NCBI GenBank assembly: GCA_002213445.1
Contig: NJIE01000024.1
Coordinates: forward strand, 1-64,000
DNA: 64,000 bases
From: Xenophilus sp. AP218F
Lineage (GTDB): Bacteria; Pseudomonadota; Gammaproteobacteria; Burkholderiales; Chromobacteriaceae
Direction: 5' to 3'
Of the stretch, positions 1-64,000 are shown one piece after another. Positions within the stretch are counted from its first letter, which is position 1; every line of letters starts with the position of its first letter. Made by a program: the position numbers and the translations under genes. The notes beneath the pieces are model-generated. The model saw only the letters and a list, made by a program, of their open reading frames with translations. It made no database searches and had not been told where the DNA came from.

Positions 1-73
1 CGCGTTGGATCAGGGCTTGGTTGTAGGCGTTCCAGTTGGTCGTTCGATAGCGTTTTGGAGCGGGCTTGGTCAT
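1..73 (-). CDS. IS5-family transposase, N-terminal fragment (runs off window)
   Basis: Only the first 24 codons are visible, beginning MTKPAPKRYRTTNWNAYNQ. They match the N-terminus of the transposase at 6580 almost residue for residue. Transposases with this opening belong to the IS903-like branch of the IS5 family (DDE enzymes of about 310 residues). Whether this copy is intact cannot be seen here. Confidence 0.8.
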   Translation of the reverse strand, partial: MTKPAPKRYRTTNWNAYNQALIQR

Positions 74-122
74 GCCACTATCTTACCAAGCCGCGGGACG
101 GGCGGATTTGTGCAACAACGCC
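1..122 (-). mobile_element. IS5-family insertion sequence, left copy, cut by window edge
   Basis: This is the start of an IS5-family element reading leftward out of the window. Its terminal inverted repeat lies at about 104-122 (minus-strand GGCGTTGTTGCACAAATCC) and matches the end of the IS at 6531 with one difference. The following 100 bases, including the transposase start, are also nearly identical to that copy. The two copies face away from each other, with transposase 5' ends toward the enclosed operon. No target duplication can be judged because the other end is outside the window. Confidence 0.85.
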
Positions 123-448
123 CATAGAAGTCATCATCAGCTTCGAAGCAGATCTGGTCGACTATGCACTCAAAAAGGTGTGCGACTAGAAAAAAGGCTG
201 CTAAAGCCGAACTACCAGCGCCAAGCTGACACATCGGCTGTTGGTCGGCCTTAGTAGCCGTCGATAACCACCTGCTGCATGGCGGCTATCGGCCAGGAGC
301 CGCCGGTCGCCGTCTCGGCCGAGCAGCCATTCAAACGGCAGCTTAGGTCAGATAGCTGTCGGGCTGCCTACGGATGCAACTCGACCAAAGCAGCCGGTCA
401 GCGATCCAATGAGTAACGGCCAGTTTACTTAGAAATCCGGACACTCCC
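123..448. other. Intergenic stretch between left IS and defence-like operon
   Basis: About 325 bases without a convincing gene. Short open frames exist on both strands but none has a ribosome binding site or protein-like composition. No T-run hairpin was found to terminate the operon that ends at 449. An octamer AGTTTACT at 422-429 recurs at 6521-6528, just outside the other end of the operon. This may be chance. Confidence 0.5.
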
Positions 449-3172
449 CTAGCAAGGTTCCCTTTCATCAGCTGGACAGTATGCATGTGCCGGCATGCGG
501 TCAATATCAAATCGTGCGGGGTATGGATCTTCCTTGGTCTGACTTTGCCCGGGTTTGCGGAGAAACTTTTCCCAAGCATCAATTGCATTGCGGATATCGA
601 TTTCATCGTTGAAATCGGTATGCTTGCAGGCATCCAGACGTGATTCGACATCATGTTTTTGAACGATAAATGACGCTAACTGCTCTTGGTCGAAAGACCG
701 TGTCAGATACGGGTAGTGAATGGCGAGTTCAGCTTGACCGTATTCAAGCAATTGCTTGTTGACCCGGCCAAACAGTCTGTCAACGCGGCCCACTCGTTGC
801 TCGTTATCACCCGGTGTCCATGCAATACCATAGTGATGCACCTTGCGGCATTGTAGATGCAGATTGACCCCCTCCTGGAACACTGAGGTCGCTATCAGCA
901 CGTTAGGATAGAAAGGGCTGTTGAATCCCAGGATCAGACGCTGTCGATTCTTGGACTCCCCACTGGCGTACCATGCCGGATTCTGCAGGCTGGTGAGTAC
1001 ACGCCAGTCGTTTTTATAATCATGGAGAGCATGGTCGGTGATCTTTTCGCAGAGCTGCTCGAATGTCTCCAATGCAGCTTCGAAATAGCGTAGTAACAGG
1101 GAGCCTTGCAACTTGGGTCTCAGCCAGTGCACGAATGCCAGGTAGTCTTTCTGGGCATTCGAACTGTTGTGCTTTTCATAGAACCGGGTAAACCAGCAAT
1201 ACAATTCTATGATCACCGGGCTGGCGAACAAAAAGCCGGTTCGTACGTAGTTGCCGAAGTTCTCGGCAATAGCAAATCCATTCTTCTTTTTATCCAGCCA
1301 CGTATCAAGGCAAGTCCGCGCATTTTCCGATAGCAACGGATACATCAAACCCCAGAGTGTTGGCATGGTCCGTGCAAACTGGCGGGTGTCTTCTTCCGAG
1401 TGTAGCCCTTTACCGCTAGCGTTGCCGTCATATCTGGCCAAGCGGACATCACGCGCAGCATTGGCATAGTCATCGCGATCTTTGGTGCCAACCTTTTTGC
1501 GATAATAGGTGTCATACTCGCCCTTCCTGTAATCACTGGCTGGTGCCATGAGCAAGGAAAACAGACTTTCGGGTTTGCGCAAACGTAGACTGAAGTTCGA
1601 ACAGTCCGTACTGCGGTTCCCACCTGTCTTCTTGACTACGAACAGGTTGGCGATGCCGGATGCAAACATCTCATCTTCAATGGCATCGATATCTGTAGTC
1701 TCGGTGTCTTCCAGCAGTGCGTCATCCATGGCGGATGCCATGTTGAGCGGAGAGATGCTGCGGTTAAAATAGGATCGCGACCAGCCCCGTTTTCGCCATT
1801 CATTCAGTACATACTTGTGCTTGCCCGGTTTGCAGGCCATGACGATCTGTTGTGCCAGCAATTGGTCATAAGCCGCATTGACCCGCTGGGTAATTTCATG
1901 AACGGAAGGGATGCGCCGAACGAACACCAGATGCTTATGCTCGTGCAGCGCCTCATGAGGCGAGAATGGATTAGCGGGTACGCACTGCTGTATCAGCACC
2001 CCGTATTTGGGGTGATCCGGGTAATCGTTGAATGCTTCGCGATGCATTTCGGTCAGCTGCTGGAGGATTCTGGTGTCCTCTGCGCCTTCGAAGGCTTGGA
2101 CGGTGGCCTCGTTTTTTTTCTCTTCCGGAGGCTCGCCTGTTGTCCACGGTCTTCCGATGGATTCGAAACCTTCCAGGTAGCCGTAAAGATAGCTGCGCTT
2201 ATGGCCATGCGCCCCTTGCTGTTGCACCAGCTTCTTCTGGTACAGTGCAAAAAACATTTCGGCTTCGGGATTGCTTTCGAAATTGGCGGGTAATGCGATT
2301 TCGTTGCGATAGCTGTATTTGTTGTGATAAGTCTGAGCTCCTTGCATGAGCCGCAGACGGCGCAGTGCATATTTGTCCAGCAACGCGTCAGGGGCCGGGC
2401 GTTCCGTCCCGGATCCCATATCCGCAAAATAGCCGAGAATATTGGCCACATCCCCCAAATGGGAATGGCTGGGTGTCGCCGTCATCAGTAGGACTTTAGA
2501 CCCCAATCGGTCACCTGATTCTCCGAAGAACTTCTTGGCGGCTCTGGCACGTTGCGAATTGCCCTGTGCATTGCGGAAATAATGGGCCTCATCTACGACG
2601 ATCAGGTCAAAGCCTTGCCCTTCGGTAGCGATCTTCAGCGCAACATGAATGCCTTGTGCCGCCTGCTCGGCCTTGGCCACGACATCGCCGTCCTTGTCAG
2701 AGACGAGGCCACTGAGCGAGGAAATCTTTGCCAGAAGAAATTGATGTTGCCCCGCTTTGACTTTATCGACGAGCATGTCCAAGGAGCTGCATAGTTCGGG
2801 CTCATGCGCGACACGCGCCTTCTGCCGGAAATGGTGGGCGAGGAAGGTCCGGTACTCGCGCATCCAGTGTCGACAAATATCGTTGTTAGGCGCCATGATC
2901 AGGATACGGGCATTCGGATTTTGCTCCCAAAGTAAGCTCATCACCCCCAGAGCCTGCAGGGTCTTACCCATCCCGACTTCATCAGCCATTAGTGCTAGAT
3001 CATGCAAGGCTAGAGTATTCCAGATGGCGGCCACACCTTCTGCCTGCTTTGCAGGCATGGAGGTTTTTTCACAGTTCCGGTAGTGCCACTTCGCATCCCG
3101 CGTATCAAAACTGATCCAGTCGGCCACCTGTTCCGGCATCAGTGCGCCCCAATCAGCGTGCTGCATAACCAC
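449..3172 (-). CDS. SNF2-like DEAH-box helicase of a putative defence operon
   Basis: A 907-residue superfamily 2 helicase and the last gene of a three-gene operon. Visible motifs are Walker A (DEVGMGKT, residues 64-71), the DEAH box (194-197), TATP (231-234), and a C-terminal motif VI reading QRVGRVDR at about 792-799, so both RecA-like lobes are present. A long middle region (about 300-700) carries no motif I recognise. SNF2-like helicases of this build act as DNA translocases in several antiphage systems, including the DrmD subunit of DISARM. The start overlaps the end of the PLD gene by 20 bases, implying translational coupling; Met3 is an alternative start. Base composition is clearly more AT-rich than the core genes to the right. 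The defence role is inferred from domains and neighbours. Confidence 0.85.
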   Translation of the reverse strand: MVMQHADWGALMPEQVADWISFDTRDAKWHYRNCEKTSMPAKQAEGVAAIWNTLALHDLALMADEVGMGKTLQALGVMSLLWEQNPNARILIMAPNNDICRHWMREYRTFLAHHFRQKARVAHEPELCSSLDMLVDKVKAGQHQFLLAKISSLSGLVSDKDGDVVAKAEQAAQGIHVALKIATEGQGFDLIVVDEAHYFRNAQGNSQRARAAKKFFGESGDRLGSKVLLMTATPSHSHLGDVANILGYFADMGSGTERPAPDALLDKYALRRLRLMQGAQTYHNKYSYRNEIALPANFESNPEAEMFFALYQKKLVQQQGAHGHKRSYLYGYLEGFESIGRPWTTGEPPEEKKNEATVQAFEGAEDTRILQQLTEMHREAFNDYPDHPKYGVLIQQCVPANPFSPHEALHEHKHLVFVRRIPSVHEITQRVNAAYDQLLAQQIVMACKPGKHKYVLNEWRKRGWSRSYFNRSISPLNMASAMDDALLEDTETTDIDAIEDEMFASGIANLFVVKKTGGNRSTDCSNFSLRLRKPESLFSLLMAPASDYRKGEYDTYYRKKVGTKDRDDYANAARDVRLARYDGNASGKGLHSEEDTRQFARTMPTLWGLMYPLLSENARTCLDTWLDKKKNGFAIAENFGNYVRTGFLFASPVIIELYCWFTRFYEKHNSSNAQKDYLAFVHWLRPKLQGSLLLRYFEAALETFEQLCEKITDHALHDYKNDWRVLTSLQNPAWYASGESKNRQRLILGFNSPFYPNVLIATSVFQEGVNLHLQCRKVHHYGIAWTPGDNEQRVGRVDRLFGRVNKQLLEYGQAELAIHYPYLTRSFDQEQLASFIVQKHDVESRLDACKHTDFNDEIDIRNAIDAWEKFLRKPGQSQTKEDPYPARFDIDRMPAHAYCPADEREPC

Positions 3173-5075
3173 ATTCCTCCAGTACCCGGCGCAGATAGTT
3201 TCTTTTGAGACTCAATTCCCTGGGCAGTTTGGGGAGCCTGACCTCCAAGCTCGACCAGCGCTCAGGTACTTGTTTACGTGCATAATGTTCGCGGAAACGC
3301 TCCAATTGCACTTGTGCAACCGGATATAGCGAATGGACCTCCTGAGCGAGGAACCAGTTGAATACGGGCTGGGCGCTTTCCTGAATCTGTTGGTGTGTCT
3401 TAGTCACCAATTCCTGTAGGCATCCTGGATAGGCGAACAACCATTTCTGCAGCTCTTCCTGGCTTTTGACATCCTGCAAGCGTTTTCGGAACTGCTCTAT
3501 GGCCTGGAATAGACGGAAATAGGACAAGGCATCCTGCTCGATTTTGACATTTGGCAGCGGGTCATCTTCATCCGGCCCCACCCCTGAATGCAGACTTTTA
3601 CGTATGGTCGTCATCCCCGACGCCATGGGGGCCGTACCGGATATCAGGTTATCGATCAAATCCTTGAGAGAGTCGAAGTCCAGTGATCGACGATATTCCT
3701 GGTTTGTTTCAAGTACCAGTCCCCGGTAGACCGTTTTGCCTTCTAACTGAATGGCAAAGCTGTGGTCCGCCAGCAGTTGTTCATTGTCCGGAACGGAGAG
3801 ATTCTCTATGGGCTCGAGAGGGTAGACCCCACCGCTACGGCGATCTTTCCATACTAATGTCCGCGGCTTCGTCACTCCTGGCAAACGCAGAGTATATTGA
3901 TACACCGGTTGTCCTTCATGCCATACCCCGGAAACATTGAATACCGCCTGTTTCCAGTCAAAGGTGACCTGCAGATCAAAGGGCAATTCATCCGGTAATT
4001 TGAGTGCATCCTGTAGCAAGATCTCCTGGCTGGCAAAATTGTCAGCACTGACCTCCAGTCGCTTTCCGGTGATCTGGCTGGAAACGGGGCAGTGGAGCAG
4101 GATGCCTGCTTCAATATTGCGTCGATCAAGGCTGCTCGTACCAGGCTCGGTGAAATTCCATGAGCCAACGGCTAGTCGAGCGCTTGCTTCTCCTCGGGCG
4201 AGCCAGATCTTTGCATGAGTCATTTCCGTATTGTCATGCCGCTGACTGGGACTTTCGTAGAAACGCAAGCTTTCATCTTCTAGGCATTCCGCCAGTGCCT
4301 CACTCCAGGGGGTGCGGAAGTAGCGGTTCTCAAGTCGGTCTGCAACGAGAGCCACATTGAGTTTGGGATTGCGCGAAATTCCACGCAGACGATTGATCAA
4401 TGCAGGCAAGTTCGTGGACAGATAGGGAGACCAGACAGACAGCTGCTTGGCATGGCCATTTTCGAAGAGTCGTTCAAGAAAGCTCCGTTGTGTGAAGCTA
4501 TGCACGAACTCCCAGTCCGGATCACCCTCTTGTAATTTGAGCTTGTCATTCCATTCCATCTCGGCACCTAGGTCTAGACCCTCGCGGAGCGTTTCGAAGA
4601 ATTCCTTGATCTGGTTGCGCTGGGTCTTGCTACTCACCCTGCGGAAGACAAACGCCTCCTGGTTTCGACCCCAGCCGCCCACTGTCAGATTGGCACTGCC
4701 AGCACCCAGTACTGCCTCATTTTGATCATTTTCTAGGTAGATCACCTTGGGGTGAAACAGGGTTTGGTCATCGACCTCCGTCACGTTCCGAAATGCACGG
4801 GGCGAAACGGGATGTATTGCGACCGCCGTGCGCTTGTACTGATCTGGCATCAAGATACGCTTGTCGCAGAAGATCCTGACTTGTATGTCGTCCTTGGCCA
4901 TTTTCAACTGAAAGGATTCGTAGTCCAGCCGATTGCGCGGTGGGTCCATGTCCAGAATAGCCGGGAGCAGATGACGTTCGACAAAATCGATATTCAGATT
5001 GAAGGTGGTCATCCAGACCTTCTTCACGTTGCCGAGCGTTTTGATCTGTTTTTTGAATTCCTGCATCATTTTCAT
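3153..5075 (-). CDS. PLD-superfamily nuclease-like protein of the putative defence operon
   Basis: A 640-residue protein with two phospholipase-D-type half-sites. The first is HPK at 108-110 followed by GSANL, and the second is HAK at 287-289 followed by GSWNFTE. Both His and Lys pairs are intact, so it could form one complete active site. PLD-fold proteins in defence loci are usually nucleases acting with a helicase partner (for example DrmC in DISARM). The C-terminal 300 residues match nothing I recognise and may bind the partners. The start ATG overlaps the stop of the upstream gene in an ATGA junction. No signal peptide is present. Nuclease activity is inferred from family. Confidence 0.8.
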   Translation of the reverse strand: MKMMQEFKKQIKTLGNVKKVWMTTFNLNIDFVERHLLPAILDMDPPRNRLDYESFQLKMAKDDIQVRIFCDKRILMPDQYKRTAVAIHPVSPRAFRNVTEVDDQTLFHPKVIYLENDQNEAVLGAGSANLTVGGWGRNQEAFVFRRVSSKTQRNQIKEFFETLREGLDLGAEMEWNDKLKLQEGDPDWEFVHSFTQRSFLERLFENGHAKQLSVWSPYLSTNLPALINRLRGISRNPKLNVALVADRLENRYFRTPWSEALAECLEDESLRFYESPSQRHDNTEMTHAKIWLARGEASARLAVGSWNFTEPGTSSLDRRNIEAGILLHCPVSSQITGKRLEVSADNFASQEILLQDALKLPDELPFDLQVTFDWKQAVFNVSGVWHEGQPVYQYTLRLPGVTKPRTLVWKDRRSGGVYPLEPIENLSVPDNEQLLADHSFAIQLEGKTVYRGLVLETNQEYRRSLDFDSLKDLIDNLISGTAPMASGMTTIRKSLHSGVGPDEDDPLPNVKIEQDALSYFRLFQAIEQFRKRLQDVKSQEELQKWLFAYPGCLQELVTKTHQQIQESAQPVFNWFLAQEVHSLYPVAQVQLERFREHYARKQVPERWSSLEVRLPKLPRELSLKRNYLRRVLEECGYAAR

Positions 5076-6454
5076 GCAGCACCCCCTTGCAAGCCATTGA
5101 GCAGATTGCGGAACTGGGGGATATAGTATTCATTGATCCAGCTTCCTACTGGCCGCTCGTCTTGGCTGGGGGCATGGCGCGGTCTTACATGCAGTTTGAG
5201 TTCGGTCCCCTCTCGTAGCACCAGCCAAGGCGATTGGCCCCGGCGCTCCATCACGTTTTCATGGTAAGTCAGCAATGCGCGAATCTGGTCTTGCACAGAA
5301 GTCGCGCTGGCCAGCTCAAGAAGGCGGCTCAGGCGCGTACAGGCTGTCGATGAAAGAAGCCTGAGCATGGCCTCATTCTCTGCGATGGGCATGGCGAGCC
5401 CGCCCAGGGTTGTGGCATTACGTCCCATGGCTTTCCATTGTTTCTCTACATCAGGCAGGGATTGCACAGGTGCGGACAGCATGAGGCTAAATAGCAAATC
5501 CAGCTCAGCCAGCAGGGGCTCAATCAAGCAGATATGTTCCAGTTTAAACTTTTCAGACAGAGACAACTCCTCTCGCAGTGCCTGTGCAAACAGGTCTGCC
5601 GTGTGCGCAGGGTTCAAAGCTCCTGGCGTGTCTGACTGAAGCAAGGTCTTGTAGAGCGCACCAGGAGCCCCCTGATTCAATGCCGAGACGCCGAGCCAGA
5701 AATCACGCGCATAATTCCCTACTGCGGCAGGAGAAGGGAAGGCATGTACCAGTGTATTGGTAAGTGATGCAGGCAAGTCGCCAAAGGAGTGGCTGATTTC
5801 CCCATCTTGTTTCAGCAGCTTGCGCAGGTGGACCTTCAGACCATCGGCCAATTCTTTCAGAATGGGTGTGGTAGCAATTAGTTGGCGGGTCTTGTTCCAG
5901 AGCGGTATGGCTTCCGGCGCGTTGTAATTGTAAGTCCGGTCGAAGAATCCCATTTCCACCAGCGGCGTTTTGTATCGGCCGCTTACTCCAAGCGATAGCT
6001 GGTTTTCCAGAAGATGTGCCTTGGGCTCATGCCCGAAATGCAATACAGGCTTCCCGTTCCGAAGATTCCATTGGTTACGCGCCTTGCTGATGCCCAGTAC
6101 GCCCGTGCTATTGATACTCGGCTGTGACTCATGCGCGACCATACTGTATGCAAAAGTATTTTCCAGGTATAACAGGCAGGCATTCTTGAAGCTCTGGTCA
6201 TGTTTGCCTGCATAACGCTTGGCCAAGGACTTTCCTAACACGATAGAGTCGTCCTCTGTCAATTCATGGACCAGCCAATGGTTAAACAGGTTGAGTGTGT
6301 AGTTGCGCACATCGTTCGAAATGGAACTAACCCTGCTCCTGAATACCTGCTGGCCAAAAGCGGACCAGATAATCAGTAAGCCAAGCGGATCGATGTTCAA
6401 TTCGCCGCTTATATTTTCGTCATATTCCGTCAGAAATGATTCGATCAACATCAA
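5072..6454 (-). CDS. Unknown protein, first gene of the putative defence operon
   Basis: A 460-residue soluble, mostly helical protein that I do not recognise. It has no evident nuclease, ATPase or methylase motif and no signal or membrane segment. A conserved-looking stretch is GRYKTPLVEMGFFDRTYNY at about residues 160-180. It is the promoter-proximal gene and overlaps the PLD gene by four bases. Position suggests a target-recognition, adaptor or regulatory subunit of the helicase-PLD machine. The three-gene layout (unknown, PLD, helicase) recalls systems such as Azaca, but I cannot confirm homology from sequence alone. Alternative start: Met2, one codon later. Confidence 0.65.
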   Translation of the reverse strand: MMLIESFLTEYDENISGELNIDPLGLLIIWSAFGQQVFRSRVSSISNDVRNYTLNLFNHWLVHELTEDDSIVLGKSLAKRYAGKHDQSFKNACLLYLENTFAYSMVAHESQPSINSTGVLGISKARNQWNLRNGKPVLHFGHEPKAHLLENQLSLGVSGRYKTPLVEMGFFDRTYNYNAPEAIPLWNKTRQLIATTPILKELADGLKVHLRKLLKQDGEISHSFGDLPASLTNTLVHAFPSPAAVGNYARDFWLGVSALNQGAPGALYKTLLQSDTPGALNPAHTADLFAQALREELSLSEKFKLEHICLIEPLLAELDLLFSLMLSAPVQSLPDVEKQWKAMGRNATTLGGLAMPIAENEAMLRLLSSTACTRLSRLLELASATSVQDQIRALLTYHENVMERRGQSPWLVLREGTELKLHVRPRHAPSQDERPVGSWINEYYIPQFRNLLNGLQGGAA

Positions 6455-6516
6455 ATAGCCTTGAGCAGAAGTTTTCCAATGAGGAAGGTGGTCAGCACCG
6501 GATTGTAATGAATTGT

Positions 6517-6532
6517 CCCTAGTTTACTAGGG
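6517..6532. repeat. Perfect 16-bp palindrome at the IS junction
   Basis: The sequence CCCTAGT-TT-ACTAGGG straddles the boundary between the operon upstream region and the first bases of the IS. Its last two Gs belong to the IS end. It may be the target the IS selected, or an operator for the operon cut by the insertion. It ends about 60 bases upstream of the first defence-like gene. Confidence 0.5.
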
Positions 6533-7313
6533 CGCTGTTGCACAAATCCTCCCCCACCGCAGCTTGGTAAGATAGCGGCATGACCAAGCCTGCTCCGAAA
6601 CGCTACCGAACCACCAACTGGAAAGCCTACAACCAAGCCCTGATCCAACACGGCTCTGTCCGTCTGGACACAAGCATGTCATGGCAGGCGACTCCACGGG
6701 GCAAACGCGGACGGACACAGACCTATAGCGATGTGGCTATCCAGTTCTGTCTCACCATCAAGAACTTGTTTGGATTGCCTTTACGGCAGACCATCGGTTT
6801 CATCCAAAGCCTGCTCAGGTTGGCGGGCCTGGACTGGAGTGTTCCTGACTACAGCACGTTGTCCAGGCGACAGCAGACGCTGCAGGTCAAAATTCCCTAC
6901 CAGAAAAGTTCAGGTGCGCTGCATCTGCTGGTTGATAGCACTGGCATCAAGATGCTGGGTGAAGGTGAGTGGAAAACCAAGAAACATGGCGCAGAATACC
7001 GCCGGCAATGGCGCAAAGTGCATCTGGGCATCGATGCGGAAACCCTGCAAATCCGCGCCATTGAAGTGACGGACAACCGCCAGGGTGATGCGCAAATGTT
7101 GCCTTCGCTATTGACGCAAATTCCGGCTGATGAGCCGATAGCCTGCGTGAGCGGCGACGGGGCTTTCGATACCAAGGCATGTCATGAGGCGATTGACGCA
7201 CGCGGCGCGATCGGGTGCATTCCGACCCGCAAGAATGCGAAACCGTGGAAAGGAAATTCGCTGGGGGTGCTGGCTCGCAACGAGATTCTGCGGGCTACCA
7301 AGCGATTAGGCAG
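6531..7313 (+). mobile_element. IS5-family insertion sequence, 3'-truncated right copy
   Basis: It begins with the inverted repeat GGCGCTGTTGCACAAATCC at 6531-6549 and carries a transposase from 6580. Similarity to IS903-like transposases stops after residues RATKRLGR near 7311, and no matching right-hand inverted repeat follows. The last 50 or so codons and the right end are therefore missing, probably through an adjacent deletion. It is an inverted partner of the copy at the window's left edge. Confidence 0.8.
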
Positions 7314-7365
7314 ACCTCATAACCAAATCGCAGACATGGGCGGAGCGTCGGCTCATAGCCGATAA
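6580..7365 (+). pseudogene. IS5-family transposase, C-terminally truncated
   Basis: The reading frame encodes 261 residues, of which about the first 245 are transposase. It contains the first catalytic Asp (LLVDSTGIK) and the second (SGDGAFDT). The third catalytic residue, the Glu of the usual RRSLVETK segment, is absent because the frame runs into unrelated sequence (PHNQIADMGG) before stopping. Family members are usually about 310 residues. The protein should be unable to transpose. Its first 100 bases match the partial copy at 1-73. Confidence 0.8.
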
Positions 7366-7465
7366 TAGCCATACTATCACATTGGCATTGTCATTAGCTT
7401 TGGCCGGCGAACACCCCCTTCCATCCTTGCCTTTGCGCATCCGCAAGCCCCACCAATCTCAAACG

Positions 7466-7490
7466 AAAAGAGGCCCTTCCGGGCCTCTTT
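7466..7490. terminator. Bidirectional intrinsic terminator
   Basis: A strong stem (AAGAGGCCC, loop TTCC, GGGCCTCTT) is flanked by A- and T-rich bases, so it can terminate on either strand. No intact gene ends at it now. It may have served a cargo gene removed by the deletion that truncated the IS. Confidence 0.7.
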
Positions 7491-7527
7491 ACTTACTACT
7501 AATGGCAACAAGCTGATCATGTCATAG

Positions 7528-7575
7528 TCGTGACAGACTTCATTACCTCGTGACAGACTTTATTCTTTCCGATCA
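7528..7575 (-). repeat. Spaced direct repeats resembling a Tn7-like right end
   Basis: A 17-base unit (TCGTGACAGACTT, one variable base, ATT) occurs at 7528-7544 and again at 7548-7564, a period of 20. Read from glmS outward on the minus strand, the segment begins TGATCGGAAAG followed directly by AATAAAGTCT at 7575. In the canonical Tn7 right end, eleven bases starting TG also precede AATAAAGTCT, the core of the first TnsB site. The putative tip lies 23 bases beyond the glmS stop, the expected Tn7 insertion distance. The third base is A rather than the expected T, so the end may be divergent or inactive. Confidence 0.45.
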
Positions 7576-7598
7576 AGTCAAAAAAAAACCGCCCCGCC

Positions 7599-9428
7599 TC
7601 ACTCCACGGTAACGGATTTGGCCAGGTTGCGCGGCTTGTCCACATCCGTGCCGCGCGCCAGCGCCACGTGGTAGGCCAGCATCTGCACCGGGATGGCGTG
7701 GACGATGGGACTGAGCACGCCTACGTGGCGCGGGGTGCGGATCACGTGCACGCCGGCCGATTCGCTGAAGTGGCTGTCGGCGTCGGCAAACACGAACAGC
7801 TCGCCGCCGCGCGCGCTCACTTCTTGCATATTGGACTTCACCTTTTCCAGCAACGCGTCGTTGGGAGCGATCACCACCACCGGGATATGCTCGTCCACCA
7901 GCGCCAGCGGGCCGTGCTTCAGTTCGCCGGCCGGGTAGGCTTCGGCGTGGATGTAAGAGATTTCCTTGAGCTTGAGCGCGCCTTCCAGCGCGATCGGGTA
8001 GTGCAGGCCGCGGCCGAGGAACAGGGCGTTGTCCTTGGCGGCGAAGCGTTCGGACCAGGCCTTGATCTGCGGCTCCAGGTTGAGCGCGTGCTGCACCGAG
8101 CCCGGCAGGTGGCGCAGCTCGTCCAGATACTGCGCCTCGTCGGCGGCGGATACCTTGCCGTGCAGCTTGCCCAGCGTCACCGCCAGCGCGAACAGGCCGA
8201 CCAGTTGCGTGGTGAAGGCCTTGGTGGAGGCCACGCCGATTTCCGCGCCGGCGCGGGTGTAGAACACCAGGTCGCTGGCGCGCGGGATAGCCGATTCGCG
8301 CACGTTGCAGATGGACAGCGCGTGCCGGTGGCCCAGCTCGCGGGCGTATTTCAGCGCTTCCATGGTGTCCAGCGTCTCGCCGGATTGCGAGATGGTCACC
8401 ACCAGATAGTCCGGGTGCGCCCAGGCGGCGCGGTAGCGGTATTCGCTGGCGATTTCCACGTCGCACTGCACGCCGGCGATGGTTTCGATCCAGTACTTGG
8501 CGGTGAGGCCGGCGTAATAGCTGGTGCCGCAGGCCAGAATCTTGACGCCCTTGAGCTTGGGCATCAGCGTGCCGGTTTCGTCGCCGAACAGCGCCGGGGT
8601 GAAGCCGTGGTCCAGCACCGCTTCGATGGTGTCGGATAGCGCCTTGGGCTGCTCGTGGATTTCCTTCTGCATGAAGTGGCTGTACGGGCCCAGCTCCAGC
8701 GAGGCCAGCGAGACGTCGGAGACGTGCACTTCGCGCTCGATGGGCTGGTCGTTCTTGTCGATCAGCTTGACGCCGTCGCGGGTGATCAGGCCCAGATCGC
8801 CTTCTTCCAGGAAGATCACGCGGCGGGTGGCGGACAGGATGGCGGAGACGTCGGAGGCGATGAAGTTTTCGCCTTCGCCCAGGCCCACCAGCAGCGGGCA
8901 GCCCATCCGCGCGCACACCAGCTCGTCCGGGCGGTCTACGGCGATGACGCCGATGGCGTAAGCGCCGGTCAGCTCGCGGCTGGCCTGTTTGACGGCGTCG
9001 AACAGGCTGACGCCGGTCTGGTAATAATGATGCACCAGGTGGGCGATCACTTCGGTGTCGGTTTGCGATTCGAAGGCGTAGCCCAGATCCTTCAGACGCT
9101 GGCGCTGTTCTTCGTGGTTTTCGATGATGCCGTTGTGCACCACGGCGATCTTGCCGAAGGAGATATGCGGGTGGGCGTTGGGTTCGGTCACGCCGCCATG
9201 GGTGGCCCAGCGGGTGTGGCCGATGCCGAGCTGGCCTTGCAGCGCTTCCTCGGCGGCGGCGTTTTCCATTTCCGCCACGCGGCCGACGCGGCGCACGCGG
9301 CGGATGGCCTCGCCCGCCAACACGGCGATGCCGGCAGAATCATAACCCCGGTATTCCAGCCGCTTGAGGCCGTCTACCAGTACCGGAACGATATTACGCT
9401 TGGCGATGGCGCCAACAATGCCGCACAT
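7599..9428 (-). CDS. glmS: Glutamine--fructose-6-phosphate aminotransferase
   Basis: Makes glucosamine-6-phosphate from fructose-6-phosphate and glutamine, the first step toward UDP-GlcNAc for peptidoglycan and LPS. The 609-residue length is standard. The mature N-terminus starts with the nucleophilic Cys2 (MCGIVGA), giving a class II glutaminase domain (about 1-220). Two SIS sugar-isomerase domains follow (about 285-420 and 455-590), and the conserved C-terminus ends [11 protein letters not shown]. The start has a good site (CAGGAGA, minus strand). glmU, acting two steps later, lies 3 kb upstream on the same strand, with a DeoR-family regulator just before glmS. No glmS ribozyme was recognised in the 150-base upstream gap. 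The 3' end forms the likely attTn7 site. Confidence 0.97.
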
Positions 9429-9452
9429 TACTTTCTCCTGAGAAAAATTGCA

Positions 9453-9601
9453 TTAGCCACGGAAACACACGGAATCCAGAACGTCGCAGCGTCTTAGCCG
9501 CGCCACGCGCAGTCGCCGTCGCTCAAATCGCTATCATTCGTTCAAGTCTGCCGGCGTGCGCGACTACGCCAGCGCCATTCATTCCATGTGTTTCCGCGGC
9601 T
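9453..9601. repeat. Inverted pair of a dispersed repeat between glmS and the DeoR gene
   Basis: The unit TTAGCCACGGAAACACAC (9453 onward, through GGAATCC at 9477) is mirrored at 9579-9601, where the minus strand reads AGCCGCGGAAACACATGGAA. The second arm forms the last codons and stop of the DeoR-family gene. A related pair lies between hisD and hisG at 62364-62462, so this is a multi-copy intergenic family. Confidence 0.65.
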
Positions 9602-10385
9602 CGGTTTTCTTGGCCACGCCCGCCGCGGCGCAGATCAGCGCGACGCCTTTTGCCTGAATGATTTCTCTGGCCTCGCGACTGAGGCCGTCATCGGTCACCA
9701 GGGTGTGGATCCTGTCCCACGGCAGCTCCAGATTGGGGATGCGGCGGCCGATCTTGTCGGACTCCACCATCACCACCACTTCGCGCGCCGCTTCGGCCAT
9801 CACCCGCGACAGGCCCACCAGTTCGTTGAAAGTGGTGGTGCCGCGCGCCAGGTCTATGCCGTCGGCGCCGATGAACAGCTGGTCGAAGTCGTAGGAACGC
9901 AGCACCTGCTCGGCCACCTGGCCCTGAAACGATTCGGAATGCGGGTCCCAGGTGCCGCCGGTCATCAGCAGCGTCGGTTCGTTTTCCAGCTCGCGCAGGG
10001 CGGCGGCCACGTTCAGGGAATTGGTCATTACCACCAGGCCGCGCTTGCTCCCCAGGAGCGGAATCATGGCGCTGGTGGTGGTGCCGCTGTCGATGATGAC
10101 GCGGTTATGGTCGCGCAACCGCTCCGCGGCGGCGCGGGCGATGGCCTGCTTTCGTTGCGAAACTTGCCGCGCGTCTTCCTCCTCCACCATCTCGCTGGGC
10201 AGCGACACCGCCCCGCCGTAGCGGCGCAGCAGCAGGCCGCCGGTTTCCAGCAGGGCCAGGTCTTTGCGGATGGTCACTTCGGAAGTGGCGAAACGCTGGG
10301 TCAGCTCGTCCACGCTGATTTCGCCGCGCTCCTGAACCAGGGCGGCGATGGCATGGCGGCGTTGTTGCGTGTTTCGTTTGGTCAT
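9579..10385 (-). CDS. DeoR/GlpR-family transcriptional regulator
   Basis: A 268-residue repressor-type protein. The N-terminal DeoR winged helix (about 5-60) has the recognition region TSEVTIRKDLALLE and the family sequence RRYGGA. The C-terminal sugar-phosphate sensor domain (about 75-250) includes DSGTT, TNSLNVA and the GADGID motif. It lies immediately upstream of glmS on the same strand, so it plausibly senses an amino-sugar phosphate and controls glmS, but the ligand is inferred. The last residues (RKHME) are encoded by one arm of a dispersed repeat. A TTTCG-N3-CGAAA inverted repeat sits just upstream of its start and may be an autoregulatory operator. Confidence 0.85.
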   Translation of the reverse strand: MTKRNTQQRRHAIAALVQERGEISVDELTQRFATSEVTIRKDLALLETGGLLLRRYGGAVSLPSEMVEEEDARQVSQRKQAIARAAAERLRDHNRVIIDSGTTTSAMIPLLGSKRGLVVMTNSLNVAAALRELENEPTLLMTGGTWDPHSESFQGQVAEQVLRSYDFDQLFIGADGIDLARGTTTFNELVGLSRVMAEAAREVVVMVESDKIGRRIPNLELPWDRIHTLVTDDGLSREAREIIQAKGVALICAAAGVAKKTEPRKHME

Positions 10386-10392
10386 CTACAAG

Positions 10393-10405
10393 TTTCGTTT
10401 CGAAA
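10393..10405. promoter_or_regulatory. Candidate DeoR-family operator
   Basis: The inverted repeat TTTCG-TTT-CGAAA lies eight bases upstream of the DeoR-family gene start. Operators of several DeoR/GlpR relatives contain TTTCG/CGAAA half-sites, so autoregulation is plausible. The repeat could also be chance. Confidence 0.35.
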
Positions 10406-10563
10406 GTTTTGGAATCATAGCAGCGCGCCGCGCCACCGACAAGCCGGCAACAGATTGTCAGCCGATGGCGCCTTTGGCATAGTTCGCCTCTCACAATGAT
10501 GTATTCGTCGTCCGCTCGCGCCAGACTTGGCGGCGCGACAGGCGGCAGCCCAAGGAAACGAAA

Positions 10564-10905
10564 ATGAAAGCATGGTTCGCCGCGTTCTGCGCGCTGTCTA
10601 GCCTGGCCGCAGCCAGCTGGGCCGAGCCGCCGGACCAGTTTGCCGGCACCTTGCAAAAAGAAGGCGCGCAGTGGGTGCTGACCCGCTGCGATCTGGTCAA
10701 GCACCGTTACCTGCTGCGCGACGCCGACGGCCAGGCCGAAGGCTTCGACGCCTTGCTGCCCGCCGAGGCCAAGCGCGCCAACGGCGCCGTCACGGTGGCG
10801 GTGGCGGCGCGCTATCTGCAACGGGACGACGGCGACGCCTTGCGCGTCTCCCGCGTATTGAGCGTGCAACCGGGCTCCTGCCATCTCGATGCCTTATTCG
10901 ATTAG
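10564..10905 (+). CDS. Small exported protein of unknown function
   Basis: A 113-residue protein with a clear Sec signal peptide (positive MKAW start, hydrophobic core, cleavage near ASWA-EPPD at residue 20). The mature part is about 93 residues with two cysteines (TRCDL and GSCHL) that could form a disulfide in the periplasm. I recognise no family. The start is an ATG with GGAAACGAAA upstream. It overlaps the following membrane CHAP gene by 17 bases, so the two are probably co-translated and may work together at the envelope. Confidence 0.7.
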   Translation: MKAWFAAFCALSSLAAASWAEPPDQFAGTLQKEGAQWVLTRCDLVKHRYLLRDADGQAEGFDALLPAEAKRANGAVTVAVAARYLQRDDGDALRVSRVLSVQPGSCHLDALFD

Positions 10906-11953
10906 CCGCGCCAGGCCGTGGCGCTGGCTGGCCCTCTACGCCGGCCTGCAAATGGCGGCGTGGCTGATCGCCTACGAGAGCGGCTTCCACGCCTGGCGCG
11001 TCTGGGTGGGGCCGCCCAGGCATGACATCGCCTACGGCCTGCAACTGCATTACGCCGTCCTGCTGCTGATGCCCGGCCTCGCCCTCTTCAACGCCGCCGC
11101 CTGCGTCTGGCGTCCAGGCCGGACGGCCTGGCTCGCGACGGCGTGCTGCGCGCTGGTCTGGTTCGGGTATTGGTTCAATCTCTGGCCCGGCATGCCGCTG
11201 CGCTGGGCCTTGACGCAAACCTCCGGGCTCTTGGCCCTTTGCCTGCCTCCCCTCCTCAAGCGGATGACGGCCGGCAATGCCCCCATCCCCTGGCGCAAAA
11301 CGCTGCTGAGCGCGGCGGCGCTGCTGACGGCGATGGCGCTGGCCGGCTACTGGGCCGCGACGCATCTCAACCTCAATCCCTCGCGCGCCGTCGGCCAGAT
11401 CATCGACAAGCAGCACGACGTAGCCGTGTATTACAACGGCGGCGTGCAACACGTGGACGGCCGCAACCTGACTGCCGACGGCTACAACCTGGGCCTGCGC
11501 TACCAGTGCGTGGAGTTCGTCAAGCGCTACTACTATCAGCGCTTCGGACACAAGATGCCCAACGACAAGGGCCATGCCCGCGACTTTTTCCAGCCGCGTC
11601 TGGCCAGCGGCGAACTCAACCGGGAGCGCGGGTTGCTGCAGTTTCGCAACGACGGCGGCAGCCTGCCGCAAGCCGACGATCTGGTGGTGTTCGCGCCCTG
11701 GCTGTTCAATCGCTACGGCCACGTCGCCATCGTCAGCGAAACCGGGCCCGACTTTGTCGAAATCGTGCAGCAGAACCCCGGCCCCTTCGGCGCTTCGCGC
11801 GAGCGCATGCCGCTGAAAAGGGTGAGCGGCGCGCTTCTGGTCGGGCATCCGCGGTTGCTTGGCTGGCTGCGGCGTCCCCCGCCCCTCGCGGATGCGCCAA
11901 CCGAGCCTGCGCCCGTCGCGCCGGCCAAGCAGGAAGCGCCCCCTCGTGATTAA
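10889..11953 (+). CDS. Membrane-anchored CHAP-domain amidase-like protein
   Basis: 354 residues. The N-terminal 155 residues contain about four hydrophobic membrane segments (near 12-30, 54-72, 83-98 and 138-155). A CHAP domain (about 165-320) follows with the catalytic Cys207 (YQCVEFVKRYY), His278 (YGHVAIV) and a polar residue in QQNPG. CHAP enzymes cleave peptide bonds in peptidoglycan cross-links or in glutathionylspermidine. The YQCVEF opening resembles the latter class, so the substrate is uncertain. Topology suggests a periplasmic catalytic domain. The C-terminus is a proline/alanine tail. It overlaps the preceding exported-protein gene. Confidence 0.7.
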   Translation: MPYSISRARPWRWLALYAGLQMAAWLIAYESGFHAWRVWVGPPRHDIAYGLQLHYAVLLLMPGLALFNAAACVWRPGRTAWLATACCALVWFGYWFNLWPGMPLRWALTQTSGLLALCLPPLLKRMTAGNAPIPWRKTLLSAAALLTAMALAGYWAATHLNLNPSRAVGQIIDKQHDVAVYYNGGVQHVDGRNLTADGYNLGLRYQCVEFVKRYYYQRFGHKMPNDKGHARDFFQPRLASGELNRERGLLQFRNDGGSLPQADDLVVFAPWLFNRYGHVAIVSETGPDFVEIVQQNPGPFGASRERMPLKRVSGALLVGHPRLLGWLRRPPPLADAPTEPAPVAPAKQEAPPRD

Positions 11954-12420
11954 GACCCTCCTCTCGGCCTGATCGCCCTGCTCGGCCTCAACGCGGCGCA
12001 GGCCGCGCCCCGACTCGCGCAAACCGTGCCCGGCCAGATCATCGGCCTGTCGCCCGATGGCGACGGCCTGCTGCTGGCGCGAGAGCGGCAATTGCTGGAG
12101 GACGACTCCCGCCTGGACAAGGCTTTGCAGGAGATATTGCTGATCGGCACCCGCCATCGGAGCCGCCTGCCCGGTCTTGACAGGATGCGCGGCCAGGAAC
12201 GCCTGGCGCTGGAAGCGCTACGCCTACATCCTGCCGGCGTTTCTGCGCTGGTCGGACGATGGCATGACGCTGGCGCTGTCCGCCGGCAAACACGGCGACA
12301 TGCGCGCCGTGATCTGGCGGTTCGGCTCGCCGCCGCGGGAAGTGGGGCCCGACGACGCGGCGCTGGCCGGGTGCATTTACCGCCTGGAGCAAGCGGCGTT
12401 GCCCGCGCACCGGGCGCAAA
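11946..12420 (+). pseudogene. Remnant of an exported protein gene, two frame breaks
   Basis: A start-like GTGATTAAG at 11946 and a signal-peptide-like stretch (LIALLGLNAAQA) are in different frames. Another shift is needed near 12175-12215 to pass from LEDDSRLDKALQEILLIG to RYAYILPAFLRWSDDG and ALSAGKHGDMRAVIWRFG. Read together they give about 150 residues of an exported protein whose end has no stop before the glmU terminator. Either the gene is decayed or the assembly contains two indels. No family recognised. Confidence 0.55.
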
Positions 12421-12451
12421 AAAGCCCGGCGTCCGCAAGGGACGGCCGGGC
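12418..12451 (-). terminator. Intrinsic terminator after glmU
   Basis: On the minus strand, GCCCGGC and GCCGGGC arms with a GC-rich interior are followed by TTTTTT, 21 bases beyond the glmU stop. The stem also overlaps the end of the neighbouring plus-strand gene remnant. Confidence 0.85.
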
Positions 12452-12471
12452 CTCGTCGACGCGCCGCTGGC

Positions 12472-13836
12472 TCAGCTCTTCTTCTGCGGACGCCGCCAGC
12501 CCGGAATCGTCACCTGGCGCGCCCGCGCCACGGTCAGCTCGCCGGCCGGCGTGTTCTTGCTGATCACCGAACCCGCGCCTATGGTCGAGTCTCTCTCCAG
12601 CGTCACCGGAGCCACCATCAGGGTGCCGGAGCCGACAAACACGTTGTCGCCGATGATGGTCTTGAATTTGTTGACGCCGTCGTAGTTGCAGGTGACCGAG
12701 CCGGCGCCGACGTTGACCTTGCGGCCGATCTCGGCGTCGCCGATGTAGGTCAGGTGGTTCACCTTGGACCCCTCGCCCACCTTGCTCTTCTTCACCTCGA
12801 CGAAATTGCCGATATGCACGTGGCCGGCCAGCTCCGCGCCGGGGCGCAGGCGTGCGTAGGGGCCGATCTTGCAGGCTTCGCCCACCACCGCGTCTTCCAG
12901 GTGCGAGAACGGCGCGATCTTGGTTCCCGCCGCGATCTTGACGTTCTTCAGCACGCAATGCGCGCCGATTTCCACCTGGTCGCCCAGCTCCACCACGCCT
13001 TCGAACACGCAGCCGACATCGATGCTGACGTCCATGCCGTGTGTCAGCTCGCCGCGGATGTCGATGCGCGCCGGATCGGCCAGGGTCACGCCCGCCTCCA
13101 GCAGCGCGCGCGCCTGATTGGTTTGCAAGATGCGCTCCAGCTCGGCCAGCTGCAGCTTGTTGTTGACGCCGGCGGCTTCCCAGCTGGCGTCGACGCTGGC
13201 GCTATCCACCGCCACGCCGTCTTTCACCGCCAGTTCCAGCACGTCGGTCAGATAGTATTCGCCCTGGGCATTGCCGTTGTTCAGCGCGTTGAGCCAGCCG
13301 GCCAGGCGCGCGTTGGGCAGCGCCATCATGCCGGTATTGATCTCGCGGATCGCCAGCTGTTCGGGCGTGCAATCCTTGTGCTCGACGATGGCCTTGAGCT
13401 TGCCGTCCGCGCCGCGCACCATGCGGCCGTAGCCGCTGGCGTCGTCCAGCACGTCGGTGAGCACGGCCATGCCCGCGCCGGCGGCGTCCACCAGCCGCTG
13501 CAGGGTGGCGGTTTTGGTCAGGGGCACGTCGCCGTACAACACCAGCGTCTTGCCGTCCGCCGGCAGGTGCGGCAAGGCCATCTTCAAGGCGTGGCCGGTG
13601 CCCAGTTGCTCGGTCTGCTCCGCCCAGACGATATCGCTGTCGGCGATGCGCGCGCGCACCTGATCGCCGCCGTGGCCGTAAACCACGACGATGCGCGCCG
13701 GGTCGAGCGCGCGAGCGGCGCGGATCACCCGCGCCAGCATCGGCGCGCCGCCGATGGGATGCAGCACCTTGGGCATGGTCGAATACATGCGCTTGCCTTT
13801 GCCGGCAGCGAGAATGACGATACTGAGACTATCCAT
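12472..13836 (-). CDS. glmU: Bifunctional UDP-GlcNAc pyrophosphorylase / GlcN-1-P acetyltransferase
   Basis: Acetylates glucosamine-1-phosphate and then couples it to UTP, giving UDP-GlcNAc for peptidoglycan and LPS in the cytoplasm. The 454-residue length is normal. The N-terminal nucleotidyltransferase domain opens with LAAGKGKRMYSTMPKVLH (about 8-25). The C-terminal left-handed beta-helix (about 250-440) has the hexapeptide pattern and the acetyltransferase segment HLTYIGDAEIG. It follows the ATP synthase operon on the same strand but is separated from it by a terminator. glmS lies 3 kb downstream. Confidence 0.97.
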   Translation of the reverse strand: MDSLSIVILAAGKGKRMYSTMPKVLHPIGGAPMLARVIRAARALDPARIVVVYGHGGDQVRARIADSDIVWAEQTEQLGTGHALKMALPHLPADGKTLVLYGDVPLTKTATLQRLVDAAGAGMAVLTDVLDDASGYGRMVRGADGKLKAIVEHKDCTPEQLAIREINTGMMALPNARLAGWLNALNNGNAQGEYYLTDVLELAVKDGVAVDSASVDASWEAAGVNNKLQLAELERILQTNQARALLEAGVTLADPARIDIRGELTHGMDVSIDVGCVFEGVVELGDQVEIGAHCVLKNVKIAAGTKIAPFSHLEDAVVGEACKIGPYARLRPGAELAGHVHIGNFVEVKKSKVGEGSKVNHLTYIGDAEIGRKVNVGAGSVTCNYDGVNKFKTIIGDNVFVGSGTLMVAPVTLERDSTIGAGSVISKNTPAGELTVARARQVTIPGWRRPQKKS

Positions 13837-13860
13837 GATTTTTTACTTGGCCAAAAACGG

Positions 13861-13888
13861 AAAAAGGCTGCCACTTGCGTGGCAGCCT
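13861..13888 (-). terminator. Intrinsic terminator of the atp operon
   Basis: A perfect stem AGGCTGCCAC / GTGGCAGCCT with a four-base loop is followed on the minus strand by TTTTT, 30 bases after the atpC stop. Confidence 0.9.
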
Positions 13889-13917
13889 GCACTATACACG
13901 ATTACGCATCGCGCATT

Positions 13918-14340
13918 TTAGTGAGCGCGCTTCTTGAGGTAGTCCAGCGTCTTGAGCTCGGCAATGGCCGCCGCCAGGGCGGCGTGGGCCTTGGCCGTGC
14001 TCAGGTCGTCGGTCGCGTGCTTGAGGGCATCCTCTGCCGCGCGTTTCGCCTCATTGGCGCGGGCCTCATCGAGATCCTCGCCGCGGATCGCCGTATCGGC
14101 GAGCACGGTAATCAGCGTCGGTTGCACTTCCATCATGCCACCGGACACGGCTACCAGTACTTCTTCCTTGCTGTCCGGCACTTTCATGCGCAGGACGCCC
14201 GGCTTGATACGGGTCAGGAGCGGCACGTGTTGCGGGTAGACGCCGATCTCGCCTTCGGTAGCCGGGGCGACCAGGAATTCGGCCTCTCCGGAGAAGATGA
14301 GTTGCTCGGTGCTAACCACTTCCACACGCATCTTGGACAT
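13918..14340 (-). CDS. atpC: F1 ATP synthase epsilon subunit
   Basis: Subunit of the F1 central stalk that couples rotor to catalysis and inhibits ATP hydrolysis. 140 residues: N-terminal beta-sandwich (about 1-88, with MRVEVVSTEQLIFSGEAEF and the QHVPLLT segment), then the two-helix C-terminal regulatory hairpin (EDALKHATDD, AALAAAIAEL). The start at MSKMRVEV is supported by GGAGAGGGCGC before the ATG. It is the last gene of the operon, 11 bases after atpD. Confidence 0.96.
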   Translation of the reverse strand: MSKMRVEVVSTEQLIFSGEAEFLVAPATEGEIGVYPQHVPLLTRIKPGVLRMKVPDSKEEVLVAVSGGMMEVQPTLITVLADTAIRGEDLDEARANEAKRAAEDALKHATDDLSTAKAHAALAAAIAELKTLDYLKKRAH

Positions 14341-14351
14341 GCGCCCTCTCC

Positions 14352-15758
<1,407 letters not shown>

Positions 15759-15791
15759 CTAAACAATAAACTTTTACAGTCCGTGAACGGC

Positions 15792-16658
15792 TTACACCGC
15801 TGCGGCACCTGCCACGATTTCCGACAACTCGGTGGTAATCGCCGCCTGACGCGCCTTGTTGTAAACCAGGCGCAGCTGCTTGATGGTATTGCCCGCGTTG
15901 TCGGTGGCGGCTTTCATCGCCACCATCCGCGCGGCCTGCTCGGAGGCCATGTTCTCGGCCAGAGCCTGGTACACCACCGATTCCAGATAACGACGCACCA
16001 GGAATTCCATCAGCGTCGGGGCATCCGGCTCGTAGAGGTAATCCCACGAGTGCGAATGCTCCACCACCATATGGTGCGGGGTCAGCGGAAGCAGCTGTTC
16101 GAGTGCCGGCTCCTGCTTCATCGTGTTGATGAAGCGGGAGTACACGATGTAGACCGCGTCCAGTTCGCCATCAGCGTACTGCTTGAACAGAACTGTAAGC
16201 GGGCCAATCAGTTTTTCCATCTTCGGCATATCGCCGAGCTGGGTTGCGCTAGCCACTACGTTGAGGCGCGCGCGCTGGGCGGCCGCCAGGGCTTTCTGGC
16301 CCAGGCAGCAGACATCGACTTCGATGTCCTGATCCCGCAGTTCCTTGACCTGGGCGAAGAAGCGCTTGAACGAGTTCACGTTCAGGCCGCCGCAAAGACC
16401 CTTGTCGGAGGAAACCAGGATGATGCCAGCGCGCTTGACCACGTCGCGACGGGCCAGCAGCGGGTGACCAAGTTCCGCGTTCGCCTGAGCGAGGTGCGCC
16501 ATGACGGTGCGCACCTTCTCGGCGTAAGGACGGGCAGCGCGCATACGATCTTGCGTCTTGCGCATCTTCGAGGTCGACACCATCTGCATAGCGCGGGTGA
16601 TCTTCTGCGTGTTCTGCACGCTTCGGATCTTGGTGAGAATCTCTTTGCCGACTGCCAT
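15792..16658 (-). CDS. atpG: F1 ATP synthase gamma subunit
   Basis: Central rotor shaft of F1. 288 residues: N-terminal coiled-coil helix (GKEILTKIRSVQNTQKIT, with the conserved MQMVSTSKM), a middle Rossmann-like domain (GIILVSSDKGLCGGLN), and a C-terminal helix with the family segment MKAATDNAGN near residue 250. Length and motifs are standard for proteobacteria. Confidence 0.97.
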   Translation of the reverse strand: MAVGKEILTKIRSVQNTQKITRAMQMVSTSKMRKTQDRMRAARPYAEKVRTVMAHLAQANAELGHPLLARRDVVKRAGIILVSSDKGLCGGLNVNSFKRFFAQVKELRDQDIEVDVCCLGQKALAAAQRARLNVVASATQLGDMPKMEKLIGPLTVLFKQYADGELDAVYIVYSRFINTMKQEPALEQLLPLTPHHMVVEHSHSWDYLYEPDAPTLMEFLVRRYLESVVYQALAENMASEQAARMVAMKAATDNAGNTIKQLRLVYNKARQAAITTELSEIVAGAAAV

Positions 16659-16698
16659 ATCCTGAACCTTTCTCTAGCTACGACGTTAAGTCGAAGGC

Positions 16699-18243
<1,545 letters not shown>

Positions 18244-18251
18244 GATCTCTC

Positions 18252-18788
18252 CTAATTCTTGAGGCTTGCTGCCATGGCTTGCAGTTTGCCGCGCACGGAA
18301 GCGTCGATGACATCGTCACCCACCGACACGCGAACGCCGCCGATCAGGTCGGCGTTCTCATGCACGTCAAGGCGCACGGTCTTGCCGTACTTCTTGGAAA
18401 GCATGTTGGTCAGTTCGGATTTCTGGTCATCGGACATGGCAAACGCGGACTCCACATGGGCGTCCACGATGTTTTCCGATTGCGCCTTCAACAGTTCAAA
18501 CTGCGTGGCGATTTCCGGCAGCAGCGTCAAACGGGCGTTCTCGATCAGCGCGGCGATGAAGCGTTTCACTTCTTCGTTGCCGCGATTGCCGAGCACATCC
18601 AGCATCAGCGCCTCAACCTCTTGTGCGGTATGTTTCGGATTGGTGACCACAGCCACCATGTCCGGGTTGTTCACCATGGCAGCCAGCCACGCCAGCGCTT
18701 CCGACCACTGGTCCAGGCTGCGCTGCTGCGTGGCGAGGCTGTATACCGCTTCGGCGTAGGGCCTTGCGACGGTAATGAGTTCTGCCAT
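18252..18788 (-). CDS. atpH: F1 ATP synthase delta subunit
   Basis: Peripheral-stalk connector that fixes the alpha3beta3 head to the b subunits. 178 residues beginning [19 protein letters not shown], the family N-terminal signature, with a helical N-domain (1-105) and the C-terminal segment [20 protein letters not shown]. It follows atpF by seven bases. Confidence 0.96.
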
Positions 18789-18795
18789 GAGTTAA

Positions 18796-19266
18796 TTAAA
18801 ACTCCGCTTTGATGGAGGCAAGCAGGTCGGCGTGCTTGGCGGCGTCGATCTCCTTGCGCAGGATTTTCTCCGCGCCGGCAACGGCCAGGTCTGCCACCTG
18901 CGCGCGCAGGGCTTCCTTGGCGCGCAGCACTTCCTGATCGATTTCCGACTTGGCGTCGGCCACGATGCGGGCGCTTTCCACGCGCGCTGCATCCTTGGCT
19001 TCGTCCACGATCTGGTTGGCGCGCTTTTCGGCGGCGACCATGATCTCGGTCGCCTGCTGCTTGGCCTTGCGGATTTCGTCCGCAACGCGCTTTTCAGCCG
19101 CTTCCAGATCCTGCTTGCCACGCTCCGCAGCGGCCAAGCCATCAGCAATGCGCTTGGCCCGCTCATCCATCATGTTGGTAAGCGGAGGCCAAACAAACTT
19201 CATGGTGAACCATACCAGGATGGCGAACGAGATCGCCTGGCCCAGTAGTGTTACGTTAAATTCCAC
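18796..19266 (-). CDS. atpF: Fo ATP synthase b subunit
   Basis: Peripheral stalk of the ATP synthase. 156 residues: one N-terminal membrane helix (about 5-25, [20 protein letters not shown]), then a long charged coiled coil rich in Ala, Glu and Lys that reaches up to the delta subunit. The length equals that of E. coli AtpF. It is the single b gene, with no b' partner seen. Confidence 0.96.
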
Positions 19267-19324
19267 GCTTGTTTTCCTCCAGAGTATGACTGCAACAACC
19301 GTTTACGAATCCGTTGAAAACGGA

Positions 19325-19660
<336 letters not shown>

Positions 19661-19682
19661 TCAATCTAAACAGGGTAAATCT

Positions 19683-20868
<1,186 letters not shown>

Positions 20869-20894
20869 GACCGCCAGAGCAAAAAAACCGCTGG

Positions 20895-20924
20895 ATTATA
20901 GGCTTTGCCCTTGAGCTGCGTCAA
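20895..20924 (-). promoter_or_regulatory. Sigma70-type promoter of the atp operon
   Basis: The minus strand carries TTGACG (20924-20919), an 18-base spacer, and a perfect TATAAT (20900-20895). It sits in the 91-base gap between the parB stop and atpI, so the ATP synthase genes have their own promoter. Confidence 0.85.
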
Positions 20925-20959
20925 CTTATGCGTCATTTGCATATTCCGCCGCAACTTTC

Positions 20960-21817
20960 TCATTTATTTGGTTTTTTTTGCAGCTTTTCGAGCAGGGCAT
21001 CCAGTTCGTCCAAACTGCCATATTCTATGACCAGCCTGCCATTGCCGCGGGCGGCATGACGGATGCTGACCCGCGCGCCTATGCTTTCCGACACCTGCTC
21101 CTCCAGCCGCGAAACGTCGGGATCGGCCCGCTTTGCCGTTGGCATAACTGTGGTTTTTTTGTCGCTTTGCCGCTGCACGCGGCGCTCCACCTCGCGCACC
21201 GACAAACCCTGCTCTTCCACCTCTCTGGCCAGCGACAGTTGCTCCACCGGCGGCAGCGACAGCAAGGCGCGGGCGTGGCCCATCTCCAGCTTGCCCTGAT
21301 GCAGCATCTGCTGCAGCGGGGCCGGCAAGGCGAGCAGGCGCAGCAGGTTGGACACCGCGCTGCGCGAACGGCCCACCGCTTCGGCCGCGCCTTCGTGGGT
21401 GAGGCCGAATTCGTCGATCAGGCGCTTGAGGCCCTGCGCCTCTTCCACCGGGTCCAGTTCCTGGCGCTGGATGTTTTCGATCAGCGCCATCGCCAGCGCG
21501 GCTTCGTCCGGCACGCTCTTGATCACCACCGGCACTTCGACGAGGCCGGCCTTGCGCGCGGCGCGCCAGCGACGCTCGCCGGCGATCAGCTCGTAATCGC
21601 CAAGGCCCAGTTCGCGCACGATCAGGGGCTGAATCACGCCCTGGGCGCGGATGGACGCGGCCAGCTCCTCCAGCGCGGCTTCGTGCATGAAGCTGCGCGG
21701 CTGGTACTTGCCGGGACGGATGCTGTCGATGGGGAGGGAAGTGAGTCTATCGTCCACCGTATCCACGGTGGACAGGAGCGCGTCTAATCCGCGCCCCAGT
21801 CCTTTGAGTTTGGCCAT
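20960..21817 (-). CDS. parB: Chromosome partitioning protein ParB
   Basis: CTP-dependent DNA clamp that loads at parS and spreads, working with ParA in origin segregation. 285 residues: the N-terminal nuclease-fold/CTPase domain has QPRSF, GERRWRAA and ENIQRQEL motifs (about 40-130). The central helix-turn-helix is AAEAVGRSRSAVSNLLRLL (about 145-165), and a C-terminal dimerisation domain follows. It comes three bases after parA. I saw no parS-like palindrome in the window. Confidence 0.96.
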   Translation of the reverse strand: MAKLKGLGRGLDALLSTVDTVDDRLTSLPIDSIRPGKYQPRSFMHEAALEELAASIRAQGVIQPLIVRELGLGDYELIAGERRWRAARKAGLVEVPVVIKSVPDEAALAMALIENIQRQELDPVEEAQGLKRLIDEFGLTHEGAAEAVGRSRSAVSNLLRLLALPAPLQQMLHQGKLEMGHARALLSLPPVEQLSLAREVEEQGLSVREVERRVQRQSDKKTTVMPTAKRADPDVSRLEEQVSESIGARVSIRHAARGNGRLVIEYGSLDELDALLEKLQKKPNK

Positions 21818-21820
21818 ATA

Positions 21821-22612
21821 TCAGACGGAAGGGGTTGCGGTTGCGGGTTCTAGGCGGTCGATCAGCTCCTGCGCCAGCGCGAGGTAAGCCTGCGCGCCGC
21901 GGGAATTGCGATCGTAGACCAGCCCAGGCAGGCCGTGGCTGGGCGCTTCGGCCAGGCGCACGTTGCGCGGGATCACTGTCTCGAACACCTTGCCGCCGAA
22001 GTGGCGGGCCAGTTGCTCGGACACCTGCTGCGACAGATTGCTGCGCGCGTCGTACATGGTGCGCAAGAGGCCCATGATTTCGATCTTGGGATTCACCGCC
22101 GAGCGCACCTTGCGCAGCGTGGACACCAGGTCGGACAGGCCTTCCAGCGCGTAGTATTCGCACACCATCGGAATCAGCACGCTGTGCGCGGCGACGAGGC
22201 CGTTCAGCGTCAGCAGGTTCAGCGACGGCGGGCAGTCTATCAGCACGTAGTCGTACTGGCTCTCCACCAGCTGCAGCGCGTTCTTGAGCCGCGCCTCGCG
22301 CGCCAGCTCGTTGACCAGCTCCAGCTCGGCGCCGCCCAGATTGCGATTGGCCGGCAGCACGTGAAAACCGCCGGCCTTGGCGTCCTGGCGCGCGTCTTCC
22401 ACCGAGGCTTCGCCCAGCAGCACGTCATAGCCGGATTTTTCCAGCGTCTGCTTGGCGATGCCGCAACCCATGGTGGCGTTGCCCTGCGGATCGAGGTCGA
22501 TGATCAGCACGCGCCGCCCCAGTTCGGCCAGGCCGGCCGCCAGGTTGACGACGGTGGTGGTCTTGCCTACCCCGCCCTTCTGGTTGGCGACCGCGATCAC
22601 CCTTGAATTCAT
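21821..22612 (-). CDS. parA: Chromosome partitioning ATPase ParA (Soj)
   Basis: Deviant Walker-type ATPase that positions ParB-parS complexes. 263 residues with the motif [11 protein letters not shown] at 10-20, DLDPQGNAT (about 41-49) and the DCPPS motif near 125. The short N-terminus without a DNA-binding extension marks a chromosomal Soj rather than a plasmid ParA. It overlaps the end of rsmG in an ATGA junction. Confidence 0.96.
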
Positions 22613-23235
22613 TGCAGCACCATCCTCACCAGATGGCGTTCGGCGTCCAGCCCCGGCACCGTTACCGGCAGCACCTCCGAAACCGCCACGCCCTGCGGCA
22701 GCAGCGCGATTTCTTCATACGGATACACGCCCTTCATCGCCACGTACTGGCCACCCGCCGCCAGCAGGTGGCGGGTGAGCCTGACGAACTCGGCCAGCTC
22801 GGAGAAGGCGCGACTGGTGATGCGGTCGAACTTCACTTCCGGCTGATAGGCCTCGACGCGGTCGGTGACCACCTGCACGTTGGCGAGGCCAAGCTCGGCC
22901 GCCACCTGGCGCAGGAAGGTGGTTTTCTTGTGGTTGGAATCCAGCAGCACCACTTGCATGTCCGGCCGCGCGATGGCGGTCGGGATGCCGGGCATGCCGC
23001 CGCCGGAACCCACGTCCAGCATGCGGCTGCCGCCGGCCAGATGCGGCACCAGGCTCAGGCTGTCCAGCAGGTGGTAGCTAACCATGCGCTCTTCCTGCCG
23101 GATGGCGGTGAGGTTGTAGGTCTGGTTCCACTTGGCCAGCAGGGCCAGATAGCGGCCCAGCAGGTCCAGCTGGTCATCGTTCAGCGTCAGGGCCAGCGTA
23201 TCCAGCCCCTGTTTCAGTTCGGCGATATGTGTCAT
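22609..23235 (-). CDS. rsmG: 16S rRNA (guanine-527-N7)-methyltransferase
   Basis: Methylates G527 of 16S rRNA using S-adenosylmethionine; loss causes streptomycin tolerance in several bacteria. 208 residues with the SAM-binding motif [13 protein letters not shown] (about 70-82) and [12 protein letters not shown]. It overlaps mnmG by four bases and parA by four bases. Confidence 0.95.
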
Positions 23236-25127
23236 GCGGTTTTCGTGGCGTCGGTGAAGCCGCGTTTCAGGTGCACCATCAGCAAGGCGACGGCGGCCGG
23301 GGTGATGCCCTGGATGCGAGAAGCCTGGCCCATGGTTTCCGGGCGCTGCTGGTTCAGCTTCTGCTGCACTTCCTTGGACAAGCCCTTGACCAGACTGTAG
23401 TCGATGTCGCCCGGCAGACGGATGTCTTCCAGATTGTCGCGGCGCGCCAGCTCTTCGTTCTGGCGGTTGATATAGCCTTGGTATTTGACCTGAATTTCCA
23501 CCTGCTCGGCAACCACGGCGTCAAGCCCGGGGGCATCGGCTTCCGGCAGCGTCATCAGCTGGGCGTAGCTGACGTTGGGGCGCTTGAGCAGATCGAACAG
23601 CGAATACTCGCGCTCGATGGCCTTGCCTAGCATGCCGGCCAGCGCTTCGGGCGCCTGCAGCTTGGACGGATGCAGCCAGGTGGCGGCGAGGCGGGCCTTC
23701 TCGGCCTCCACCGCGTCGCGCTTGCGGCAGAAAGCGTCCCACTGCTCATCGCCCACCACGCCCAGCTTGCGGCCCATCTCGGTCAGGCGCAGGTCGGCGT
23801 TGTCTTCGCGCAGCTGCAGGCGGAATTCGGCGCGGCTGGTGAACATGCGGTAAGGCTCGGACACGCCCTTGGTGATCAGATCGTCCACCAGCACGCCCAG
23901 GTAGCCTTCGTCGCGGCGCGGACACCAGGCGTCCAGCTCGCGGGCTTGCAAACCGGCATTCAGACCCGCCAGCAGGCCTTGCGCCGCAGCTTCCTCGTAG
24001 CCGGTGGTGCCGTTGATCTGGCCGGCGAAGAACAGGCCCTGGATGGCCTTGGTTTCCAGCGAGGACTTCAGGCCGCGCGGGTCGAAGTAATCGTATTCGA
24101 TGGCGTAGCCGGGGCGCAGGATGTGGGCGTTTTCCATGCCGCGGATCGAACGCACCGCCGCCAGTTGGACGTCGAACGGCAGGCTGGTGGAGATGCCATT
24201 GGGGTAGAACTCGTGCGTGGTCAGGCCTTCCGGCTCCAGGAAGACCTGGTGGCTGTCCTTGTCGGCGAAGCGGTTGATCTTGTCTTCGATCGACGGGCAG
24301 TAGCGCGGGCCGACGCCTTCGATCACGCCGGTGAACATCGGGCTGCGGTCAAAGCCGCTGCGGATGATCTCGTGGGTGCGCTCGTTGGTATGGGTGATCC
24401 AGCACGGCAGCTGCCTGGGGTGCATCTCGCGCTTGCCGCGATAGGAGAACACCGGCTCGGGCGTGTCGCCCGGCTGCTCCTCCATCACCGAGAAGTCGAC
24501 GCTGCGGCCGTCGATGCGCGGCGGCGTGCCGGTTTTCAGGCGGCCGACCGGCAGGTCCAGCTCGCGCAGGCGCGCGCCCAGCGTGGAGGCCGCCTGATCG
24601 CCGGCGCGGCCGCCGGTGTAGTTTTCCAGGCCGACGTGAATCTTGCCGGACAGGAAGGTGCCGGCGGTCAGCACCACCGTTTTGGCGCGGAAGACGATGC
24701 CGATGGCGGTGATGGCGCCGGCGACGCGGTCGCCTTCGATCAGGAGATCGTCCACCGGTTGCTGGAACAGCGTCAGGTTGGGCTGATTCTCCAGCATCTC
24801 GCGGATGGCGGCCTTGTACAGGATGCGGTCGGCCTGGGCGCGGGTGGCGCGCACCGCCGGGCCCTTGGAGGCGTTGAGGGTGCGGAACTGGATGCCGCCG
24901 ATGTCGGTGGCCAGCGCCATCGCGCCGCCCAGCGCGTCCACTTCCTTCACCAGATGCCCCTTGCCAATGCCGCCGATCGACGGATTGCACGACATCTGGC
25001 CCAGAGTCTCGATGTTGTGGGTCAGAAGAAGCGTGGCGCATCCCATGCGCGCCGCGGCCAGCGCGGCCTCGGTGCCGGCATGGCCGCCGCCCACCACTAT
25101 CACGTCGAAGCTAGTCGGATAAATCAT
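23232..25127 (-). CDS. mnmG: tRNA U34 carboxymethylaminomethyl synthase subunit MnmG (GidA)
   Basis: FAD protein that with MnmE modifies wobble U34 of several tRNAs. 631 residues. The N-terminal dinucleotide fold has [17 protein letters not shown] (about 11-27), with [20 protein letters not shown] following. GidA signatures include GTPPRIDGR and [15 protein letters not shown], and a helical MnmE-binding C-terminus follows. It is first in the mnmG-rsmG-parA-parB unit, which usually lies near the replication origin. Confidence 0.97.
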
Positions 25128-25160
25128 GGCAAAAGCTAAAGAGCTGAGGAAAAACGGCCT

Positions 25161-25189
25161 ATTCTACGCCAATTCCGGTTTGCTGGTAA
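25161..25189 (-). promoter_or_regulatory. Candidate promoter of mnmG-rsmG-parAB
   Basis: The minus strand reads TTACCA (25189-25184), a 17-base spacer, then TAGAAT (25166-25161), about 34 bases upstream of the mnmG start. Both hexamers deviate at two or fewer positions from consensus. Confidence 0.6.
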
Positions 25190-25320
25190 GTCCTTGATTT
25201 CAATAACGCCGCTGATGTAATCGCCATGTCAAACCCCGTTCATCGCACCGTCACGGCGGCGACATCGCCGCGTCAAACGCAGCTTCTAGGATGAGGCTCA
25301 TCCCCCACCCGGAGCAAAAC

Positions 25321-26070
25321 ATGCTGCTAAATGAACAGCTTGCGCCGCGCCAGCGCCCCCGCCTCGCCGTACGCCTGGCCCAATCTCCCGACGACGTCCG
25401 CCGCGCGCAGAAACTGCGCTTCGACATTTTCGCCGGCGAAATGGGCGCCGAACTCGCCTCGCGCGATCTTGGCATAGACTGCGACGACTACGACGCGCTA
25501 TGCGACCACCTGATCGTGGAAGATCAAGCCAGCGGCCAGGTGGTGGGCACCTATCGCATGCTCCCCCCCGCCGCCGCGCGCCGCGCGCCCAGCCTGTACT
25601 CCGAGCACGAATTCGACCTCGGCCGCCTCGCCCACCTGCGCGACCAGCTGATAGAAGTGGGCCGCTCCTGCGTGCACCGCGACTTTCGCAGCGGCGCGGT
25701 GATCGCCCTGCTCTGGTCCGGCCTCGCCGACTACGTCGCCAGCCAAGGCGGCCAGTACCTGGCCGGCTGCGCCAGCGTGTCGCTGGCCGACGGCGGCCAC
25801 CAGGCGGTCAGCCTGTATCGGCAGCTGGAAGGCAAACACCTCAGCCCCGCCGACTGGCGCGTGTTCCCGCACCTGCCGCTGCCGCTGGACCAGGTGGCCG
25901 ATAACTGCGCGCCCGCGCCGATGCCGCCGCTGATCAAGGGCTATCTGCGCGCCGGGGCCTGGGTCTGCGGCGAGCCGGCCTGGGACCCGGACTTCAATTG
26001 CGCCGACTTCTTCATGCTGCTGCCGATGAGCCGGCTCAGCGCCCGCTACGACAAACACTTCGTCGGTTGA
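25321..26070 (+). CDS. OlsB-like GNAT acyltransferase (ornithine lipid synthesis)
   Basis: A 249-residue protein of the GNAT/hemolysin-like acyltransferase group. OlsB members transfer a 3-hydroxyacyl chain from acyl carrier protein to ornithine, the first step of ornithine lipids. Seen: AVRLAQSPDDVRRAQKLRFD near the N-terminus, GTYRMLPP, the acceptor region LIEVGRSCVHRDFRSG, and AGCASVS. The ATG at 25321 is preferred over one 30 bases earlier because CGGAGC lies seven bases upstream. An OlsA partner is not in the window. A related autoinducer or hemolysin-like acyltransferase role is possible. Confidence 0.7.
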   Translation: MLLNEQLAPRQRPRLAVRLAQSPDDVRRAQKLRFDIFAGEMGAELASRDLGIDCDDYDALCDHLIVEDQASGQVVGTYRMLPPAAARRAPSLYSEHEFDLGRLAHLRDQLIEVGRSCVHRDFRSGAVIALLWSGLADYVASQGGQYLAGCASVSLADGGHQAVSLYRQLEGKHLSPADWRVFPHLPLPLDQVADNCAPAPMPPLIKGYLRAGAWVCGEPAWDPDFNCADFFMLLPMSRLSARYDKHFVG

Positions 26071-26078
26071 GCCTCGCC

Positions 26079-26103
26079 GGCCGGCGCGCCCCGCGCGCCG
26101 GCC
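26079..26103. other. GC-rich perfect hairpin between olsB-like gene and trmO
   Basis: Arms GGCCGGCGCG and CGCGCCGGCC enclose a short C-rich loop. No T-run follows, so it is a weak terminator candidate or an mRNA-stabilising structure. Confidence 0.4.
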
Positions 26104-26132
26104 GATGCGCCGCCGAATGCTACAATCGGCGC

Positions 26133-26834
26133 ATGACTTACACCTTCGAGCCGGTAGGCGTCATCCGCTCGCCCTACCGCGAAAAATTCGGCATCCCGCG
26201 CCAGCCTTCGCTGGTGGACGCCGCCCGCCTGACGCTGGAATTGCTGCCGCCGTACAACCACCCCGACTGCGTGCGCGGCCTGGAGGCGTTTTCCCACGTC
26301 TGGATCCAGTTCGTGTTTCACCAGACCATGGCGCGCGGCTGGCAGCCGCTGGTGCGCCCGCCGCGGCTGGGCGGCAACGCCAAGGTGGGCGTCTTCGCCA
26401 GCCGCGCCACCCATCGTCCCAATCCCATCGGCCTGTCGCTGGTGGAGCTGCTGGCGGTGGAAACCGACGACGGCGCGCGGCTGCGGCTGGCCGGGGCCGA
26501 CCTGCTGGACGGCACCCCGGTGCTGGACGTCAAGCCCTACATCCCCTTCGTGGAAGCCCGGCCCGAGGCGCGCGGCGGCTTCGTCGACGGCCCGCCGCCG
26601 CAGCTGGACGTCCACTGGAGCGACGCCGCGCTTGGCCAGCTGGCGGCGCTGAGCGACCCGCCCGCCGGCCTGGCCGCGCTGATCGAACAGGTGCTGGCCC
26701 AAGACCCGCGCCCGGCGTATCAGGACGACCCGGCGCGGATTTACGGGGTCGTGCTGCACCAATACAACATTCGCTTTAATATTCACGCTGGCCGCGCGGA
26801 AATTCTTGAAATTCAGACGCTGGCCCAAAACTAA
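26133..26834 (+). CDS. trmO: tRNA-Thr (t6A37) methyltransferase TrmO
   Basis: SAM-dependent enzyme that N6-methylates threonylcarbamoyladenosine at position 37 of tRNA-Thr. 233 residues. The N-terminal beta-barrel TsaA domain (about 1-140) opens FEPVGVIRSPYREKFGIPRQ and contains ASRATHRPNPIGLS and LDVKPYIP. The C-terminal small domain ends RFNIHAGRAEILEIQ. Length equals the E. coli enzyme. It stands alone on the plus strand. Confidence 0.93.
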   Translation: MTYTFEPVGVIRSPYREKFGIPRQPSLVDAARLTLELLPPYNHPDCVRGLEAFSHVWIQFVFHQTMARGWQPLVRPPRLGGNAKVGVFASRATHRPNPIGLSLVELLAVETDDGARLRLAGADLLDGTPVLDVKPYIPFVEARPEARGGFVDGPPPQLDVHWSDAALGQLAALSDPPAGLAALIEQVLAQDPRPAYQDDPARIYGVVLHQYNIRFNIHAGRAEILEIQTLAQN

Positions 26835-26889
26835 TTGCCGATTGCCCGGTCACACCGAGGCAACATAAACCACCCAGGAAAAGAAAATT

Positions 26890-27819
26890 ATGACCACTCG
26901 CGCGAAGACGATCATGCTCGCCTTCACCATGGTTTCCGTGCTGGCCACCCCGTTCGCCGAGGCGGCGCGCATGGGCAAAGGCAAGAGCGCCGGCATGCAG
27001 CGCTCGGCCCCGACCAAGAGCTACCAACCCGCCGCCCCGGCTCCGCAGCCGATGGCTCCGGCCCCGGCCGCCGCTCCGCAGAAAAAAGGCCCGGGCATCG
27101 GCACCGCCGTAGCCGCGGGCGCGGCCGGCGCGGCCGCCGGCTACATGCTGGGCTCGGCCATGAGCGACAAGGGCCATGCCTCCGGCGGCGCCAGCGAACC
27201 GGCCGGCAGCGGCTTCCCCTGGGGCACGCTGGCCCTGCTCGGCCTGGTGCTGATCGGCGGCCTGATGTTCTTCCGCCGCAAGGTCGGCGCTCCGGCGATG
27301 AACGCGCCGCAGCCGGCCGGCATGCCGCAAGGCATGGCCAGCCAGCCGACCCAGTTCGATCCGATTCCCAAGATCGGCTCCGGCCTGGGCGCGCCGCAAC
27401 AGAACAACGGCTTCGGCGGCGGTTTCGCCCCGGCGGCGGCCTCCATGGCCGCCCGCTTGCCCGACGGCACCGAAACCCCCAACTTCCTGCGCCAGGCCAA
27501 GGCCACCTTCCTGCACCTGCAAAGCCTGAATACGCCGGAGAGCCTGGAAGAAGTGCGCAAGTACATGACGCCGGACCTGTTCAACGCCCTGCGCGAAGAC
27601 ATCGCCGGCAACAGTTCGGTGGCTGACTTCCCGCAGCTGGACTGCCAGCTGGCCGACGCCGCGACCGAAGGCGGCCGCTACATCGCCAGCGTGCGCTTCT
27701 CCGGCACGGTGAGCGAAGACGTGGGCGCGCCGACCGTGCCGTTTGTCGAAACCTGGCACTACGTCAAGGACGACAGCACCGCCGGCAAATGGCTGGTGGC
27801 GGGCATCCAGCAGGGCTGA
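26890..27819 (+). CDS. Tim44-like domain membrane protein
   Basis: 309 residues. A Sec signal (cleavage near PFAEA-ARMG) is followed by a Pro/Ala-rich linker (about 40-68), a glycine-zipper hydrophobic stretch (GTAVAAGAAGAAAGYMLG, about 75-92), and a membrane helix (TLALLGLVLIGGLMFF, about 112-128). The cytoplasmic or periplasmic Tim44-like domain (about 195-305) includes FLHLQSLNTPESLEEVRKYMTP. Bacterial members are widespread in Betaproteobacteria but have no settled function. Confidence 0.8.
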   Translation: MTTRAKTIMLAFTMVSVLATPFAEAARMGKGKSAGMQRSAPTKSYQPAAPAPQPMAPAPAAAPQKKGPGIGTAVAAGAAGAAAGYMLGSAMSDKGHASGGASEPAGSGFPWGTLALLGLVLIGGLMFFRRKVGAPAMNAPQPAGMPQGMASQPTQFDPIPKIGSGLGAPQQNNGFGGGFAPAAASMAARLPDGTETPNFLRQAKATFLHLQSLNTPESLEEVRKYMTPDLFNALREDIAGNSSVADFPQLDCQLADAATEGGRYIASVRFSGTVSEDVGAPTVPFVETWHYVKDDSTAGKWLVAGIQQG

Positions 27820-27916
27820 ACCGCGCCCGCACGGGCAAGGGACGGGATGGCCGCTGGCGACGGCCGGCCATTCCCCGGACTGTTGCATCCGGCCATGCCG
27901 GACACAAAGCTTAATC

Positions 27917-27940
27917 GACGGGCCGCGCGGCCCGTTTTTT
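27917..27940 (+). terminator. Intrinsic terminator
   Basis: Stem ACGGGCC / GGCCCGT followed by TTTTTT at 27935-27940. It lies 100 bases after the Tim44-like gene and before the EAL gene. Confidence 0.85.
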
Positions 27941-28037
27941 ATTTTAATGGTGATGCACTAAACTGGAATGCCGATTGCTTCAGGCAACGCAGACAGGCCG
28001 AACAGAGCCTGGATACCAGAAAAAGGGCAGCATCACG

Positions 28038-29237
28038 ATGACGACATTCGAGCACGCCGGCCTGACGCTTGGCAGCCACTTTCAGCCCATCTACAGCCTG
28101 GCCCATCGTCGCAGCATAGGGATGGAGGCGCTGCTGCGCGCCGAACAGGACAATATCAGCCTCAGCCCGTCCGAAGCCTTTTACACCGTCGTCTCTCCCG
28201 AACGCCGCCACCAGCTGGACCTGGCAAGCTGCCGCGCCCACGTCAGCCGCTTCTTGCAGATGGCGGGCGACAAGCCGCGCTGGCTGTTCCTCAACATCGA
28301 CGCCGCCTCGCTGTCGCGGCCGGAGCGGGCGATGGCGCTGGTCAACAGCATCCGCGAAGCCGGCATGGACCCGAACCGGGTGGTGCTGGAAGTGCTGGAG
28401 CACGTGCTGGAGGTGGACGAGGCGCTGATCGAGGGCGTCAACCTGCTCAAGAACAACGGTTTCCTGATCGCCATCGACGACTTCGGCGTCGGCCACTCCA
28501 ACCTTGACCGCGTCTGCCAGCTGGAACCGAACATGGTCAAGTTCGACCGCCACCTGCTGCGCAACGCCGCCGCCCAGCCGCGCAGCCGCGGGCTGCTGTC
28601 GAGATTGGTGCGCCTGATGCACGAAATCGGGGCGCTGGTGGTGATCGAGGGCATCGAAACCGAAAGCGACGTGCTGATCGCCATGGAGTCCGGTTGCGAC
28701 CTGATCCAGGGCTTCTTCATCGCCAAGCCCGCCGACGCGCCGTCCGGCGACGACAGCATCACCCCGCGCATCGACCACAGCTGGGAAGAGCTGACCGCCA
28801 AATCGCTGCTCACCCGCAAGCTCACCCGTCGCCAGATCGAGCTGGCGCGGCAATCCTTCGTGCAGAGCGCCATCTCGCTGATGCAGGGCACGCCTTTCGA
28901 CATGGCGGCCAAACCGATGCTGTCGCTGCCGGACGTGATCCGCTGCTTCCTCCTGGACAGCGAGGGCCGCCAGATCGGCCGCAACCTCAACAGCCGACAA
29001 TCGCCGGCCGCCGCCAACCCCAAGTTCGCGCCGCTGGCCGACACCACCGGCGCGGTGTGGTCGCGCCGCAGCTACTTCCAGCACGCGGTGGACCAGCCCG
29101 GGGTGCTCTACATGAGCGAGCCCTACCTGTCGATGACCGATCCGCGCTCCTGCGTCACGCTGTCCATGGCCATCGAAATCGACGAAGCCATGCACGTGCT
29201 GTGCGCCGACGTACTGGTTCCCAAGCACGGCCGATAG
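28038..29237 (+). CDS. EAL-domain c-di-GMP phosphodiesterase with YkuI_C-like sensor
   Basis: 399 residues. The EAL domain occupies about 1-245 and keeps the catalytic set: Glu30 (EALLR), Asn86 (LNID), Glu118/121, Asp147-Asp148 (DDFGVGHS), Lys168, Glu204 (EGIE) and Gln224. It should therefore hydrolyse c-di-GMP to pGpG. The C-terminal region (about 260-395) resembles the PAS/Cache-like YkuI_C module, with FVQSAISLM, VIRCFLLDSEG and LSMAIEID. No membrane segment, so sensing is cytoplasmic. The ATG at 28038 is preceded by AAAGGGC; frames opening 63 bases earlier lack such a site. A c-di-GMP receptor (YcgR-like) sits at the right edge of the window. Confidence 0.85.
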   Translation: MTTFEHAGLTLGSHFQPIYSLAHRRSIGMEALLRAEQDNISLSPSEAFYTVVSPERRHQLDLASCRAHVSRFLQMAGDKPRWLFLNIDAASLSRPERAMALVNSIREAGMDPNRVVLEVLEHVLEVDEALIEGVNLLKNNGFLIAIDDFGVGHSNLDRVCQLEPNMVKFDRHLLRNAAAQPRSRGLLSRLVRLMHEIGALVVIEGIETESDVLIAMESGCDLIQGFFIAKPADAPSGDDSITPRIDHSWEELTAKSLLTRKLTRRQIELARQSFVQSAISLMQGTPFDMAAKPMLSLPDVIRCFLLDSEGRQIGRNLNSRQSPAAANPKFAPLADTTGAVWSRRSYFQHAVDQPGVLYMSEPYLSMTDPRSCVTLSMAIEIDEAMHVLCADVLVPKHGR

Positions 29238-29260
29238 CCGGCGGGCGACGCCGCATGCAA

Positions 29261-29290
29261 AATGGCCCCGCTCCGCGGGGCCATTCTTTT
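29261..29290. terminator. Bidirectional terminator between EAL gene and dolP-like gene
   Basis: Stem AATGGCCCCG / CGGGGCCATT is followed by CTTTT on the plus strand, and CATTTTGC follows on the minus strand. It serves convergent genes. Confidence 0.75.
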
Positions 29291-29313
29291 CGCTGCCGCG
29301 ACAGGCGACCGGC

Positions 29314-29904
29314 TTACTTCGCCGCCGGCGCCACGTCCTGGATGTATTCGAACAGCGTCACCACCTTCTGCACACCGGAGGTTTCGCTGACCACCCGCGC
29401 CGCTTCGGCGCCCTCGGCCTGCGTCACCATGCCCAGCATGTACACCACGCCGCGCTCGGTCACCACCTTGACGTTGTTGGGATTGTAGCCCTTGCCTTCC
29501 AGCAGTCGGGCGCGCACCTTGCTGGTGGTCCAGGTGTCGCTGCTGCGCTCGCCCAGGCCCGATGCCGGGGCCACCACCGTGTAATTGAACACCCGGCGCA
29601 CGTTGGGAATGCCGCGCGCGATCTGCTCGGCCAGCTGGCGCGCCTCTTCGGTCGGCACTTCGCCGGTCAGCAGCACCGCGCGGTTGAAGCTGGTGCGGTT
29701 GACGTGGGACGCCGGGATGCGGCTGGAAATCTGGTCGCCCGCTTTCAGTTCTATGCCCTGGTCGTCCACGTAAGCGCCGCTGGTGCGACGATCGGTAGCC
29801 ACCAGCGCCCCGCCGGCCGCGCCGGCCGCCACTACGCCGAAGCAACCGCTCAGCGCGCTGCTCAAGCCCGCGGCCAGCAATACCGCCATAACCTTGCGTT
29901 TCAT
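29314..29904 (-). CDS. dolP: Outer-membrane BON-domain lipoprotein (DolP/YraP-like)
   Basis: 196 residues with a lipoprotein signal peptide and lipobox LSGC (Cys20). Two BON domains (about 50-118 and 128-196) follow, as in E. coli DolP, an outer-membrane lipoprotein that supports envelope integrity and septal amidase activation. The start MKRKVMAVLL is preferred because the extra upstream residues would spoil the signal peptide. It is downstream of diaA, yraN and lpoA, the same order as in E. coli, which supports the identity. Confidence 0.88.
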   Translation of the reverse strand: MKRKVMAVLLAAGLSSALSGCFGVVAAGAAGGALVATDRRTSGAYVDDQGIELKAGDQISSRIPASHVNRTSFNRAVLLTGEVPTEEARQLAEQIARGIPNVRRVFNYTVVAPASGLGERSSDTWTTSKVRARLLEGKGYNPNNVKVVTERGVVYMLGMVTQAEGAEAARVVSETSGVQKVVTLFEYIQDVAPAAK

Positions 29905-29905
29905 T

Positions 29906-30496
29906 TCATTCCCCTCCCAGCAACATGCAGTCGATGGCATCGCACAGCGCGTGGATCAGCAGGATATGCACTTCCTGGATGCGGCAGGTGCGCAGCGACG
30001 GCACGTTCAGTTGAATATCGTCCGGCGACAGGATTTCGGTGATCTTGCCGCCGTCCTTTCCGGTGAGCGCGATCACGCTCATGCCGCGCTCGTGCGCGGC
30101 GTAAATCGCTTCGATCACATTGGCGGAATTGCCCGAGGTGGAGATCGCCAGCAGCATGTCGTTGGTGTGGCCCAGCGCCCGCACCTGCTTGGAGAACACC
30201 ATGTCGAAGTCGTAATCGTTGCCGATGGCGGTAAGCGCCGAAGTATCGGTGGACAGGGAAATCGCCGCCAGGCCCGGCCGTTCCTTTTCAAAGCGGCCCA
30301 CCATCTCGGCGGCGAAGTGCTGGGCGTCGGCGGCGCTGCCGCCGTTGCCGCAGGCCAGAATCTTGCCCTCGTTCATCAGGCAGGCCACCATGCGCTCCGC
30401 GGCCACCGCCACGCCAGGCGACAGCAGCTCCATCGCCTCCTGCTTGGCGGCCATGCTTTCCAGAAAATGGCCGTTGATGCGGTCGATCAAATCCAT
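29906..30496 (-). CDS. diaA: SIS-domain protein DiaA / phosphoheptose isomerase-like
   Basis: 196 residues, a single SIS fold. The segments ILACGNGGSAADAQHFAAE, ISTSGNSANVI and IQEVHILLIHALCDAID are shared by GmhA and DiaA. Its place between yraN and dolP, next to lpoA, is that of E. coli DiaA, which binds DnaA and promotes timely initiation. I favour DiaA, but sedoheptulose-7-phosphate isomerase (GmhA) activity cannot be excluded from sequence alone. The start chosen is MDLIDRIN; a GTG/ATG seven codons earlier is possible. Confidence 0.8.
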   Translation of the reverse strand: MDLIDRINGHFLESMAAKQEAMELLSPGVAVAAERMVACLMNEGKILACGNGGSAADAQHFAAEMVGRFEKERPGLAAISLSTDTSALTAIGNDYDFDMVFSKQVRALGHTNDMLLAISTSGNSANVIEAIYAAHERGMSVIALTGKDGGKITEILSPDDIQLNVPSLRTCRIQEVHILLIHALCDAIDCMLLGGE

Positions 30497-30522
30497 TGGG
30501 GCATCCCCTCTTCTCAACTAAA

Positions 30523-30861
30523 TTACTGCATGAAAATATTCTTCAGCCATTGCGGCGGCGCGTCGCCCACGCTGACCACCGCGTCGAAGCGGCAGGGGGC
30601 GTCGATGCCGTGCCGAGCCAGATAGACTTCGGCCGCCAGCTGCAGTTTCCTGAGCTTGGCGGCGGTAATGCTGTCGGCGGCGCTGCCGAAGCGGCTGGCC
30701 GCGCGGTGGCGGACTTCCACGAACACCAGCGTCGCGCCTTCGCGCATGATCAGGTCCAGTTCGCCGCCGCGACAATGCCAGTTGCGCGCCACCAGCTTGA
30801 GGCCCTGGCCTTGCAACAGCGCCAGCGCCCTGTCCTCGGCCTCGCGTCCGGCCTGGTTCAT
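30523..30861 (-). CDS. yraN: UPF0102 (YraN) endonuclease-fold protein
   Basis: 112 residues of the YraN family. The restriction-endonuclease-like core is visible: [22 protein letters not shown] with the acidic D/E-x-V pattern, after [21 protein letters not shown]. The cellular role is unknown. The ATG at 30861 overlaps the end of lpoA by four bases. Confidence 0.88.
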
Positions 30862-32018
30862 TGCAGGCGGTTGCCGCCCATCACGCCGGCGGGGAGCTGG
30901 CGTTCGAACACCCGGTCGCGGCCCAGCTTGAGATCGCCGGTGACGCCGTCCAGCCTGAGCGCGCCGTTCTGGCGCAAGGCGGCCAGCTGCACCGCCAGCC
31001 GGTAGGCGTCGATGCCCAGCGCGTACAGGCGCTCGGTCTGCACCGTCAGCGGCGTGGTCGGCCGCGGGTAGCGTTTCACCGCCGGGTGGTCCGGCATCAG
31101 GAACCACGGCATGTCGATGAAGCGCACGCCGGCCAGCTCCGGCGGCGTGTTGCCGTTGTTCAGCTGCGAGGTGGCGTAAACCGGCAGGTCCGGCGACAGG
31201 GCGGCGCGCAGCGGCGCGGCGTCTCGGCTCTCCACCGCCAGCACCACGGCGTCAGTCTGGCCGGCGGCCTGCACCACCACCGGCAAGTTGTCGGCGGTCA
31301 CCGCCAATACCTGCGGCGCTTTGCCGGCCAGGACGCGCCACTCGTCGGAGAAGGCCTGGCGGATGCGCTGCGACAGCGCGTCGCCGCTGGCCAGCACCAG
31401 CGGATTGGCGCGGCCGTCGTCGCGCAGCAGCCGCGCCAGTTGCTTGGCTTCGCCCTCCACCGTCAATGACAGCGAATACAGCTTGGGATTGTACGGCGCT
31501 TCGCGGCCGACGGAGTTGAGCGCCAGCGTCGGCACCGTCACGTAGGGGGCAAGTTCGGCGATGGCGGCGCGCGACAGCGGGCCTATCACCACGCCGACGC
31601 CGGAGGCCACCGCCTCGCGGTAATGCGCCACCACGGTCTGGGCGGTGGCGTCCACATTCACCAGCTGCGCGTTCTGATCGGCGGCGGCGGCGGCTTCCAC
31701 CCCGCTGCGCACCACCGCGGCGGCCTCGCCCAGGGCAGTGGTTTCGGCCGGCAGCAACACGCCGATGCGCAAGGCGGCGCGCGGCGGCGCTTTGGCCTGC
31801 GGCGCGCTGGCGGCGACGGACGGGGGTGGATTGAGCGGCGCGGCGGGCTGCGGTTTGGGCTGGGCCGGCTGCGGCGCGGAGGCCGCGGGCGCGGCGGGGC
31901 TGAGCAGCGACTTCATCGGCGCGCTGTTGCTTTGGATGATATAGTCCGGGGTTTGCGCCAGTACCGGCGTCAACCACGTCAGCACGACGCCAACCAACAG
32001 CGGAGTCAGTCTTTGCAT
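30858..32018 (-). CDS. lpoA: LpoA-like penicillin-binding protein activator
   Basis: 386 residues: an N-terminal signal peptide, a Pro/Ala-rich linker (about 45-85), then a periplasmic-binding-protein fold ([23 protein letters not shown] through [13 protein letters not shown]) corresponding to the C-terminal domain of LpoA, which activates PBP1A. Unlike E. coli LpoA it has no lipobox Cys (signal ends LTPVLA-QTP) and lacks the N-terminal TPR domain, so it is a shorter, probably soluble periplasmic form. Start at MQRLTPLL gives a clean signal peptide. It is divergent from rsmI. Confidence 0.82.
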
Positions 32019-32033
32019 ACTTCGTTCGCTCAC

Positions 32034-32909
32034 TTGCTTGAATCAGCCAGGGAAAGTTTCTGTCGCGGCACATTATATGTGGTGGCCACGCCCATTGGAA
32101 ACCTGACCGACATTAGCGCCCGCGCCCTGGCGGCCTTCGCGGCGGCGGATGTCGTCTGCGCCGAGGATACTCGCGTTACCAGCCAGTTGCTATCCGCTTA
32201 CGGGATTCGCGCCCAGCGGCTGGTCAGCCTGCGCGAGCACAATGAACGCGCCATGGCCGAGCAGGTCATCCGCTGGCTGGCCGAAGGCCAGATGGTGGTG
32301 CAGGTGTCCGACGCCGGCACCCCGGCCGTTTCCGACCCCGGCGCGCGGCTGGTGGAAGCGGTGCGCGCCGCCGGCCATCCGGCCCGGCCGCTGCCCGGCT
32401 GCAGCGCCGTCATCGCCGCGCTCTCCGCCAGCGGCTTTACCGCGCCCAGCTTCCAGTTCCACGGTTTCCTGCCTCCCAAATCCGGCGAGCGCCGCAAGAC
32501 GCTGCAGCAATGGCTGGCCGCCGCCCAGCTCACCGTCTGCTACGAAGCGCCGCACCGCATCGTCGATACCCTCAAGGACATCGTCGCGGTGCTGGGCGGC
32601 GAACGCCGGGTGATGCTGGCGCGCGAGCTGACCAAGACTTTCGAAACCTTCGAAACCCGCCCGGCGGCCGAACTTCTGGCCTGGGTGGAAGCGGACAGCA
32701 ACCAGCAACGAGGCGAAATCGTGCTGATCATCGACGCCGCGCCGGCAGTGGAGGCCGACGACGACGCCCTGCCGCCGGAAGCCGCCCGCGTGCTGGAAAT
32801 CCTGGCCGCCGAGCTGCCCACCAAGCAGGCCGCCACGCTGGCCTCGCAGATCAGCGGCGCCAATCGCAAGCAGCTGTATGACCACGCGCTGAAACTGAAA
32901 AAAGAATGA
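32034..32909 (+). CDS. rsmI: 16S rRNA (cytidine-1402-2'-O)-methyltransferase
   Basis: SAM-dependent enzyme that 2'-O-methylates C1402 of 16S rRNA. About 291 residues. It has the tetrapyrrole-methylase fold with LYVVATPIGNLTDIS near the start, AEDTR, VSDAGTPAVSDPGARLV, and PLPGCSAVIAALSASG. The start is uncertain: no in-frame ATG exists upstream of the first beta strand, and TTG at 32034 is the best non-ATG candidate. The gene diverges from lpoA with only 15 bases between starts, so promoters must overlap the coding ends. Confidence 0.88.
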   Translation: MLESARESFCRGTLYVVATPIGNLTDISARALAAFAAADVVCAEDTRVTSQLLSAYGIRAQRLVSLREHNERAMAEQVIRWLAEGQMVVQVSDAGTPAVSDPGARLVEAVRAAGHPARPLPGCSAVIAALSASGFTAPSFQFHGFLPPKSGERRKTLQQWLAAAQLTVCYEAPHRIVDTLKDIVAVLGGERRVMLARELTKTFETFETRPAAELLAWVEADSNQQRGEIVLIIDAAPAVEADDDALPPEAARVLEILAAELPTKQAATLASQISGANRKQLYDHALKLKKE

Positions 32910-32974
32910 GTCCGCAGGATTTACAAAACCGGAAAGCGCGGTTAATATCCTCGTCTCTCGTGTTCTAGTACGTC

Positions 32975-33059
32975 GCCCGGATGGCGAAATTGGTAGACGC
33001 AGGGGATTCAAAATCCCCCGCCGCAAGGCGTGTCGGTTCGAGTCCGACTCTGGGCACCA
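32975..33059 (+). tRNA. tRNA-Leu (anticodon CAA)
   Basis: Cloverleaf visible: acceptor GCCCGGA pairs with TCTGGGC, the D-loop includes TTGGTAGACGC, and the anticodon stem GGGGA/TCCCC holds the loop TTCAAAA (anticodon CAA). A long variable arm (GCCGCAAGGCG) fits type II leucine tRNA, the T-arm has GGTTCGAGTCC, and CCA is encoded at the end. Confidence 0.97.
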
Positions 33060-33080
33060 CAAGACGTACCACCGCAAATC

Positions 33081-33112
33081 ACCCGCACAGCTTAGGCTCT
33101 GCGGGTTTTTTG
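33081..33112 (+). terminator. Intrinsic terminator after tRNA-Leu
   Basis: Stem CCCGCA (with CAG) / CTG-CGGG followed by TTTTTTG, about 22 bases downstream of the tRNA. Confidence 0.85.
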
Positions 33113-33365
33113 TTATCCATCGGCTCGCGCTACTGTCCCCGCCCCCTCAAGCACACGCCCTGATATCCACACGCGCCGCGGGTGGCTTTAGGTCGGTAGC
33201 CCGCCTTGCGGGTATCCCCGCCCGGCCCGCCGACAGCCAGTCACATCCCCTTCCTGACAACGGTCTCATTCACATTGCGTAGCCGTATCTTTCCGATTAC
33301 GATCGTCCGCCTTGTAACATAATGTTGCAATTTGTTTACAATACTTAACATACTTGAAAATCAAT
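33113..33365. other. Intergenic region upstream of the small lipoprotein gene
   Basis: No gene seen. It contains a GC-rich mirrored patch around 33168-33225 and an AT-rich stretch at 33315-33365, where the promoter of the lipoprotein gene probably lies (for example TTTACAATACTTAACATACTT). Clear -35/-10 hexamers were not assigned. Confidence 0.4.
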
Positions 33366-33731
33366 ATGAAACTCTCGCTGCTGCCTATCGCCGCCGCCCT
33401 GGCGCTCAGCCTGACCGGTTGCGCCTCCATCCTCAACGACCAGACCCAGCAAGTGAACGTGTCCAGCACCACCGGCTCCGACATCAAGGGCACCGTGGAC
33501 GGCAAGCCGTTCAAGGGTCCGGGCATCGTGGAACTGAAGCGCGAAAACAAGAACAAGATCTTCATGACCGAAACCGAAGGCTGCGCGTCCCAGACCGTGG
33601 TGGAAAAGTCGGTTGACCCCAAATTCTTCGTCAACATCCTGAGCGGCGGCGCATTCGGCTCCACCACCGATTACTCCACCGAAAAGATGTGGAAGTACTC
33701 CGAAAACGTGGTTGTGTCCTGCAAGAAGTAA
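33366..33731 (+). CDS. Small lipoprotein, unknown function
   Basis: 121 residues with a lipoprotein signal peptide and lipobox LTGC (Cys19). The mature protein begins CASILNDQTQQVNVSSTTG, an opening shared by many short uncharacterised lipoproteins of the YceK-like type. Two further cysteines (EGCAS and VSCKK) may pair. Its stop overlaps the start of the next gene by one base (TAATG), so translation is coupled and the two envelope proteins may act together. Confidence 0.75.
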   Translation: MKLSLLPIAAALALSLTGCASILNDQTQQVNVSSTTGSDIKGTVDGKPFKGPGIVELKRENKNKIFMTETEGCASQTVVEKSVDPKFFVNILSGGAFGSTTDYSTEKMWKYSENVVVSCKK

Positions 33732-35569
33732 TGTCTTTTCGCGATATCCTCGCCAAGGGCGGCATGCTTGCCGCCCTTTTTTGCGCATGGCGCGTCTGCG
33801 CCGCCCCGCTGGACGCGGCCCTGCCGGAGCGGCTGTCCGAACAGGCGCGCGGCCTGCGCCTGTCGGAAAGAAGCGAGTGGCGGGCCTTGCTGCATAGCCG
33901 CCGGGATCAGGCGCTGATCGCCGACCCGTCCTTTTTGCTGTCCCTGCCGTCCTTCTCCGCTGAAAAGGAGCTGGACGCCACCTTGCAGGCGCTGTACGGC
34001 GGGGGCCAGAGCGCCCTGTGCCGCTTCCCGGCACGCTACTGGTGGCTGCGCCGCGAGCTGGGCGCGCCGGAACTGCCGCTGGCGAACTGCCCGGAGATCG
34101 TAGACTTTCGGGCGCGCGCGCCGATGGACCGCATCAGTCTGGTTTTCGCCAGCGAAAACCAGACCCAGCCGGCCAGCATGCTGGGCCACGCCTTCCTGAA
34201 GATTTCCGGCGCGATGCCGGACGGGCAAACCCGCGAACACGCCATTTCCTTCTATACCGACGCCGACACCTGGAACGTGCCCAAGCTGCTGGCAGAGAGC
34301 CTGGTTTTCGGCAAGAACGGCTACTTCGCGCTCTCTCCCTACCACGAACAGCGGCAGCGTTATGTCGATCAGGAACAGCGCAGCCTGTGGGAATACGATC
34401 TGGCGCTAGACGCCTGGCAGCGCGAGCTGGCGCGGCTGCACCTGCTGGAACTCAAGCAGGCGCGGCTGACCTACTTCTTCCAGAAATACAACTGCGCCAC
34501 CGTCCTTCATTTCATCATGGGCCTGAGCGGCCGCCCGCTGCCCGACAAGGCCTGGCTCAGCCCGAAAGAGCTGGCGCAGGAGGCCGATCAGGCCGGGCTG
34601 ATCGAAAGCAGCCGCATGATCGCGCCCAGCCGCTGGCTGGTCAGAACCCTGAACGCCGCGCTGCCCGCCGCCCAGCGGCAGGACAATCTGCAAGCACTGC
34701 AAGCCTCCGCGCTTCCCGCCGAGCTGCGAGAGGCGGCCAGCCCGCGGCGCTATCTGCAACTGGAGCACGCGCGGGCGCTCAACCAGTACCTGTTGCTGGA
34801 AGGCCGGCTCAGCCGCGAGACCTGGCGGGACAACGCCCGCCGTCTGGATGCGATCCAGGCGCGCGGCTATCCGGACGCCTCGCTGGACCTGGGCCAGGGC
34901 CTGGGCCCGCTGACCGCTCCGCCGGCCGCGCAGGCGAGCCTGTCCTGGCTGAACAGCGACGGCGCGCGCCAGTTGCAGATCAAGCTGCTGCCGGCCTCCC
35001 ATCTGCTGGAAGACGACAACCGCGGCTACAACCAGGAAAACGAGCTGCAAATCCTTGCGCCCACCGTGCGCCTGCCGCTTGACGGCGGCTCGCCCAGGCT
35101 GCGGCAACTGGTGGTGTACGGCATGCAGTCGCTGCTGCCGCGCGACCCGATCGCCGGCGGACTGGCCGGCCGGCTGAGCATCGCCTATCAGCCGCAACGG
35201 GACGCCGCCTTGCAAGAGCGCCGGGTAGCGCAAATCGGCGGGGCCGTCGGCCTTGCCCGCCGGCCGCTGCCCGACGCCGACATCTACGCTCTGGCCGGCG
35301 GCGGCCTGGCCGCCGGGCGCGGCGGCGGCTTCGCCTACGGCGAGCTGGAAGGCGGCGTGATGCTGCGCGAAATCTGGAACATGAAAACCTGGCTGGCGTT
35401 CAGCCGCCATTTCAACCAGGCCGACAGCCATAGCGCCTTCACCCGCCTCCGCTGGACGCAAATGCACTATCTGAACCGGCAACAAAGCCTGTTCGCTTCC
35501 TGGCAGCGGGATGCCGCCGCCGGCGCGGAGCGGCGCGAATGGCAGCTGGGCTTCAAGCAGCTCTTCTGA
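33731..35569 (+). CDS. DUF4105 (Lnb N-terminal domain-like) exported protein
   Basis: 612 residues with a signal peptide (cleavage near RVCA-APLD). The DUF4105 domain spans about 125-300 and contains SLVFASENQTQPASMLGHAFLKI, the family signature with its Ser/His residues, and YNCATVLHFI. The family is related to the N-terminal periplasmic domain of lacto-N-biosidase proteins; its biochemical activity is not established. The C-terminal 250 residues (TVRLPLDGGSP, YELEGG-like strands) look like an outer-membrane or beta-rich domain. It is coupled to the preceding lipoprotein. Confidence 0.8.
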   Translation: MSFRDILAKGGMLAALFCAWRVCAAPLDAALPERLSEQARGLRLSERSEWRALLHSRRDQALIADPSFLLSLPSFSAEKELDATLQALYGGGQSALCRFPARYWWLRRELGAPELPLANCPEIVDFRARAPMDRISLVFASENQTQPASMLGHAFLKISGAMPDGQTREHAISFYTDADTWNVPKLLAESLVFGKNGYFALSPYHEQRQRYVDQEQRSLWEYDLALDAWQRELARLHLLELKQARLTYFFQKYNCATVLHFIMGLSGRPLPDKAWLSPKELAQEADQAGLIESSRMIAPSRWLVRTLNAALPAAQRQDNLQALQASALPAELREAASPRRYLQLEHARALNQYLLLEGRLSRETWRDNARRLDAIQARGYPDASLDLGQGLGPLTAPPAAQASLSWLNSDGARQLQIKLLPASHLLEDDNRGYNQENELQILAPTVRLPLDGGSPRLRQLVVYGMQSLLPRDPIAGGLAGRLSIAYQPQRDAALQERRVAQIGGAVGLARRPLPDADIYALAGGGLAAGRGGGFAYGELEGGVMLREIWNMKTWLAFSRHFNQADSHSAFTRLRWTQMHYLNRQQSLFASWQRDAAAGAERREWQLGFKQLF

Positions 35570-35992
35570 GCGCGACGCGCCCAGATCGCCGCCGGCTTCA
35601 AGCTTGCCGCGCAGGCGACGATATCAAGTCATAGCCGCACCCATCGTCTCGCCGTGACAGGAGGCCGCCGCCGACACCTTCGCCGATCTCGCGCCCGTTT
35701 GAACCATGCGCGCGCTGCCAGGCGCCCTCCATGCTTCGCCGACAGTCCCTGCAAGCCGGGAGCTTGCCCACAGGGCGGAACGGCGCAGGCGGACGGCAAC
35801 GCCGGGGCGACGCGCCAGGCTGCGCAGGCAGCTGCAGCGGGGCCGCCCGGAAGGCGGCCCTTCGCACGTCTGCGCCAAACGAAAAAAAGGGCCGGCGAAA
35901 GCCGGCCCGAAATGGGGCGATGCGAGAGGAAATCGTCGCGCCGCGTCCTCCCCGGCGTCAGGACGCGGAGAGGCGCGGCCGGTCGCCGCGGC
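35570..35992. other. Non-coding region between convergent DUF4105 gene and mgtA
   Basis: No gene is supported. It contains a strong hairpin GGGCCGCC/GGCGGCCC at 35840-35860 without a T-run, possibly ending the plus-strand transcript, and the mgtA terminator at 35881-35908. Confidence 0.55.
35881..35908 (-). terminator. Intrinsic terminator of mgtA
   Basis: Perfect stem GGGCCGGC / GCCGGCCC with a GAAA-type loop, followed on the minus strand by TTTTTTT. It lies 85 bases past the mgtA stop. Confidence 0.88.
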
Positions 35993-38743
35993 TCAGAACC
36001 ACTGGCCGTAGCGCTTGATGTACAAGGTTTTCACCGTTTGGGTCAGCGCCAGGTAGCCGGCCATGGTCAGCAGCAGCCAGCCGAAGTAGCTGGCATCCAG
36101 CTGGACGAAGCCCAGCGAGGCCGCCAGCGGCGAATACGGCAGGTAGCAGGCCAGCGCGATGGCCACGCTGGTGGACAGCAGAATGGGCAGCGAGGCGGTG
36201 CTTTGCAGGAACGGAATCTTGCGGGTGCGCAGCATGTGCACCACCAGCGTCTGCGAAATCAGGCCTTCCATGAACCAACCCGAGTTCATGATCAGCTGGC
36301 CGCCGTCGCCGCCGTGCAGGTGATAGGCCGCGCCCGCGCCGAACACCGTCCACAGCAGGATGTAGGTGGTGATGTCGAACACCGAGGAGGTGGGCCCCAG
36401 CCACAGCATGAAGCGCTTGATGTTGCCCGCTTCCCACTTGCGCGGCTTCTTCAGGAAATCCGGGTCCATCTTGTCCCAGGGCAGGAACATCTGCGACAGG
36501 TCGTAGATCAGGTTCTGCAGCAAGAGCTGCATCGCCAGCATCGGCTCCCACGGCAGCCAGGCCGACGCCACCAGCACCGAGAACACGTTGCCGAAGTTGG
36601 AGCTGGCGGTCATGTTCAGGTACTTGAGGATGTTGCCGAAGGTTTCGCGGCCCTTGATCACGCCCTCCTCCAGCACCATCAGGCTCTTTTCCAGCAGGAT
36701 GATGTCGGCGGTTTCCTTGGCGATGTCCGCGCCACTGTCCACCGAGATGCCGACGTCGGCGTCGCGCAGCGCCGGCGCGTCGTTGATGCCGTCCCCCAGG
36801 AAGCCCACGGTATGGCCGCCGGCCTGCAACGCCTTGACCACGCGCGCCTTCTGCAGCGGGGTGAGCTTGGCGAAGATGGTGGTGTGCTTGACCGCGGCGC
36901 ACAGCGCCACGTCGTCCATGGCTTCAATGTCCTTGCCCACCAGCGGCGTGCCGGGGGCGAGGCCGACGTCGCGGCAGACTTTGGCGGTGATGATGGGGTT
37001 GTCGCCGGTCAGCACCTTGACCGCCACGCCGTATTCTTGCAGCGCCTTGATCGCCGGCGCGGCGGAATCCTTCGGCGGATCGAAGAAGGTCAGGAAGCCG
37101 CGCACCACCAGATTGGCCTCGTCGGCGGTCTGATAGCTGCGTTTTTGCTCGCCCGCCGGAATCTCGCGGGTGGCCACCACCAGCACGCGGTAGCCTTCGG
37201 CGTTGTATTCCTGGCTTTGCCGGATCAGGCGCGCGCGCTCTTCGGCGTTCAATACCCGCTGGCCATGCTGGTCCTGGATGTGGCTGGACACCGCCAGCAT
37301 TTCTTCCACCGCGCCCTTGGACACCATCAGCTGGCCGCCGCGCGGGTCGGAAACGATCACCGACAGGCGGCGGCGCACGAAGTCGAACGGCAGCTCGTCC
37401 ACCTTGTCGTAGCCCTGCGGCTTGGCGCGCTCGCCCAGCTCGTCGGCGCGCTCCACCACCGCGATGTCCATCAGGTTCTTCATGCCGCTCTGGTGGAAGC
37501 TGTTGAGCCACGCCAGTTGCAGCACCGATTCGTCCTTGTCGCCATGGATGTTGTAATGGTGCTCCAGGATGATCTTGTCCTGGGTCAGCGTGCCGGTCTT
37601 GTCGGTGCACAGCACGTCCATCGCGCCGAAGTTCTGCACCGAATTGAGCCGCTTCACCACCACCTTGCGGCGCGCCATCGCCACCGCGCCCTTGGCCAGG
37701 TTGGCCGAGACGATCATCGGCAGCATTTCCGGCGTCAGGCCCACCGCCACCGCCAGCGCGAAGGTGAAGGCCGACATCCAGTCGCCCTTGGTGATGCCGT
37801 TGATCATGAACACGATCGGCACCATCACCAGCATGAAGCGGATCAGCAGCCAGGAGACGCTGTTGACGCCCTTGTCGAAGCTGGTTTCGATGCGCTTGTG
37901 GCTGACCACGTTGCGCGCCAGCGAGCCGAAATAGGTATCCGCGCCGGTGGCCACCACCACGGCGGTGGCCTTGCCGCTCACCACATTGGTGCCCATGAAG
38001 CAAATATTGGGCAGGTCCAGCAGGTCGGTTTCCTCGCCGGCCTTGCCGTTGGCCGATTTTTCCGCCACCGCGCCCAGGGTGTCGTATTTCTCCACCGGCA
38101 GCGCCTCGCCGGTAAGCACCGCCTGGCTGATGAACAGATCGCGCGAGTCGATCAGCTTGATGTCGGCCGGAATCATGTCGCCGGCTTGCAGGTGGACGAT
38201 GTCGCCCACCACCAGCTCGCTCATCGCCACTTCCAGGCGGATCGGAGCCGCGCCGCTGGCCGGGCGGCGCTGCACGGTGGAGGTGTTGCGCACCAGCGAT
38301 TTGAGCTTTTCCGCGGCCTTGGCGGAGCGGAATTCCTGCCAGAAACGCAGCAGGCCGCTGACGCCTATCATGGCGGACAGGATGATGACCTTGGTCCAGT
38401 CCTGATCGTCCGGCGGGGCCATGGCCACGTCCATCACGTAGCTGATGGCGCCGAGGATGATCAGCACGATCACGAAGGGGTTGTTGAAGGCCTGCAGCAG
38501 CTGCATCAGCGGATGCGGCGGCTTGTCGTGCGCCACCTCGTTGCGGCCGTGCTGCATCAGCCGGTGCGCGGCCTCGGCCATGGTCAGGCCGTCGTCGTGG
38601 CTGCGCAGATTGGTCAGCGTGGTCGCTACGCTGTTGTTCACTTCGGACACCACGCGGGTGGCCAGCTTGTCTTCCTTGCCGCCAGGGGTGGCGATGAAAC
38701 CGCGCAGTTTGTTGCGGTTTGCGGTGCGTTGCTGTTTGCTCAT
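35993..38743 (-). CDS. mgtA: Magnesium-importing P-type ATPase
   Basis: A type IIIB P-type ATPase that brings Mg2+ into the cell under scarcity. 916 residues with the actuator loop LTGEALPVEK (210-219), the phosphorylation motif DKTGTLTQ (Asp381), and the hinge GDGINDAPALR near residue 655. Membrane helices lie near 85-105, 115-132, 300-345 and in the C-terminal bundle. The start has GGAGAGAGCA just upstream. A 290-base leader before it holds a 22-codon acidic/proline peptide gene (38964-39032) and a strong hairpin at 38756-38787, suggesting post-initiation control as in enterobacterial mgtA. mgtE is upstream on the same strand. Confidence 0.95.
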   Translation of the reverse strand: MSKQQRTANRNKLRGFIATPGGKEDKLATRVVSEVNNSVATTLTNLRSHDDGLTMAEAAHRLMQHGRNEVAHDKPPHPLMQLLQAFNNPFVIVLIILGAISYVMDVAMAPPDDQDWTKVIILSAMIGVSGLLRFWQEFRSAKAAEKLKSLVRNTSTVQRRPASGAAPIRLEVAMSELVVGDIVHLQAGDMIPADIKLIDSRDLFISQAVLTGEALPVEKYDTLGAVAEKSANGKAGEETDLLDLPNICFMGTNVVSGKATAVVVATGADTYFGSLARNVVSHKRIETSFDKGVNSVSWLLIRFMLVMVPIVFMINGITKGDWMSAFTFALAVAVGLTPEMLPMIVSANLAKGAVAMARRKVVVKRLNSVQNFGAMDVLCTDKTGTLTQDKIILEHHYNIHGDKDESVLQLAWLNSFHQSGMKNLMDIAVVERADELGERAKPQGYDKVDELPFDFVRRRLSVIVSDPRGGQLMVSKGAVEEMLAVSSHIQDQHGQRVLNAEERARLIRQSQEYNAEGYRVLVVATREIPAGEQKRSYQTADEANLVVRGFLTFFDPPKDSAAPAIKALQEYGVAVKVLTGDNPIITAKVCRDVGLAPGTPLVGKDIEAMDDVALCAAVKHTTIFAKLTPLQKARVVKALQAGGHTVGFLGDGINDAPALRDADVGISVDSGADIAKETADIILLEKSLMVLEEGVIKGRETFGNILKYLNMTASSNFGNVFSVLVASAWLPWEPMLAMQLLLQNLIYDLSQMFLPWDKMDPDFLKKPRKWEAGNIKRFMLWLGPTSSVFDITTYILLWTVFGAGAAYHLHGGDGGQLIMNSGWFMEGLISQTLVVHMLRTRKIPFLQSTASLPILLSTSVAIALACYLPYSPLAASLGFVQLDASYFGWLLLTMAGYLALTQTVKTLYIKRYGQWF

Positions 38744-38755
38744 TGCTCTCTCCGG

Positions 38756-38787
38756 GCGAACGGCCTGGCGCGGGCCAGACGGTTCGC
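38756..38787 (-). promoter_or_regulatory. Hairpin in the mgtA 5' leader, next to its ribosome binding site
   Basis: Arms GCGAAC-GGCCTGGC and GCCAGAC-GGTTCGC around loop GCGG form a 14-pair stem with two mismatches. It ends three bases before GGAGAGAG of mgtA. It could hide or space the ribosome binding site, or act in transcription control downstream of the leader peptide. Confidence 0.5.
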
Positions 38788-38963
38788 TTGGGGTATCGAC
38801 ATCCTTGCCTGGCGCGAACGCCGGGCATGGCCGCGCGCCGCCGCCGGGTCGGTCGGGACCGGGCGGGCGCGGCTTGCTGCTTGGGGGATGAAAGACGCGA
38901 GGAAGGAGAGGCGCGGCGAGAACGGCTAAAAAATTCCAACAGCCAGGCGGCGGTTGCAGTTTG

Positions 38964-39032
38964 CTAGCGATTCTTGTCGATCCAGCCTTCCGGTTCGGCG
39001 TCGCGCGGTTCGGGCTCGGGTTCTTCGGTCAT
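38964..39032 (-). CDS. Putative Mg2+-sensing leader peptide upstream of mgtA
   Basis: A 22-codon gene with ATG, a good ribosome binding site (GAGAGG, three bases before the ATG) and a TAG stop. The peptide begins MTEEPEPEPR, continues DAEPEGW and ends IDKNR. Six Glu and four Pro residues fall in the first 15 positions. It lies between mgtE and mgtA, 45 bases after the mgtE stop and 220 bases before the mgtA start. In enterobacteria the 17-codon MgtL leader, also acidic/proline at its start, makes ribosomes fall off at low Mg2+ and so allows mgtA expression. This gene is not homologous to MgtL by obvious alignment, so the role is inferred from composition and place. Confidence 0.6.
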   Translation of the reverse strand: MTEEPEPEPRDAEPEGWIDKNR

Positions 39033-39077
39033 GATCCTCTCGCGGTCAGAAGCGGCGCCGGCGGCGCCGCGGTTGGG

Positions 39078-40463
39078 TTAAACGGCCGGGGCGGCCAGCA
39101 TGTGGCCGAGGAAGGCGTAAGCCAGGCCGAAATAAATGAACACGCCCAGCATGTCCATCACCGACGTGATCAGCGGCGAGCTGAGCGTGGCCGGATCGGT
39201 GCCCATCCGCTTGGCCAGGAAGGGCAGCAAGGCGCCGATCACGCCGCCGGCCATGGTGCACAGCATCATGCTCAGGCCCACCACCAGCACGATGTCGAAG
39301 CCTACGCCCTTGGAGAAGTAGGCCAGCACCGCTTCCAGCAGCGCCACGGTCACGCCCAGGCACAGCGCCACCGGCAATTCGCGCTTGAGCACGAAGCCGA
39401 CGTCTTTCCAGCTCAGGCTCATCTGTCCCAGCGCCATCCCGCGCAGCACCAGCGTGGCGGACTGGCTGCCGGCGTTGCCGCCCATGTCGACGATGGGGGC
39501 GATGAAGGCGGCCAGGATGATCGCCGCTTCCAGCAACTCCTGCTGCCGGGCGACGAAGGTGCTGGTGATGGCTCCGAACACGGTGAGGATCAGCAGCCAG
39601 AACACCCGCACCCGGAACATCCGCGTCCAGCTGGAGCTGCGCATGTCCAGATTGTTGTCGTCCAGCGCCGCCGCGCCGCCGAAATTGGTCAGCCGGGTCA
39701 CGTCCTCCTCGCGCTCGATGTCCATCGCCTCGTCTATGGTGACGATGCCTATCATGCGTCGCTCTTCGTCGATGACCGGCAGCGCCAGAAGGTCGTAGCG
39801 GCGGATCAGCTCCGCGGCGCGGCTGCGCGGCCAGCCGGCCTCGGCGAATACCGGGTTGTGCTGCATCAGGTCGGCCACCCGCGCCTCCAGCGGCGCTTGC
39901 ACCAGGTCGCCCAGCGACACGGTGCCGAGCAGCTGGTGGCCCTCGCCCAGGATGTAGATCGCCTCGATGGCCTTGTTGTCCTTGCCGCCGGCGCGCAGCG
40001 TGGCCAGCGCTTCCGACGCGCTCAGCTCGGGCGCGATGGAGGCGTAGTCGGAGCTGGTTTCCGCGCCGACCGAGTGCTCGGGATAGCTGGACAGTTTCAG
40101 GATGTCGTCGCGCTCCACCTTGGCCAACGCCGACAGCAGCCGGTTTTGCTCGCCGCGGCTCAGACGGTTGTAGAGGTCGGCGCGTTCGGCCGACGGCAGG
40201 CGTTCGAACAGGGACACCACCACGGGATGCGGCAGCAGGTTGAGCAATTCGTCCTGGCGCTCGGCCGGCATGTGCGCCAGCAGCTCGGCGCGGGTATGGG
40301 CGGCCATCGCCTGCAACAGGCCGGCGACCTCCCGCGGCGGATGCTGTTCCAGCTCGCTCACCACGTCGGCCAGCGGCGCGGCGCGCAACAAACGGTCGAA
40401 GGTCGGCCCGTCGAAGCTGCGCAGTTGGTCGCGGATGGTGAGTTGCAGTGCTGCTCGATTCAT
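39078..40463 (-). CDS. mgtE: Magnesium channel/transporter MgtE
   Basis: Dimeric Mg2+ channel gated by cytoplasmic Mg2+. 461 residues: N-terminal superhelical domain (about 1-135), two CBS domains (about 140-265, including PVIDEERRMIGIVTIDEAMD), then five membrane helices (about 290-455) with the pore segment PIVDMGGNAGSQSATLVLRG. The start has AAGGAATC upstream. A terminator and a hairpin precede it and no clear promoter lies between them and the start, so attenuation of read-through from the genes at 40647-41696 is likely. A GC hairpin (39050-39068) follows the stop. Confidence 0.95.
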   Translation of the reverse strand: MNRAALQLTIRDQLRSFDGPTFDRLLRAAPLADVVSELEQHPPREVAGLLQAMAAHTRAELLAHMPAERQDELLNLLPHPVVVSLFERLPSAERADLYNRLSRGEQNRLLSALAKVERDDILKLSSYPEHSVGAETSSDYASIAPELSASEALATLRAGGKDNKAIEAIYILGEGHQLLGTVSLGDLVQAPLEARVADLMQHNPVFAEAGWPRSRAAELIRRYDLLALPVIDEERRMIGIVTIDEAMDIEREEDVTRLTNFGGAAALDDNNLDMRSSSWTRMFRVRVFWLLILTVFGAITSTFVARQQELLEAAIILAAFIAPIVDMGGNAGSQSATLVLRGMALGQMSLSWKDVGFVLKRELPVALCLGVTVALLEAVLAYFSKGVGFDIVLVVGLSMMLCTMAGGVIGALLPFLAKRMGTDPATLSSPLITSVMDMLGVFIYFGLAYAFLGHMLAAPAV

Positions 40464-40484
40464 GTGTGATTCCTTGGTGCTACC

Positions 40485-40508
40485 CTGGCGGCGCGTCGCG
40501 CCCGCCAG
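40485..40508 (-). promoter_or_regulatory. Hairpin in the mgtE leader
   Basis: Perfect inverted repeat CTGGCG / CGCCAG enclosing GCGCGTCGCGCC, located between the upstream terminator and the mgtE ribosome binding site (about 12 bases from it). It may act with the terminator at 40529-40561 as alternative RNA structures. Confidence 0.45.
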
Positions 40509-40528
40509 ATGCCAGATTGCGAATTGAG

Positions 40529-40561
40529 AAAAAAGGCCGGCGCGCGGCGTCCGGGCGCCGG
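40529..40561 (-). terminator. Intrinsic terminator / possible attenuator before mgtE
   Basis: Arms CCGGCGC and GCGCCGG with a GC-rich interior are followed on the minus strand by TTTTTT. It lies 86 bases after the ACT-like gene at 40647 and 66 bases before mgtE. No promoter-like hexamers were found after it, so transcription of mgtE probably has to pass it. Confidence 0.75.
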
Positions 40562-40646
40562 CGCCTGCCGAAAGCCAGCCGGCGAGCGGTATGGGTCGCG
40601 CTTGATTCGGCTGGCGGCGGCCCGCGCAGGCAGGCCGCGTCCCGGC

Positions 40647-41009
40647 TCAGGCGCCGATGCGGCGCAGGCCCGGGCTTTTGGGCTGCTCGTGCCAGCGGCC
40701 CCAGCGCACGCGGCGGATCTGCGGCTGGCGGCTTAGCCGCAGCGCCAGTTGATCCAGCGTGGGGCGCAGGCCCAGCGGGCACTCCAGCCGCAAGGTAAGC
40801 GTGACCAGCAGGCTGCCTTGCAGCGGCTCGATGGCCATGTCGCAGGCGCGCAGCCCCAGGCAGTGCGTTTCCCAGAACAGCTGCTTGCGCAACGGGGCCA
40901 CCAGCCCCGCCTCGCACAGCACGCTCAAGCGGTAATCGGAATGATCGGAATGGCGCTGAGGATTTCGGACGAAATAATTCAGCAGCCAGGACAGTTTTGC
41001 AGCGCGCAT
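40647..41009 (-). CDS. Small ACT-like (MgtC C-domain-like) protein, paralogue 2
   Basis: 120 residues without signal or membrane segment. The order of predicted strands and helices (YRLSVLCEAG, LRKQLFWETH, LRACDM, SLLVTLTLRLEC, LDQLALRLSRQP, IRRVRWGRW) fits a beta-alpha-beta-beta-alpha-beta ferredoxin/ACT fold, like the C-terminal domain of MgtC proteins. It resembles the protein at 41343-41696 in layout and in the closing pattern (R-V-R-W versus Y-R-L-R-W). The start has GAAGGAG upstream. Its position before mgtE and mgtA suggests a regulator or sensor in Mg2+ uptake. The fold assignment is my inference. Confidence 0.65.
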   Translation of the reverse strand: MRAAKLSWLLNYFVRNPQRHSDHSDYRLSVLCEAGLVAPLRKQLFWETHCLGLRACDMAIEPLQGSLLVTLTLRLECPLGLRPTLDQLALRLSRQPQIRRVRWGRWHEQPKSPGLRRIGA

Positions 41010-41054
41010 CGCAATTCTCCTTCGGCGCTTCGCGGCGAGCGGGCAGGTTTTTCC

Positions 41055-41076
41055 CGCGGACGATTATTCGTCCGCG
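41055..41076 (-). promoter_or_regulatory. Perfect hairpin in the leader of the second ACT-like gene
   Basis: Arms CGCGGACGA and TCGTCCGCG with loop TTAT, extended outward by CAGGT/ACCTG. It ends about 45 bases before the start at 41009. There is no T-run, so it is not a plain terminator. Confidence 0.55.
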
Positions 41077-41126
41077 ACCTGTCCGCTTTTAATTGACCGC
41101 GATGAATTCCTGTTATTTAAAAGGCA

Positions 41127-41156
41127 ATAAAAACCCCTGCCGTATTTGAATGACAA
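41127..41156 (-). promoter_or_regulatory. Possible promoter before the second ACT-like gene
   Basis: The minus strand reads TTGTCA (41156-41151), 18 bases, then TTTTAT (41132-41127), in an AT-rich stretch about 120 bases upstream of the gene at 40647-41009. The -35 is good and the -10 is weak. Confidence 0.35.
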
Positions 41157-41244
41157 TACGAGGCATTATTGCGAAACATTTAAATAAGCGGCGTATCGGC
41201 AGGCGCATCGCGCCAGCCGGATCAGCCTGCAGGAAGCCGATGGA

Positions 41245-41299
41245 CTAGGCGATGGCGCCGACCAACCAATACGGTCGCGGTTCTGGTTCTTCAGACATG
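41245..41299 (-). CDS. Second acidic/proline micro-ORF in the magnesium locus
   Basis: A 17-codon gene encoding MSEEPEPRPYWLVGAIA. It has a textbook ribosome binding site (GGAGG, five bases before ATG) and ends TAG. It begins 43 bases after the ACT-like gene at 41343-41696 and precedes the second ACT-like gene by 235 bases. Its first nine residues parallel the micro-ORF before mgtA (M-x-E-E-P-E-P-x-P). The hydrophobic tail YWLVGAIA could matter for the ribosome tunnel or membrane. A Mg2+-sensing leader role like MgtL is inferred. Confidence 0.6.
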
Positions 41300-41342
41300 C
41301 AAACCTCCTTGACCTGGGCGGCGAGAGAGAAAGGAAAAAGGG

Positions 41343-41696
41343 TCAGGCAGCGCGGCGCGCCGGCTCGGCGGCCAGCGGCTTGCGCTCCCAGCGCAGACGG
41401 TAGACTTCGGGCATGGCGGCAAACTGTCGCAGCAACCCGCCGAAGGCGTCGCGGCCGTCCGCCGGGCACAGCAACACCAGCGTGAGACAGGCCAGGCGGC
41501 CTTCTCCCTGCGGGCGATGGCCGGCGCGCAGCGGACGCATGCCCGCGGCTTCCAGCGCGCGCGCCAGCCCGGCTTGCAGGCCGTCCGCCGCGTCGGCGGG
41601 GCACAGCAAGGCCAGCCGGCACAGCGTCTGCTGAGGCGCGTGGGCCTTGAGCAGCGCCTGGCGGCGGAAAAACGGTAACAGTTTGATGATGCGCAT
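41343..41696 (-). CDS. Small ACT-like (MgtC C-domain-like) protein, paralogue 1
   Basis: 117 residues, no signal peptide. Segments TLCRLALLCPAD, LQAGLARALEAAGM, LRAGHR, RLACLTLVLLCPAD, FGGLLRQFAAMPEV and YRLRWERKP alternate as strands and helices, in the order expected for an ACT/ferredoxin fold. It matches the layout of its neighbour at 40647-41009. The start is supported by GAGGGGAAATC-ATG. It is the first full gene of the locus, about 290 bases downstream of a good promoter. Function unknown; standalone versions of the MgtC C-terminal domain would fit a Mg2+-related regulator. Confidence 0.65.
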   Translation of the reverse strand: MRIIKLLPFFRRQALLKAHAPQQTLCRLALLCPADAADGLQAGLARALEAAGMRPLRAGHRPQGEGRLACLTLVLLCPADGRDAFGGLLRQFAAMPEVYRLRWERKPLAAEPARRAA

Positions 41697-41711
41697 GATT
41701 TCCCCTCGGCG

Positions 41712-41738
41712 TTAACAGAGAGGACGCGGCAAATCCAT
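41712..41738 (-). CDS. Possible eight-codon leader ORF before the first ACT-like gene
   Basis: ATG to TAA encoding MDLPRPLC, ending 15 bases before the ACT-like start at 41696. The proline/aspartate content and location recall Mg2+ leader peptides. However, no ribosome binding site is visible, so it may not be translated. Confidence 0.25.
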   Translation of the reverse strand: MDLPRPLC

Positions 41739-42164
41739 TGCGCGCACGCCGCCACGCGTCAGCGCGGCCCAGCGCCACGGCGAGGCCGGCGGGCTGGAAG
41801 AGCGTTGCCGTCCGAAGGGACGGCCAGTGGCGGGAACAGGCCAAGCCTGAAAGATGCCACACCCTGAGCTTTGCAGGATGCGGCAGAGGAAAGGAATTCT
41901 GCTATATCCTGCAAGGCGACGTTGCGATCCAAGATCGGCTACATCCGTCGTTGTCCACAGTGAACCCTTGCTTATTGATAACGGGCCAGACTATAAACCA
42001 GCCTCCGGGCAGAATCAAATCTTATTAAGCCAAATTTACATTTTTTAATTAACTCGGCGAATATTGGCTTTAGCCAAGCAATCAAATCGCATTATCTTGC
42101 GCCGCATTTGCCGGTTCATGTCATTTCAAGCTCGCGATACGCGCCAGAAAACGGAACCGCGGCG
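41739..42164. other. Leader and upstream region of the magnesium locus
   Basis: No substantial gene is supported. The part up to about 41983 is likely the 5' leader of the ACT-like transcript. It includes a strong hairpin GCCGTCC/GGACGGC (41807-41824). Above 42018 the DNA is AT-rich and contains the palindrome TTGGCT-TT-AGCCAA at 42064-42077, with another AGCCAA at about 42028, a possible operator. Confidence 0.5.
41990..42018 (-). promoter_or_regulatory. Sigma70-type promoter of the magnesium locus
   Basis: The minus strand carries TTGATT (42018-42013), a 17-base spacer, and TATAGT (41995-41990). The predicted transcript has a leader of roughly 290 bases before the first ACT-like gene. Confidence 0.6.
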
Positions 42165-42632
42165 TCAATGTCCCAGCGGCAGCTGGCCGAGTTTGTCCTT
42201 GAGCTTGCGCATCACGATGTAGGAGCAGATGTCGCGCATTCCCGGCAGCTTGTTAAGCTTCTCCACCACGAAATCCGAAAACGCCGCCAGATTGCGGCAG
42301 CGGACGTGCAGCACGTAGTTGCACGGCCCGGCGACGATGTAGGCGGCCGCCACCTCCTCCAGCGCGTCCACCTGCTCCAGAAATTCCTCGTGCCAGTCCT
42401 GGCGCGACTGGTCCAGGCCGACGTGGACGATGGCCTCCAGCTCGCAGCCCAGCCGCGCCGCGTCCAGCTCGGCGCGGTAACCGCGAATCAGGCCGTTCTC
42501 TTCCAGCGCCCGCACCCGCCGCAGACACGCCGACGGCGACAGCGCCACCTTGTCCGCCAGGTCCTGATTGCTCAGCCTGCCGTTCTGTTGCAGGGCGGCC
42601 AGAATGCGCCAATCTATCGCGTCTATCTGCAT
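42165..42632 (-). CDS. Lrp/AsnC-family regulator, probable KynR-type
   Basis: 155 residues. The N-terminal helix-turn-helix (about 4-60) reads [30 protein letters not shown]. The C-terminal RAM ligand domain (about 68-145) has [17 protein letters not shown]. It diverges from kynU, the arrangement of KynR and its kynurenine genes in Pseudomonas, so kynurenine or tryptophan is the likely effector. The ATG at 42632 ([11 protein letters not shown]) is the normal family start; 26 codons of upstream open frame are unlike the family. Confidence 0.85.
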
Positions 42633-42663
42633 TCGCAAGATCCTGTCGTTGATGAACCGATTG

Positions 42664-42681
42664 TTCGAATATCCTTCGAAT
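42664..42681. promoter_or_regulatory. Tandem TTCGAAT motif, candidate Lrp/KynR operator
   Basis: TTCGAAT occurs at 42664-42670 and 42675-42681, 11 bases apart (one helical turn), in the gap between the divergent regulator and kynU. Each is nearly palindromic. Lrp-family regulators bind phased sites of this sort. Confidence 0.4.
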
Positions 42682-42800
42682 TCACCCCGCATGACAAGCG
42701 CAACTTGCAATTTTGGCCAGTCCTTTCGCTGCTAGCATGTTTTGACGCCCCGGCCCCGCGCCGAGGCGGCCCGCTCCCACCCGCATCCAGGAGACACGCC

Positions 42801-44051
42801 ATGCATAGCCGTGAAGATTGCCTGCAAGCCGACCAGCGCGACCCGCTGGCCCCCTTCCGCCGCCAGTTCGACCTGCCCGAGGGCGTGATCTATCTGGACG
42901 GCAACTCGCTGGGCGTCTTGCCCGCCACCGCCCAGGCGCGCAGCGCCGAGGCCATCGCCCGGGAATGGGGCCAGGGCCTGGTGCGCAGCTGGAACGACGC
43001 CGGCTGGTTCGAGTTGCCCACCCGGCTGGGCGACAAGCTCGCGCCGCTGATCGGCGCCGCCCCCGGCGAAACCGTGGTCACCGACACCACCTCGCTCAAC
43101 CTGTTCAAGGCGCTGGCCGCCGCGCTGCGCATCCAGCAGCGCGAACAGCCCAAGCGCCGCGTCATCGTCTCCGAACGGGACAACTTCCCCACCGACCTCT
43201 ACATGGCCGAGGGCATGATCGAATTCCTGCAGCAAGGCTACCAGCTGCGGCTGATCGACGAAGACCTGCCGCTGGAACAGGCGCTGGACGACGACGCGGC
43301 GGTGCTGATGCTCTCGCACGTCAACTACCGCACCGGCCATCTGTACGACATGGCCGACGTCACCCGCAAGGCGCGCGAGCGCGGCGCGCTGACGATCTGG
43401 GACCTGGCGCACTCCGCCGGCGCGGTGCCGGTGGCGCTGAACGAGGCCGGCGCGGACTTCGCCGTCGGCTGCACCTACAAATACCTCAACGGCGGCCCGG
43501 GCTCGCCGGCCTTCATCTGGGTGGCGCGCCGGCATCAGGACCAGTTCTGGCAGCCGCTGTCCGGCTGGTGGGGCCACGCCCGGCCGTTCGAGATGGAAAC
43601 CGGTTACCAGCCGGCCCAGGGCATCCGCCGCTATCTGTGCGGCACCCAGCCCATCGTCTCGCTGGCGCTGGTCGAATGCGGGCTGGACATCGCGCGCCAG
43701 GCCGACATGGCCGCGCTGCGCCAAAAATCGCTGGCGCTGACCGACCTGTTCATCCAGCTGGTCAACGAGCGCTGCGGCGAACATCCGCTGACCCTGATCA
43801 CCCCGCTGGAACACGCCCGGCGCGGCAGCCACGTCAGCTTCCGCCACCCGCAGGGCTACGCGGTGATGCAGGCGCTGATAGCCCGCGGCGTGATCGGCGA
43901 CTACCGCGAGCCGGAAGTGCTGCGCTTCGGCCTCACCCCGCTCTACCTGGGCTACGCCGACGTCTGGGACGCGGTGGACATCCTCAAGCAGATCCTCGAC
44001 AGCGCCAGCTGGGACCAGCCGCGCTTCCACCGCCGCGGCGCGGTGACCTGA
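42801..44051 (+). CDS. kynU: Kynureninase
   Basis: PLP enzyme that splits kynurenine into anthranilate and alanine in tryptophan breakdown. 416 residues. The family segments are [25 protein letters not shown], the region [13 protein letters not shown] with the cofactor-binding Asp, and the PLP lysine motif [12 protein letters not shown]. The ATG at 42801 has CAGGAGAC upstream. kynA and kynB are not in the window. A permease follows 108 bases later. Regulation by the divergent Lrp-type protein is likely. Confidence 0.95.
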
Positions 44052-44159
44052 CCCCCTTGCCGCCGCCCGGCCTCCGGCCGGGCTTCATCCGCAGACCAGG
44101 CGCAATCGGGGCGGCGACGCCCCGCACGACAAACGCGCCGGCGCGACAAAGGAGAAACC

Positions 44160-45527
44160 ATGCATAGCTTCCAGAAAATCAAGGACCGCGAACAAGGCCT
44201 GCAACGCCGGCTCAGCGCCCGCCAGATGAGCATGATCGCCGTCGGCGGGGCCATCGGCACCGGGCTGTTCCTGGGCAGCAAGTTCGCCATCGGCTTCGCC
44301 GGACCCAGCGTCATCGTCAGCTACGCCATCGGCGGCCTCATCACCCTGCTGCTGATGGGCTGCCTGGCGGAAATGACCGTCGCCCACGCCACGTCCGGCT
44401 CTTTCGGCGCTTACGCCGAACACTATGTCCACCCGCTGGCCGGCTTTCTGGTGCGCTACGCCTACTGGGCCTGCATCGTGCTGGCCGTGGGCACCGAAAT
44501 CACCGCGGTGGCGGAATACATGCGCTTCTGGTTCCCCGACGCGCCGTCGTGGATCTGGATCGCGCTGTTCTCAGCGGCGCTGATCGGGGTCAACGCCGCC
44601 AGCGTCAAGGCCTTCGGCACTGTCGAATACTGGCTCTCCAGCATCAAGGTGTTCGCCATCGTCGCCTTCGTGCTGATGGGCGCCTACGTGGTGTGGGGCG
44701 GCCCCGAATACGGCGTTCGCCACTACGTCGAACACGGCGGCTTCTTCCCCAACGGTGCCTGGGGCATGTGGGTGGCGGTGGTGATTTCCATCTTCAGCTA
44801 CATGAGCGTGGAGATGATCGCCATCGCCGCCGGCGAGGCGGAGGAACCGGAACGCGCGGTCAAGCAGGCCTTCCGCGCCACCTTGCTGCGGCTGGCGGTG
44901 TTCTACCTGTTGTCGCTGGCCCTGATCCTGGCCATCGTGCCGTGGACCCGCGTCGGCGAGGGCAACAGCCCCTTCGTCACCGTGATGCAGGTGCTGGACA
45001 TCCCCTACGCCGCCGACATTCTCAACTTCGTGGTCATCACCGCCGCGCTGTCGGCGATGAACAGCCAGCTCTACATCACCACCCGGATGATGTTCAGCCT
45101 GTCGCGGGCGGGGGACGCCCCGGCCGGCTTGGGCCGCCTCAACCGCCGCGGCATCCCGCTCAACGCGCTGCTGCTCTCCACCAGCGGCATCGCGCTGGCG
45201 GCCCTGCTCTACACGCTGTTTCCGGAGCAGGCCTTCACCCTGATGATTTCGCTGTCGATGTTCGGCGGCATGTTCAGCTGGCTGATGATCTTCCTCACCC
45301 ACCTGTTCTTCCGCCGCCGCCGCGCGCGGGACGGCGCGCCGCCGCTGGCGTTCCGCATGCGGCTGTTTCCGGCCAGCACCCTGACCGGCCTGCTGCTGAT
45401 GGCCGCCATCCTGGCCAGCACCGCCTTCACCGCCGAGTTCCGCCTGACGCTGGTCTTCGGCGCGCCCTTCCTGCTGTTGCTGGTCTTGCTGTTCTACTTC
45501 GTGCGCAAGCCGGCGCGCGAAGAGTAA
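44160..45527 (+). CDS. Amino acid permease (APC/AAT family)
   Basis: 455 residues with 12 predicted membrane helices. The family opening LSARQMSMIAVGGAIGTGLFLGS (about 20-42) and the segment GEAEEPERAVKQAFR near 225 define the AAT group of proton-coupled amino acid importers. It lies downstream of kynU on the same strand, so tryptophan or kynurenine is a plausible substrate, by context only. Start ATG preceded by AAAGGAGAAACC. Confidence 0.88.
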   Translation: MHSFQKIKDREQGLQRRLSARQMSMIAVGGAIGTGLFLGSKFAIGFAGPSVIVSYAIGGLITLLLMGCLAEMTVAHATSGSFGAYAEHYVHPLAGFLVRYAYWACIVLAVGTEITAVAEYMRFWFPDAPSWIWIALFSAALIGVNAASVKAFGTVEYWLSSIKVFAIVAFVLMGAYVVWGGPEYGVRHYVEHGGFFPNGAWGMWVAVVISIFSYMSVEMIAIAAGEAEEPERAVKQAFRATLLRLAVFYLLSLALILAIVPWTRVGEGNSPFVTVMQVLDIPYAADILNFVVITAALSAMNSQLYITTRMMFSLSRAGDAPAGLGRLNRRGIPLNALLLSTSGIALAALLYTLFPEQAFTLMISLSMFGGMFSWLMIFLTHLFFRRRRARDGAPPLAFRMRLFPASTLTGLLLMAAILASTAFTAEFRLTLVFGAPFLLLLVLLFYFVRKPAREE

Positions 45528-45605
45528 ACGGCGCGCCGGGCGGACCTGACAATGTCATGGCGTTCGACTTAGAATGGTTTGTTCTCTTCCAAGTCGGGAC
45601 GCTCC

Positions 45606-47375
45606 ATGTCTTCCACCGCTCCGCCCGGCGGCGTCAGCCTGACGCGCCTGCTGGCCGGCTTCATCGCCCGCAACTGGCGGCCCTACCTGCTGGCCGGCAG
45701 CCTGCTGGCCATCGTCGGCGTGCTGACGGTGCTGATTCCGCGCCAGGTCGGCCAGATCGTGGACGGCCTGGCCAGCCGCCAGCTGGCCGGCGGCGCGCTG
45801 CTGGCGCAACTGGGACTGCTGCTGGCCATGGGCCTCGCCATCTACTTCCTGCGCGTGGCCTGGCGGCTGCAGCTGTTTCCCGCTTCCTACCGGCTGGGGG
45901 TGGAGCTGCGCACCCGGCTTTATCAGCAGCTGACGCGGCAGGGGCCGGCCTTTTACCGGCGGCAGCGCACCGGCGACCTGATGGCGCGCGCCACCAACGA
46001 CATCGACGCGGTGGAAATGGTGGCCGGCGAGGCGATGCTGGCCGGCTTCGACGGCGCGCTGACCCTGGCGCTGGTGCTGACCATGATGACTGTGGGCATA
46101 GACTGGCGGCTGGCGCTGGCGGCGCTGCTGCCCTTTCCGTTGATGGCGCTGGCCTTCTGGAAGATTTCCGAACACATCCACCGCGCCTGGGGCGACTCGC
46201 TGGCCCGCTTCGGCCGGCTCAACGATCACGTGCAGGAAACGCTGTCCGGGGTGCGCACCCTGCGCGCGCTGGGGCTGGAAGCGCGCAACGGCGCCAAGCT
46301 GTCGGAGCTGGCCGGCGCGGCGGCGGACAGCAGCCTGGAGGCGCAGCGCTGGGAAGCCGCCTTCGAGCCGGCGGTGGGCATCGCGCTCACCGCGGCGGCG
46401 GCGATCACCCTCGGGCTTGGCGGCTATCTGGTCTGGCGGGACGAGCTGACCATAGGCGCGCTCACCAGCTTCAGCATGTATCTGGTGCAGCTGATCTGGC
46501 CGATGTTCGCCGCCGGCTGGGTGATTTCCCTGCTGGAACGCGGCCGCGCCGCCTGGGGCCGGCTGGACGCGGTGCTGGCCGCGCCGGCCGAGGTGACGGA
46601 CGAAGGCGCCGCGGCCGCGCCGCCGGCCAGCCTGCTCGAATGGCGGCAAGTCGGCTTTCATTACCCCGGCCAGGCCCAGCCGGCGCTGGACGACATCGAT
46701 CTGGAACTGCCGGCCGGCCAGACGCTGGGCGTGGTCGGCCCCACCGGCGCGGGCAAGTCCACCCTGCTCAAGCTGCTGCTGCGCCAGCACGCGCCCGACC
46801 GCGGCGTCATCCGCTGGCAGGGGCTGGCGCTGGCCGAATACAAACTGTCCGCGCTGCGCGCCGCCATCAGCTGGGTGCCGCAGGAACCCTTCCTGTTCTC
46901 CGCCTCGGTGGCTGACAACATCGCGCTGGTCAGGCCCGACGCCGACCGCGCCGACATCGAGCGCGTGGCCCGGCTGGCGGCGGTGCACGACGACATCCTG
47001 CGCCTGCCGCAGGGCTACGACACCCCGGTGGGCGAGAAAGGCGTGGCGCTGTCCGGCGGCCAGCGCCAGCGCCTCGCCATCGCCCGCGCCCTGCTGGCCG
47101 ACGCGCCGCTGCTGCTGCTGGACGACGCATTGTCGGCGGTGGATACCGATACCGAAACCCGCATCCTGCGCCACCTGCGCGCCGAGCGACGCGGCCGCAG
47201 CGTGATCATCGTCAGCCACCGGCTGTCGGCGGTGGCCGACGCCGACCGCATCGCCGTGCTGCACCACGGCCGCGTCAGCGAACAGGGCGACCACGCTTCG
47301 CTGCTGAGCCTGGACGGCTGGTACGCCAGCCAGTGGCGCTATCAACAACTGGAGGCCAGCCTGGATGAAATCTGA
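45606..47375 (+). CDS. mdlA: ABC exporter half-transporter MdlA-like
   Basis: 589 residues: six-helix membrane domain (about 20-310) and a nucleotide-binding domain with Walker A VGPTGAGKST, signature LSGGQRQR and Walker B LLLLDDALSAVD. The residue after the Walker B Asp is Asp instead of the catalytic Glu, as expected for the degenerate site of heterodimeric exporters. The partner mdlB follows with an 11-base overlap. Such pairs export hydrophobic drugs or lipids. Substrate unknown. Confidence 0.88.
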   Translation: MSSTAPPGGVSLTRLLAGFIARNWRPYLLAGSLLAIVGVLTVLIPRQVGQIVDGLASRQLAGGALLAQLGLLLAMGLAIYFLRVAWRLQLFPASYRLGVELRTRLYQQLTRQGPAFYRRQRTGDLMARATNDIDAVEMVAGEAMLAGFDGALTLALVLTMMTVGIDWRLALAALLPFPLMALAFWKISEHIHRAWGDSLARFGRLNDHVQETLSGVRTLRALGLEARNGAKLSELAGAAADSSLEAQRWEAAFEPAVGIALTAAAAITLGLGGYLVWRDELTIGALTSFSMYLVQLIWPMFAAGWVISLLERGRAAWGRLDAVLAAPAEVTDEGAAAAPPASLLEWRQVGFHYPGQAQPALDDIDLELPAGQTLGVVGPTGAGKSTLLKLLLRQHAPDRGVIRWQGLALAEYKLSALRAAISWVPQEPFLFSASVADNIALVRPDADRADIERVARLAAVHDDILRLPQGYDTPVGEKGVALSGGQRQRLAIARALLADAPLLLLDDALSAVDTDTETRILRHLRAERRGRSVIIVSHRLSAVADADRIAVLHHGRVSEQGDHASLLSLDGWYASQWRYQQLEASLDEI

Positions 47376-49131
47376 TCAGGCCCTGGACAATCGCCGCGAC
47401 GCCGTCCGCCTGCTGCGCGAATCGGCCGCGCCCGAGCGCCGCCACCTGTGGCTGGGCGCGTTCTGGCTGCTGGCGGCGGCCTTGCTAGAAGCGGCCGCGC
47501 CGCTATTGGGCAAGATCTTCATCGACGACTACCTGCTGCCGCGCCGGCTGGCGCTGCCGGCGATGGGCGGGCTGCTGGCCGCCAGCCTGCTACTGGGCTG
47601 CGCCGCCGCCGTGCTGCGCTACCGCCAGCTGGTGCGCCTGGCCGGCGTGGCGATGCGCTCGGTGCGCCGGCTGCGCGAACGCGTCTACCAGCACGTGATC
47701 CGCCTGCCGATGGCCTTTTTCGACCAGGCCATCACCGGCCAGCTGGTCAGCCGCGTCACCAACGACACCGAGTCGGTCAAAGCGCTGTACGTGCAGGCGC
47801 TGTTCGTCATCCTCAACAGCGGCATCGTGGTGCTGGGCGCGCTGATCGCCATGGCTTGGCTGGACTGGCGGCTGATGCTGGTCTCGCTGCTGCTGTTCCC
47901 GGCCACCTTCGCCATCGTCTGGCTGTACCAGCGGCTGAGCGCGCCGTCGGTGGCGCGCGCCCGCGCGCTGCGCAGCGACATCAACGCGCAGATGGCCGAA
48001 TCCATCGCCGGCATGAGCGTGCTGCAGGCCGGCAACGCCGCCGAGCGCTTCAGCCGGCGCTTCGCCGCCACCAACGACGACTATTACCGCGCCCGGCTCA
48101 GGGAAGTCACCGCCAACGCCTGGCTGCTGCGCCCGGCGCTGGACCTGCTCAACGTGCTGCTGCTGGCCATCGTCATCTACAGCTTCGGCCTGCGCGATCT
48201 GGGCGGCGTGGAAATCGGCGTGCTGTACGCCTTCGTCAGCTACATCGGCCGGGTGGTGGAGCCGCTGATCCAGATCACCATGCAGTTCAGCCAGCTGCAG
48301 CAGGCGGTGGTGGCCGCCGCCCGCGTCAGCCACCTGCTGGCGGAGCCGGCCGCCGCCGCGCCTGCGGGCGACGGCCGGGTGGGCGACGGCGCGGTCAGCT
48401 TCCGCGACGTGGGCTTCAGCTATCAGCCGGGCCATCCGGTGCTGGCCGACATCCGGCTGGACATCCCCGCCGGCAGCTTCTACGGCATCGTCGGCCACAC
48501 CGGCAGCGGCAAATCCACGCTGCTGTCGCTGCTGCTGCGCTTCTATCAACCGCAACGCGGCGAGATCCTGATCGACGGCCAGCCGCTTGCCGCCATCGGC
48601 GATGCGGCCTTCCGCGCCGGGGTGGGGCTGGTGCCGCAAGAACCCTTCCTGCTGGCCGCCAGCGCCCGCGACAATATCGACATGGGCCGCGGCCTGCCGC
48701 AAGCGGCGCTAGAAGACGCGGCGCGGGCCGCCGGCGTACACGAGCTGATCCTGTCGCTGGAACAAGGCTACGACACCGATATGGGCGAGAGCGGCGGCCG
48801 GCTGTCCAGCGGCCAGAAACAGCTGATCGCCATCGCCCGCGCCCTGGCCGGCCAACCGCGCATCCTGCTGCTGGACGAGGCCACCTCGCACATCGACAGC
48901 GCCAGCGAGCAGCTGGTGCAGCAGGCGCTGGCCCGGCTGGCCGGCAAGATCACTCTGATCTCCATCGCCCACCGCCTGTCCACGATACGCGACGCCGATC
49001 GCATCATCGTTCTCAACCACGGCCGCATCGCCGAATCCGGCAACCACGAAGAATTGATGGAACGCGCCGGCATCTACCAGCGGCTCTACCTGCTGCAACA
49101 GCTGCAGCCGGAGGCGGAAGAAAACGGGTAA
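47365..49131 (+). CDS. mdlB: ABC exporter half-transporter MdlB-like
   Basis: 588 residues with a six-helix domain (about 25-320) and an ATPase domain. Walker A is VGHTGSGKST and Walker B LLLDEATSHID has the catalytic Glu. The signature reads LSSGQKQL rather than LSGGQ. Together with the MdlA change, this gives one canonical and one degenerate ATP site, a hallmark of heterodimers. Overlap with mdlA supports equal synthesis. Confidence 0.88.
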   Translation: MKSDQALDNRRDAVRLLRESAAPERRHLWLGAFWLLAAALLEAAAPLLGKIFIDDYLLPRRLALPAMGGLLAASLLLGCAAAVLRYRQLVRLAGVAMRSVRRLRERVYQHVIRLPMAFFDQAITGQLVSRVTNDTESVKALYVQALFVILNSGIVVLGALIAMAWLDWRLMLVSLLLFPATFAIVWLYQRLSAPSVARARALRSDINAQMAESIAGMSVLQAGNAAERFSRRFAATNDDYYRARLREVTANAWLLRPALDLLNVLLLAIVIYSFGLRDLGGVEIGVLYAFVSYIGRVVEPLIQITMQFSQLQQAVVAAARVSHLLAEPAAAAPAGDGRVGDGAVSFRDVGFSYQPGHPVLADIRLDIPAGSFYGIVGHTGSGKSTLLSLLLRFYQPQRGEILIDGQPLAAIGDAAFRAGVGLVPQEPFLLAASARDNIDMGRGLPQAALEDAARAAGVHELILSLEQGYDTDMGESGGRLSSGQKQLIAIARALAGQPRILLLDEATSHIDSASEQLVQQALARLAGKITLISIAHRLSTIRDADRIIVLNHGRIAESGNHEELMERAGIYQRLYLLQQLQPEAEENG

Positions 49132-49205
49132 GCGGCGCGCCGCTTGGGCGCGGCCGCCGCCTGCCCTAGAATGGGCGCATCCGCCCGCATTCCCGGAACC
49201 TGCCC

Positions 49206-49889
49206 ATGTCCGTCCTCCGCTTTTTCGCCCTCGCCGGCAGCTTCGCGCTGCTGGCCGTCCCGCCTGCGCGAGCGGGCGACGCGCCCAGCCTGTCCGTCAG
49301 CGGCTATCTGCTCAGCCATCAGACCGGAACCGGCAACGGCAGCCGCGGCGAGCTCAGCGTCGACGCGCTCTACCCTACCCGCTTCGGCGCGCTCTACCTG
49401 CAGGACGGCGAAGGCGGCTGGGCGCTGCCCGCGCCGCTCGGTTTCGCCTCGTTTGGCGTCGCCAGCGAACCGGTCTGGGGGCTGGGCGGCGGGGTTTCGC
49501 AAAGCCTGTGGATCGCCCGCTACGGCTTCGATCTGCCGCGCGGCGGCGCGCTGTCCCTGGGCTACGCCGGCCGCCTCGGCGACAGCCATCCGGGCAAACT
49601 CGTCGCCGCCAATCTGCAAGCGCCGCTGGGCAGCTGGCGCGGGCAGGACTTCAGCCTGCAAGGCTGGGCCAGCCTGGCCGACCAACCGCGCCGCCGCTCG
49701 CTGGAGCGCGCCGCCGGCGACGGCGACTGGCGGCTGGAGCAGGCCAACCTGCTGCTGGTGATGTCGCATCCGCTCAGCCGCGCCTGGGCGCTGCAGCTGG
49801 GCGCGGGCAGCCGCTGGAGCGCCGACGCCGGCGGCGGGCATACCGCCGGCTGGCAGACGCTGCTGGGCCTGAGCTGGACGCTGCGATGA
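49206..49889 (+). CDS. Exported beta-rich protein, possible outer-membrane barrel
   Basis: 227 residues with a signal peptide (cleavage near PARA-GDAP). The rest alternates short amphipathic strands separated by glycine-rich turns (LSVSGYLLSHQ, GRLGDSHPG, LQLGAGSRWS) and ends with an aromatic/Arg C-terminus (LSWTLR). This is suggestive of a small barrel, though the last residue is not Phe. No family recognised. Its stop overlaps the tatD start (ATGA). Confidence 0.6.
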   Translation: MSVLRFFALAGSFALLAVPPARAGDAPSLSVSGYLLSHQTGTGNGSRGELSVDALYPTRFGALYLQDGEGGWALPAPLGFASFGVASEPVWGLGGGVSQSLWIARYGFDLPRGGALSLGYAGRLGDSHPGKLVAANLQAPLGSWRGQDFSLQGWASLADQPRRRSLERAAGDGDWRLEQANLLLVMSHPLSRAWALQLGAGSRWSADAGGGHTAGWQTLLGLSWTLR

Positions 49890-50677
49890 CGCCGTTCGCC
49901 GCGCGGCCGGAGGCCGATTGCCTGATAGACAGCCACTGCCACCTCGACGCGCCGGAGCTGGCGGCCGACCGCGACGCCGCGGTGGCCGAAGCGCAGGCCG
50001 CCGGCATCGGCCAGTTGCTGGTGCCGGCGGTCGGCGCCGGCAACTTCGACGACGTGCTGGCGATGCGTTCGCGCTACGGCTGCTGGATCGCCCTTGGCCT
50101 GCACCCCATCTATCTGGAGCGGCATCTGGACGATCACCTGGCCCTGCTGGACGCCGCGCTGGCCGCGCACGCGCCGGCGGCGGTAGGCGAGATCGGGCTG
50201 GACTTCTACCTGCCGGAGCTGGACCCGCGGCGGCAGGAGCGGCTGTTCGTCGAGCAACTGAAGCTGGCGCGCCGCCACGGCTTGCCGGTGGTGCTGCACG
50301 TGCGCCGCTCGGTGGACCGGGTGTTGAAGCATCTGCGGGAGCAGAAAGCTGAGGGCGGCATCGCCCACGCCTTCAACGGCAGCGAGCAGCAGGCGCAGGC
50401 GCTGATCCGGCAGGGGTTCAAGCTGGGATTCGGCGGGGCGATGACCTACGACGGCTCGCGCCGCATCCGCCGTCTGGCGGCCACGCTGCCGCAATCGAGC
50501 CTGGTGCTGGAAACCGACGCGCCGGACATCCGCCCGGCCTTCGCCCAGGACGCGCCCAACCGGCCGGCGCATCTGGCGCGCTTCGCCGCCCTGCTCGCCG
50601 AGCTGCGCGGCGAGCCGCTGCCCGCGCTGCGGGCAGCGCTCTGCCGCAACACGCTGGCGGCGCTGGCGCTGGCCTGA
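49886..50677 (+). CDS. TatD-family metal-dependent DNase
   Basis: 263 residues, TIM-barrel amidohydrolase fold. Metal ligands are in DSHCHLD near the N-terminus, GEIGLDFY, LHVRRS, HAFNGS and ETDAPD. Members act as 3'-5' exonucleases or RNA-repair enzymes in the cytoplasm; YjjV is the closest E. coli type. Start overlaps the preceding gene by four bases. Confidence 0.9.
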   Translation: MTPFAARPEADCLIDSHCHLDAPELAADRDAAVAEAQAAGIGQLLVPAVGAGNFDDVLAMRSRYGCWIALGLHPIYLERHLDDHLALLDAALAAHAPAAVGEIGLDFYLPELDPRRQERLFVEQLKLARRHGLPVVLHVRRSVDRVLKHLREQKAEGGIAHAFNGSEQQAQALIRQGFKLGFGGAMTYDGSRRIRRLAATLPQSSLVLETDAPDIRPAFAQDAPNRPAHLARFAALLAELRGEPLPALRAALCRNTLAALALA

Positions 50678-52309
50678 TCAGGCGGTAAAGCGCTGCAGGG
50701 TGGCGTCCAGTTCGCGCGACAGCGCCTGCAATTCGCGCGACAGCTCGCTGGCTTCGCGCGCGGCCTGGGTGGTCTGGCCGTTCATCTGCGCGATTTTCTC
50801 GACATTGTTGGCCACCAGCTGGCTGGCCGTGCTCTGTTCGCGAATCGCTTCGGCGATGTCGCCGATGCGCTGCACCGAGTGGTGCGACAGCTCGCGAATC
50901 TGCGACAACGCCTCGGCGACGCTATGGGTGCTTTGCACGCCGTTCTCGATGCGGGAGTGCGCCAGCTGCATGCTGTCGTGGGCCCGGCGGGTATCCATCA
51001 GCACGCCGTCGATGTGGGTGGAAATCTCCGCCGTCGCCTGGCTGGTGCGCTCGGCCAGCTTGCGCACCTCGTCGGCCACCACGGCGAAGCCGCGGCCCAT
51101 TTCGCCGGCGCGCGCCGCTTCGATGGCGGCGTTGAGCGCCAGCAGATTGGTCTGATCGGCGATGTCGCGGATCACCCGCACGATGTCGCCGATATCGGTG
51201 GAGCGCTGGTTGAGCTGATTCATCACCGTGGCGGTTTCGGTGATGCTGCTGGCGATCAGGCGGATTTCCTCGGCCGCGTTCTGCGCCAGGTCGTTGCCGC
51301 TGCCGGCCTGATCCATCGCCAGCCGCGCCTGCTTTTCCACGTCCTGGGTGTTGTCGGACACCAGATTGATGCTCACCGACATCTGCTCGATGGCGGCCGC
51401 GCCGCTGGCGGCGGCTTCGGATTGCTGGCCGGAGGCCTCCGACACGTCGTGGCTGACCGAGGCCAGCTGGCCGGAGGCGGTGGCCAGTCGGGCGGCGTGG
51501 CCCTGCGCCTCCTGCACCAGCGCGCGCACCGTGCCCACCAGCTGGGCCAGCGAGTGGCCCACTTCGCCCATTTCGTTGCGGCCGAAATCGGGCAGCTGCA
51601 GACGCAAATCGCGCTTTTCCGCCAGCTCGTTGCTGGCTCCGCGCATCAATTGCAGAGGATGGCGGATGGAGCGGATGATCCACCAGGCCGCCAGCACGCC
51701 GCCTGCCAGGCACAGCAGCGATACCGCCAGCGACTGGCTGCGCACGGCCTGCGCCGTCTCGTCGATCTGGTCCTTGAGCCCGGCCACCGACTTGGCGCTG
51801 GCCCCGGACAACTTGGCCGCCACGTCCTCCATCTGATGGATGTTGCTCTTGTAGTGATCGAGCTGGGCGTTGGCTTCCGCGGTGCTGGCGATGGTTTTGG
51901 CCTCCACCGCGGCGGACACCTTGCCGAAGCCGTCGCTGTACGCCCCCAGCAGCTGGCCAAGCTGGCCTAGGCTCTGCCCCGCCTCGGCGTCCAGGGGATG
52001 CGCGCCGGCCCGGCCGATCGCCTGCCGCGCCTGATCCTCGGCGGTTTTCCACTTGCCCAGATACTCGCCGCGCTTGGCGTCGTTGGCCAGGTTGATGAAA
52101 TAGTCCTTCTCGAAGCGGCGCAGATTGCCCATCGCGCGCTGCAAGTCGACGATGTCGGTGTAAAACGCCAGTTCGTGGGAGCTGACCTCCTCGACGCGGG
52201 CGGTGATGCTGTTCAGGCCGCTCAGCGTCAGGATGAAGGTCAGCAGCAAGGCGGCCAGCAGCATGGCGAAACCCATGGTGATTCTGGCGGCGATAGAGAG
52301 GTTGCGCAT
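50678..52309 (-). CDS. Methyl-accepting chemotaxis protein
   Basis: 543 residues. A first membrane helix (about 10-30) is followed by a periplasmic helical-bundle sensor (about 35-185) containing [16 protein letters not shown], typical of HBM/four-helix receptors. A second helix (about 190-212), HAMP (about 212-265) and a long signalling coil follow, with the hairpin tip [19 protein letters not shown]. The C-terminus lacks an NWETF-like CheR-binding tail. Ligand unknown. Transcribed alone. Confidence 0.93.
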
Positions 52310-52501
52310 GGTCGGTCCCCAGTTGGCAGTCGCGTGGCCGGGCTGGGCCCGGTCCGTTATCGAGCGGCGATTCTAGTTTTTCTATAGACGACAAACCAAG
52401 CCGCACCGCCGCCGGCGGCAACATAAAGCCATTCCAGTATCAAAAAGATCAAAAAAAATCCTACAGCATACGCCGTCGGCTTGGTTGATTGCAGTCCGGT
52501 T

Positions 52502-52846
52502 TCAAGTCGCGGGTTTGAAACTGCGAGCGAAGCCCACCACGCAAACGAAAAACATCACCGACAAGCCGGTTTCCAGCCAGGCCAGCTGCTGCGACAGGCC
52601 GCGGTCGGCCCAGCCGCGCATCACGCCCTCGGTGAAGAACGCCAGGATGAACATGCTGGACCACTGATAGGTATAGACCCGCTGCTTGAGGATGCCGCGC
52701 AAGGGCGCCAGCAGCAGCACCGCCTTGAGCGCCAGCAGCGAGCCGCCGCTGCGCAGCGGCGCCAGCCACAGCTCCCAGGCAAGGGTCAGCAGGATCAGCG
52801 CGATCAGCGAAGCCGCCGCGCCGTAATGAAGGATTTGACGATTCAT
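52502..52846 (-). CDS. DUF2069 membrane protein
   Basis: 114 residues with about four hydrophobic helices (9-27, 38-52, 66-78, 92-108) and the family sequence YTYQWSSMFILAFFTEGVMRG. Function unknown. It overlaps the tatC stop by four bases, so it is translated from the tat transcript. Families next to tatC in Neisseriales often include DUF2069, by my recollection. Confidence 0.82.
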   Translation of the reverse strand: MNRQILHYGAAASLIALILLTLAWELWLAPLRSGGSLLALKAVLLLAPLRGILKQRVYTYQWSSMFILAFFTEGVMRGWADRGLSQQLAWLETGLSVMFFVCVVGFARSFKPAT

Positions 52847-53586
52847 TCCGCGTTTTCCAGCCGTTGCCGCGCCTCGGCCTTGCGCACCAGGATGGCGGCC
52901 AGCAGCACGCCCAGCTCGTACAGCAGCCACAGCGGCACCGCCAGCATGGTTTGCGACAGCACGTCGGGCGGCGTGACGATGGCGGCGATGATGAAGGCGC
53001 CGACGATGACGTAAGGACGGCCCTGGCGCAGTTTCTCCACCGAAACGATGCCCATGCGCACCAGCACGATGACGATGACCGGCACTTCGAAGGTAGTGCC
53101 GAAGGCCAGGAACATGCCCATGACGAAGGACAGGTATTTGTCGATGTCGGTCATCATGCTGACGCCGCTGGGCGTCACCATCGACATGAAGTGGAACACC
53201 ACCGGAAACACCAGGAAGTAGGCGAAAGACATGCCCACCAGGAACAACGCGATGCTGGCGGCCACCAGCGGCCCTACCAGCCGCTTCTCGTGGCTGTAGA
53301 GGCCGGGGGCGATGAAGGCCCAGATCTGGTACAGGGTGTTGGGCAAGGACAGCAGGAACGCCACCAGCATGGTGACCTTGAGCGGCACGAAGAACGGCGC
53401 GGTCACGTCGGTGGCGATCATGCTGCCGCCTTGCGGCAAGGCGTCCAGCATCGGTTTGGCCAGCAGGTGGTAGATATCGCCCGACCAGTGGAACAGGCCG
53501 AGAAACGCCAGGGCTATGCCCAGCAGGGCGCGCACCAAGCGGGTTCTCAGCTCGATCAGGTGGGCAAGCAGCGGTTGTTCAGTCAT
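52843..53586 (-). CDS. tatC: Sec-independent translocase subunit TatC
   Basis: Receptor for twin-arginine signal peptides. 247 residues, six membrane helices. Seen: the N-terminal HLIELRTRLVRA motif with the conserved Glu, FWAFIAPGLYSHEK-like IWAFIAPGLYSHEKR loop, and VFHFMSMVTP. It overlaps tatB by four bases. Confidence 0.96.
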   Translation of the reverse strand: MTEQPLLAHLIELRTRLVRALLGIALAFLGLFHWSGDIYHLLAKPMLDALPQGGSMIATDVTAPFFVPLKVTMLVAFLLSLPNTLYQIWAFIAPGLYSHEKRLVGPLVAASIALFLVGMSFAYFLVFPVVFHFMSMVTPSGVSMMTDIDKYLSFVMGMFLAFGTTFEVPVIVIVLVRMGIVSVEKLRQGRPYVIVGAFIIAAIVTPPDVLSQTMLAVPLWLLYELGVLLAAILVRKAEARQRLENAE

Positions 53587-54098
53587 GCGCGGGAAACGGG
53601 TTGGGAGTCGGGTTGGCCTGCGACGGGCACCGGCAGATCGTCGAACAAGTCAAGCTGGTTCTCGTCGCGCGGCGGCGGCGCGGCCTCGGCCAGAACCGCT
53701 TCGGTCTCCGGCGGCGAAATGTCGGCACCGGCCGGCTCTTCCGTCCGCAGCGCCTGATGGATGGTGCGCTCGGCCTCGTCCAGCGGCGCGCGCGCCTGCT
53801 CGGCCAGCGCGCGGGCCTCGGCGGCGTGGCTGTCCAGGCTGGCTCGCGCGTCCTGCACCTCGGCCTCCAGCTGGCCCTTGAAGTTCTGGGCCGCCTCCTG
53901 CAAGTCCTGGCGTATGCTGTCCAGGCCTTGCAGATTGGCCTGATGCTGGATGTCGGCCTTGACCGTGGCGACGAAGCGCTGGGCGCGCGCCACCAGCGCG
54001 CCGACGGTGCGGGCGACGGTAGGCAAGCGCTCCGGCCCCAGCACCACCAGGGCGACGATGCCGATCAGCAGAAACTCGCCGAAACTGATGTCGAACAC
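53583..54098 (-). CDS. tatB: Sec-independent translocase subunit TatB
   Basis: 171 residues. One N-terminal membrane helix with the family opening MFDISFGEFLLIGIVALVV, the hinge GPERLP, an amphipathic helix (TVARTVGALVARAQRF), and a long acidic C-terminal tail. It forms the substrate receptor with TatC. Confidence 0.95.
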   Translation of the reverse strand: MFDISFGEFLLIGIVALVVLGPERLPTVARTVGALVARAQRFVATVKADIQHQANLQGLDSIRQDLQEAAQNFKGQLEAEVQDARASLDSHAAEARALAEQARAPLDEAERTIHQALRTEEPAGADISPPETEAVLAEAAPPPRDENQLDLFDDLPVPVAGQPDSQPVSRA

Positions 54099-54111
54099 GA
54101 GCAGTCAGCCC

Positions 54112-54321
54112 TTACTTCTTGTCGGCTTCGCCGTCGATGATGCGGCCGGGCGGCGTTTCGGCCGGCTTGTCCTTGGAGCCTTCGTTCATGCCTTCCTTGA
54201 AACCCTTGACCGCGTTGCCCAAGTCCTTGCCGATGTTGGGCAGCTTCTTGGTGCCGAATACCAGAACCACGATCAGCAGCACCACCAGCCAGTGCCAGAT
54301 GCTGAAAGAACCCATTTCCAT
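54112..54321 (-). CDS. tatA: Sec-independent translocase subunit TatA
   Basis: 69 residues, the pore-forming subunit. Membrane helix [20 protein letters not shown] is followed by the FGTKKL hinge and the amphipathic helix [15 protein letters not shown]. It starts the tatABC-DUF2069 unit. A GC hairpin (54338-54359) lies between hinT and tatA. Confidence 0.96.
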
Positions 54322-54375
54322 TCCTTTCGATAGAACCGGCGGGCCGTGGCCGGCCCGCCCAAATTAATCGGTCGC

Positions 54376-54699
54376 TCAGCCCTTGTGGCCAAACACGTGC
54401 ACGTGCAGGTGGAAAACTTCCTGGCCGCCGCCCGCGCCGGTATTGATGCCGGTCTTGAAGCCGGCCTCGAGGCCCTGCTCGCGCGCCAGCTTGGGCGCGA
54501 GGGTGAGTATCCTGCCCAGCACCGCTTCGTGCTCCGGGCCGCAGTGCGCCAGCGAATCGACGTGCTGCTTGGGGATGATCATGAAGTGCACCGGCGCGAT
54601 CGGCCGGATGTCGTGGAAGGCCAGCACATGCTCGTCTTCGTAAATCTTGTTGGCCGGAATCTGCCCGGCCACGATCTTGCAGAAAATGCAGTCGCTCAT
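54376..54699 (-). CDS. hinT: HIT-family nucleotide phosphoramidase HinT
   Basis: 107 residues with the histidine triad HLHVHVFG near the C-terminus and the N-terminal CIFCKIVAGQIPA. HinT-type enzymes hydrolyse purine nucleoside phosphoramidates. It lies 21 bases after hisE on the same strand, ahead of tatA. Confidence 0.94.
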   Translation of the reverse strand: MSDCIFCKIVAGQIPANKIYEDEHVLAFHDIRPIAPVHFMIIPKQHVDSLAHCGPEHEAVLGRILTLAPKLAREQGLEAGFKTGINTGAGGGQEVFHLHVHVFGHKG

Positions 54700-54720
54700 A
54701 TCGGCTTTCTCTCAGTGTGC

Positions 54721-55047
54721 TCAGACGGAAGGTTTGCGCGCGGCCTTTTCATCCAGGCCGGAAATGCCCTCGCGGCGGTGCAGTTCCATCACCACGTCTT
54801 CCGGACGCAGGCCGTGATAGGCCAGGAGCACCATGCTGTGGAACCACAGATCGGCCACCTCCCGCACCAGATGCAGCTTGTCCTTGTCCTTGGAGGCCAT
54901 CAGCGTCTCGGCCGCCTCCTCGATCACTTTCTTCAGGATCGCGTCCTCGCCCTTGTGGAACAAGGACGCCACGTAAGAAGACTGCGAGCTGGCCTCGCGT
55001 CGCGCTTCCAGCGTGTCGGCGATGGTTTTCAGCACGTCCGGAGTCAT
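54721..55047 (-). CDS. hisE: Phosphoribosyl-ATP pyrophosphatase
   Basis: Removes pyrophosphate from phosphoribosyl-ATP, the second step of histidine synthesis. 108 residues, all-alpha MazG-like fold with [13 protein letters not shown] and [17 protein letters not shown] metal-binding helices. Start MTPDVLKT is preferred because AAAGGG lies eight bases upstream; two earlier in-frame ATGs are possible. It is separate from hisI. Confidence 0.93.
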
Positions 55048-55164
55048 GTCCATCCCTTTCATGCCGGCAATGCGGCAAGTATATGTCCAATCTGTGGCGG
55101 AAAGATAACAGGCCAGACCGGATTGTAACGCGTCCTCGGTCCGGCTCGTTGACTCTGTGCAAAC

Positions 55165-55554
55165 TCAGCGGGCGGAATAGATGCGGTCCGGCGCTTTGAG
55201 CACCGCGTCCACCGTTTCCCAACCGCCATTCTGGAAGCGGCGGTAAAAGCAGCTCTCCCGCCCGGTGTGACAGGCGATGCCGCCGGCTTGTTCAATCTGC
55301 ATCACGATCACATCGCCGTCGCAATCCAGCCGCAGCTCGCGCACCGTTTGCAGATGGCCCGACTCCTCGCCCTTCTTCCACAGCTTGCCGCGCGAGCGGC
55401 TCCAGTAGTGCGCGACGCCGGTTTCGGCGGTCAGTCGCAGGCTGTCGCGGTTCATCCACGCCACCATCAGCACCCGGCCGCTGGCGGCGTCCTGAGCCAC
55501 CGCCGCCACCAGGCCCTTGTCGTCCCACTTCACTTCGTCCAGCCAATCGCTCAT
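55165..55554 (-). CDS. hisI: Phosphoribosyl-AMP cyclohydrolase
   Basis: Opens the adenine ring of phosphoribosyl-AMP, the third step. 129 residues with [20 protein letters not shown]-like [19 protein letters not shown], the zinc/metal motif DCDGD and [16 protein letters not shown] seven bases before the ATG at 55554 supports this start. Monofunctional, unlike enteric HisIE. Confidence 0.94.
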
Positions 55555-55967
55555 TTGCATGCTCCCACCCGGCGCGCCGTCAGTTGTTGCAGCGCGGTTT
55601 CCTGCGAAGCAGGCGTCAGCTTGACCGCCATCCCCGCCGACCAGCGGGTGGGCTTGAGCTGCTGCCAGAACAAGGTGACATCCATGCGCAGCTTGTCGTC
55701 CAGCTGGCAGCGGTAACGGCTGATGCCGGGCGCGGCCACCTTGCCGGTCAGTTGGCAAGCCTTGTCCAGCGTCTGCCTAGCGATTCCCGCCACCTTGGCC
55801 GCCATCGCCTCCACCGTCACCGCCTCCCGCTGACAGAAGCGGCTGCTGCCGGTCTCCATCGCGCCGTTGACCACGTCCAGCTGCCACATGCCAGGCTGCG
55901 CGATGGGGCCCGCCTGCGCGGCGAGGCTTGCCAGCAGCAGCGCCGCGCCGCTCATCCAGCGCCTCAT
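55551..55967 (-). CDS. Exported protein of unknown function inside the his operon
   Basis: 138 residues with a signal peptide ([17 protein letters not shown]). The mature part contains [16 protein letters not shown] and four cysteines, recalling the DUF3617 group of periplasmic proteins, but I am not certain. It overlaps hisF and hisI by four bases on each side, so it is translated with the histidine genes. No obvious link to histidine synthesis. Confidence 0.65.
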
Positions 55968-56728
55968 AATCTCACCTCGATCCCGGCCGCGCGCATCGCC
56001 TCCTTGGCTTCGCGCACCGTGTATTCGCCAAAATGGAAAATGCTGGCCGCCAGCACCGCGTCGGCCTTGCCCTCGCGCACCCCGTCCACCAGATGCTGCA
56101 GATTGCCGACGCCGCCGGAGGCGATCACCGGAATGTCCACCGCCTCGGACACCGCGCGGGTCAGCGGCAGGTTGAAGCCGATCTTGGTGCCGTCGCGATC
56201 CATGCTGGTGAGCAGGATTTCGCCCGCGCCCAGCCGCTGCATCTCGCGCGCCCAGTCCACAGCGTCGAGCCCGGTGCGGTTGCGTCCGCCGTGGGTGAAG
56301 ATTTCCCAGCGGTCGTTCTGCGGCGTCACCGCCTTGGCGTCCAGCGCCACCACGATGCACTGGTTGCCGAAATGCTCGGACGCTTCGCGGACGAATTCCG
56401 GATGAGTGACGGCTGCGGTGTTGATGCTGACCTTGTCCGCGCCGGCGTTCAGCAGGCGGCGGATGTCGGCGATGCTGCGCACCCCGCCGCCCACGGTCAG
56501 CGGGATGAACACCTGCTCGGCCACCGCCTCGATGACGTGCAGGATGATGTCGCGCTGGTCGGAGCTGGCGGTGATATCGAGGAAGGTCAGTTCGTCCGCG
56601 CCTTGCTCGTTGTAGCGGCGGGCGATCTCCACCGGATCGCCGGCGTCGCGCAGGCCGAGAAAGTTGACGCCCTTGACCACGCGGCCGGCGGTGACGTCAA
56701 GGCAGGGGATGATGCGTTTGGCGAGCAT
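55964..56728 (-). CDS. hisF: Imidazole glycerol phosphate synthase cyclase subunit
   Basis: Combines PRFAR with ammonia from HisH to make imidazole glycerol phosphate and AICAR. 254 residues, TIM barrel opening [20 protein letters not shown], with the catalytic Asp residues in PCLDV and [11 protein letters not shown]. Standard length. Confidence 0.97.
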
Positions 56729-56748
56729 GTTTGCTTATCCGGAAACAG

Positions 56749-56795
56749 GCGTGGAGAGCCGCGAACCGCCGCGCGGTTCGGGACTCTCCACGCCG
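56749..56795. repeat. Long imperfect hairpin between hisA and hisF
   Basis: Arms of about 21 bases, GGCGTGGAGAG followed by CGAACCG and its complement CGGTTCG followed by CTCTCCACGCC, around loop CCGCG. It fills most of the 79-base gap and lacks a T-run. It may be an RNA stabiliser or a dispersed repeat. Confidence 0.6.
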
Positions 56796-56807
56796 GGAGG
56801 CCGAAAA

Positions 56808-57548
56808 CTACTCGGACAGTTCGTCGGCCAGGGTCTGGGCAGCGGCGAAGTCGATGCTGCCCTCGTAGATGGCGCGGCCGGTGATGGCCCCGCTGATGCC
56901 TTCGCTTTCCACCGCGCACAGCGCGCGGATGTCGTCGAGCGAGGACAGGCCGCCGGAGGCGATCACCGGAATGGTCAGCGCCTGCGCCAGCTTGACGGTG
57001 GCGTCGATGTTGACGCCGGTCATCATGCCGTCGCGGCCGATATCGGTGTAGATCACCGATTCGACGCCGTAGCCTTCGAAACGCTTGGCCAGCTCGATGA
57101 CGTTGTGGCCGGTGAGCTTGGCCCAGCCGTCGATCGCCACCATGCCGTCCTTGGCGTCCAGGCCGACGATCACCTGTCCGGGGAAGGCGTCGCAGGCGTC
57201 GTGCAGGAAGCCCGGCGTCTTGACCGCGGCGGTGCCGATGATCACGTAACGCAGACCCATGTCGAGATACTTCTCGATGGTGTCCAGGTCGCGCAAACCG
57301 CCGCCAAGCTGGACGTCCATGTCGTCGCCGACTTCGTCCAGGATGTCGCGAATCACCGCCAGGTTTTTGGGCTTGCCGGCGAACGCGCCGTTCAAGTCCA
57401 CCAGATGCAGCCGGCGCGCGCCCTGGTCGCGCCAATGGGCGGCAACCTTGACCGGATCGTCGGAGAAAATGGTGGCATCGTCCATCACGCCCTGTTTCAG
57501 GCGCACGCACTGACCGTCTTTCAGGTCTATCGCGGGTATGAGCAGCAT
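56808..57548 (-). CDS. hisA: ProFAR isomerase
   Basis: Isomerises ProFAR to PRFAR. 246 residues, TIM barrel with [17 protein letters not shown] at the N-terminus and [12 protein letters not shown] carrying the second catalytic Asp. It lies 20 bases after hisH. Confidence 0.97.
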
Positions 57549-57568
57549 GGTGCTAAATCAAACGTAGG

Positions 57569-58210
57569 TTAAACACTGCCGTCCCAGGCCAGGAAGTTCT
57601 TCATCATCTGAAGACCGGCCCGGTGGCTCTTTTCGGTGTGGAACTGCGTCGCAAAGATGTTGCCACGACCGACGATACAAGAAAACCGTTGCGGATACTC
57701 GCTTTGCGCCAGCGTCAGCGCCGCGTCCTGCGGCGCGAAATGGTAGCTGTGCACGAAATAGAAGCGCTCGCCGTCGGCGATGTCTCGAAACAGCGGGTGC
57801 GGGCGGGTCTGGTACACCTGGTTCCAGCCCATGTGCGGCACCTTGAGCCGCTCGCCGCCGGCATCGGTCAAACCGTCGGCGAAGCGCTTCACCTCGCCCG
57901 GAAACAGGCCGAGGCCCGGGGTGTCGCCCTCTTCGCTGTGCTGGAACAATAGCTGCGCGCCGACGCAGATACCAAAGAACGGCTTGCTCTGCGTAGTTTC
58001 GCGTACCGCCTCGGCCAGGCCGCGGCTGTTGAGCTCGCGCATGCAGTCGGGCATCGCGCCCTGGCCGGGAAACACCACCTTGTCCGCTTTGGCGATGGCG
58101 TGCGGATCGTTGCTGAGGAAGATATCCGCGCCGGCCTCGTTGACCGCCTGCAGGGACTTGAGCACCGAATGCAGGTTGCCCATGCCGTAATCGACGACTG
58201 CTACTTTCAT
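57569..58210 (-). CDS. hisH: Imidazole glycerol phosphate synthase glutaminase subunit
   Basis: Class I glutaminase feeding ammonia to HisF. 213 residues with VVDYGMGNLHSV, the nucleophile in GICVGAQLLFQ, and the His-Glu pair in ATQFHTEKSHRAG. The second of two adjacent ATGs is preferred from the spacing of AAGG. Confidence 0.96.
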   Translation of the reverse strand: MKVAVVDYGMGNLHSVLKSLQAVNEAGADIFLSNDPHAIAKADKVVFPGQGAMPDCMRELNSRGLAEAVRETTQSKPFFGICVGAQLLFQHSEEGDTPGLGLFPGEVKRFADGLTDAGGERLKVPHMGWNQVYQTRPHPLFRDIADGERFYFVHSYHFAPQDAALTLAQSEYPQRFSCIVGRGNIFATQFHTEKSHRAGLQMMKNFLAWDGSV

Positions 58211-58244
58211 CATGACCTTGTCGGTTCTGTGTGCGGGGCTGAAC

Positions 58245-58838
58245 TCAAGCGGTCAGCGTGCCCTTGGTGGACGGGGTGAGTCCCGCCATGCGCTCGTCGG
58301 CCTCGCAGGCCATGCGCAGCGCGCGGCCGAAAGCCTTGAAAACGGTTTCCGCCTGGTGGTGGCTGTTGACCCCGCGCAGGTTGTCTATATGCAGCGTCGT
58401 CATGCTGTGGTTGACGAAGCCGTGGAAGAATTCCGAAAACAGATCGACGTCGAACTGCCCGATGCTGGCGCGCGTGTATTCGACGTTGTAAACCAGGCCG
58501 GGACGGCCGGACAGGTCGATCACCACCCGCGACAGCGCTTCGTCCAGCGGCACGTAGGCGTGGCCGTAACGGCGGATGCCCTTCTTGTCGCCGATGGCGC
58601 GGGCGAAGGCCTGGCCCAGCGTGATGCCGATGTCTTCCACCGTGTGGTGGGCGTCGATGTGCAGGTCGCCCCGGGCCTGGATGTCGATGTCGATCAGGCC
58701 ATGGCGGGCGATCTGGTCCAGCATGTGATCGAGAAAAGGCACGCCGGTTTCAAAGCGGCCGATGCCGGTTCCATCCAGATTCAGGCTGACGGTGATCTGG
58801 GTTTCCAGTGTGTTGCGGGTGACGGTGGCGAGTCTCAT
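58245..58838 (-). CDS. hisB: Imidazoleglycerol-phosphate dehydratase
   Basis: 197 residues, monofunctional IGPD. Metal sites are visible in [28 protein letters not shown] and [14 protein letters not shown]. The histidinol-phosphatase domain of enteric HisB is absent and no separate phosphatase is in the window. It overlaps hisC by four bases. Confidence 0.97.
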
Positions 58839-59911
58839 GGTTTGGCGAAGTAGCTGTGCAGCGCGTCGAGCAGCGCGTCGTTTTCCTGGGGCGCGCCGAT
58901 GGTGAAGCGCAGGCAGTTGTCCAGCAGCGGGTGGCTGCCGTGCAGTTTCTTGATCAGGATGCGCCGCTCTTTCAGATGCTGATGCAAAGCGTCGGCATCC
59001 GGAGCGCGCACCGTGATGAAGTTGGCTTCCGACGGGAACACGTCCAGAGCGGCGATCCCGCGCAGGGCGTCGTCCACGCGCCGGCGCTCGGCGCGCAGTC
59101 GTTCCGCCTGCTGGTTGAATACCTCGATATGGCGCAGCGCGAAGCGGGCCGTGGCCTGGGTCAGCACGTTGACGTTGTAGGGCGGGCGAATCTTGTCCAG
59201 CTCGGCGATCCAGTCGGCGGCGCCGGCGGCGTAGCCCAGGCGAATGCCGGCCAGGCCCAGTTTGGAGAGCGTGCGCATCACGATGACGTTGGGCAGCCGG
59301 CCGGCCAGATCCATGCAGCTGTCGCTGGAGAAGGCCTGATAGGCCTCGTCGATCACCACCAGGCCCGGCGCGGCGTCGCAGATCGCTTCCACCTCGTCGC
59401 GGCCGAAGCGCGGGCCGGTGGGGTTGTTGGGGTAGGACACGAATACCACCGCCGGCTGCTGCTCGGCGATGGCGGCAAGCGCAGCAGGCAAGTCCAGAGT
59501 GAAATCCGGCTTGAGCGGCACGCCGACGTAATCGAGGCCGGAGAACAGCGCGTTGAGCTTGTACATCACGAACGACGGCTCCAGCGCCAGCAGCTTGGCG
59601 CCGGGGCGGGCCAGCGCCTGGGCGATCAGCGTGATCAACTCGTCAGAACCGTTGCCAAGCAGGACCTCCGCTTCCGCCGGGATGGAGAAAACCCGTTTGA
59701 TCTGGTCCTTGAGGCCATCGCCGTGCGGGTCCGGGTAGCGGTTGATGGCGACCTCGGCCAGCGTGTCCGCCAGTTCGCGCCGCAGCGCCAGGGGCAGCGG
59801 CCACGGGTTTTCCATGGCGTCGAGCTTGATGCAGCCGGCGGCGTCGTGCACCGGATAAGCGCTGATGGCGGCGATTTCCGCCCGGACTAATTGTTTTGCA
59901 GTCAATTTCAT
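58835..59911 (-). CDS. hisC: Histidinol-phosphate aminotransferase
   Basis: PLP aminotransferase. 358 residues with [26 protein letters not shown] and the PLP lysine in [16 protein letters not shown]. Start at MKLTAKQLV; nine extra upstream codons have no support. Confidence 0.95.
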
Positions 59912-59977
59912 GATTAATGGTCGCGCCACGCCATGCACTGATCGAGGCTTTATCCTACCGTGTTAACCGGCTTTGGG

Positions 59978-60964
59978 CTACTCGAGCCAGCGACTGCGGG
60001 CGCGCACCTTCTCCGGCAGCGTGATGCCGTAGCGCGCCAGCTCGCTGCGGCTGAACAGATACTCCCCCTCGGACGGGGTCACCGGGAACAAGCCGCTCAG
60101 CGGCTTGCCGCCAAACAGGTAGGCGTTGGCCATCTTCCCAGCCTCCGAGCCTTGTTCGTAGCCGGTCAGCACCAGGCCGCCGGCGGTCTTGCCCTTGCCG
60201 ACGGAAAAATCCCAGAAGGCGAACAGCGGCAGCTTGCTGTGCGCCTCGGTCCAGCGCAGCACCTCGGCGCCGTCCACCACCTTGCCGTTCTTGTCGCGCA
60301 GGGTGAAATACAGGCCGATCCAGATAGCCTGGTATTGCTTGGGCGCGTCGAGCACCTTCTGCTGCCAGGCCGCGAAACTGTCGGTCAGCGAGATATCGAC
60401 GTCGATGTCGCCCAGCCGGATGCTGTCGCGGCCGACGAAGGTTTCGTCGCGGATGATGCGCGAGGTCAGATCGCTGTCGAACATGGTCAGCGCCCGGCGC
60501 ATGCCCTTGATCGACCGCCCCAGCTCGAAAATGTTGCGCAATATCAGCGGCCGCTCCAGCACGCCGCTGATATTGGGCGGGGTGGTGTCGAAATAATTGC
60601 GGGGGTTGTTGTTGATGCCGAGATAAATCACCGGCTTGCCCTGCAGCGCCCAGACGCGGCCCACCTTCTGCAACGCAGCGTCGTCGCCGACGATGACAAG
60701 GTCGGGATTGAAGGCGCGAATTTTTTGCAAGGCCTCTTCCGCTCGCTGCCGGACCTGGTCGCCGGGCAGGCGCTTGCTGTCCAGAGTGTAAAAGGCCAGC
60801 TCGCAGCGGGGGGACAGCCGCTCCTGCAGGGCGCGGCGATAGTCCTGATCCCAGGGGTATTCGCTATGGTAGCTCTCCACCACAAACACCCGCTTGGGAG
60901 CGGCCCAGGCCGAGGCGCATGCCAGCAGCAGCCAGCCCAGGCACCACAACGCTCTTTTCAGCAT
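59978..60964 (-). CDS. ABC-type substrate-binding-like exported protein
   Basis: 328 residues with a signal peptide (CLGWLLLACASAWA-APK). The rest is a two-lobed periplasmic binding protein fold of the ABC_sub_bind type (VFVVESYHSEYPWDQDYRRA, LVIVGDDAAL, YLGINNNP). It has no permease or ATPase neighbour. It sits between hisD and hisC on the same strand, so it may be carried on the his transcript or be an insertion. Such proteins also occur as sensory partners of receptors. Confidence 0.8.
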   Translation of the reverse strand: MLKRALWCLGWLLLACASAWAAPKRVFVVESYHSEYPWDQDYRRALQERLSPRCELAFYTLDSKRLPGDQVRQRAEEALQKIRAFNPDLVIVGDDAALQKVGRVWALQGKPVIYLGINNNPRNYFDTTPPNISGVLERPLILRNIFELGRSIKGMRRALTMFDSDLTSRIIRDETFVGRDSIRLGDIDVDISLTDSFAAWQQKVLDAPKQYQAIWIGLYFTLRDKNGKVVDGAEVLRWTEAHSKLPLFAFWDFSVGKGKTAGGLVLTGYEQGSEAGKMANAYLFGGKPLSGLFPVTPSEGEYLFSRSELARYGITLPEKVRARSRWLE

Positions 60965-61022
60965 GCTTCACCCCGCTTGGCGGACGACACCTTACCAGCG
61001 TAGGCGATGGCCGGCGTTTTTG

Positions 61023-62315
61023 TCAGTCGTCCAGCCGCAGTTCGGCGGCGCGGGCGTGGGCGGTCAGGCCCTCGCCGTGCGCCAGCCGGCTGGCGATGCG
61101 GCCCAGCTTCTGCGCGCCGGCCTGCGACACGCGGATCAAGCTGCTGCGCTTCTGGAAGTCGTACACGCCCAGGGGGCTGGCGAAGCGCGCGGTGCGGCTG
61201 GTGGGCAGCACGTGGTTGGGGCCGGCGCAATAATCGCCCAGGCTCTCCGAGGTGAAACGGCCCATGAAGACGGCGCCGGCGTGGCGGATATGCGGCAGCA
61301 GCGCGGCCGGATCGGCCACCGACAGCTCCAGATGCTCCGGCGCGATGTAGTTGGCGATCTCGCAGGCTTCGGCCAGGTCGCGCACCCGGATCAGCGCGCC
61401 GCGGCCTTTCAGGCTCTGCTCGATGATGGCGCGGCGCGGCATGGCCGGCAGCAGTTTTTCGATGCTGGCCTCCACCTGGGCGATGTAATCGGCCGACGGG
61501 CACAGCAGGATGGCCTGGGCGATCTCGTCGTGTTCGGCCTGGCTGAACAGGTCCATGGCGATCCAGTCCGGAGCGGTTTCGCCATCGCAGATCACCAGGA
61601 TCTCGGACGGACCGGCCACCATGTCGATGCCCACCACGCCGAATACGCGGCGCTTGGCGGCGGCGACATAGGCGTTGCCGGGGCCGGTGATCTTGTCTAC
61701 CTGCGGGATGGTTTCGGTGCCGTAGGCCAGCGCCGCCACCGCTTGGGCGCCGCCACAGGTAAAGACCTTGTCGACGCCGGCGATATAGGCCGCGGCCAGC
61801 ACCAGATCGTTGCGCTCGCCGCCCGGCGTCGGCACCACCATGATGATTTCGGCCACGCCGGCCACCTTGGCCGGCAGCGCGTTCATCAGCACAGAACTGG
61901 GGTACGCCGCCTTGCCGCCCGGCACGTAGATGCCGACGCGATCCAGCGCCGTCACCTGCTGGCCAAGGAGCGTGCCGTCTTCGTCCTCGTAGCTCCAGGA
62001 ATGCGCCAACTGTTTTTCGTGATAGCGGCGCACGCGCTCGGCGGCGGCGGACAATGCCTGGCGCACGTCCGCCGACAGGCGCTGGAAAGCGGCTTCCAGC
62101 TCGGCGCGGTCAAGCGTCAGCTCGGCCATGCTCGCCGCGCGCATGCGGTCGAAACGGTTGGTGTAGTCGATCACCGCCGCGTCGCCGCGCGCCTTGACGT
62201 CATCGCAGATCGCGGCGACGGCGGCGTCCACCGCCGGGTCTTGCGCGGTCTCGAAGGCCAGCAGCGCCTGGAGGCGGGCAGCGAAATCGGACTGGGAGGA
62301 AGACAGCTTTTGCAT
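61023..62315 (-). CDS. hisD: Histidinol dehydrogenase
   Basis: Zinc/NAD enzyme for the last two oxidation steps. 430 residues with [35 protein letters not shown] and the zinc-ligand region [10 protein letters not shown] 190-base gap containing an inverted repeat separates it from hisG. Confidence 0.97.
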
Positions 62316-62363
62316 GATGAACCCCGTATTTTTTGCCGCGGCAGCAGGCTGAGATGCTTTTGA

Positions 62364-62462
62364 TTAGCCGCGGAATCCACAGAAAAACACGGAAGGAAAA
62401 GCGAAGAACCCAAACAGGCGATCATGCTTTTTCTGTGGTGTTCCGTGGATTCCTTGGCTAAA
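62364..62462. repeat. Inverted pair of the dispersed repeat between hisG and hisD
   Basis: Arm one TTAGCCGCGGAATCCAC at 62364-62380 (extended to AAACACGGAA at 62394). Arm two is the complement, 62428-62462, reading on the minus strand TTAGCCAAGGAATCCACG. About 33 bases separate them. The core matches the pair beside glmS at 9453-9601. Confidence 0.7.
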
Positions 62463-62505
62463 AATGCTTTTGAACGCCCTGCCGCCCGGCGGCCGAAACT
62501 GATTT

Positions 62506-63147
62506 TCAGGCAGGCACCGCGCCGGCGAAGGCGTCCAGCACCGGCTGGATGGTGTCGTACTTGAGCTTGAGCGCGGCCTGATTGACCACCAGCCGCGAGC
62601 TGATGTCGATGATGTGCTCCACCGCCGCCAGCTTGTTGGCGCGCAGGGTGCCGCCGGTGGAGACCAGATCGACGATGGCGTCGGCCAGTCCCACCAGCGG
62701 CGCCAGCTCCATCGAGCCGTACAGCTTGATGATGTCGACGTGCACGCCCTTCTTGGCGAAGTGCTCGCGGGCGATCTGCGGGTACTTGGTGGCGATCTTC
62801 AGCCGCGCGCCCTGCCGCACCGCGGCGTCGTAATCGTAGCCTTCCGGCACCGCCACCATCATCCTGCACTTGGCGATATTGAGATCCAGCGGCTGGTACA
62901 GGCCAGCGCCGCCGTGCTCGATCAGCACGTCGCGCCCGGCGATGCCAAGATCGGCCGCGCCGTACTGGACGTAGGTGGGCACGTCGGAAGCGCGCACGAT
63001 CACCAGTTGCACCTCGGGATGGTTGGTGCCGATGATCAGCTTGCGCGAGGATTCGGGCGCTTCGGCCGGCACGATGCCGGCTGCGGCCAGCAAGGGCAGC
63101 GTTTCTTCAAAAATGCGGCCCTTGGACAGGGCGATGGTCAGCTTCAT
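62506..63147 (-). CDS. hisG: ATP phosphoribosyltransferase, short form
   Basis: First enzyme of histidine synthesis (ATP plus PRPP). 213 residues with [14 protein letters not shown] and the PRPP-binding segment [14 protein letters not shown]. It is the short form without the C-terminal histidine-binding domain of enteric HisG, so it should need the HisZ regulatory subunit, which is not in this window. Confidence 0.96.
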
Positions 63148-63178
63148 GATTCTCTACTGCGAATGGAGGAATTCGGGC

Positions 63179-63943
63179 TCAACCCAGCATGGCGCGGCGT
63201 TCGCGCTCCAGCTGGCCGACGTAACGCTGGATCAGCGTTTCCATGGCCGGCTTCAGGTTGAGATAAGAGCAGCCGATGCGCACCGCGTCGTTGCCGTTGC
63301 GCATCCTGGACACCAGCCGGTGGCGCACTTCGATGCCCAGCGCCAAGGAACCGAACGGCTTGAGTTCTATCGCGCAGTTCTGGTACTGCTGGCCGATGTC
63401 GAAGCCCAGCGTGCCGGTGCTGGGCAGCCACAGGCTCATGCCGCCCAGGCTGATGTCGAACAGCGCCAGGTCCATAGGATGATGCGGATAATCGGCGATA
63501 TGGCAGAACACCGGGTGCGACAGCGGGGTCTGGATGCGGAAGAACTCGCGGCGTTGCAGCTTGATCACCTGCTCGGGCAAATCGCACTCGAAGGCCGAGC
63601 GGCCGTCCACCGTCACCCTGCGCGCCTGGCCGGTGACGAACTGGGTCTTGACGCCTTCCGGCGAGCAGACGAAAACGTTGCGTTCGCTGGCCAGCACCTG
63701 GCTGTTGGTGTCCTCGTCCGCGCCCCAGTCAAAGGTGAAGCGGCCGCCCTGGTAATCGACGTCCAGCAGCCGGGTGAGGATGAAATTCTTCCCGCGATTG
63801 GCGAACACCGTCACCATGTGGCCGTGCTTGGCGATGCTGCTCAGGTGATGGGCAACCTCCACCGGCGTGGCCAGGGTGAACTTGGCCAGATCCAGCGGCT
63901 GCTGCGAATCGGACAGGTTGCCGGGAGTATTGTCGTTGTTCAC
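63179..63943 (-). CDS. YcgR-like PilZ c-di-GMP receptor (flagellar brake)
   Basis: 254 residues: an N-terminal YcgR/YcgR_2-type barrel (about 30-125) and a PilZ domain (about 130-245) with both c-di-GMP motifs, RREFFR (Arg and RxxxR) and DISLGGMSLW. In other bacteria this protein binds the flagellar motor and slows it when c-di-GMP is high. It lies 31 bases upstream of hisG on the same strand, a join that looks positional, not functional. Confidence 0.88.
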   Translation of the reverse strand: MNNDNTPGNLSDSQQPLDLAKFTLATPVEVAHHLSSIAKHGHMVTVFANRGKNFILTRLLDVDYQGGRFTFDWGADEDTNSQVLASERNVFVCSPEGVKTQFVTGQARRVTVDGRSAFECDLPEQVIKLQRREFFRIQTPLSHPVFCHIADYPHHPMDLALFDISLGGMSLWLPSTGTLGFDIGQQYQNCAIELKPFGSLALGIEVRHRLVSRMRNGNDAVRIGCSYLNLKPAMETLIQRYVGQLERERRAMLG

Positions 63944-64000
63944 GGGGTTCCGACTTTCATGGCTGCAAAGGACGGGGTTGACGGCGTAGAACCAGTTTAG

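Follow-up and report, generated by a model that had tools for sequence, protein, structure and literature searches.

The Mg2+ locus in the window analysed here (the whole stretch of 64,000 nucleotides, from a Chromobacterium-group genome) carries three short leader ORFs on the same strand as the genes that they precede, in the order uORF0-sC1-uORF1-sC2-mgtE-uORF2-mgtA. These leaders probably act like MgtL and MgtQ, with ribosome destabilisation as the means of sensing Mg2+. The analysis shows that the ORFs exist, are conserved and are associated with Mg2+ genes, and that uORF0 has paired arms. Mg2+ control through ribosome drop-off in a leader ORF is known mainly from Salmonella and E. coli.

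Leader ORFs at the Mg2+ locus

The products of all three leader ORFs start acidic (table 1), uORF0 with MDNDGCSRSW from its GTG codon, uORF1 with MSEEPEPRPYW and uORF2 with MTEEPEPEPR, and in two of them the acids alternate with proline. The leader ORFs end 205-235 bases before the starts of sC1, sC2 and mgtA. The first-pass annotation had described uORF2 as a single leader. That 22-codon ORF is indeed present in a gap of 334 bases between mgtE and mgtA, both of which are confirmed by curated families, but two further leader ORFs had been missed. The ribosome site of uORF2, previously called good, is no more than moderate (GAGAGG, 3 bases ahead of the ATG), and that of uORF1 is better. The TATAGT of the putative promoter also stands 5' of uORF0 in L074 and L081, both of the Chromobacterium stretches that extend that far.

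Table 1. Features of the Mg2+ locus in the window, in minus-strand order
Feature	Position	Strand	Description
Sigma-70-like promoter TTGATT-17-TATAGT	41990..42018	minus	before uORF0; consensus match only
Attenuator-like element	41852..41958	minus	uORF0 and the mutually exclusive hairpins 1:2 and 2:3
uORF0	41958..41902	minus	GTG start, 18 aa, MDNDGCSRSWIATSPCRI; first leader ORF, upstream of sC1
Region 1 (TTGCAGGAT)	41906..41914	minus	within the last codons of uORF0
Region 2 (TGCCGCATCCTGCAA)	41871..41885	minus	pairing partner is region 1 or region 3
Region 3 (CAGGGTGTGGCA)	41855..41866	minus	
sC1	41343..41696	minus	117-aa small protein; tblastn-related to sC2
uORF1	41298..41245	minus	17 aa, MSEEPEPRPYWLVGAIA, Shine-Dalgarno AAGGAGG; upstream of sC2
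sC2	40647..41009	minus	120-aa small MgtC_SapB_C-like protein; Pfam match E 1.9e-4
mgtE, Mg2+ transporter/channel	39078..40463	minus	Pfam MgtE; NCBIfam TIGR00400 282.4 bits (cut-off 232.75)
uORF2 (reported micro-ORF)	39032..38964	minus	ATG start, 22 codons, MTEEPEPEPRDAEPEGWIDKNR, stop TAG; upstream of mgtA
C-rich, G-poor stretch	38843..38920	minus	C 53%, G 22%; between uORF2 and mgtA; Rho-loading-like
mgtA, Mg2+ P-type ATPase	35993..38743	minus	TIGR01524 1268.3 bits (cut-off 610.75)

The mgtE gene of the window is without a leader ORF, the sC2-mgtE gap holding no start codon except mgtE's own. In that gap, at about 40529-40575 on the minus strand, a GC-rich inverted repeat followed by six T looks terminator-like by eye; a consensus terminator scan reported one site, on the other strand, and did not flag this repeat. 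At the Rfam gathering thresholds, tRNA was the sole match in the window and 15 related loci, and four weak sub-threshold matches in the Mg2+ region (window 38700-42200) were taken as chance.

For sC1 there is no Pfam match at E up to 1, and the similarity of sC2 to MgtC_SapB_C is weak (22.4 bits, below the cut-off of 27), while the sC2 of a sister species barely passes it (27.5 vs 27). Stand-alone proteins of this size class (110-130 aa) occur mostly beside Mg2+ genes (sC1 and sC2 in the window; L074:3833-4210 and 4441-4782; L231), and some of them are similar to the C-terminal domain of MgtC/SapB.

Distribution of the acidic heads

An exact pattern of the head (GG and a spacer, followed by ATG, one free codon and codons for Glu-Glu-Pro-Glu-Pro) was sought in 61 whole genomes of the family. 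This M-x-E-E-P-E-P head with its ribosome site is present in 18 of the 61, that is in 18 of 19 in Chromobacterium and 0 of 42 outside; the reversed pattern, a control over the same 61 genomes, gave no match. The idea of a peptide unique to the window's species was dropped. The nineteenth Chromobacterium-genus genome, isolate TC5R-5, has MSEEPEPQPPGP upstream of mgtA, without a ribosome site. In two sister species the ribosome site of uORF2 is unrecognisable, and their head is also weakened (EEPGP). The window's genome matches in two places, both at the Mg2+ locus, and all 34 distinct places (36 listed rows, two ORFs being doubled by two GG positions) lie upstream of mgtA or mgtE: 27 at the mgtA locus and seven, in sister genomes, before mgtE, the latter coming from the pattern search and not being a random sample. 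Among other mgtE genes of the family, used as a control (L184-L213, with 267-444 bases of upstream sequence), an acidic leader ORF was found in 0 of 30, and among further mgtE controls (L214-L227) in one of the 13 with upstream sequence, the fourteenth having none; close relatives of this lone positive, L217, are without the ORF. Loss of the reading frame in relatives had been named beforehand as refuting the first-pass claim, and we find frame, acidic/proline head and place at Mg2+ genes all kept.

A looser head pattern with GGAG was run on 300 genomes of the order, just two of them from the Chromobacterium genus, and matched in three, against one match for the backward control. No additional EP case at a locus similar to these Mg2+ genes came out of the 300 genomes. 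One match was the window's own uORF1. A second (L183) was rejected because, judged by eye, it begins a longer gene that is unrelated. The third, L182:1517-1558 in genome G107, is a 13-codon acidic/proline ORF, MGDDPDPPPPQQG, with a ribosome site. Some 1.5 kb on each side of L182 and L183 showed no similarity to the window's MgtA, MgtE, sC1 or sC2.

Acidic starts at mgtA extend well past the exact head. We collected 80 named mgtA loci, 79 with enough upstream sequence and nine being Chromobacterium records, mostly of genomes already counted above. Within 300 bases upstream of mgtA, a short acidic-start ORF with a ribosome site occurs at 36 of the 79 loci vs 0 of 79 antisense. Repeated at offsets of 3 to 7 kb, this test gave 1/77, 2/77, 0/76, 2/76 and 2/76, an offset of 2 kb gave 7/77 (four being Chromobacterium loci, where uORF0 is expected), and four stretches inside mgtA gave 0/80 each. 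Within 1.5 kb, an acidic-start ORF with a ribosome site was found at 51 of 79 loci, Chromobacterium included, vs 10 of 79 antisense; the figures are 36/37 vs 5/37 outside Pseudomonas and 15/42 vs 5/42 within it. By this rule the ORF is missing at 27 of the 42 Pseudomonas loci, seven of which do carry an acidic-start ORF, but one lacking a recognised ribosome site, and at the single Comamonas locus. The loci are related and the trials not independent; at least one acidic-start ORF is present in 11 of the 12 named groups, Comamonas having none. Such heads make up 115 of 6066 short ORFs with a ribosome site in the background, and the scanner recovered E. coli MgtL as a control.

Acidic-start ORFs whose heads read differently stand before mgtA in Aeromonas (MTEEPKPRP), Pandoraea (MEDGSSRM, MEDGSPRR or MDDDSSRM), Phyllobacterium (MDDYPSRP), Achromobacter (MEDDGSTRT), Iodobacter (MPDEPIL and MDNDGCNRS) and part of Pseudomonas (MDEASSRF or MEEASSRF). 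Some Chromobacterium have MTDDSYP or MTDESYP, TC5R-5 has MNDDSYP and Aquitalea MSDDSYG. The first-pass annotation spoke of a betaproteobacterium; as the Aeromonas leader shows, such heads have a wider range. At about -210 to -340 from mgtA, the acidic-start ORFs of Pandoraea, Pseudomonas, Phyllobacterium and Pseudochrobactrum (L118-L121, L129, L133, L154, L161, L165, L168, L173 and others) often have S-S-R or P-S-R after the acids. The mgtA leader peptide of L158, a record titled Bacillus subtilis, is MDDDSSRWLCAV, the same as in Pseudochrobactrum L168, and the record is probably mislabelled or contaminated.

This diversity of heads bears on an alternative scenario, in which the leaders are proline-supply attenuators, a shortage of charged proline tRNA delaying the ribosome at Pro codons. 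EP-type heads do contain two to three Pro codons, and Salmonella mgtP is reported to act in this manner (PMC3641672), as the mgtA leader ORF had been before it. However, uORF0 has no proline before residue 15, and the first eight residues are proline-free in most Pseudomonas, in 4/4 Achromobacter and in 3/5 Pandoraea heads (e.g., MDEASSRF, MEDDGSTR, MEDGSSRM). Acidity is the common feature, and the prolines of EP heads are isolated, not consecutive. Proline alone was dropped as an explanation of the head pattern, and we regard attenuation by proline supply as unlikely.

RNA structure at the leaders

The last codons of uORF0 coincide with region 1 and can pair with ATCCTGCAA in region 2, whose alternative partner is CAGGRTGTGGYR in region 3. 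Alignment A1 joins the window to 20 of 21 pattern-matching loci (27 tried), L083 being omitted as identical to another row; the six loci that failed the collecting pattern include L077, in which the element is present and the last pattern base differs. Both the first 14 bases of uORF0 and the end of region 3 (GTGGYRTCY) were set by this pattern, so that part of the conservation at these two places follows from the selection itself. On A1, RNAalifold picked hairpin 2:3. Over the 21 sequences, 99.4% of cells are paired in hairpin 1:2, where four sequences have a two-sided change at one pair; in hairpin 2:3 the share is 99.6%, and six pairs vary on one side only. Given no two-sided change, the support for 2:3 consists of pairing and G-U changes. 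With region 1 masked, as by a ribosome, 2:3 was the minimum-energy fold in 4/4 sequences tried; in unmasked folds 1:2 was preferred in 3/4, L074 preferring 2:3.

An RNA model run on 369 genomes of the class found a second copy of the element in the window's own genome (contig C28, 59.7 bits), in the order GTG-MNNDGCSRSWVEASPGGV, an MgtC-C-like gene, ATG-MTEEPEAQARSA and another small gene. It retains 9/9 pairs in 1:2, where A-U and U-A have both become G-C, and 11/12 in 2:3, where a C-G has become U-A. A 26-bit match in G589 was taken as chance, its locus having a best tblastn E of 0.11 to the window's Mg2+ proteins. The element has no Rfam match in the window and the 15 related loci, and consensus folding of the leaders downstream of uORF1 and upstream of mgtE revealed no clear shared switch. 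As modelled, the uORF0 element appears switch-like and would be attenuator-like, with two mutually exclusive conserved hairpins. At L231:5346-6499, the locus on C28, the uORF0-like attenuator and the EP-type ORF precede two small proteins, and no transporter is seen in 8 kb of sequence; the small MgtC-C-like proteins may there be the regulated genes themselves.

The C-rich bubble that follows uORF2 ranks among the top 0.01% of the window's 78-base stretches, and a C minus G of 0.30 is reached by about 0.2% of random 221-base segments. A C-rich signal is modest after uORF0 and none was found after uORF1. By composition, the stretch after uORF2 would fit a Rho loading site. Outside the window, the mgtA leaders of 12 of the 19 genus genomes (L071:4881-5061 and 11 sister loci, alignment A2) contain a long structured RNA and a conserved two-codon ORF (ATG, ACA/CCA/ACC, stop) with GGAG in front. 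RNAalifold on A2 gave 49 pairs, three with two-sided changes, with one stem directly before the mgtA ribosome site, and Rfam had no match on five of the 12 loci; the modelled fold is a candidate for a new cis-regulatory RNA.

Whether the codons of the heads are conserved, and not the RNA only, is a point raised in the first-pass annotation that receives a divided answer. The heads keep their residues mostly via third-base changes while the tails diverge, but constraint on the RNA appears to be mixed in. Among 18 copies of uORF1 (five, with the ATG one codon further up, aligned by their heads), E3, P5, E6, P7 and R8 are invariant, residue 4 is Glu or Asp, and P5 is written in four codons. Among 19 copies of uORF2, E3, P5 and P7 are unchanging, P5 in two codons and P7 in three; residue 4 is Glu (Asp in one) and residue 6 Glu (Gly in three), third-base variation covers codons 4 to 7, most positions from codon 8 on have many residues, and codons 9-13 are highly varied. 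That frame and acidic/proline head are kept and the rest is free fits a head acting on its own ribosome. The Arg at position 8 is CGA in all 18 uORF1 copies and in all seven mgtE-leader copies examined.

The opposite view is that these stretches are conserved only as RNA structures or protein-binding sites, with the reading frame incidental. Residues 6-8 of uORF1 (GAA-CCG-CGA) are invariant in DNA, GAACCGCGA being unchanged in the 18 copies, and the last uORF0 codons lie within a conserved hairpin arm. We raised our estimate for this view, and slightly lowered that for sensing through ribosome destabilisation, because uORF0 conservation stems in part from the collecting pattern and because of the unmasked fold of L074. 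Nevertheless, third-base changes predominate in uORF2 codons 4, 5 and 7 and in uORF1 codons 4 and 5, short in-frame ORFs are retained despite divergent tails, unrelated heads share acidity, and the second uORF0 copy, on contig C28, still reads NDGCSRSW with changed DNA (GTGAATAACGATGG). Conservation as RNA only is, in our opinion, decidedly unlikely.

Known systems and the proposed mechanism

Ribosomes of E. coli drop off at the EPDP motif of MgtL at low Mg2+, the Rho site is hidden and mgtA is transcribed (PMC11282234). A similar part is played in Salmonella by two residues of the intergenic MgtQ, Asp2 and Glu5, via alternative stem-loops before mgtB (PMC8092293), and acidic residues are the ribosome destabilisers in both leaders (PMC11282234, PMC8092293). 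Like MgtL, uORF2 is a short same-strand ORF closely upstream of mgtA, starting 289 bases before it (194 in E. coli), and both have an acidic/proline head; in contrast, the uORF2 tail is unrelated, and Chromobacterium has three leader ORFs at one locus. The first-pass interpretation is partly supported, an MgtL-like function of uORF2 being putative, and the likeness in the first residues may reflect homology or convergence. Rfam Magnesium-II (RF01056), which matches E. coli at 125.8 bits as a positive control, has no match at gathering in the window or the 15 related loci, and a search of window 38700-42200 with E up to 10 was also empty; the Chromobacterium leaders would thus not be members of that enterobacterial RNA family. 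MgtQ, with 8 codons between Salmonella mgtC and mgtB, resembles uORF2 in its intergenic place (here mgtE-mgtA) and in acid residues near the start, and resembles uORF0 in the alternative stem-loops overlapping the ORF (PMC8092293). Genes and sequences are different, the switch here is at the 5' end, at uORF0, and whereas the MgtQ stem-loops hide or free the downstream ribosome site, the uORF0 hairpins are known only as mutually exclusive arms.

Other leaders offer partial parallels. The tandem attenuators mgtM and mgtP of Salmonella mgtCBR also place several leader ORFs in one Mg2+ operon, but they answer ATP and proline, mgtP through ribosome slowing at Pro codons (PMC3641672), while the Chromobacterium ORFs have one chemical feature in common and are each placed ahead of a different cistron. 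CorL, the corA leader ORF, likewise combines a Mg2+ transporter leader with an RNA switch and Rho (PMC11552253), but has fewer acidic/proline residues and another gene, corA. A candidate riboswitch precedes mgtE in Thioalkalivibrio (PMC11109978). Since an mgtQ-like ORF before Brucella melitensis mgtB is mentioned (PMC8092293), acidic leader ORFs outside the enterobacteria are not wholly new; in the open-licence literature we found neither the uORF0 attenuator nor any description of leaders of this type in Chromobacterium or of EP-type ORFs leading mgtE.

As head and place are of the same kind as in MgtL and MgtQ, we hold each ORF to be a putative Mg2+-sensitive translation-abort leader for the next cistron. 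With adequate Mg2+ the ribosome would translate the leader ORF to its end; when Mg2+ is low, the ribosome would be destabilised by the acidic nascent chain and drop off early. A ribosome reaching the end of uORF0 would cover arm 1 and let 2:3 form, while early drop-off would leave arm 1 free for 1:2. The changed RNA would then decide the expression of the downstream genes, in the case of mgtA probably via access of Rho to the C-rich stretch. We infer one common transcript for the three leaders, as well as their translation, Mg2+ dependence and the direction of the switch.

Could the peptides instead act in trans, as small transporter regulators like MgtR or MgtU? The ORFs adjoin transporters, and Salmonella mgtCBRU encodes such peptides (PMC8092293), but EP-type lengths range from about 12 to 29 residues and the tails are unconserved, which makes a role in trans very improbable. 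That the ORFs are unused products of chance, short ORFs being common and uORF2 being without a good ribosome site in some species, is the most improbable reading of all in view of the empty reversed-pattern control, the specificity for Mg2+ genes and the 36/79 vs 0/79 contrast with the antisense strand.

Returning to sensing through ribosome destabilisation, nascent-chain destabilisation as a Mg2+ gauge so far rests on few enterobacterial leaders. We see an evenly balanced case for a broader proposition, that acidic-start leaders are a general, repeatedly reinvented proteobacterial Mg2+ gauge of mgtA, joined in Chromobacterium into a relay with an independent sensor of ribosome stability before most cistrons and with a new attenuator RNA family, the uORF0 element. 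Differently worded acidic-start families at mgtA in beta-, gamma- and alphaproteobacteria would make this a general sensing principle, and natural variants such as EEPEP, DDSYP, DEASSR and DNDGSSR would be material on what makes a nascent chain destabilise its ribosome. If the relay is true, small MgtC-C-domain proteins, an inducible MgtE and MgtA would each be set by a leader of their own, and the three-leader locus raises the question of how serial sensors add up.
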